Source: a virus
Reading direction: 5' to 3' (one strand)
IMG/VR virus record: IMGVR_UViG_3300030328_002939
Coordinates: 1-27,459 of that record
Length of the DNA stretch: 27,459 nt
Below are positions 1 to 27,459 of this stretch, piece after piece (positions within the stretch are counted from its first letter, which is position 1; every line of letters starts with the position of its first letter). The translations under genes and the position numbers were made by a program. The notes under the pieces are model-generated. The model was not told where the DNA came from. It saw only the letters and a program-made list of their open reading frames with translations, and did not search any database.

Positions 1-168
1 AAAGTAATGCAAAACGCTTCAGGTAACAATGTTACTGTAGTTGATTGGACTGAAGTTAAATCAGTTGATTTAGCAATTTCAGAAGCAGAAGCACAATTAG
101 TAACTGCAGAAGCAAAAGTAACTGAGCTTAAAGCAGACATTGAAGAATACAAAAAAATAAAAGGTTAA
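1..168 (+). CDS. C-terminal end of an unidentified phage protein (5' truncated)
   Basis: The frame is open from the first base and ends in TAA at 166-168, giving the last 55 residues of a protein that starts outside the window. The final 30 or so residues are Ala/Glu/Lys-rich with heptad-like spacing (ISEAEAQLVTAEAKVTELKA), which suggests a coiled coil. The ATG at 7-9 has no convincing ribosome site, so it is probably internal. The gene lies just upstream of late structural genes on the same strand, so a virion or tail-associated role is plausible, but no family is recognised. The next gene starts 4 nt after its stop. Confidence 0.7.
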   Translation, partial: KVMQNASGNNVTVVDWTEVKSVDLAISEAEAQLVTAEAKVTELKADIEEYKKIKG

Positions 169-172
169 TTAA

Positions 173-493
173 ATGGGCGTAGTAGTATCAAACACTAACG
201 TAGGTATGTTTTCTAATAGCAATGCTATTGGAGAAGCCTGTGATGTTCAAGAAACTTCAAATATAAGCTTACAAGGTTTATGTGAAGGAGGACAAGGTAT
301 GACTTTCGGTAGTGGTGGTGGACCAGCTAATGATTTTGATAAGATAGGTGGTAGTAATAATCCATTACAAGCAACTGGAGATTCCAATGCTACGTCTGCT
401 AATTTAACTGATATTGGTAATGCACCTTTCAATATGAGTCATTGTATTGGAGGGGAACATACTAGTGGTGGTGGCTTTGGTGGTGGTCGATGA
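173..493 (+). CDS. Glycine-rich 106-residue protein ending in an FGGGR tail
   Basis: The protein is low in charge and rich in Gly, Asn and Ser, with glycine clusters near residues 37-50 (EGGQGMTFGSGGG), 58-60 and 93-105 (IGGEHTSGGGFGGG), and Arg as its last residue. There is no signal peptide or membrane segment. The ribosome site is weak (AAAGG upstream of 173). The stop overlaps the start of the methyltransferase gene by 4 nt (ATGA), so the two are probably translationally coupled. Glycine-rich motifs of this kind occur in T-even gp38-type receptor-binding adhesins and in eukaryotic RGG substrates of arginine methyltransferases. Neither resemblance amounts to a family assignment. Function unknown. 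Confidence 0.75.
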   Translation: MGVVVSNTNVGMFSNSNAIGEACDVQETSNISLQGLCEGGQGMTFGSGGGPANDFDKIGGSNNPLQATGDSNATSANLTDIGNAPFNMSHCIGGEHTSGGGFGGGR

Positions 494-1143
494 AGAATCA
501 TGCTAAAAACGTTACCTACACAATTACAGATGATTGTATTATAGACGAATCTACAGGTTGGGATGTTATGTCTACCTGGGAAACTCCTATTATGCAATTA
601 CACGCTGATATGGTTTGTGCTAATGGAGGACACATATTAGAGTTTGGATTTGGTATGGGAATTAGTGCTGGTTTAATACAAGAGCACGATATTGAATCTC
701 ATACGATCATTGAAATTAATGATGGAATATATGATAGACTGGTAGAATGGGCTAAAGATAAGCCTAATGTAATACCAGTTAAAGGTGATTGGTATGATGA
801 CATACCGACAACTAGAAAGTATGATGGTATATTTTATGATGGTTTTGGAGATATGGCTAATAAAAGATTTTTTCCAAGTCGTATTATGCAACATTGTAAA
901 GAAGGAACTATCCTTACTTGGTATAGTAACTTTCTAGAAAAACAAAGTCAGTATGACGGAGATATAAAAAAGATAGATGGTCACCAAAAAATTGAGCAGT
1001 TCGATAGAACTGAAAGAATTACATACCAACAAGTAGAGCTTGAAATACCAGATAAAGCTAGAATAGATTGGTATTTAAAAGGTGAGGGTAATACATATTA
1101 CGCACCACAACTAATAACAGACAATACCGATATAGGGGGATAA
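490..1143 (+). CDS. SAM-dependent methyltransferase of the guanidinoacetate/arginine N-methyltransferase (GAMT/RMT2-like) type
   Basis: This 217-residue protein reads like GAMT from end to end. It has WETPIM at residues 30-35 (GAMT has WETPYM), the SAM-binding motif LEFGFGMGISA at 50-60, and IIEINDG at 73-79, where the acidic residue should hold the SAM ribose. It also has VIPVKGDW at 94-101, YDGIFYDGF at 111-119 (GAMT has FDGILYDTY), and a C-terminal YYAPQLIT (GAMT has YYAFPQMIT). From memory of rat GAMT, Glu45 and Asp134 bind the guanidino group; the matching phage residues are E31 and D117, both present. A guanidino or arginine substrate is therefore plausible, though the actual target is unknown. 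The start overlaps the Gly-rich gene by 4 nt, and the next gene begins 1 nt after the stop. It should act in the host cytoplasm, late in infection given its neighbours. A different small-molecule or protein methyltransferase remains possible. Confidence 0.88.
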   Translation: MKNHAKNVTYTITDDCIIDESTGWDVMSTWETPIMQLHADMVCANGGHILEFGFGMGISAGLIQEHDIESHTIIEINDGIYDRLVEWAKDKPNVIPVKGDWYDDIPTTRKYDGIFYDGFGDMANKRFFPSRIMQHCKEGTILTWYSNFLEKQSQYDGDIKKIDGHQKIEQFDRTERITYQQVELEIPDKARIDWYLKGEGNTYYAPQLITDNTDIGG

Positions 1144-1144
1144 A

Positions 1145-1447
1145 GTGGCAACAGAAGTAAGTAAAGACAGCAAATTTACATTGAGTTTAGAAACAGCAGG
1201 TAGTATTGCAGTAACTATAGCTATGATAGTTGGTATGTGGTATACATTACAAGCAGACATTGAAGAAGCTAAAAAATTACCAGAGCCAGAAGTATCACGT
1301 ATGGAATATGATTTAAAGGATCAGATGGTTCGTGATTCGATTATGAATACAGAAGAAAAAGTAGAGAAACTTGAAGAAAAGGTGGATGATATCAAAGAAG
1401 ATACCAAAAGCATTAATCAAACTCTAATAAACATGAATAACAAGTAA
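1145..1447 (+). CDS. Small membrane-anchored coiled-coil protein
   Basis: The protein is 100 residues long and starts with GTG; GGGGGA lies just upstream, overlapping the end of the methyltransferase gene. Residues 1-16 are short and polar. Residues about 17-36 (ETAGSIAVTIAMIVGMWYTL) form one transmembrane helix. Residues 38-100 are charged, with an extended coiled coil near 68-97 (EEKVEKLEEKVDDIKED). This layout fits a small inner-membrane protein such as a holin or spanin-like lysis component, or a membrane-docking virion protein. No family can be named. It sits between the methyltransferase and an exported thioredoxin-like protein, so this stretch may code for envelope-directed products. 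Confidence 0.8.
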   Translation: MATEVSKDSKFTLSLETAGSIAVTIAMIVGMWYTLQADIEEAKKLPEPEVSRMEYDLKDQMVRDSIMNTEEKVEKLEEKVDDIKEDTKSINQTLINMNNK

Positions 1448-1456
1448 AGGTGTTAA

Positions 1457-1846
1457 ATGATGAATATATATTACAAATTACTATGTGGATTGTTTGGTGC
1501 AGCATTATCACTCTCGCCATTATATTCGCAGTCAGTCAATTTAGATACTTTTGAAGAAGTACAATTAGTTAAATTGGAAGAATGTGCAGTAGTGCAAGTA
1601 AATGCATCTTGGAACTATTCTAATAGAGTTGGAGTAGAAAAATTAGCTCAACTTTGCTATGTCGGTGAAATAGATTTAAACAATAAAGCTATTGGAGCAG
1701 TTATACAAAAAGAGTGGAAAATAAAAGTAGTACCTACTATAATTATATTTAAAAATGGAACAGAAGTTATGAGGTATGAACCAGGCATTAGTATGAGATT
1801 CGATGAACAAGAAGTGTTTGATAAAATCAGAAAAGAAATTAAATGA
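1457..1846 (+). CDS. Exported thioredoxin-fold protein lacking the CxxC redox site
   Basis: The 129-residue protein starts at an ATG preceded by AAAGGTG. Residues 1-26 look like a Sec signal peptide: Lys7, a hydrophobic stretch LLCGLFGAALSLS, then a likely cleavage near SQS. Residues 34-129 follow the thioredoxin fold: VVQVNASW at 45-52, where thioredoxin has VDFWAEW; the active-site position; then the cis-proline strand VVPTIIIFKNGTEV at 91-104. Where thioredoxin has CGPC the sequence reads NYSN (53-56), so disulfide exchange at that site is not possible. Three other cysteines (10, 43, 67) are not at that site. It probably acts as a binding or scaffolding domain in the periplasm or membrane. 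Cysteine-free thioredoxin-like proteins are, to my recollection, found in other marine phages. Confidence 0.8.
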   Translation: MMNIYYKLLCGLFGAALSLSPLYSQSVNLDTFEEVQLVKLEECAVVQVNASWNYSNRVGVEKLAQLCYVGEIDLNNKAIGAVIQKEWKIKVVPTIIIFKNGTEVMRYEPGISMRFDEQEVFDKIRKEIK

Positions 1847-1912
1847 ATCCATACTTGATTTATATGTTTAAAATTTAATAAGTTTTAGTATGAAAATAAC
1901 ATGGAGAAATCA
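1847..1912 (+). other. AT-rich gap in the late operon with a weak inverted repeat
   Basis: This is the only clear non-coding gap inside the plus-strand block. CATACT (1850-1855) is complementary to AGTATG (1887-1892), and the 31 nt between them are nearly all A and T. It could be a weak transcript-processing or attenuation hairpin, or hold a promoter, but no convincing -35/-10 pair or U-tract terminator is visible. Chance is a real possibility in sequence this AT-rich. Confidence 0.25.
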
Positions 1913-2110
1913 ATGGCTAAAGAAACAAAAGTAGATCTAAAACAAGAAGCTCAAACTAAAATGGAAACATTGGTTGAGCAACACAATGAACTTGTCAAGG
2001 ATTTAGAAGGTGCTAACAGTAGATTAGCAGAAATTAAACAAATGATCATTGAGCATCAGGGATATATGAAAGGCCTTGAAGCTTGTGAAAAAGATTGCGA
2101 GGTAAAATAA
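1913..2110 (+). CDS. Small coiled-coil protein, 65 residues
   Basis: The start chosen is ATG 1913, preceded by GGAGA with good spacing. An in-frame ATG at 1901 would add four residues but would place that GGAGA inside the gene. The product is highly charged and helical, with a heptad pattern from residue 10 to about 55 (MVEQHNELVKDLEGANSRL-type spacing) and two cysteines near the C-terminus (EACEKDCEVK). It resembles many small coiled-coil phage proteins without a named family. The stop overlaps the next start (TAATG), so the two are probably coupled. Confidence 0.75.
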   Translation: MAKETKVDLKQEAQTKMETLVEQHNELVKDLEGANSRLAEIKQMIIEHQGYMKGLEACEKDCEVK

Positions 2111-2268
2111 TGGGACCATTATTAGGCAAGGTTTTAACTAGTTTAGGAACAGAAAAGCTAATTAAAGCAGTTATCATGCATTTAGGAGATTGGCTAGTAG
2201 CTAAATCTTCTAATAAATTAGATGATAAACTATGGGCTGAAGTTAAAAAAGCTCTAGATAAAAAATAG
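2110..2268 (+). CDS. Small amphipathic protein, 52 residues
   Basis: ATG at 2110 shares a base with the preceding stop codon, and TAG at 2266-2268 is followed by the ribosome site of the next gene. The sequence starts MGPLLGKVLTSLGTEKLIK and continues with a moderately hydrophobic helix (VIMHLGDWLV) and a charged C-terminal helix (DDKLWAEVKKALDKK). It could attach to membranes peripherally, but it lacks a clear transmembrane helix. The tight packing and clean overlaps support it as a real gene. Function unknown. Confidence 0.65.
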   Translation: MGPLLGKVLTSLGTEKLIKAVIMHLGDWLVAKSSNKLDDKLWAEVKKALDKK

Positions 2269-2277
2269 GAGGTTTCA

Positions 2278-3045
2278 TTGAAACTAAAAAAGCGTGGTAT
2301 AATAATACCAGACCAGCATTATCCGTTAGAAGATAGAGCTGCAGTTGAGTGTGTTAAAAAAGCAATACTGAAAGTTAAGCCAAAGGTTTTTGTTAATCTT
2401 GGCGATGTTGGAGAGTGGGATAGTGTTTCTGCCTGGAAATATAAAGATAAGAAACTACCACCTTTAGAGTTTCAACTTCCATTAGTAGATGAAGAAATAA
2501 GGTTAGTAAATAAAGGACTAGATGAGTGGGATGAATTACTTGAAGAAATCGGATGTAAAGAAAAGTATTTACTCCAAGGTAACCACGATCTCTGGTTGGA
2601 TAATTTTGCTAACAAGTATCCCTATCTCAATGATTATAGCTTTTTTAAAGCGTGTAAAATAAAGGAGAGAGGATATAAATATACAGAATACAACTTGCCA
2701 ATCCAGGTAGGCAAGTTGGTATTCTTCCATGGTGCGTTTGCAACAACGTATCATGCAAAAAAGCATTTAGAGACGTATGGTGAAAATGTAATTTATGGAC
2801 ATACTCACGATCTTCAAAGACATACGCAAACTAAACTAGGAGGCAACATTGCTGCTTGGTCTTTAGGTTGTTTAAAAAATATGTCTCACGAAGATAATAG
2901 GTGGTTACGTGGTAGGTTGCATAATTGGGCTCACGCATTTGCGGTAGTAGATTGGTTTGATAATGGGGAGTTCAAAGTAGAGGTAGTTGAGATAATAGAT
3001 GGAAAAACAACTTTATGGGGTGAGGTAATAGATGGAAACAACTAA
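2278..3045 (+). CDS. Calcineurin-like metallophosphoesterase
   Basis: The 255-residue protein starts at TTG, with AGGAGG five bases upstream making that start convincing. The metal-binding motifs of the calcineurin-like superfamily appear in order: PDQH near residue 11 (DxH), NLGDVGEWDS near 41-50 (GDxx), LLQGNHDLW near 98-106 (GNHD), FFHGAF near 149 and YGHTHDLQRH near 173-182 (GHxH). Such enzymes hydrolyse phosphomono- or diesters with two metal ions; phage members range from protein phosphatases to nucleases, and the substrate here cannot be read. The position in the late block between small structural-type genes suggests late expression. The last 14 nt overlap the start of a small basic gene. 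Confidence 0.9.
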   Translation: MKLKKRGIIIPDQHYPLEDRAAVECVKKAILKVKPKVFVNLGDVGEWDSVSAWKYKDKKLPPLEFQLPLVDEEIRLVNKGLDEWDELLEEIGCKEKYLLQGNHDLWLDNFANKYPYLNDYSFFKACKIKERGYKYTEYNLPIQVGKLVFFHGAFATTYHAKKHLETYGENVIYGHTHDLQRHTQTKLGGNIAAWSLGCLKNMSHEDNRWLRGRLHNWAHAFAVVDWFDNGEFKVEVVEIIDGKTTLWGEVIDGNN

Positions 3046-3190
3046 TACAATATCTGATAGTGTAAAGGGTTCATCTACAAATGACAGTAGAAGAAAGTAT
3101 AACTTTACAGATAAAAAGAAAAAAACTAAGAAATTAAAAACAATGATGGATATAACTAGAAATGCCAAAAAAGATATTAAACTTAAATAA
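3032..3190 (+). CDS. Small lysine-rich protein, 52 residues
   Basis: The frame starts at ATG 3032, with GAGGT upstream inside the end of the phosphoesterase gene, and stops at TAA 3188-3190, 29 nt into the next gene. The N-terminal 20 residues are Ser/Thr/Asn-rich. The rest is strongly basic (KKKKTKKLKT and NAKKDIKLK), so it may bind nucleic acid or act as a tail or connector peptide. Without this gene there would be a 116-nt gap in a block that otherwise has almost none. The long overlap with the downstream gene lowers confidence somewhat. Confidence 0.6.
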   Translation: METTNTISDSVKGSSTNDSRRKYNFTDKKKKTKKLKTMMDITRNAKKDIKLK

Positions 3191-5657
3191 CTTTAGTGGT
3201 GGTCTAAATGAAAAGACCACTCCAAGAGATATAGGACCAAACGAGTTTCAACGTGCAGATAATATGAACAATGAAATTCCTGGTAAGTTAACTCTATTTG
3301 GAGAGTCTGTAAATGGTCCATATACTTCTGATATAGGGACTGGAGGAAATCCTTTACTAACCTTAAATCATGGTAATGGATTATATAAAGTTACTTTAGA
3401 TCGTGATGTAGATGATGAATCTATTGGACCTAATCAATATTTATTTATAAATGATTCTGCAGATAAGACAGTTCGTATTATAGACATCACTAATGAATCA
3501 AGCGGTTCATTAGCTACAAAAACAATTGTATATGGTAATAATGCCTCTATGCTTGATATGTATACTTTAGATGGAACAACTAGAATAGTGCCAACATATG
3601 TATCGGGTGGTTCAAATACAAACAAACCTAAGGTTTTTGAATATTATAATTATTCTAGAAAGTTGGGAACTAGTAGCTCAGAAAGCATTACTAGTACAGC
3701 AGAGTTATATAGCACAGAAGATATGTTTATAGCTCCATTAAGAAATGGCAGTGTAACTAATTATTCTTACGATCCAGACACATTACATGATACACATACG
3801 TTTCGTCCTAATTCAAGTTCTGAAGTATATCTTTATGCTAATCCTACTGTTAACTCTAGTGATCAAATTACTAATTTTTCTAACTTAACATCAGACCTTG
3901 CTAATTATGCTGCCGTAGATGGACGTAATTATAGTAGTGGATATGGATCTATGGCTATTATGGCACATTTTTCTGATGGAACAGCAGATGCAGATGGCGG
4001 TGCTATATTAGTTAGTACTGGATATAGGTATGGATTGTTTTGTTCTTTAGTTTATAAAAATCAAGATGGACTATCTGAACAAGAGTCTTATCCTACTTTT
4101 ATTGGAGTAGCTAATCAAGATATTGAACAAGAAGGAACTCATGCAGATAAACATCAAAAGCTATTCATAAATCTTGTAGGTAGGCTTGGAAATAAAGCAA
4201 ACAGAGTTGCTGGATTTAAAGTTTACTGGTCTAGAATTAAAAACTTTATACATGCAACAACAACAGTTGAAGCAAAAGGTAATGTTGGAGCTAAGTATTT
4301 ATTGTTTGAGGTTGACTATGAAAAAGGTCTTCGTTTAGCAGGAAAAGATACTTACTCCATATTTAGAGAGATGGACGTAGGTTCTGATGTTCATCAATTT
4401 CTTTATCCTCAAGATTCTTGGAATGGAGCGACAGACAATACAAGCTCATTTTCATACTTAAAAGGTGCAGCAATATCAGAGCTTTCTGTTTTAGAGCCTT
4501 ACACTGGTTCTAAAAAGAATACTTCCATAGGAAGACAAGGAACAACTTTTAAAACTAGCGTTATGATTAATAGAAGACTTTATGTTGGTAACGTATCCTA
4601 CTATGATGATCTTGGTAATTTAATTACTAAGAATGATAGAGTTTTAAAATCTATGCCTAATAAATTTGATTATTTCCCTTCTAATAGTTTTTTAGATGTA
4701 GCAGTAGAAGATGGAGATGAAATTGTACATTTAGCTACAGTAGGTAGTAAGTTACTGCAATTTAAAAAACGAAAATTATTTATTGTGAACTGTCAGAGAG
4801 ATTTAGAATTTGTAGAAGCTGATTTAGACTTTAAAGGATGTGAGTATTCATACCACGTAGTATCAGGGCCAGGGTTTGTTGCTTGGATAAACAGACAAGG
4901 GGCATATATGTATGATGGTCAACGTTTATATGATCTAGATATATCAAAGTCTGGTCAAGCTCGTTTTGATAGCTTCTACGGCAAATTAGGAGGTTCTATT
5001 GTAGATGCTGGATTTTCAGAAAGCCAAATAGCATATTTACCAGAATCAAAAGAATTGATTATAGTTAATCCTTCTGGACAAATATTGAAATATGATATGA
5101 AGTCAGAGAGTTGGTCTGAAGGTAAAAACTTCGATAAGAATGCGGACTCTAGTAATGTAATAACAAGAGCATCAGATGCTGATTTAACTAACTTAGTAAC
5201 CACAGATAGTGGACAACTATTTTATGCAATAGAAAGAAATGGTTCAAGTCCAAATAATACTGTTAGGTTGCGTAAATGGAATAATGATCCTGCTGCCTTT
5301 ACAGCTAATGGACAAGTAATGCTAAAGACAAAAGAATACGATATGGAATCTCCTTCTGTAAATAAAAGCATTACTACTGTTTATATTAATTATAAAAGAG
5401 GAGAGAATATTTTAATTAGAGGGTTTGCTACTAGAGATGGTTCTCAGGTAACAGATAATTTAGTTTCTGGTTCTACTTTAGAGTTGTCAAATACAACAAG
5501 TGAATTTAAAACTCAGAAAATAAATGTTTCCAATAGTGTTTTTAAACATGTTAATGCTTTTGGTTTAGAACTATACGCAGATAGTAGTGGTACTGTACAT
5601 AAAGATTTTGCTATTAATGATATACAAATCGTTTTTAGAGAAAAGGTAGGTAGATGA
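3162..5657 (+). CDS. Tail tubular/nozzle-type virion protein (T7 gp12-like)
   Basis: This 831-residue protein opens with ILNLNNFSGGLNEKTTPRDI, the kind of N-terminus found in large tail tubular or stabilisation proteins of podoviruses (T7 gp12-like). The middle of the protein is mostly beta-strand-rich. Residues about 525-660 hold repeated blade-like segments (LLQFKKRKLFIV, GFVAWINRQGAYMYDGQRLY, QIAYLPESKELIIV) like the propeller-type body of tail nozzle proteins. It should sit at the tip of the short tail and guide DNA out. Its position before the ejection-type proteins fits. It contains a few cysteines, unlike the block downstream. The ribosome site is weak, and translation may be coupled to the overlapping basic gene. 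The family assignment is by pattern, not by search. Confidence 0.75.
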   Translation: MPKKILNLNNFSGGLNEKTTPRDIGPNEFQRADNMNNEIPGKLTLFGESVNGPYTSDIGTGGNPLLTLNHGNGLYKVTLDRDVDDESIGPNQYLFINDSADKTVRIIDITNESSGSLATKTIVYGNNASMLDMYTLDGTTRIVPTYVSGGSNTNKPKVFEYYNYSRKLGTSSSESITSTAELYSTEDMFIAPLRNGSVTNYSYDPDTLHDTHTFRPNSSSEVYLYANPTVNSSDQITNFSNLTSDLANYAAVDGRNYSSGYGSMAIMAHFSDGTADADGGAILVSTGYRYGLFCSLVYKNQDGLSEQESYPTFIGVANQDIEQEGTHADKHQKLFINLVGRLGNKANRVAGFKVYWSRIKNFIHATTTVEAKGNVGAKYLLFEVDYEKGLRLAGKDTYSIFREMDVGSDVHQFLYPQDSWNGATDNTSSFSYLKGAAISELSVLEPYTGSKKNTSIGRQGTTFKTSVMINRRLYVGNVSYYDDLGNLITKNDRVLKSMPNKFDYFPSNSFLDVAVEDGDEIVHLATVGSKLLQFKKRKLFIVNCQRDLEFVEADLDFKGCEYSYHVVSGPGFVAWINRQGAYMYDGQRLYDLDISKSGQARFDSFYGKLGGSIVDAGFSESQIAYLPESKELIIVNPSGQILKYDMKSESWSEGKNFDKNADSSNVITRASDADLTNLVTTDSGQLFYAIERNGSSPNNTVRLRKWNNDPAAFTANGQVMLKTKEYDMESPSVNKSITTVYINYKRGENILIRGFATRDGSQVTDNLVSGSTLELSNTTSEFKTQKINVSNSVFKHVNAFGLELYADSSGTVHKDFAINDIQIVFREKVGR

Positions 5658-5791
5658 GAAAAGTATTTGGAATTTCTCAAAATATAAAATCTACAAAGAA
5701 GAAAACTAGACAAGGTCAAGGTCGTCATACCAAGTTTGGAACTAAGTCTAGTAAGAAATATTATAAGAAAAGATCGGTGGGGCAAGGATAG
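5654..5791 (+). CDS. Small very basic protein with KYYKK and GQG motifs, 45 residues
   Basis: ATG 5654 overlaps the stop of the nozzle gene (ATGA), and TAG 5789-5791 overlaps the GTG start of the next gene. About a third of the residues are Lys or Arg. The core reads TRQGQGRHTKFGTKSSKKYY and the end is KKRSVGQG. From memory, similar small proteins with a KSSKKYYKK...RGQG pattern recur in many marine tailed phages, without a known function. A nucleic-acid-binding or neck/tail-packed peptide would fit. Overlaps on both sides and this recurring pattern support a real gene. Confidence 0.75.
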   Translation: MRKVFGISQNIKSTKKKTRQGQGRHTKFGTKSSKKYYKKRSVGQG

Positions 5792-6006
5792 TGAGAGAAA
5801 GTATTTTAGAGATATTAAGGAATCAGTCTGATAAAATTAGTGAAGTAGAGGGTTCTATGGAAACTCCTATGAACGTAAAATCAGAAGCACCAGATAATGT
5901 AGAGGGCTTTAACGGAGATCGTGTTATAGTTGAAAACGATGCTGGAAGTTTTCTATATATTAAAGTTGCAGATAGATGGATGAAAACAAATTTGGAGGAA
6001 GTATAA
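5791..6006 (+). CDS. Small virion-block protein, 71 residues
   Basis: It starts at GTG 5791, with AAGGA a few bases upstream inside the previous gene, and ends at TAA 6004-6006 where the next ATG begins. The N-terminal third is helical and acidic. The C-terminal half (NGDRVIVENDAGSFLYIKVA, then DRWMKTNLEEV) looks like a short beta-hairpin module of the type often seen in small phage structural proteins. No cysteine. Its function is not known. Confidence 0.7.
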   Translation: MRESILEILRNQSDKISEVEGSMETPMNVKSEAPDNVEGFNGDRVIVENDAGSFLYIKVADRWMKTNLEEV

Positions 6007-7025
6007 TGCCACAAGAAACTACAAGAGATAGAACAGCGGCTGATATTGTTGGCGATTCAGCTTTAACTATACAAGAACGTAAAGTAAGAAAGGCTAATGA
6101 GTTTGCCGATTCTGACGTAGGACAAGCATTGTTTTACGGTACAGCAATGGCTAGAGGTGCACAGATGGGTGGACAGATACAAAAAAGCTGGGGAGATATT
6201 AAAGATGGAGTTGGAGAATTAACGCAATTTTTCAAAGACAGAAAAGGGGAAAGAGCAAAGTGGAATGCTATGAGCGATGAAGAACAAGGTTCGTTTGCAA
6301 ACTTCAGAGATTTCTTTAGACAAAAAACAAGAAATGTTGATATATCTATGAATAAGTTTCAAGCTGGCGAAGATATGGAATTTCATACTAAAGATGGTAC
6401 AGTAAATTTAGGCCCTAGATCTTTAAAGCCTTTAGAAGATAGGAATAAATTAAGGGCTTTCTTCTTAAATAGTACAGAAGATTGGAAGTTTGATCCGTCA
6501 ACAGAATCAGCTGTGCAAGTGAATCAAGGTACTAATGTATTAAAGATACAACCTATGCCTGCACGACCTAGTGGTTCATTTTTATATAGCCCTACAGGTG
6601 CTAATCCTCAACCTTCCATGGATACAAATATAGGAGTACAAACAGGAGATACGTTTAATCCTAGTGCAACATATGCAAATCCAAGTGATGTTGGTCCAAA
6701 TAATGTTGTTCCAGATCAACCTGTGAATGAATGGACCTTCAGCGATTATCCAGGGGCTGCCTATCAAGGAGCACCATTGATAGGTGGAGGTACTTATCAA
6801 GGTTCGGATTTCTTAGAATTAGGAAAGGGACAAAACATGGGGGCAAATATTTCTGGTGGATTTTTGAATTTAGGTCTGAATACTTTAGGATATGGTTGGC
6901 AAAATGCAAGAAGCGCCTATGATGCATATATGCAAAATCCAGAAATGTATAATAAAGGAGCCAAGGAGGGGATTTTAAATACCTTCAGAATGAGAGGAAT
7001 GTATTCTCCAGGGAGTGGCTTCTAA
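6006..7025 (+). CDS. Putative internal virion protein, 339 residues
   Basis: The chosen start is ATG 6006, which follows GGAGG at good distance and overlaps the previous stop (TAATG). An in-frame ATG at 5976 would lie deep inside the previous gene. Residues 40-65 (GQALFYGTAMARGAQMGGQI) are Ala/Gly-rich and could insert into a membrane or pack as a helix. Residues 65-130 are charged and helical. Residues 185-300 are Pro/Gly/Asn-rich and probably extended. It has no cysteine. Placed just before the lysozyme and the gp14-like, gp15-like and giant proteins, it probably belongs to the ejection apparatus or the virion interior. No family recognised. Confidence 0.7.
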   Translation: MPQETTRDRTAADIVGDSALTIQERKVRKANEFADSDVGQALFYGTAMARGAQMGGQIQKSWGDIKDGVGELTQFFKDRKGERAKWNAMSDEEQGSFANFRDFFRQKTRNVDISMNKFQAGEDMEFHTKDGTVNLGPRSLKPLEDRNKLRAFFLNSTEDWKFDPSTESAVQVNQGTNVLKIQPMPARPSGSFLYSPTGANPQPSMDTNIGVQTGDTFNPSATYANPSDVGPNNVVPDQPVNEWTFSDYPGAAYQGAPLIGGGTYQGSDFLELGKGQNMGANISGGFLNLGLNTLGYGWQNARSAYDAYMQNPEMYNKGAKEGILNTFRMRGMYSPGSGF

Positions 7026-7543
7026 TGGGAATGTTACCTAAGAAAGAGCTTTTAGAAAAGAAAGTTTTTGAAGAAAAACTATACGAGCATATGAAGCTTC
7101 GTGAAGGATATAAAAACGAAGTATATCTTGATACATTAGATAAACCTACTTGTGGTATTGGTCATTTACTTACTGCGTCAGAGAGAGAAGATTTTCCCGT
7201 AGGCACAGAAGTAGATGATTACAAGATTAAAGAATGGTATATGGAAGATATTACTACCGCTGCAGAGGCAGCAAAGAAACAAGCAAGTATATTATCTACA
7301 GACGATGAAGACGTTATAATAGCATTAGTTTCTGTTAATTATCAATTAGGAACTAGTTGGACTAGAAAGTTTCCATCGGCTTGGAGATGCTTATGTCATA
7401 GAGAATATGATAAAGCAATAGATGAAATAATGTATGCAGACAAGGATTCAGGTAGACATTCACGTTGGTACAAACAAACACCAGTACGTGTAGAAGATTT
7501 TGTAAAAGCAATTAATAAATTAAAGGAGATACACAATGGCTAA
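7025..7543 (+). CDS. T4-type lysozyme (GH24 muramidase), endolysin or virion-associated
   Basis: The 172-residue protein matches T4 lysozyme along its length. The catalytic Glu27 (LREGYK), Asp36 (YLDT) and Thr42 (PTCGIGHLL) have the same 9- and 6-residue spacings as Glu11, Asp20 and Thr26 of T4. VNYQLGTSWTRKFPSAW matches the T4 segment with INMVFQMG, and SRWYKQTPVRVEDF matches SRWYNQTPNRAKRV. It cleaves the glycan strands of peptidoglycan. No signal peptide is visible, so release would need a holin or delivery with the virion. It is embedded between candidate ejection proteins, which makes a virion-borne role possible as well as lysis. It begins by overlapping the previous stop, and ends 8 nt into the next gene. 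Confidence 0.95.
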   Translation: MGMLPKKELLEKKVFEEKLYEHMKLREGYKNEVYLDTLDKPTCGIGHLLTASEREDFPVGTEVDDYKIKEWYMEDITTAAEAAKKQASILSTDDEDVIIALVSVNYQLGTSWTRKFPSAWRCLCHREYDKAIDEIMYADKDSGRHSRWYKQTPVRVEDFVKAINKLKEIHNG

Positions 7544-8036
7544 TCGTGATTTTATGACAGACTATCAACGTGGGAATGCTCACGCTTGGGGAAGAATAAG
7601 CGGAGAATCTCAAACTTTGAGAAGTAGCGTTGGATCTACAATAAAGCATGGAAGTTTATATAATAAGTTTGAAAAAGATAAAAATTTTCAAAAATTTTAT
7701 AAAGCTGAAACAACTGATAAAAAAGTAAAAGTTATTAAAGATGTTCTAGGTAAAAAAACAATGGCACCTTTTGATAAGTACAGTGTTGAGGATTATGATA
7801 AATATTTTAAAAAACATATGGCTGTTATGCCCTCAGAACCAGTACGTAGTAAAGTTGTACAACCGTATGTAGATAGAGAACAACAAAGACACGAAGAGCT
7901 TTCAGATCATGTTGATGCAGTTAAAAAACAAGCATCTCAAGAATATGCTCCATATTTTAAGGAGATGAACTGGTTAAAAGCTATTTCTCCTAATTTAGAA
8001 TTTAAACCATTTGGTAACCAAAAGGAGGTATCGTAA
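7536..8036 (+). CDS. Putative internal virion protein, 166 residues
   Basis: ATG 7536 follows AAGGAG inside the end of the lysozyme gene. The product is hydrophilic, basic in its first 100 residues and helical towards the C-terminus (QQRHEELSDHVDAVKKQA), with no cysteine and no signal peptide. It lies between the lysozyme and a gp14-like protein, so it is probably packaged or part of the ejection machinery. No similarity to a named family is recognised. Confidence 0.7.
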   Translation: MANRDFMTDYQRGNAHAWGRISGESQTLRSSVGSTIKHGSLYNKFEKDKNFQKFYKAETTDKKVKVIKDVLGKKTMAPFDKYSVEDYDKYFKKHMAVMPSEPVRSKVVQPYVDREQQRHEELSDHVDAVKKQASQEYAPYFKEMNWLKAISPNLEFKPFGNQKEVS

Positions 8037-8518
8037 TGGCGTGGGGATATGTAATAGGTGCTATTGCTGGTGGAGTAATGGCTAATAACGCAAGAAAAGA
8101 AGAAAAGAGAAGAAAGAATCATGTAGCTGCTACTACAGGTCAAGGTATTGCAGATTTACAACCTTTATATAAAAATTATAGGGACGATGCTGCTAGAGAA
8201 GCAGGTCTTTCTTTTACATCACAAGGATTACAAGTTTCTCAAGCACATGGATCTTATCTTCAAGATATGTCTGGCTATGGAAGAACTGGTTTAGTCAGTT
8301 TCGATAATCCAGGGCTGGATCCTACTGCTCAATTATCTTCTTTAGGTCTTCAAGGAGAAGCTTCATTGTTGCAAAGATCACAAGCACTTGAACAACGTTT
8401 AGGCACATTAGATGCTGCAGAAAGACAGTTGAGAGGGCAAGCTCTAGGAGAAGGAGTTACTCTTGGCACTACCGAAGAGTTAATGGATAAATATGGAAAT
8501 AAAGACAATATTAAATAA
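8036..8518 (+). CDS. T7 gp14-like internal virion protein candidate
   Basis: The 160-residue protein has a strong AAGGAGG ribosome site, and its start overlaps the previous stop. Residues 4-17 (GYVIGAIAGGVMAN) are hydrophobic and glycine-rich. They are followed by a basic stretch (ARKEEKRRKN) and a long Gln/Ala/Leu-rich helical region (GEASLLQRSQALEQRLGTL). Together with size and place in the gene order, this matches T7 gp14, the small ejected protein that enters the outer membrane of the host. It has no cysteine. The call rests on layout and composition rather than clear sequence identity. Confidence 0.6.
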   Translation: MAWGYVIGAIAGGVMANNARKEEKRRKNHVAATTGQGIADLQPLYKNYRDDAAREAGLSFTSQGLQVSQAHGSYLQDMSGYGRTGLVSFDNPGLDPTAQLSSLGLQGEASLLQRSQALEQRLGTLDAAERQLRGQALGEGVTLGTTEELMDKYGNKDNIK

Positions 8519-8532
8519 TAGGGGAGTAAATA

Positions 8533-9780
8533 ATGGCTAATTATCAAACAGACTTCTTAACCGCATTAGGTATGGCTAGCGATTCGTTGGGTGGCTTAAT
8601 GAAGGATATAAGAAAACCAACTTTTCAAGAAGAGGTTTTAATAAGAGAGCAGTCACAAGCTAGATTAAATCAACAGCAACAAAACTTTCTTTTAGAAGCT
8701 AAGGGTGTTGATCAGGATTACCATTTAGAGAGAATGGATAAAGGTCTTGATATAGACATTGAAAAAATGACAAAACAAACTGATTTAAATCTAAAGGAAT
8801 TCAAGGGTCAAACAATGATGCAGTTTACAGATGCAAAAAATCGAGATGCATATTTCAACCGAAATCCTGAAAGAGCTAAAGACGTGCAAGATATAGAACA
8901 GGCTCTTAAAGACGGAGACTACGAATATATAAAGAAAAATTTTCAGAAAATTACAAATCTTAATAAAGATATAGAGAAAGCGGCAGTTACGGCTGGTCAT
9001 GAAGTGAGGGAGCAGTCTTGGGTAAATTTCTTTACACAATGGCTTCCAGGTGGTGGTTTTGGTTATCGTGGTTCTCAGAAAATAGAAGGAGATGAAGCTC
9101 GTTGGAAGAATGATCTTCAGATAGATTTAGAGATGAAACGAAGAACTAAGTTCAGGGAACTGAGCAGAGATTTTCAACAAGTAGATGAAGTTTTAGCACA
9201 AGCTGGAGGTGTAAGTACTGAATGGTCTAAAGAACATTCAGATGTCCAGAAAGGTTTAAATACTTATTATGAAAATATAGATTGGTCAGATCCTATTCAA
9301 ACAGAAGCTGCTTTTGGTTTAATGTCTATGCAGAACCAAGGATTGTATGCCAATATGATGGTTCAAAATCAAAAAGCTATGGCTATGAATAATGTCCTAG
9401 GTTCTGGAGCTACTCCCGAATATAGCATAAAAGATATTGTTGAGGGAGCAGGTGAAGAAGTATCAAATGATAAATGGTTTGGAAGAAGAAGTGCAGGTAA
9501 TGTAGCAGAACTTGCTACGGTACAAAAAAATTCATTTCAGTCTTCTCTTGGTTTAAGTGCTTTACAGGCAAATTATGCTCTAAACGATAAGTTCGAGGGA
9601 ATAAATGGAAAGCGTCAAAAGGAAGCTCTAGCTGATTTAGTTGAAGCAAAAACTTTAGCAGAAAAATTATCAAATCAAAGTTTTGGTAATATGGCTCAAA
9701 AAGATGCAGATCAAATGAAAGCATATTATGGAGAATCAAGAAAAATGATAGACTCTTACATAAGAGCCCTTAAGGCATAA
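8533..9780 (+). CDS. T7 gp15-like internal virion protein candidate
   Basis: The 415-residue protein follows GGGGAG. It is mainly alpha-helical: residues 28-75 are Gln/Glu/Lys-rich with coiled-coil spacing, and two more helical regions lie near 110-150 and 330-410. A Gly/aromatic-rich insertion (WLPGGGFGYRG) lies near residue 170. No cysteine. Its place between the gp14-like and the giant protein matches T7 gp15, part of the periplasmic tunnel used for genome ejection. It ends 3 nt before the giant gene, so the two are expected to be made together. The assignment is from gene order and composition only. Confidence 0.6.
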   Translation: MANYQTDFLTALGMASDSLGGLMKDIRKPTFQEEVLIREQSQARLNQQQQNFLLEAKGVDQDYHLERMDKGLDIDIEKMTKQTDLNLKEFKGQTMMQFTDAKNRDAYFNRNPERAKDVQDIEQALKDGDYEYIKKNFQKITNLNKDIEKAAVTAGHEVREQSWVNFFTQWLPGGGFGYRGSQKIEGDEARWKNDLQIDLEMKRRTKFRELSRDFQQVDEVLAQAGGVSTEWSKEHSDVQKGLNTYYENIDWSDPIQTEAAFGLMSMQNQGLYANMMVQNQKAMAMNNVLGSGATPEYSIKDIVEGAGEEVSNDKWFGRRSAGNVAELATVQKNSFQSSLGLSALQANYALNDKFEGINGKRQKEALADLVEAKTLAEKLSNQSFGNMAQKDADQMKAYYGESRKMIDSYIRALKA

Positions 9781-9783
9781 ATA

Positions 9784-12700
9784 ATGCTTAACCTTGACAA
9801 TAGGATCTTACTCCTTCAAAAAGAACTTGAACGAGGTGCTTTAGATGAATTTCAATATGCTGTAGCACTTCAAAAGTTTTATAGTCGTAGACCTGGTACT
9901 TTTAATACCAGAAGTTTACGTTATATGGAGTCTAAAATCAATGAAGCTGGCTTACCTTTAACTGAAGGTAGGCAAGGAAAAAGCGATGGTTTCTTAGCAC
10001 AAACAGTATCTGGTTTCATAGAAGGTTTTACTACTTTTGGATTTGCAGATACTCCCGATACTTCAGCCGAACGTATTGCTAATAATGTTGGACATTTAAT
10101 TGGATTAGCACCAGGTATTGTTGTACAAGCAATATCTGGTACTGGTGCAGCTGTTGGTGTAGTTAAAAGTGGATTAAAACATAAAGCAAAACAAACTGGT
10201 AGTAAAAAACTTTCTAAGGTAGCAGACAAACTAGAAGACGCTTCAACAAGTATTGGTAATACAAATTATAAATTTCAAAAAGGTCTAGATAAGTTAGCTA
10301 GATTTACCAAGCTTAAAGGTACAGCTATAGGAGTAGATAGGGCTACTGGTGAAAAACTTTATGGTTTACAATCTTTTCCAGGTATGGCGGCTCATTATAT
10401 ACAAAAACAAGCAGCGGGCAGTATACATAGAACTACCAATACGGCTGTAGACTATATGAATAAAGGTTTATTCAAGAGTAAATTCTTAGATAAGGAAGCT
10501 GCAAAAAACATTATAGATCAATCTGTTCACGTAGGATTGCTTTTAGCAGCGTCTGCACAACCTCTAGGTACACGAGGTGAAGGTTTTAAAGGAATGGCTA
10601 TGGCTGGAGTGCATGGTGCTGTAGCTGGTGGTATATTCGGAAGTATAGGAGAGTATGTTAACATAGGTAGAATGCTTGGAAGTTCTAATGCAACTATTAG
10701 AAAATCTGGGGAAAATGTTGTTAGGTCTTTTGCTAAAGCATTAGGAACACAGCCAAATAGAATTGACCAATATAATACTATTAATTTTATGATGCGTGGT
10801 GGTGCAGGTGCAACCTATGGTACTGTTACATCTAAGCTTCACGACCTACCTTTAGAAGATCAAATTTATGAAACATTGCTATCGACTTTCTTCTCTGTAA
10901 ATAGTAGAGCAGCTTTTGAGAATAGAGCAACTAGAGACATATATAACTCTATGAATGCAATACCAAGAGATTATAATATGAAGGAAGCTCGTAAATGGCT
11001 TACAGAGCAGCCTTGGTATCAAAATGAAACACCAGAATATCAAGCTTATTGGAGTAGGTATTTAAAAAATATTCAACAACAACAAATAGATTATACTATT
11101 AATCAATATAATGATATTGTTTTAACCTATGCAGAGATTTACAAGAAGTTAAAGGATGAAGGTAAAATAACTCCTGAAATGGAAGAAAAAGCAAAAACAG
11201 ATTCTAAAGCAAAAGAGAAAATACTGGGAGAGATGTATGATGCTTTAGATAAGCAGCGTTCTGACATAGAGGACCAAATTCAAGTTAATATCACAGAACA
11301 GAAACTTGGAGACCTAGATCAGGTAGCTAAAGATATTGAAAATAAGAAATTTAGACTTGACTCTATTACATTAGAAGATGGAAGAACGATTGAGTATCAA
11401 GTACAGGAAGTTGATCCTTTGTCTGAGCATTTGCCTAAACAAAAATCTTTAAAAAGTGTATTTTTAAGTATTAGAAAAAAAGGACAAGATGTTGGTGTAC
11501 AAGATTTACATAATATGTTTAAAAAGACTATTGATGATGCTCAATATGATGTTAAGCAATTTGTTTGGGATGTAGAAAAAACATATGGAATAAAGTTAAG
11601 TGAATCACAAAAAAGAGACTTGATACAATCTGCTCATTATCTTAAAAATATAGACAGGTATCCTATCGCTAGAATTTATTTAGTATCAGAGGGCGCTCTT
11701 AAAAAAGATAAAGATATGGATCCAATACTAGAAGAGCAGGCTCCTGAAACAGATATATACGATAAACCTATTGGTGGTTCAAAAAATAATGATCCGAAAT
11801 ACGGAACTAGTCGTGTAAATAAAAATTACGATAAAAGACAAGATGTGGATGAGCCTAAAACTCTTCATTACGATATTGATTATCTTACAACACGTGTTTT
11901 ACAACGTTACTGGGATACTGCTTCTGATAGTTATAAAAAAAGACCTAGAGTAAAAAACGTTGCACCTTTATCTGTAGATATATTCCAATATATTCCAGAA
12001 GGGAAAACTGATAAAAAAGGTAATCGTATTAGACCTATACAATTAGCAGAATTTATGAATAATAAGCAGTTTGATAAACTGGCAAAAGATTTAAATAAAA
12101 AAAATGCTTTTATCTATGCAGCAAATGGCGCAACTGGTAGAATACAAATTAGACAATATCCATTTAAATCAAAGGATGATGATTCAATACCTGGTATGTA
12201 CTTAACAGGAAAAGATATTACTAGTATAAATGACGCTTTAATAGCTGCTGGTATACCAGTCACAAAAGTTAGAAAGAAAAGCAATGTTGCAACCTTGATA
12301 TGGAGAATGATAGAAACTGGAGTATTGAGAACTCAATCTAAAGAATATAATCACTTAAATGCTGGCATTAAATATGAAAGTCAGATGTCCAGAAAAGATG
12401 GAAAAAACCTAAATGCAGAGCATATAAAAGGAAAAATACAAGAATGGATTGATAAAGAACCTTATGAAAGTTTAACTAAATTCCAAAAACGTACTAAACA
12501 TCATTCTGGTATTGAGATAGCTTTAGATCCTCAATACTTTATGAAGTATAAAAATATTTCTAGAATACGTCAAATAGATATGGATTCGTTTGACCCTAGT
12601 TCATTTACAGAGATTAAATTACCTTTAGATGTTTCTGCGATAAGACGTGTATTACATGATAAGCTTTATGCAGACGTTAACATAAAGCCTATCTTTGACA

Positions 12701-15700
12701 ATGTATACATTAATTTAAAGGGCAAGCGTAACAGTAAGTCCAATAACGACCTATACGAGCAGTTTGAAAAAGATAATCCAGAGATAGTGAAAGAAGTTGC
12801 TGATTGGAATAAAAATGTTCTAGATAGAATAGAGTCAGGTTCTTATAAAGACCAAGACTCTTTTAGTGATTTAAGCTTTACTGAACTGTCAAAAATTCCA
12901 GAATTTACTCCACTAATTCAACTTCCAAAATCTTCTATAAGCACATACGATGGTGCAAACTTTAAGCATATTATCATTGAAGACTTACCAAGTAGTGTTA
13001 AAAATATGGGTGAGGCTATTAAAAAGAATAATTCAGGAACAGATGGTGGTACTATGGTAAATCAAAACATTGCTAAAATTGTTATAGGTGAATATGGCTA
13101 TGATCCACGTACTGGGGTAATGAAAACATTGGGAGTGTTTAGACCTGATGCATGGCAAAAAATTGGTCAAACAATTAATAAGACAGCTGATTTTACTATG
13201 GATGATTACTGGCAGAAATTTGCAGATACGCATGGAATAGATAAAATACACTATGCGTCTGGTATTAAAGAATCTACTGGAATAGATGTAACAAAAGTAA
13301 GGTGGAATGAAGCTACTAAAGAATTTGAGTTAGTTGGAAAGTTAAATGCATTTGAATCTAAGATAGAAGACAACTACTTAAATTTAAATGTCTATGAAAA
13401 CTTTGGTAAAATAGGTAATCAAAAATTAATTCAACAAATTATGTCAAATATAAATTCTTTTGAAATGGATCCAGCTACAGATATTGGTAAAAAGTTTTGG
13501 GATAAGTGGGAAGATATGGTTTCTAAGTCGTCTGTAGGAGATCCTAAAGAAACCTTAATAGCTGAAAAAGAATTTTTAGCAGACAAGGAATTGTCTGTAA
13601 ACATTGATAATATAGATATAAGATTAATAGATAGAATTTTATATGATAGTCCAGATAGCAATGCAGCAAAAAGTATTTTAAAACAAATATTTGAAATAGA
13701 ACGTAATTCAGATTTTGATAAACAATCAATGCAAGACTGGAATGATTATAGGCAGAATACATATAACAGACAGTTGGTAGAAGACTATTTAATCGATACC
13801 GACTTTGATCCTGGAACCTACTTAAGACCTGGTGTTAGAGAGTATGTTAATGAAAGAATACAATCATACGTATCTAAACGTTTGACTAGACCACGTATTA
13901 AGCACTCATATAGCTCTAAATTGGGCCTATATGACGTTTTAATCAGTGGACGTAAGCAAAAGTACTCTAAACTTAAGAAAGGGCTTGCAAACGATGAATT
14001 TATGATGAATGAAGGAGCAAGAGATGTTATTGAAGTTAGTGTATATGAAGGGAAAAAGAATCAGAAGACAATGACATTAGGAGAGTTTTGGGACACTTGG
14101 GTTTATATGAAAGAGAATCCTACTACCAAAAGAGCACAAAAGGACTTTGAGGAATATGAAAATGTTCGTAAGAACGTTGCTTTTGTAAGATCTCCTATGA
14201 TTAGTAATGGTGGTTTCCGTATCGGAGAGTTTGTAGGGTTTGCTAAAACACGTAAGGGAATATCACTTATTACTAATGAATATAATGATTTCATGATGTC
14301 TGGTGCTGATAAAGATATTGATTCAGCTCATATGTTCTGGGGTTTGCCTAAGGAATTAGTAGATGTTTATAAACAATCTCAAATACAGGACCAATTAGTT
14401 AGGACTGTAAACGGTAAAAAAGATACTGTAGATTTAAAAGATGAAGACATAGCTGCTCAACTAGCTAGTGCTGAAGGTGCAAAAGAAAAGAGCAGAGAAA
14501 AGCATTTAGCTGATATATTAGATACTAAAGCAAAGCTAGATAATGGTAAAATTTCTACAATGTCAGAAGACTCTATTGGTTTAATTACTAATGGAGTTAA
14601 TTTAATAGGACTTGAATTAGATATTAATAAGCAGTTAGAAGATTCTACTATTCGTTCTGGAGAAAGTTCCTGGTTAAATAAAGATAAGTATACTAAATCT
14701 TTTAGACAGTTAATTATTGATAAGAACGTATTGTTAAATACCTATATTGATGCAGCAGATTTATCAAATATAGATCTTCCTATCGTATCATTGCGTAATA
14801 TGCGTAATAGGTATGCTTTTATGTATGAAGGATCTGTTTCTGGAAACTTGGAAGCTAGAAGACAAGCAATAAATAATATGCATAAAGTTATATTTGGATT
14901 TAAAAAGCAAGGTGATATACCTTTAAATACTCAGGAAGTTGCATTAGACTATCTATTAAAAACGGATGGTGCTAAATCTTATCTAGGTATTCTTGCAGAA
15001 CACTATAAAGGATTGCGTCTAGAGTTAAATCCTTGGAATGTTTTTAGTAAAGAACAAACTATATCGCTATTAAAAGATATATCAACTGAAATTCAGAAAC
15101 ATCCTATCTATAGAAAAGTTGGTATGAAAGATTTCTCTGAGCATTTCTTAAAAGGATTAGATCCTAAAGAGTTTGATAACATTATTGAATATGAAACTTT
15201 TTTATGGAATAAAGTGAACCAGGTAGTTGACCTATCAAATGCTTTAATACGTTCTCAGTCTTTTAAAGAATATGCAATAAAAGAACTTGAGATGACAAAT
15301 GAATCTGTAGATGATTTCATTACACAGGTAGTAGAGCTAACATTTGAGCAGCGTAATAGAATATATCAAGCTTTTAATAATAATCAACAGTATTATAAGA
15401 AACACAATACTCGTTCTTATGGAGATCAAATATCTATAACCAAAGCGATGTTAATGGACCAGTTAGATAGTCTTTCTAATCGTAGGAAAACAGAGGGTAA
15501 ACCATTACCAGAGAGAGCTTATAGAGAGGTAGAAGATTTGTTTGATACATTTTATATAGCTACTCCATTAGTTAAATTAGATTTTGTAGGTTTTAGAGGA
15601 GAGCAACGTTTTAAAAGATTAAAAGAAGTAAACAATGGTATTAAATCTCTTGTAGAGAAAAAACAAGATATGGAAAAGAAAGGAATCTTCTTTAATCAAG

Positions 15701-18700
15701 ATGACGCCTTAGAAGCTTTATACAGACAACGTGGTGCTTTGCAGGCTGAAATGACTGGTATGCTTCCTGATCGTGAACAGACTTGGGCTATTAGACCTAG
15801 AAATAAAAGGTATATGTCTGAAACAAGGCATCAGGTTCTTAAGATGGCTGAACAAACTAGAGAAGAACGCATAAAAACAATACGTGACTTACTTGAATTG
15901 GATAAGTTTGAACAAGAATCTTTAGATACTTTAAATCCTCCTCCTAATGGGAGACAGTCTAAAGTGGAATTACAGGAAGGGCAAGACGTTGTACTAAAAA
16001 CAAAGAAAATGGTTCCCGACTTAATTGACATGGACGTATTAACAGATCCAAAAAAATTAGATGCATTAATAGACAGCTTAAAACCTTTAAAGAAAACACA
16101 AACAGATGAATTGAGAAAAAATCTTAAAGACTTTAAAGACTTAATATATCAACAAACAGCATTAGGTAATGAAACTTTCCTATTTAATTTACCTAGTGAA
16201 TACTCTTTCTTTCTAAAACGTATAGATAGAAAATCTGATTTTATACAAAATGTTGATGGTTTGCGTTTTGGTTTGTTTATGAAATCAATGAAAATCAAAT
16301 ATGATAAAGACGATGTATTTTCTAAGATTAAAAGGAATAAAGAACTACTATCTGAAGTAGAAAATGTTTTGTATGCAGATATTTCTAATGATACACCTAT
16401 ATTATCATTTGATGAATATATGTTAAAGCATTATCCCGATATGATTCAAAAAGTAATTACAGATGCAAAAGGTAAACTAAAGAGTGGACCTTCTTATGCA
16501 AACGATCTTCGTTTAATTAAACTTATGGAAGACGTAAAAAAAGATTACCAGAAAAAGCCTGGTATGGAAAAAATTAATATGAGCGTAAAGTCTTTTGAAG
16601 ACGCCAAACTTTTATATCAAGATTATGTCCAGATGTGGCTTACGGCGAATAAGAAGACGCTTACTAATATAGCCGAAAATACAACTGGTAAGCTTTTAAA
16701 GGATTCGGACAAAAAGTCTTATTTTTATAATTCAAAAGATAAAAGAGTTAGAGCTTTTGATAGCAGTATGACTGAAAAGATATTGAAAGATAAAAATAAT
16801 GAACTTCTAGAAGTGAGTAGATTGAGCGATTATGTAACAAATGAAATAAATCTTTTATTCCCTCTTGAACAGCATTTAAGAGATCCTAAAAAATTAGACC
16901 AAATATTAGGTCTTTATCAAAGATTAGACAAGGAGCTTGCTCCATTTGAACAGAAATTACAGTTTGATCGTGTTATAAAATTCAACGAAAAAACTGGACA
17001 AATGGAAGAATATGGAATAACAGTCCCTACTAGTACTTTAAAGACTGTGGCAGAGGGTATATATCGTTTACACGTTAATGCTAATCAAATATCAGACTTC
17101 CATACAAAGATTGTAGGATTCCAAAAGAAAACATTAGCAGAAGAACAAAAGGGATATAAGGATAATGCCAATGTATTGTGGGAGTATGCAGCAGTTAAGC
17201 ACACTTTAGGTGAAGATAAATTAGGACCTAAACGTGAAAACACTACAATTGAAGAAGTTGTAGATTTAAATACTAGGTTAGAAAAAGCTGAAAAAGAAAT
17301 AAACAAAATAAATCAAAAATTTTATTATGTGAATAAAGAAGGAAGAAAGATTTGGGTAGAACCTAAAGAGTATGCGGATATAATTATATCTGAAGTTATA
17401 CAACCGTTAATGGATTACTCTTTAAGGTCTATGATTAAAAGTAATTATAAAAATATTTCTAGATATTTCCAAGATCAAAAAACTTTTAAATTAGAATATT
17501 CTCCTAAGAAGTATTTACTAGAAGGTCATCCAAAACACTATATGCAAGAGCTCTCTCAATTGTTTTTAAATAAGCATGGACTTATAGAGGTTAGACGTTT
17601 GCTTTGGTTTGATAAAACAGTTCGATTGAGCCAAGATAAACAAACTGGTGTTGAAATGCTTAAAAATCATTTCCACTTAGATGATATAACATGGATTAAG
17701 TTTCATTTAAATTTACGTGATCATATTTTAGATAAGTATAGTGATTATGTTACCAAAGGAGGTTCTTTAGATTGGGTAGCATTATCTAAAGCTAAAATAA
17801 AAGTAAATAAAAAAGATATAACTATGGATAAAGTTGTTAGGAAAGAGATTAGAAAATTCTCTAGACAATTCGGTGAATGGAAAAGCGAAGTAGGTAAGTT
17901 TGCACTAGATGGAGTTTCTGATAGATTTTATCCACAAATGGGACAAAAAGATGTTGCTGAGAATGTTAAATACTTAGAAGAGGTTTGGTTACCTTCAGAA
18001 AAAGAACGTATTATGAATAAAAAGAATTGGGAACAATTAACAGACTCTCAACTACGTGATGACGTAAAGTATGGCTATATAAGTTTTCAAGACGCTAAAC
18101 AATTAGAATACCAAAGAATAGAAAATAAATTGCTTGGTACAAATAGATTTGAAAATCCATATGTTGATAAAGAAGCTTTAGATATGTTCAATCAAATAAC
18201 AACTAGAAAAGGTAAAAATCCATATCCTGGTCAAGGAGTGACTACTCACGCAAGATCAAGATTAGAGCGTTCTATGCCTGGGTGGAGAAGTGATGGTAAT
18301 GTGCCTTTGGACTATATGAATAGTTTAAGTAGGGGTGTTATGCAAAATATAGGTGCTATGTATTCTAGGATTTATTTAGATAAATTTTTACAACAAGCCA
18401 GAAGAAATCCTCGCATGAGTGAAAATGCAGATATTTGGCATCAAACTATGGTTGATTACACTAGAGGTTATATGGGATTCCCTTCTACAAGAATTTTAGA
18501 AGTTTATGGTGTATCTAAAAAAGAAATGAATCTTTTAAAAGAATGGCAAAAAGCTGGTTTTAATCAAGACTGGAAAGTTGGAAAATTGGATGCAGTATCT
18601 AAAAAATTATTATGGGATGTAGAGCAAAGCTCTATTCCTACAATGAGCGAACAACGTTCTACGAAAAAAAGTCTTATAGCACAAAGCTATAAATTAAAAA

Positions 18701-20352
18701 GTAAGGAGATTAAAAAATTAAGAGATGAATATAAAATAGCTAGTAAAGAACGTAAGATGGAAATACAAGCAGAGCTTGCTAACATTAAAAGTGAAATGTT
18801 TTCTACTACTAAAAAAGCATTTTCTAAATGGCTTCAAAGAGAAACTCTTAAAAATATGGAAGACTTTATTAAGCCTTCAAATATAGATAAATTAAATATT
18901 AGAAAGACTCCTAGACAATGGTTTAGTGATGAATCTGTTGGTAATGCTATGCTAAGAATAGAACAAAGAGTTACAAAAGTCTATGGTAAGATTACGGGTG
19001 ATAAGATGTTTAAATCATTACCAGACGATATTCAATTAAGACATAAAGCATTAGTAGAACGTGCTCAATATATTTCAGATCTTGAAGGTCGTTTTGAAGT
19101 TTTATCATTACTGTTTGCACCTAAAGCAGCTATAACAAATGTATATGGTGGTTATCAAAACATTATTACTGATACTGGATTTGATCATTTCTTTAAAGCT
19201 GGTGATGAAAAGTATTTAATTAAGGATGTTTTTGCTGGTCAAAAGTTTAAACTGTTTAATAAAAAGACTGGTAAGTTTGAATTTAGAGAGTTGGAAAACA
19301 AAGAAGATATTTTTGAAATGATAGATTCTTTAGGATTGCTTGAAGGTAACCTTCTACAAGAATTAGCTTATATACAAGCAAATGAACCAACCAATGTAAA
19401 GGCTTTCTTAAAAGAACTTGCTCAGAAAGTTCAAGCACATACTAGAGCTGAAAAATTATATGGAAACTCTAAAGAAGTAAATGAAAAAATAGACACCTAT
19501 GTTAAGAAAACAGTAGGGGAAATATATAGAAAGCATAGAGTTGATAAGCAAGTAATGGATAAGGGTAGTTATTTTATGTCTGCAACAGAAAAACATTTAC
19601 GTAGAAAAGCGTTTTTAGCACACTACCTAAAAGCAAGAGAGATATATTCAGATTTACGAGGAAATATACAAGTAACAGATGAATTCCTAGTAGATGCTGC
19701 TAGAAAAGGTGTTGAGGGATCTCAATTTATTTATCACGCAACTTATAGACCTAATTTCAGTAATACTGCTTTTGGACGTATAATGACTAGATTCCAACCT
19801 TATGCCTGGAATAGTATACGTAGAAGAAAGACTGGTTTTGAAGATATGATGGCTGCAGAAGGACATCCTCAATTTGAAGCTACAAAAAGATTTGAAAGAC
19901 AAGTTGCTAATGATATGATGACCATGGCATTGGCTACATTATTTCCATATTCTATATTTGAATATGCATTATCTCCTCCTATGTCATGGATGAAAGAAAC
20001 TGCAGAGTTTTTATTTGGAGATGAAGAAACGAGAAAGAAAGCATTCTTCAATCAGTATCCAATACAAGCACTGGCTCCTTTACAAATTATTACACCACCA
20101 GTAAGTAGATTTATATTACCACCTTTAAATGGTATTATAAATGGAGACTGGGAAGCTTTTACTAAGTATACTCTTTGGACTTATTTCCCTGGAGGAAGAT
20201 TTGCTCGTGATCTTTATAAAACAGTAGATAATCCAAAGTATGCAGTAGAGTATCAAACTGGAATACCTTATAATAGTATGCAATGGCACCTCTCAAGAGT
20301 AAAGCGTCAAGCGGAGGAGCGAGATAAAAATAACGAAGATCCTACGACTTGA
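9784..20352 (+). CDS. Giant (3522-residue) internal virion/ejection-type protein
   Basis: One uninterrupted frame of 3522 residues, mostly charged and helical, with hydrophobic segments near both ends. Near the N-terminus, residues about 80-125 (FIEGFTTFGFADTPDTSAER, then a Gly/Ala/Val-rich stretch), 250-290 and 333-373 could insert into membranes. Near residue 1085 is GTDGGTMVNQNIAKIVIG. The last 220 residues carry a conserved-looking block (GVEGSQFIYHATYRPNFSNT followed by MTRFQPYAWNSIRRRK, about 3308-3350) and hydrophobic helices near 3375-3450. This end resembles the ends of large polyvalent/gp16-like phage proteins as I remember them. No cysteine occurs in the protein. It takes the T7 gp16 position in the gene order, so it is probably packed in the capsid and ejected with the DNA. 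N4 virion RNA polymerase has similar size, but its catalytic motifs were not found by eye. No enzyme domain could be assigned. Confidence 0.7.
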   Translation: MLNLDNRILLLQKELERGALDEFQYAVALQKFYSRRPGTFNTRSLRYMESKINEAGLPLTEGRQGKSDGFLAQTVSGFIEGFTTFGFADTPDTSAERIANNVGHLIGLAPGIVVQAISGTGAAVGVVKSGLKHKAKQTGSKKLSKVADKLEDASTSIGNTNYKFQKGLDKLARFTKLKGTAIGVDRATGEKLYGLQSFPGMAAHYIQKQAAGSIHRTTNTAVDYMNKGLFKSKFLDKEAAKNIIDQSVHVGLLLAASAQPLGTRGEGFKGMAMAGVHGAVAGGIFGSIGEYVNIGRMLGSSNATIRKSGENVVRSFAKALGTQPNRIDQYNTINFMMRGGAGATYGTVTSKLHDLPLEDQIYETLLSTFFSVNSRAAFENRATRDIYNSMNAIPRDYNMKEARKWLTEQPWYQNETPEYQAYWSRYLKNIQQQQIDYTINQYNDIVLTYAEIYKKLKDEGKITPEMEEKAKTDSKAKEKILGEMYDALDKQRSDIEDQIQVNITEQKLGDLDQVAKDIENKKFRLDSITLEDGRTIEYQVQEVDPLSEHLPKQKSLKSVFLSIRKKGQDVGVQDLHNMFKKTIDDAQYDVKQFVWDVEKTYGIKLSESQKRDLIQSAHYLKNIDRYPIARIYLVSEGALKKDKDMDPILEEQAPETDIYDKPIGGSKNNDPKYGTSRVNKNYDKRQDVDEPKTLHYDIDYLTTRVLQRYWDTASDSYKKRPRVKNVAPLSVDIFQYIPEGKTDKKGNRIRPIQLAEFMNNKQFDKLAKDLNKKNAFIYAANGATGRIQIRQYPFKSKDDDSIPGMYLTGKDITSINDALIAAGIPVTKVRKKSNVATLIWRMIETGVLRTQSKEYNHLNAGIKYESQMSRKDGKNLNAEHIKGKIQEWIDKEPYESLTKFQKRTKHHSGIEIALDPQYFMKYKNISRIRQIDMDSFDPSSFTEIKLPLDVSAIRRVLHDKLYADVNIKPIFDNVYINLKGKRNSKSNNDLYEQFEKDNPEIVKEVADWNKNVLDRIESGSYKDQDSFSDLSFTELSKIPEFTPLIQLPKSSISTYDGANFKHIIIEDLPSSVKNMGEAIKKNNSGTDGGTMVNQNIAKIVIGEYGYDPRTGVMKTLGVFRPDAWQKIGQTINKTADFTMDDYWQKFADTHGIDKIHYASGIKESTGIDVTKVRWNEATKEFELVGKLNAFESKIEDNYLNLNVYENFGKIGNQKLIQQIMSNINSFEMDPATDIGKKFWDKWEDMVSKSSVGDPKETLIAEKEFLADKELSVNIDNIDIRLIDRILYDSPDSNAAKSILKQIFEIERNSDFDKQSMQDWNDYRQNTYNRQLVEDYLIDTDFDPGTYLRPGVREYVNERIQSYVSKRLTRPRIKHSYSSKLGLYDVLISGRKQKYSKLKKGLANDEFMMNEGARDVIEVSVYEGKKNQKTMTLGEFWDTWVYMKENPTTKRAQKDFEEYENVRKNVAFVRSPMISNGGFRIGEFVGFAKTRKGISLITNEYNDFMMSGADKDIDSAHMFWGLPKELVDVYKQSQIQDQLVRTVNGKKDTVDLKDEDIAAQLASAEGAKEKSREKHLADILDTKAKLDNGKISTMSEDSIGLITNGVNLIGLELDINKQLEDSTIRSGESSWLNKDKYTKSFRQLIIDKNVLLNTYIDAADLSNIDLPIVSLRNMRNRYAFMYEGSVSGNLEARRQAINNMHKVIFGFKKQGDIPLNTQEVALDYLLKTDGAKSYLGILAEHYKGLRLELNPWNVFSKEQTISLLKDISTEIQKHPIYRKVGMKDFSEHFLKGLDPKEFDNIIEYETFLWNKVNQVVDLSNALIRSQSFKEYAIKELEMTNESVDDFITQVVELTFEQRNRIYQAFNNNQQYYKKHNTRSYGDQISITKAMLMDQLDSLSNRRKTEGKPLPERAYREVEDLFDTFYIATPLVKLDFVGFRGEQRFKRLKEVNNGIKSLVEKKQDMEKKGIFFNQDDALEALYRQRGALQAEMTGMLPDREQTWAIRPRNKRYMSETRHQVLKMAEQTREERIKTIRDLLELDKFEQESLDTLNPPPNGRQSKVELQEGQDVVLKTKKMVPDLIDMDVLTDPKKLDALIDSLKPLKKTQTDELRKNLKDFKDLIYQQTALGNETFLFNLPSEYSFFLKRIDRKSDFIQNVDGLRFGLFMKSMKIKYDKDDVFSKIKRNKELLSEVENVLYADISNDTPILSFDEYMLKHYPDMIQKVITDAKGKLKSGPSYANDLRLIKLMEDVKKDYQKKPGMEKINMSVKSFEDAKLLYQDYVQMWLTANKKTLTNIAENTTGKLLKDSDKKSYFYNSKDKRVRAFDSSMTEKILKDKNNELLEVSRLSDYVTNEINLLFPLEQHLRDPKKLDQILGLYQRLDKELAPFEQKLQFDRVIKFNEKTGQMEEYGITVPTSTLKTVAEGIYRLHVNANQISDFHTKIVGFQKKTLAEEQKGYKDNANVLWEYAAVKHTLGEDKLGPKRENTTIEEVVDLNTRLEKAEKEINKINQKFYYVNKEGRKIWVEPKEYADIIISEVIQPLMDYSLRSMIKSNYKNISRYFQDQKTFKLEYSPKKYLLEGHPKHYMQELSQLFLNKHGLIEVRRLLWFDKTVRLSQDKQTGVEMLKNHFHLDDITWIKFHLNLRDHILDKYSDYVTKGGSLDWVALSKAKIKVNKKDITMDKVVRKEIRKFSRQFGEWKSEVGKFALDGVSDRFYPQMGQKDVAENVKYLEEVWLPSEKERIMNKKNWEQLTDSQLRDDVKYGYISFQDAKQLEYQRIENKLLGTNRFENPYVDKEALDMFNQITTRKGKNPYPGQGVTTHARSRLERSMPGWRSDGNVPLDYMNSLSRGVMQNIGAMYSRIYLDKFLQQARRNPRMSENADIWHQTMVDYTRGYMGFPSTRILEVYGVSKKEMNLLKEWQKAGFNQDWKVGKLDAVSKKLLWDVEQSSIPTMSEQRSTKKSLIAQSYKLKSKEIKKLRDEYKIASKERKMEIQAELANIKSEMFSTTKKAFSKWLQRETLKNMEDFIKPSNIDKLNIRKTPRQWFSDESVGNAMLRIEQRVTKVYGKITGDKMFKSLPDDIQLRHKALVERAQYISDLEGRFEVLSLLFAPKAAITNVYGGYQNIITDTGFDHFFKAGDEKYLIKDVFAGQKFKLFNKKTGKFEFRELENKEDIFEMIDSLGLLEGNLLQELAYIQANEPTNVKAFLKELAQKVQAHTRAEKLYGNSKEVNEKIDTYVKKTVGEIYRKHRVDKQVMDKGSYFMSATEKHLRRKAFLAHYLKAREIYSDLRGNIQVTDEFLVDAARKGVEGSQFIYHATYRPNFSNTAFGRIMTRFQPYAWNSIRRRKTGFEDMMAAEGHPQFEATKRFERQVANDMMTMALATLFPYSIFEYALSPPMSWMKETAEFLFGDEETRKKAFFNQYPIQALAPLQIITPPVSRFILPPLNGIINGDWEAFTKYTLWTYFPGGRFARDLYKTVDNPKYAVEYQTGIPYNSMQWHLSRVKRQAEERDKNNEDPTT

Positions 20353-20384
20353 CGACTTTTTCATAAGGCATATGCTGTTATTTT

Positions 20385-20390
20385 TATAAT
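20385..20390 (+). promoter_or_regulatory. Possible -10 box in front of the nested hairpin element
   Basis: TATAAT matches a sigma70-type -10 box and lies 7 nt before the first base of the outer stem at 20398, the usual distance to a start site. The bases where a -35 box would be (CATAAG) match poorly, and no extended -10 TG is present. In DNA this AT-rich, a chance match is possible. Confidence 0.25.
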
Positions 20391-20397
20391 AGTGTAC

Positions 20398-20495
20398 TGC
20401 CGCTTACCTATCAAATACTAACAGAAACAAAGGGACTAATCTTTGTTTGTTTTAGTAGCCAACCAAATAGTATTTGCTTTTCAAAGTAAGCGGCA
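20398..20495. other. Nested inverted-repeat element between convergent gene blocks (structured RNA, barrier or DNA site)
   Basis: Three inverted repeats are nested within 98 nt. The outer pair is TGCCGCTTAC (20398-20407) with GTAAGCGGCA (20486-20495), 10 bp. The middle pair is CAAATACTA (20412-20420) with TAGTATTTG (20468-20476), 9 bp. The inner pair is AAACAAAG (20425-20432) with CTTTGTTT (20441-20448), 8 bp, closing an 8-nt loop. Alternative pairings exist: TACTAA (20416-20421) with TTAGTA (20452-20457), and CAAATA/TATTTG within 20464-20476. The element fills the only gap between the plus and minus blocks, 5 nt from the last minus-strand stop. Neither side carries a long U-tract, so a normal terminator is not evident. 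A small RNA, a bidirectional transcription barrier, or an origin/recombination site are all possible. Confidence 0.6.
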
Positions 20496-20500
20496 ATTCT

Positions 20501-20677
20501 TTAATCGTTACAATCTTCACACTTTTCTGGAGCTCTTGCTCCTTCATAATCTACTACATCTTCAGACTCTCTAATCATTTCTTTAACATTAGTTTTGAAT
20601 TTCTTGTCTTCTTCGTGTTTGATTATTTTTTGTGCTATAGATATAATTGCATTGATTTCTTCTTTATTCAAAATCAT
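20501..20677 (-). CDS. Small acidic protein with C-terminal CxxC, 58 residues
   Basis: The frame starts at ATG 20677, with GAAGGAGAA a few bases upstream, and stops at TAA 20501-20503. Its start lies 14 nt inside the end of the resolvase-like gene, as is usual in this block. The N-terminal 38 residues are helical (ILNKEEINAIISIAQKIIKH). The end reads EKCEDCND, so C53 and C56 could help bind a metal or form a disulfide. It is the last gene of the minus-strand block and ends 5 nt before the nested hairpin element. No family known. Confidence 0.7.
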   Translation of the reverse strand: MILNKEEINAIISIAQKIIKHEEDKKFKTNVKEMIRESEDVVDYEGARAPEKCEDCND

Positions 20678-20996
20678 GGCGATTCTCCTTCTCGATTTGT
20701 AATAACCTTAAAAATCTCTTTAACGGTATTATAGCTAAAGATTCTTTTCTATCCATACGTGTAACAACAACGTCAACATCATCTCCGTGATAATCAGGAT
20801 ACAACCATTGTGCAACTTTCTTTCTTCGTTTTGCTTGTATGCATGTATCTTCAACTATCACGTCAACAACTTCTGACTTACCTAGAGATCTTCCATCTGA
20901 AGCATAGGCCCTCTTTGCAGAGAGGCCCATGTCTTTAGCTGTGTTTACTATCTCACGTTCGAGATTGTTACCACGTATTTTATTAGGATGCGTCAC
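20664..20996 (-). CDS. Holliday-junction-resolvase-like nuclease (PD-(D/E)xK fold)
   Basis: This 110-residue protein starts at GTG 20996. The layout fits small Hjc-type resolvases: a first helix with RGNNLEREIV (Glu13), then AKRAYASDGRSLGKSEVVDV and IVEDTCIQAKRRKK, where D45 and the pair Q54/K56 stand at the catalytic D and (E)xK positions. Gln in place of the usual Glu is a variant; from memory it is also found in similar phage proteins with VQCKRRK. The role would be to cut branched DNA left by replication and recombination before packaging. It lies downstream of the primase-helicase in the same transcript, overlapping its neighbours on both sides. A related PD-(D/E)xK endonuclease is the main alternative. 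Confidence 0.75.
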   Translation of the reverse strand: MTHPNKIRGNNLEREIVNTAKDMGLSAKRAYASDGRSLGKSEVVDVIVEDTCIQAKRRKKVAQWLYPDYHGDDVDVVVTRMDRKESLAIIPLKRFLRLLQIEKENRHDFE

Positions 20997-21249
20997 GTGT
21001 ACCAGGATCTACTGACATACTCATTATGTTAAAATCCTCCTCATACCTTTTTATAGCATCTGGTGATTCATCCCAGTATCTTAATCCAAAAGAAAATTCT
21101 AATGGACCAAATCTGGTATCAAACCACAAGTGACTTCCAAAGTTACTATCTATCCTTGTTGACAATCCAATAAACTTAAGCAATTTAAGTTCTGCTTTTT
21201 GTATATTGTTTTTGTCTACATATGTTGCTTTAAATAAGCTTTTCAACAT
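20983..21249 (-). CDS. Hypothetical protein, 88 residues
   Basis: ATG 21249 follows AGGAGG and lies 20 nt inside the end of the primase-helicase gene. The product mixes basic residues and aromatic beta-strand-like segments (HLWFDTRFGPLEFSFGLRYW) with an acidic C-terminal part. There is no signal peptide, membrane helix or cysteine. It lies between primase-helicase and resolvase genes, so a DNA-metabolism role is likely but not shown. No family recognised. Confidence 0.7.
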   Translation of the reverse strand: MLKSLFKATYVDKNNIQKAELKLLKFIGLSTRIDSNFGSHLWFDTRFGPLEFSFGLRYWDESPDAIKRYEEDFNIMSMSVDPGTRDAS

Positions 21250-23053
21250 CGTTTCCTCCTATTTGTTCGAATGTCATATTATTTGCATTGAATGCAGCTA
21301 ACATCTTAAAACGACCTTCGTCACGTGATTTTACTGACATAATTTCACGTGCTGGATCATCTCTATTACCTTTTATCAATACAACTTTATCTGCTTTTTG
21401 CACAACGTTACTACTACCTTTTAAAGAATGTAAGTTAATAACGTTGTTAGCAGCTGAAGCTTTGTTAAGGTGATGAATTGCAATTATAATAATATTGGTC
21501 TTTTGAGCTATTTGCTTTAAAGCTCCAATAACACTATTTTGCTTTTCTATTTCGCCTTTAACGAAGTCTACTTCAACTTCATCTGTAGTATCTACAACTA
21601 GAACTTTTGGTTCAAATTCTGCTACTACTTTCTTTATAGATTCTATTCTTGGTGCTATAGTCATAACTTGTACGTGTTGCAAGTCTTCTTTTATAGTAAA
21701 GTCTGGATTGTTTTTATATTGATTAACAACCCAATCTTTATCTCTATTTGTTGCAATTTGTACAAAGCGTCTGAATATTAATTGCTCATTCATTTCTAAC
21801 GATAAAAACAATGTTTGTTGTTTTGCTTTTACAATTAGATCTTGTATGAATGCAGTCTTACCAAGACCAGTATCACCAGAGAAGATTACTAACTCTCCAG
21901 GACTCAATGTGTAAGGATCGCATCCATATATAGAATGCAAATCTATTGAGTCTTCTGTTAACTTTGTTTTTACGTAAATTCTTAATGCATCTTCTAATGC
22001 ATCAACTCCTTTAATATCCAATGTATAGTCTTTACGCTTGTAATGTATACATTTAGAGTCGCAATATTCTGCCATGATGTGATCATCGCAACCATATTGA
22101 TAAGAACCTTCATAAACATTTGATACTGTCCTCGTTATTTCTTCTTCGGACATTGTATCATTTGACCATATTATCATACCATTTAAAGTAACTAACATAG
22201 GAATACCAGCTCTTTTATAAGAACTTACCATACGCATCAATTTCATATTTCTTGAACCTTTCATAGGTCCTTCGTTAAATACGTGCTGCATACAAGACAC
22301 TACTGCTGTAACATCAGAACTATTTTTATTGTTCTTATTGTTATATTGTAATGTTGGTGATGCAACTACCATTGATTGTAAATACGGTTCTACATCATGT
22401 TCTTTAAATAATGTTGCAAAGAACTTAATGTTTTCATATTTGTTTACGTATTCCATATAGGAACTTTGGCTACTAGCCATTTCTGTAATATGATCAATCG
22501 TTAATTCTGGTAATAGTTGTAGCGGAATCCATATCTTGTGGAGGTTAGTCTTCTTGTTTAGCGACCATTTGCATCTTATAATCCTTGTCTTATCATAAAT
22601 GCTGTCTGCAAAGTCGAAATGCTTATTCATTGTTAATTTAAGCTTTTCGTTTACGTCTCTGCTAGGTTGTAAACCGAACACATTCTTCATTTCAATATGG
22701 AAACCACTACCACTAAACCATAGGTTAATGTCTTCCTCCATAACACCTTTGTCAAACATTTCAGAAATACATTGCTGTAAATAACCTATAAAATGATCTG
22801 TTGGTATATCGCCCTTGTCTATATCTAATATGATATAATCAATATATGCAATACCATTGAATCCTTTTACTGAATTAGTTTCTTCAACATATTTTTGAAA
22901 GTCTTCTCCGAAAGTAAAGTAAGATCTATACATTTCATCTTTCCATGCATTTGATATTACTTTTTCAGAGTAATCGTCTATGTTTGTAACAGAATTTCGT
23001 TGAGATAGTGATCCTTCTACTAGTTCGCAGTAGAATCTGCTATTTTCTTCCAT
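21230..23053 (-). CDS. Fused AEP-type primase and DnaB/RecA-like replicative helicase
   Basis: This 607-residue protein has two enzymatic halves. Residues 1-185 carry archaeo-eukaryotic primase motifs: IILDIDKGD (74-82; D77 and D79 bind metal), WFSGSGFH (112-119; the SxH motif) and IYDKTRIIRCKWSLNKK (152-168). Residues 250-340 hold four cysteines (C253, C322, C331, C335) around GSRNMKLMRM, a layout recalling the C-terminal cluster domain of primase large subunits. Residues 385-600 are a DnaB-type helicase: GDTGLGKT (393-400, Walker A), LFLSLEM (415-421), VLVVDTTDE (484-492, Walker B) and IIIAIHHLNKAS (522-533). It should prime and unwind at the phage fork, as T7 gp4 does with an unrelated primase domain. 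It starts 34 nt inside the upstream gene and ends overlapping the 88-residue gene. Confidence 0.9.
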   Translation of the reverse strand: MEENSRFYCELVEGSLSQRNSVTNIDDYSEKVISNAWKDEMYRSYFTFGEDFQKYVEETNSVKGFNGIAYIDYIILDIDKGDIPTDHFIGYLQQCISEMFDKGVMEEDINLWFSGSGFHIEMKNVFGLQPSRDVNEKLKLTMNKHFDFADSIYDKTRIIRCKWSLNKKTNLHKIWIPLQLLPELTIDHITEMASSQSSYMEYVNKYENIKFFATLFKEHDVEPYLQSMVVASPTLQYNNKNNKNSSDVTAVVSCMQHVFNEGPMKGSRNMKLMRMVSSYKRAGIPMLVTLNGMIIWSNDTMSEEEITRTVSNVYEGSYQYGCDDHIMAEYCDSKCIHYKRKDYTLDIKGVDALEDALRIYVKTKLTEDSIDLHSIYGCDPYTLSPGELVIFSGDTGLGKTAFIQDLIVKAKQQTLFLSLEMNEQLIFRRFVQIATNRDKDWVVNQYKNNPDFTIKEDLQHVQVMTIAPRIESIKKVVAEFEPKVLVVDTTDEVEVDFVKGEIEKQNSVIGALKQIAQKTNIIIIAIHHLNKASAANNVINLHSLKGSSNVVQKADKVVLIKGNRDDPAREIMSVKSRDEGRFKMLAAFNANNMTFEQIGGNDVEKLI

Positions 23054-23292
23054 CCTTTTACTCTTCCGTTTGTGTTATGTTTAACTTCTTCTAATCTTAT
23101 TCCGCAAGCTTCTAGTAATGCATTGTTTGCACGCAACATTCTAAAAACTCTAGAGTAAGTACTTGCCGTATGTATTCTATCGTACTTTACTTTTCCGTAG
23201 TATGGAACTTGAGTTTCAAAGTTATGTGAATAGAATACTTCACCGTCCTCTAAAGAATCAAGCCAGTTGATTACTATTGCTTTAGCTTTCAT
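23020..23292 (-). CDS. Hypothetical protein next to SSB and primase, 90 residues
   Basis: ATG 23292 shares a base with the stop of the SSB-like gene (TAATG), so expression is probably coupled. The sequence is basic and helical, with a possible winged-helix arrangement: an N-terminal helix (AIVINWLDSL), a middle part with STYSRVFRMLRANNALLEAC, and a C-terminal beta-like end (VKHNTNGRVKGWKKI). It could bind DNA. No family can be named. The last 34 nt overlap the primase-helicase start. Confidence 0.7.
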   Translation of the reverse strand: MKAKAIVINWLDSLEDGEVFYSHNFETQVPYYGKVKYDRIHTASTYSRVFRMLRANNALLEACGIRLEEVKHNTNGRVKGWKKIADSTAN

Positions 23293-23822
23293 TAGAATGG
23301 TAGGTCATCAACACTTACTGATTTATTGACTTCTTGTGGCGTTACGGCTGCCTCGGAGTCTTCTTTCTTGTAATTAGTTGGATAACCTTTTTCTAATGAT
23401 TTCTCAAAGTCTTTTCCTAGTTGATCTGTATCATTCCAAGAAGAAACTCTGTTCCACAATGCTCTTTTATACTTACCCTTACAAGGATAGCTTAGTACTG
23501 CTACTTGAGCATTTGCTAATTCTACTAAATTAATATCTCCAGTATCAGATACTTCTAAATCTTTACCTGCTGCAAGATATAAAGTATTAACTAGATCTGG
23601 AAATTTCAAATCTGTTACTACTCCATTAGTATCTTTTTTGTAGTTTTGGTTTATGAATAGATTAGACTTATAGTTATTTTCAGAATCTTCTAGTTCCAAT
23701 TTTACTGTAGTATCAGAGTATTGTGATTCTATTTGAGTTGCTGCTACTATGTAGCATTTATTGATGTAATAAGGTTGATTTCCGCCCTTAGACGTTCTAA
23801 CCTTTGTACCTGTAATCGCCAT
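23292..23822 (-). CDS. Single-stranded DNA-binding protein-like, acidic DDLPF tail
   Basis: The 176-residue protein follows AAGGAGG. The first 120 residues are beta-rich, as in OB-fold proteins (QPYYINKCYIVAATQIESQY and VKLELEDSENNYKSNLFINQ). The last 45 residues are low-complexity and charged and end in SVDDLPF, very similar to the DDIPF tip with which bacterial SSB recruits partner proteins. It should coat single-stranded DNA during replication and recombination, and recruit helicase, nuclease or host factors. Its place immediately before the primase-helicase and after a putative annealing protein supports this. The OB-fold is inferred; the tail is seen directly. Confidence 0.8.
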   Translation of the reverse strand: MAITGTKVRTSKGGNQPYYINKCYIVAATQIESQYSDTTVKLELEDSENNYKSNLFINQNYKKDTNGVVTDLKFPDLVNTLYLAAGKDLEVSDTGDINLVELANAQVAVLSYPCKGKYKRALWNRVSSWNDTDQLGKDFEKSLEKGYPTNYKKEDSEAAVTPQEVNKSVSVDDLPF

Positions 23823-23833
23823 TGATTTCCTCC

Positions 23834-24085
23834 TTATAATTGGTCATTAGCGTGATCGTTTGCTTTATCTTGAGCACCGTCTATAAGAACTTGATTTACG
23901 TCCTTAACTTGATTTGAAATTGCTTCTTCTACTGCGTCACAATTTATTAAATCAACTAGAAGTTCTTCATTATGCTCGAATGGAACTCTTACTAATATAA
24001 AAGTCCCATGGTCGTTTTCTATTAGCTTAGTATCTCCTGGTTGTAATCCAGTTATTCTATGCTCACTAGGCATCTTTTTTTTCAT
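23834..24085 (-). CDS. Small acidic protein, 83 residues
   Basis: ATG 24085 follows GGAGG at a normal distance and lies 20 nt inside the end of the upstream gene. Residues 10-60 form short beta segments (HGTFILVRVPFEHNEELLVD). The C-terminal 25 residues are helical, acidic and polar (VLIDGAQDKANDHANDQL). The protein has one cysteine and no membrane segment. It lies between the annealing-type and SSB-type genes, so it may help recombination or replication, but nothing in the sequence proves it. Confidence 0.65.
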   Translation of the reverse strand: MKKKMPSEHRITGLQPGDTKLIENDHGTFILVRVPFEHNEELLVDLINCDAVEEAISNQVKDVNQVLIDGAQDKANDHANDQL

Positions 24086-24644
24086 TTGATGCCTCCTCTA
24101 ACTTTCCTTCAAAACCTCTTTTAGCGGTTTGAACTCTAGCTACTGTGTCATAAAATCCAGCTTCACGTTTCTTGAGAAATGCTAAGTATTGAGCTTCATT
24201 AATTAATTCAGCTTTTGAACATTCTTTTGCAAGTTTGTCAATCTCTGAGAGACTGGCAACCTTTGGTGCGAAAGTTTTCTGTTTAGCTTTAGCGTTCTCA
24301 ACTTCCTCTTTGCTAGCAATTGCAAAGTCGGACCCAATACCCATATTGGCCAAGGCCCTACCAACGGCACTCGTTTCGCAATTTTCCAAAGCGCTCGTCT
24401 TATTAACAAAGCCAGTATTGTCTCGCTCAGCTGCTGTGCCAGTGAAATATCTTTCTGGTGTTTCCAGTACGTTTGGCGTGACTTTTGCTTGGAATCTATA
24501 TTCATTGCATCGTTCTCCTGTTGGTGTATCTATAATAGTTTCTACTGCTATTAATTCAGTTTCTATCATACCGTTTTGAAAGTTATCGTGAAATTCCTTT
24601 ATACGATCTTTAATCAAGGCATAATCATTTAAGTTAAAAGCCAT
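24066..24644 (-). CDS. Putative single-strand annealing/recombination protein, 192 residues
   Basis: The start chosen is ATG 24644, preceded by AGGAGG. A longer frame to 24719 would have to read through the hairpin leader and has no ribosome site. Residues 1-35 and 110-192 are helical, and residues 35-75 form beta strands (LIAVETIIDTPTGE, RFQAKVTPN). The central motif ETSAVGRALANMGIG (90-104) resembles the helix-turn segment of Rad52/Erf-type annealing proteins (pattern xxKRALxxFG) and, from memory, other phage proteins with TSAxGRALAxxGI. The role would be annealing complementary single strands for recombination-dependent replication. SSB-like and resolvase-like genes in the same transcript support this, but the family call is not certain. 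Confidence 0.6.
   Translation of the reverse strand: MAFNLNDYALIKDRIKEFHDNFQNGMIETELIAVETIIDTPTGERCNEYRFQAKVTPNVLETPERYFTGTAAERDNTGFVNKTSALENCETSAVGRALANMGIGSDFAIASKEEVENAKAKQKTFAPKVASLSEIDKLAKECSKAELINEAQYLAFLKKREAGFYDTVARVQTAKRGFEGKLEEASNEKKDA
24069..24093 (-). promoter_or_regulatory. Hairpin around the start codon of the 83-residue gene
   Basis: On the minus-strand transcript, GGCATC (24093-24088) can pair with GATGCC (24074-24069) around a 13-nt loop that contains the ATG and a run of eight A. The 5' arm shares its first bases with the AGGAGG site, so pairing could limit ribosome access and make translation depend on ribosomes arriving from the upstream gene. Six base pairs around an A-rich loop is a modest hairpin and could arise by chance. 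Confidence 0.35.
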
Positions 24645-24675
24645 ATTTGTTCCTCCTATATTATGGTTTTTGTGG

Positions 24676-24710
24676 TTGGCTCGAACAGCCAAATTAATAT
24701 TTTTAATTTG
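24676..24710 (-). promoter_or_regulatory. Two abutting hairpins in the leader of the annealing-type gene
   Basis: In the 78-nt gap upstream of the gene, CAAATTAA pairs with TTAATTTG (24710-24703 with 24697-24690, 8 bp, 5-nt loop). Next to it TTGGCT pairs with AGCCAA (24692-24687 with 24681-24676, 6 bp, 5-nt loop GTTCG). The two stems share three bases, so they may exclude each other. No U-tract follows. The gap might also hold a promoter (TTGAAT upstream), but the -10 is poor. A regulatory leader or RNA-processing site is possible. Confidence 0.35.
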
Positions 24711-24722
24711 ATTATTCAAGCA

Positions 24723-24812
24723 TTATTCGTTGTTTTTCTTTGATTTATTGAACTCGCTGCATAGAAATAGTACTAAATAACATACAGCAAAAATTCCTAA
24801 TAATTTGATCAT
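24723..24812 (-). CDS. Tiny single-pass membrane protein, 29 residues
   Basis: ATG 24812 follows AAGGAGA with good spacing. The product is one hydrophobic helix (IKLLGIFAVCYLVLFLCSEF) followed by a basic tail (NKSKKNNE). It is too short for most gene finders but has a strong ribosome site and fits exactly between its neighbours. Single-helix phage proteins of this type act as pinholins, superinfection-exclusion factors or membrane anchors. Expression from the early block argues against a simple lysis role, but the function is unknown. Confidence 0.6.
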   Translation of the reverse strand: MIKLLGIFAVCYLVLFLCSEFNKSKKNNE

Positions 24813-24825
24813 CGTTTCTCCTTCC

Positions 24826-25155
24826 CTAGTCTAGTAGTTTCATATACGCTTCAGCGTTGTTGGCTCTAAACCAATCAAGACCTTTTCGTACATCTTTTTG
24901 TAATGTTGGACTTGTCATATAATGAGGCATAAATTGAGCTCCCATTATAATAGAATATATAGATTCTTCTATTCCAGTTAATCTATATTTTTCTCCACTG
25001 AATGGATTTGTTACGGTTAACATTTCATCTCCAATCTTGTCACAAAATATTTTTCCTACTGATATCTCATATGGATATTTTGTGTATTTTTGTTTTGTTC
25101 TTCTTGTTTCGTTACAACATCCACAAGTGTATTCTATACTTTTTTTATTCTCCAT
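24826..25155 (-). CDS. Hypothetical protein with N-terminal CxCC, 109 residues
   Basis: ATG 25155 follows GGAGGG inside the end of the upstream gene. The N-terminus carries TCGCCNETRR (C11, C13, C14), and C38 lies in KIFCDK, so a small metal-binding knuckle is possible. Residues 40-70 form beta-like segments (MLTVTNPFSGEKYRLTGIEE). The C-terminal part is helical (RKGLDWFRANNAEAYMKLLD). This beta-helical mix may reflect a regulator or host-takeover protein. No family recognised. Confidence 0.7.
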   Translation of the reverse strand: MENKKSIEYTCGCCNETRRTKQKYTKYPYEISVGKIFCDKIGDEMLTVTNPFSGEKYRLTGIEESIYSIIMGAQFMPHYMTSPTLQKDVRKGLDWFRANNAEAYMKLLD

Positions 25156-25355
25156 GTAAAGCCCTCCTTGGCTAGTTTAATTAAACATTTATTGCAATAT
25201 TTATCCAATTCATCTCTAGTAGGATAATTTGGATAAAATTCTGAATTAACTGATGCTGAATAATGTTTAGTTGTTAGTATTTGCATAAGTATTGATGCTG
25301 ATTCTGGATAGGTATTATCTTTTGAAATTGTTATATCATAATGTTTACTTTTCAT
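25134..25355 (-). CDS. Small CxxC protein, 73 residues
   Basis: The start chosen is ATG 25355, which lies 11 nt inside the preceding gene with AGG upstream. An in-frame start at 25427 would overlap that gene by more than 80 nt. The sequence is mixed beta/helical with a single CNKC pair (C54, C57) in DKYCNKCLIKLAKEG. Its stop lies inside the next gene. Short proteins with lone CxxC pairs recur in this block. Function unknown. Confidence 0.65.
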   Translation of the reverse strand: MKSKHYDITISKDNTYPESASILMQILTTKHYSASVNSEFYPNYPTRDELDKYCNKCLIKLAKEGFTWRIKKV

Positions 25356-25797
25356 ATTTAAACCTATGATCCTCAATTTCTTTATCCAGAGGTAAGAATT
25401 TAGTATATAAACTAACTTGCACATCATAATACATTGATTCTTTATCTGGAACTTTCAAGTCATGCATTTCTGAAACTTTCCAGATTTCTCCATCCCAATA
25501 GTATATATATTCTATCATTATATTTCCTTTCATAGAATACATATAACTATCAATAGAATCGTATGGTTCTATTTCATCATCTGGTGCTGCTGTGTAGTAT
25601 TCAATTTCACCAGAGTCTATTCCAATCATATCTTTATGTTTTATTTCAGATACTTTTTCTTTTGTATTAAAGTGTTGAAACAACTCTTCTCCAACTCCTA
25701 CTCCTTGATATGAAATATATCCATCAAAATGACAATATAGAGGAATTACTCCACCTATTTTATCATCTTTAATTACTATGTTACATCTAGTTGACAT
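25345..25797 (-). CDS. Conserved phage protein of the MSTRxNI type, 150 residues
   Basis: ATG 25797 has a strong AAGGAGG site. The beginning MSTRCNIVIKD, followed by YCHFDGYISYQGVGVGEELF, is an arrangement I recognise from a widespread phage protein of unknown function (typical starts MSTRSNI, then HWDGYP). The remainder is acidic and beta-rich, with several Tyr and Trp residues (YIYYWDGEIWKVSEM). It lies among early small genes. A role in takeover of the host is possible but not shown. Confidence 0.75.
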   Translation of the reverse strand: MSTRCNIVIKDDKIGGVIPLYCHFDGYISYQGVGVGEELFQHFNTKEKVSEIKHKDMIGIDSGEIEYYTAAPDDEIEPYDSIDSYMYSMKGNIMIEYIYYWDGEIWKVSEMHDLKVPDKESMYYDVQVSLYTKFLPLDKEIEDHRFKYEK

Positions 25798-25798
25798 A

Positions 25799-25972
25799 TT
25801 AGACCTCCTTATCTCTTTTATGTCTGATCATTGTGCTTGAATCAGTTAATTGATAAAAATCATATCCAAGTTTTTCTAATTCTTTTATCAAACTTGAAAT
25901 CATTTTATGAATATCCAAAGCTTTTTTGCTATTGTTTATTTCAGTTTGAAACTCTTCTATTTTTTTAGTCAT
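25799..25972 (-). CDS. Small helical protein, 57 residues
   Basis: The start chosen is ATG 25972, preceded by GGGAGAG, just after the stop of the upstream gene. An in-frame ATG at 25996 would lie inside that gene and carry the ribosome site internally. The product is charged and helical (EEFQTEINNSKKALDIHKMI, then SSLIKELEKLGYDFY) with a possible coiled coil, ending in basic residues. Its stop is 1 nt before the next start. Function unknown. Confidence 0.65.
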   Translation of the reverse strand: MTKKIEEFQTEINNSKKALDIHKMISSLIKELEKLGYDFYQLTDSSTMIRHKRDKEV

Positions 25973-25973
25973 C

Positions 25974-26207
25974 TTAACTCTCCCTTTCATCTTCAACTGT
26001 TACTGAAACTGCCTTTACGGTATCATCATCTAAAGTTTGTTTAATGCTTAACAATTTTTTCTCTGTTGATTTATTAACAATACACTCTTCACTTCTTAAT
26101 AGCGATATTAAAACAATAATATCCTGATAACTTAAAGTGTGCTCATTCTTTATGTTTATTTCCTTATTCCAGTCATATGTTCCTGATGTATCTCTATCTG
26201 GTTTCAT
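25974..26207 (-). CDS. Hypothetical protein, 77 residues
   Basis: ATG 26207 overlaps the stop of the upstream gene by 4 nt (ATGA), with GAGAGAG upstream. The N-terminal 25 residues are polar (TSGTYDWNKEINIKNEHT), followed by a helix (SYQDIIVLISLLRSEECIV) and an acidic C-terminus (VSVTVEDERES). There is one cysteine. It is probably early and soluble. No family recognised. Confidence 0.65.
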   Translation of the reverse strand: MKPDRDTSGTYDWNKEINIKNEHTLSYQDIIVLISLLRSEECIVNKSTEKKLLSIKQTLDDDTVKAVSVTVEDERES

Positions 26208-26569
26208 TCTTCACTCTCTCCTTCTTCTATTGCTTGTTTACGCCAAAGCGCTGTTTCTGTTACTCCAGTTGGTAATATACCGTGAGGTTCTATTTTAATC
26301 TTCATAGATCCTGTTGAAATTGGTATAAAAAGCGGCTTATCTCCTCCAGTATTCCAATGTATAGCACCTGGACTATTACCTTCGTCATCGCTAGATATAA
26401 ATAATGCAACTCCATTATCTAACACTATTACCAATCCAGTTTCTTTTTCGTATTCATCCCACTCTCTCCAAAGGACTGTACTTATTTTTTGATTTACTAA
26501 TAAAGCAAATGCTTTTCTGTGCCAATATTGCGCCATTTCCATTTCCTTTTTAGTCAACTTTTTACTCAT
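26204..26569 (-). CDS. Hypothetical protein, 121 residues
   Basis: ATG 26569 follows AAGGAA, 1 nt after the stop of the small upstream gene. Residues 1-45 are helical and charged (KKEMEMAQYWHRKAFALLVN). Residues 45-100 are beta-rich (TGLVIVLDNGVALFISSDDE, PLFIPISTGSMKIKIEPHGI), and the end is acidic (EEGESEE). The protein has no cysteine. Its beta-core layout could be a small binding domain, but no fold is recognised. Confidence 0.7.
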   Translation of the reverse strand: MSKKLTKKEMEMAQYWHRKAFALLVNQKISTVLWREWDEYEKETGLVIVLDNGVALFISSDDEGNSPGAIHWNTGGDKPLFIPISTGSMKIKIEPHGILPTGVTETALWRKQAIEEGESEE

Positions 26570-26570
26570 T

Positions 26571-26693
26571 CTATTTCCTTCCTAATTTTAATGTTTCAAG
26601 TTCAAGTAATAACTCTGTTATATCTTCTTCTGACATAACTGAGTAAGTTTGTAGTTTTTCAACTAACCAATCTAGTAGTTTGCTATCACTCAT
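26571..26693 (-). CDS. Small helical protein, 40 residues
   Basis: ATG 26693 overlaps the preceding stop by 4 nt (ATGA), and TAG 26571-26573 is followed within 2 nt by the next start. The product is a short helical protein (KLLDWLVEKLQTYSVMSEED and TELLLELETLKLGRK) without cysteine. It is below usual length cut-offs, but it exactly fills the gap and is coupled on both sides. Confidence 0.6.
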   Translation of the reverse strand: MSDSKLLDWLVEKLQTYSVMSEEDITELLLELETLKLGRK

Positions 26694-27019
26694 GCTCTAC
26701 TCCCTGCTGTTATTTTATCATATTCATCTTTATTGCCTCCGCATTCTTTAGCAATCTTTTCACACCAATCAAAGTATATTAGTGGTTGTGTTTCTTCTTC
26801 ACAAGTATCACACCAATAAGTACCATCTATGAAATCTATCATTTTTTCTGTATTAATGTTAACCCACGCACTTTGAGATACCTCTTCTGAACCACAATAA
26901 TCGCATACATACATATCATCCATGTCTTTAGGCTTGTTTACTAATCCTGTTTTAAAGACAATATTGTTTTTATTTAATGGACCTTCGTGTTCTATACTCC
27001 AGGTTTTATCTTCTTTCAT
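26690..27019 (-). CDS. Small protein with paired CxxC (zinc-ribbon-like), 109 residues
   Basis: The start chosen is ATG 27019, preceded by GGGAGG and overlapping the upstream stop (TAATG). An in-frame start at 27043 would overlap the previous gene more. Two pairs CDYC (C39, C42) and CDTC (C70, C73) are spaced as in a zinc ribbon, and C86 and C93 follow. The rest is acidic. It shares the position of its first pair and the CDxC pattern with the neighbouring 81-residue protein, so the two may be tandem paralogs. A regulator or host-takeover role is conceivable. Confidence 0.7.
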   Translation of the reverse strand: MKEDKTWSIEHEGPLNKNNIVFKTGLVNKPKDMDDMYVCDYCGSEEVSQSAWVNINTEKMIDFIDGTYWCDTCEEETQPLIYFDWCEKIAKECGGNKDEYDKITAGSRA

Positions 27020-27264
27020 TAATCCTCCCAACATGCATTGCATAATGCATCGCCACTTTTATGTTGTTCCCAATATAATTGGTCTTTTTTATTCATATAT
27101 TCCCACCAATTTAAATCGTCTGAATAATCTATAACTCCACATTCATCACAAGTATTTAAATCAGTCATATCTATAATAAACGCTACTACTTCAGATACAT
27201 GTTTTGGATTATCACTCCTGGATTTCATTCCAACCATTTCTTTTTCTATTGTTTTATCTATCAT
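27019..27264 (-). CDS. Small protein with paired CxxC (zinc-ribbon-like), 81 residues
   Basis: ATG 27264 follows AAGGAGA, 11 nt before the end of the upstream gene. The two pairs CDEC (C39, C42) and CNAC (C75, C78) could together bind one zinc. Between them is an aromatic, acidic stretch (YSDDLNWWEYMNKKDQLYWE). The N-terminal 30 residues include a hydrophobic strand (VVAFIIDMTDL). It is similar in layout to the downstream gene. No family recognised. Confidence 0.7.
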   Translation of the reverse strand: MIDKTIEKEMVGMKSRSDNPKHVSEVVAFIIDMTDLNTCDECGVIDYSDDLNWWEYMNKKDQLYWEQHKSGDALCNACWED

Positions 27265-27459
27265 CTTTTTCTCCTTCTACTTCATCTCCATTTGCATTTC
27301 CATAGGCGACTTCAATAGTCATACCCTTATTCTCTTTGTCATCTACTTCATCACAAGTCATACTATCCATAGCATAGTCTTGTTGCTTCTCATTCCAACC
27401 ATCAACCTCTGCTTGTGTGTTGTCTTCAAGTTGTTCAATTTCCTTTTCAAACTCATCAC
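27254..27459 (-). CDS. C-terminal end of an acidic protein (5' truncated)
   Basis: The frame is open to the right edge of the window and ends in TAA at 27254-27256, giving the last 67 residues. The sequence is rich in Asp and Glu (DEFEKEIEQLEDNTQAEVDG and CDEVDDKENKGM) and ends in GDEVEGEKDDR. Its stop lies 11 nt inside the next gene. It is the first gene of the visible minus-strand block. Strong acidity may reflect a DNA-mimic or binding role, which is speculative. Confidence 0.6.
   Translation of the reverse strand, partial: DEFEKEIEQLEDNTQAEVDGWNEKQQDYAMDSMTCDEVDDKENKGMTIEVAYGNANGDEVEGEKDDR

Follow-up and report, generated by a model that had tools for sequence, protein, structure and literature searches.

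The window analysed here is the whole of a linear viral record (IMGVR_UViG_3300030328_002939) of 27,459 bases, from a marine phage, and the genes and motifs described below for positions 173-1447 lie on its plus strand. A small glycine-rich protein of 106 amino acids is encoded at 173-493, conserved directly upstream of a methyltransferase gene and presumed to be both partner and substrate of that enzyme. Its C-terminal tail reads GGGFGGGR (467-490), with Arg106 specified by the codon CGA at 488-490, and its stop codon overlaps the start of the methyltransferase gene in an ATGA (490-493). This overlap recurs in nearly all enzyme-bearing relatives, with GTGA in its place in L086 and non-overlapping genes in L068. 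The methyltransferase itself (490-1143) is a 217-amino-acid SAM-dependent enzyme resembling guanidinoacetate methyltransferase (GAMT) in translation, PDB matches and predicted fold, and is followed by a small protein (1145-1447) that forms a conserved flank; in several phages without the methyltransferase, this gene comes directly after the glycine-rich one. More complete relatives share a gene order in which a tail-fibre gene, whose product has an S74 chaperone domain, is followed by the glycine-rich gene and the methyltransferase, some with an extra small gene between the first two. The glycine-rich partner had no PHROG or Pfam match and its structure was predicted with low confidence (pLDDT 49), and it is presumed to be a tail-tip protein from gene order and glycine content. 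Elsewhere in the window, a 3522-amino-acid open frame without PHROG match (9784-20352) probably encodes a giant internal virion protein.

The assignment of the methyltransferase rests on PDB matches and fold, since curated profiles gave no match above threshold (none in Pfam or PHROGs, and in NCBIfam only a sub-threshold one to MnmC2). Across all PDB chains, phmmer placed human GAMT (3orh, E 2.3e-22) and rat GAMT (1xcj, 5.3e-22) on top, far beyond chance given that the next unrelated entry scored 0.27, and a profile built from 18 close relatives again ranked GAMT first (8e-23). An AlphaFold model based on a 26-row alignment reached pLDDT 89 and pTM 0.89; Foldseek ranked GAMT first for this model, and VIA-align superposed the two with Z 20.9 over 192 amino acids at 2.5 A, the next family being NodS at Z 15.2. 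The translation contains WETP (residues 30-33), the SAM-binding motif LEFGFGMG (50-57; 637-660), IIEINDG (73-79), YDGIFYDGF (111-119) and YYAPQLIT (203-210), and E51, G53 and G55 of the SAM motif are invariant in all alignment rows with a letter there. In rat GAMT, Glu45 holds the guanidino group. The phmmer alignment to 1xcj (chain residues 36-137) sets E31 (codon 580-582) opposite this Glu45 and D117 (838-840) opposite Asp134, neither adjoining a gap. Among 103 distinct relatives, the E31 column is Glu in 99 of the 100 sequences that have a residue at this position, and the D117 column is Asp in all 103.

A preliminary description had recognised these blocks and the retention of both acids from the sequence, and this account stands: the profile searches returned no other methyltransferase family at curated cut-offs, the predicted fold is closest to GAMT, and by sequence and fold alignments E31 and D117 would occupy GAMT pocket positions. 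A GAMT-like protein that keeps the putative guanidino-binding acids is thus supported by alignment, by model and by the near-invariance of both residues. Two further enzyme classes were considered and rejected. Protein arginine methyltransferases (PRMTs) of types I-III carry a THW loop, which is absent from the 217-amino-acid sequence, and this length is too short for their C-terminal beta-barrel after the core; the (D/N/S)PP(Y/F) motif of DNA N6/N4 methyltransferases is likewise absent from the sequence. A methyltransferase of another kind (acting on nucleic acid, carboxylate or lysine) that merely resembles GAMT seems very improbable: the class I fold is common to many enzymes, and VIA-align scored many of them at Z 13-15, but GAMT lies far above all others in both sequence and fold, and the catalytic Asp is invariant.

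The GAMT lineage, the near-invariant catalytic acids, the gene overlap and the setting in a tail locus are features of the data; what the enzyme acts on has to be argued from them. An arginine in a protein is the target suggested by the location in a tail locus, the gene overlap and the Arg at the end of the partner, and our leading interpretation, to which we give a probability of roughly 40%, is a GAMT-type enzyme that would methylate the C-terminal Arg of its tail partner, or another one nearby. Judged by the gene overlap, enzyme and glycine-rich protein would be produced from the same message. The enzyme would then transfer a methyl group from SAM onto the guanidino group of a partner arginine, most likely the one ending the poly-Gly tail; E31 and D117 would hold that group in the manner of the GAMT residues E45 and D134. 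Such a methylated end, located at the tail or fibre tip, might tune receptor binding or protect the terminus.

The C termini of the upstream proteins bear on this proposal. Those that are intact in the window's subfamily all end in Gly-Arg (GGGFGGGR, GGGGGR or GGGPGR), and such an end was present in 21 of 21 distinct enzyme-bearing cases checked, be it on the glycine-rich protein or on an unrelated replacement. A scan of the glycine-rich family yielded 80 loci with 61 distinct proteins for comparison. Arg is the last residue in all 22 distinct proteins accompanied by the enzyme but in only 13 of the 39 that lack it (Fisher 7e-8), and among tailed proteins the counts are 20/20 against 13/24 (Fisher 3e-4). 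Enzyme-free proteins end in GPGR, GPGQ or GGGFGGGQ, or have no tail, and in these the last residue has switched between Arg and Gln several times (e.g. L095, L101, L142). The 13 distinct enzyme-free proteins that also end in Arg count against the C-terminal residue as target. When descent was taken into account, six independent pairs on supported branches remained, of which about three agreed and none opposed (median p 0.25), a weak association from a test too small for power, so that the link between Arg end and enzyme presence is no more than suggestive. A whole-record search of the enzyme-free phages found no methyltransferase elsewhere in these records, which are fragments; it was partly repeated with positive controls, which were detected.

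A second, unrelated upstream family shows the same type of ending. Its members L022 (AAGGGGGGR) and L068 (QGGGGGGR) both bear the enzyme, and no likeness besides the tail was detectable between the two partner families. Across 80 loci of this second family, the tail was confined to the enzyme-bearing protein (L022/L155); with L068 included, Gly-Arg tails occur in 2/2 proteins with the enzyme and in 0 of about 74 without, and the closest enzyme-free relative (L156, 68% identical) ends in RMTGL. The enzyme tree suggests that partners have changed: the L019 and L028 enzymes fall among enzymes that belong to a different partner clade, and the L022 enzyme falls with L023, L025 and L027. Ends of this kind also precede unrelated genes, and the end alone is no predictor of the enzyme: a DNA search for GGGGR*-ATGAA, blind to the enzyme, gave at least 16 plausible pairs, two of them with this enzyme among the matches listed. 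In L320, L376, L342, L381 and L393, proteins of unrelated phages end in GGGGR overlapping the next gene start, in two recurrent settings.

The Gly codons of the tail carry a second signal. Shine-Dalgarno-like GAGG or GGAGG lies within them, ahead of the overlapping start, in 20 of 21 enzyme-bearing genes and in one of 29 without the enzyme (Fisher 9e-12), while the window's own tail is without GAGG. In the last 27 bases of L078, L084, L136 and others, Gly codons differ synonymously, with GGTGGAGGT where the enzyme is present and GGTGGTGGA where it is absent. Codon choice of the GGTGGAGGT type creates a putative ribosome-binding site within the coding tail, and the tail codons may for this reason travel with the gene for its translation; the Arg could then be hitch-hiking with the methyltransferase gene. 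This opens a somewhat unlikely explanation, in which the enzyme does act on a protein of the tail or fibre, though at a site other than the C-terminal Arg, such as an Arg within the chain, a different residue or the neighbouring fibre, the Arg tail being inherited via the ribosome-binding site in the Gly codons. Besides the codon counts, it would account for L022, whose last codons are the same as those of L004 and L009 and whose enzyme clusters with theirs, as if tail end and gene had moved together, and for the Gly-Arg or Gly-Gln tails kept by enzyme-free relatives too. Yet Gln (CAA) would permit the same ATGA overlap and Arg is kept in all, and in phages lacking the enzyme GGGPGR and GGGPGQ are spelled with a different set of codons, as expected if the peptide is kept for itself.

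The same explanation draws on a distant group of phage relatives, whose associated tail proteins have no Gly-Arg end. In the greater part of the wider family, enzymes of 183-194 amino acids are encoded directly after a long gene, the product of which often ends like YFNPDNTWVEIA (51/81 by a simple motif); some of these upstream proteins match tail-fibre profiles, others have no match. Their want of a Gly-Arg end counts against the C-terminal Arg as target. Directly downstream of the distant-group methyltransferase, 64 of 81 loci encode a protein of about 230 amino acids with an invariant Arg (62/62), after which there are usually two or three Gly residues. The tail-like loci of this group, together with an adjoining protein that has an invariant Arg, were counted in favour of our leading interpretation, although this Arg may be structural. 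In L267, L274, L261 and others, the Arg of the R-G-G(-G) motif lies near residue 50-60. No Pfam or PHROG match was found for the R-G-G protein in the members tested, nor a match apart from the enzyme in phages, and all family members but one lay downstream of the enzyme.

The preliminary description had called such an enzyme unusual in a phage, which did not hold: a broader profile finds a relative encoded at no fewer than 491 places in IMG/VR, and one UniProt entry already bears a GAMT name. Close relatives in uncultured viruses numbered 32 loci, or 34 with a profile; uncultured phages, for the most part marine, commonly carry relatives, and among named or cultured phages only the 635-kb LR745206 matches. 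The loci examined are mostly tail-fibre loci. Other settings occur as well. In L069, a SET-domain-like protein (judged by eye; 3550-4017) lies directly upstream of and overlaps the GAMT-like gene, which is followed by a helicase-like gene, without tail genes. In L072, a relative (3935-4489) lies between two TPTPT-rich tail-like genes and has WIRP in place of WETP, so that the guanidino-binding Glu is lost and the Asp kept. A first scan of genome contigs found no relatives and a second found three, and bacterial relatives are present in Streptomyces, Thiothrix and Saprospiraceae. On a Flavobacteriales MAG contig (NZWA01000020.1, L237), the phage triplet of fibre-like protein, methyltransferase and R-G-G protein is present, and the contig is for this reason probably of phage origin, placed in a bacterial bin. 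On the Streptomyces plasmid NZ_CP107895.1 (L235, 1520-4558), the GAMT-like gene adjoins genes for a 2-ketoarginine methyltransferase and a beta-methylarginine aminotransferase, a possible natural-product gene group.

This Streptomyces neighbourhood was counted in favour of our leading interpretation, and it also lends something to an explanation in which the phage enzyme methylates a free guanidino compound (guanidinoacetate, arginine or a derivative), thereby changing host metabolism or supplying an osmolyte. Such a reaction is that of true GAMT, whose fold and both acids are kept. Against it, the phage gene is tied to tail-fibre loci, with an overlapping partner in the window's subfamily, and after residue 145 the protein differs from GAMT through an insertion with little helix. 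Because the gene lies mostly in tail loci, we regard a free host compound as improbable and favour a virion arginine over small-molecule chemistry. Slightly more tentatively than for the window's own pair, we propose that a large, so far unrecognised GAMT-type branch in tailed phages might consist of dedicated protein-arginine methyltransferases acting on tail proteins, and that in the window's branch a portable C-terminal poly-Gly-Arg tag might be coupled to the enzyme in a module movable onto unrelated tail proteins. If true, phages would encode their own means of methylating arginine at the end of the tail that binds the receptor, and the case would illustrate how an enzyme of the creatine type can be redirected to proteins. 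Methylation of phage virion proteins has only just been reported, in phages without known methyltransferase genes (PMC13288928). In the family described here, an obvious candidate target accompanies the enzyme, and the two genes form a pair open to direct expression and measurement.

Among known systems, the closest viral match in the structure library is A0A8D9CBY1 from an uncultured marine phage (E 4e-15), a "Putative guanidinoacetate methyltransferase" in UniProt whose name was presumably assigned by similarity and for which we found no published context or substrate; a search of the open-access literature for phage GAMT returned nothing. The family label for phage relatives is already in UniProt, hence not new by itself. 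What is new is the genomic context of these enzymes, in which a known fold and known catalytic residues are combined with a substrate that is probably new. Another related system is RMT2 (protein arginine N-methyltransferase 2, type IV), the fungal Ndelta-Arg enzyme, whose catalytic domain is related to GAMT and acts on arginine in proteins. The glycine-rich partner resembles T-even gp38-type tail-tip adhesins, in which Gly-rich motifs flank variable receptor-binding loops (PMC12892980, PMC8651126), in being small, Gly-rich and encoded just after the tail fibre; no PHROG or Pfam family matched it, and its model is of low confidence. In GAMT, as PMC12471008 (citing Komoto 2004) describes, the SAM methyl group is transferred to a guanidino nitrogen and the proton passes to Asp134. 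The phage enzyme, at about 30% identity, shares with GAMT the sequence over residues 22-146, the class I fold, the SAM motif, the equivalents of E45 and D134 and a C-terminal YYAP.LIT-like strand. It departs from GAMT at the N-terminus and in the loop that follows TWY, both of which are shorter, and at about 150-175 it has a long insertion with little helix; the final strand aligns, whereas neither the length nor the secondary structure of 145-195 is that of GAMT. The shorter N-terminus and the divergent 145-195 region are as expected if the substrate is other than guanidinoacetate, and, unlike GAMT, the phage enzyme is encoded in a tail locus, its gene overlapping that of a Gly-rich partner.
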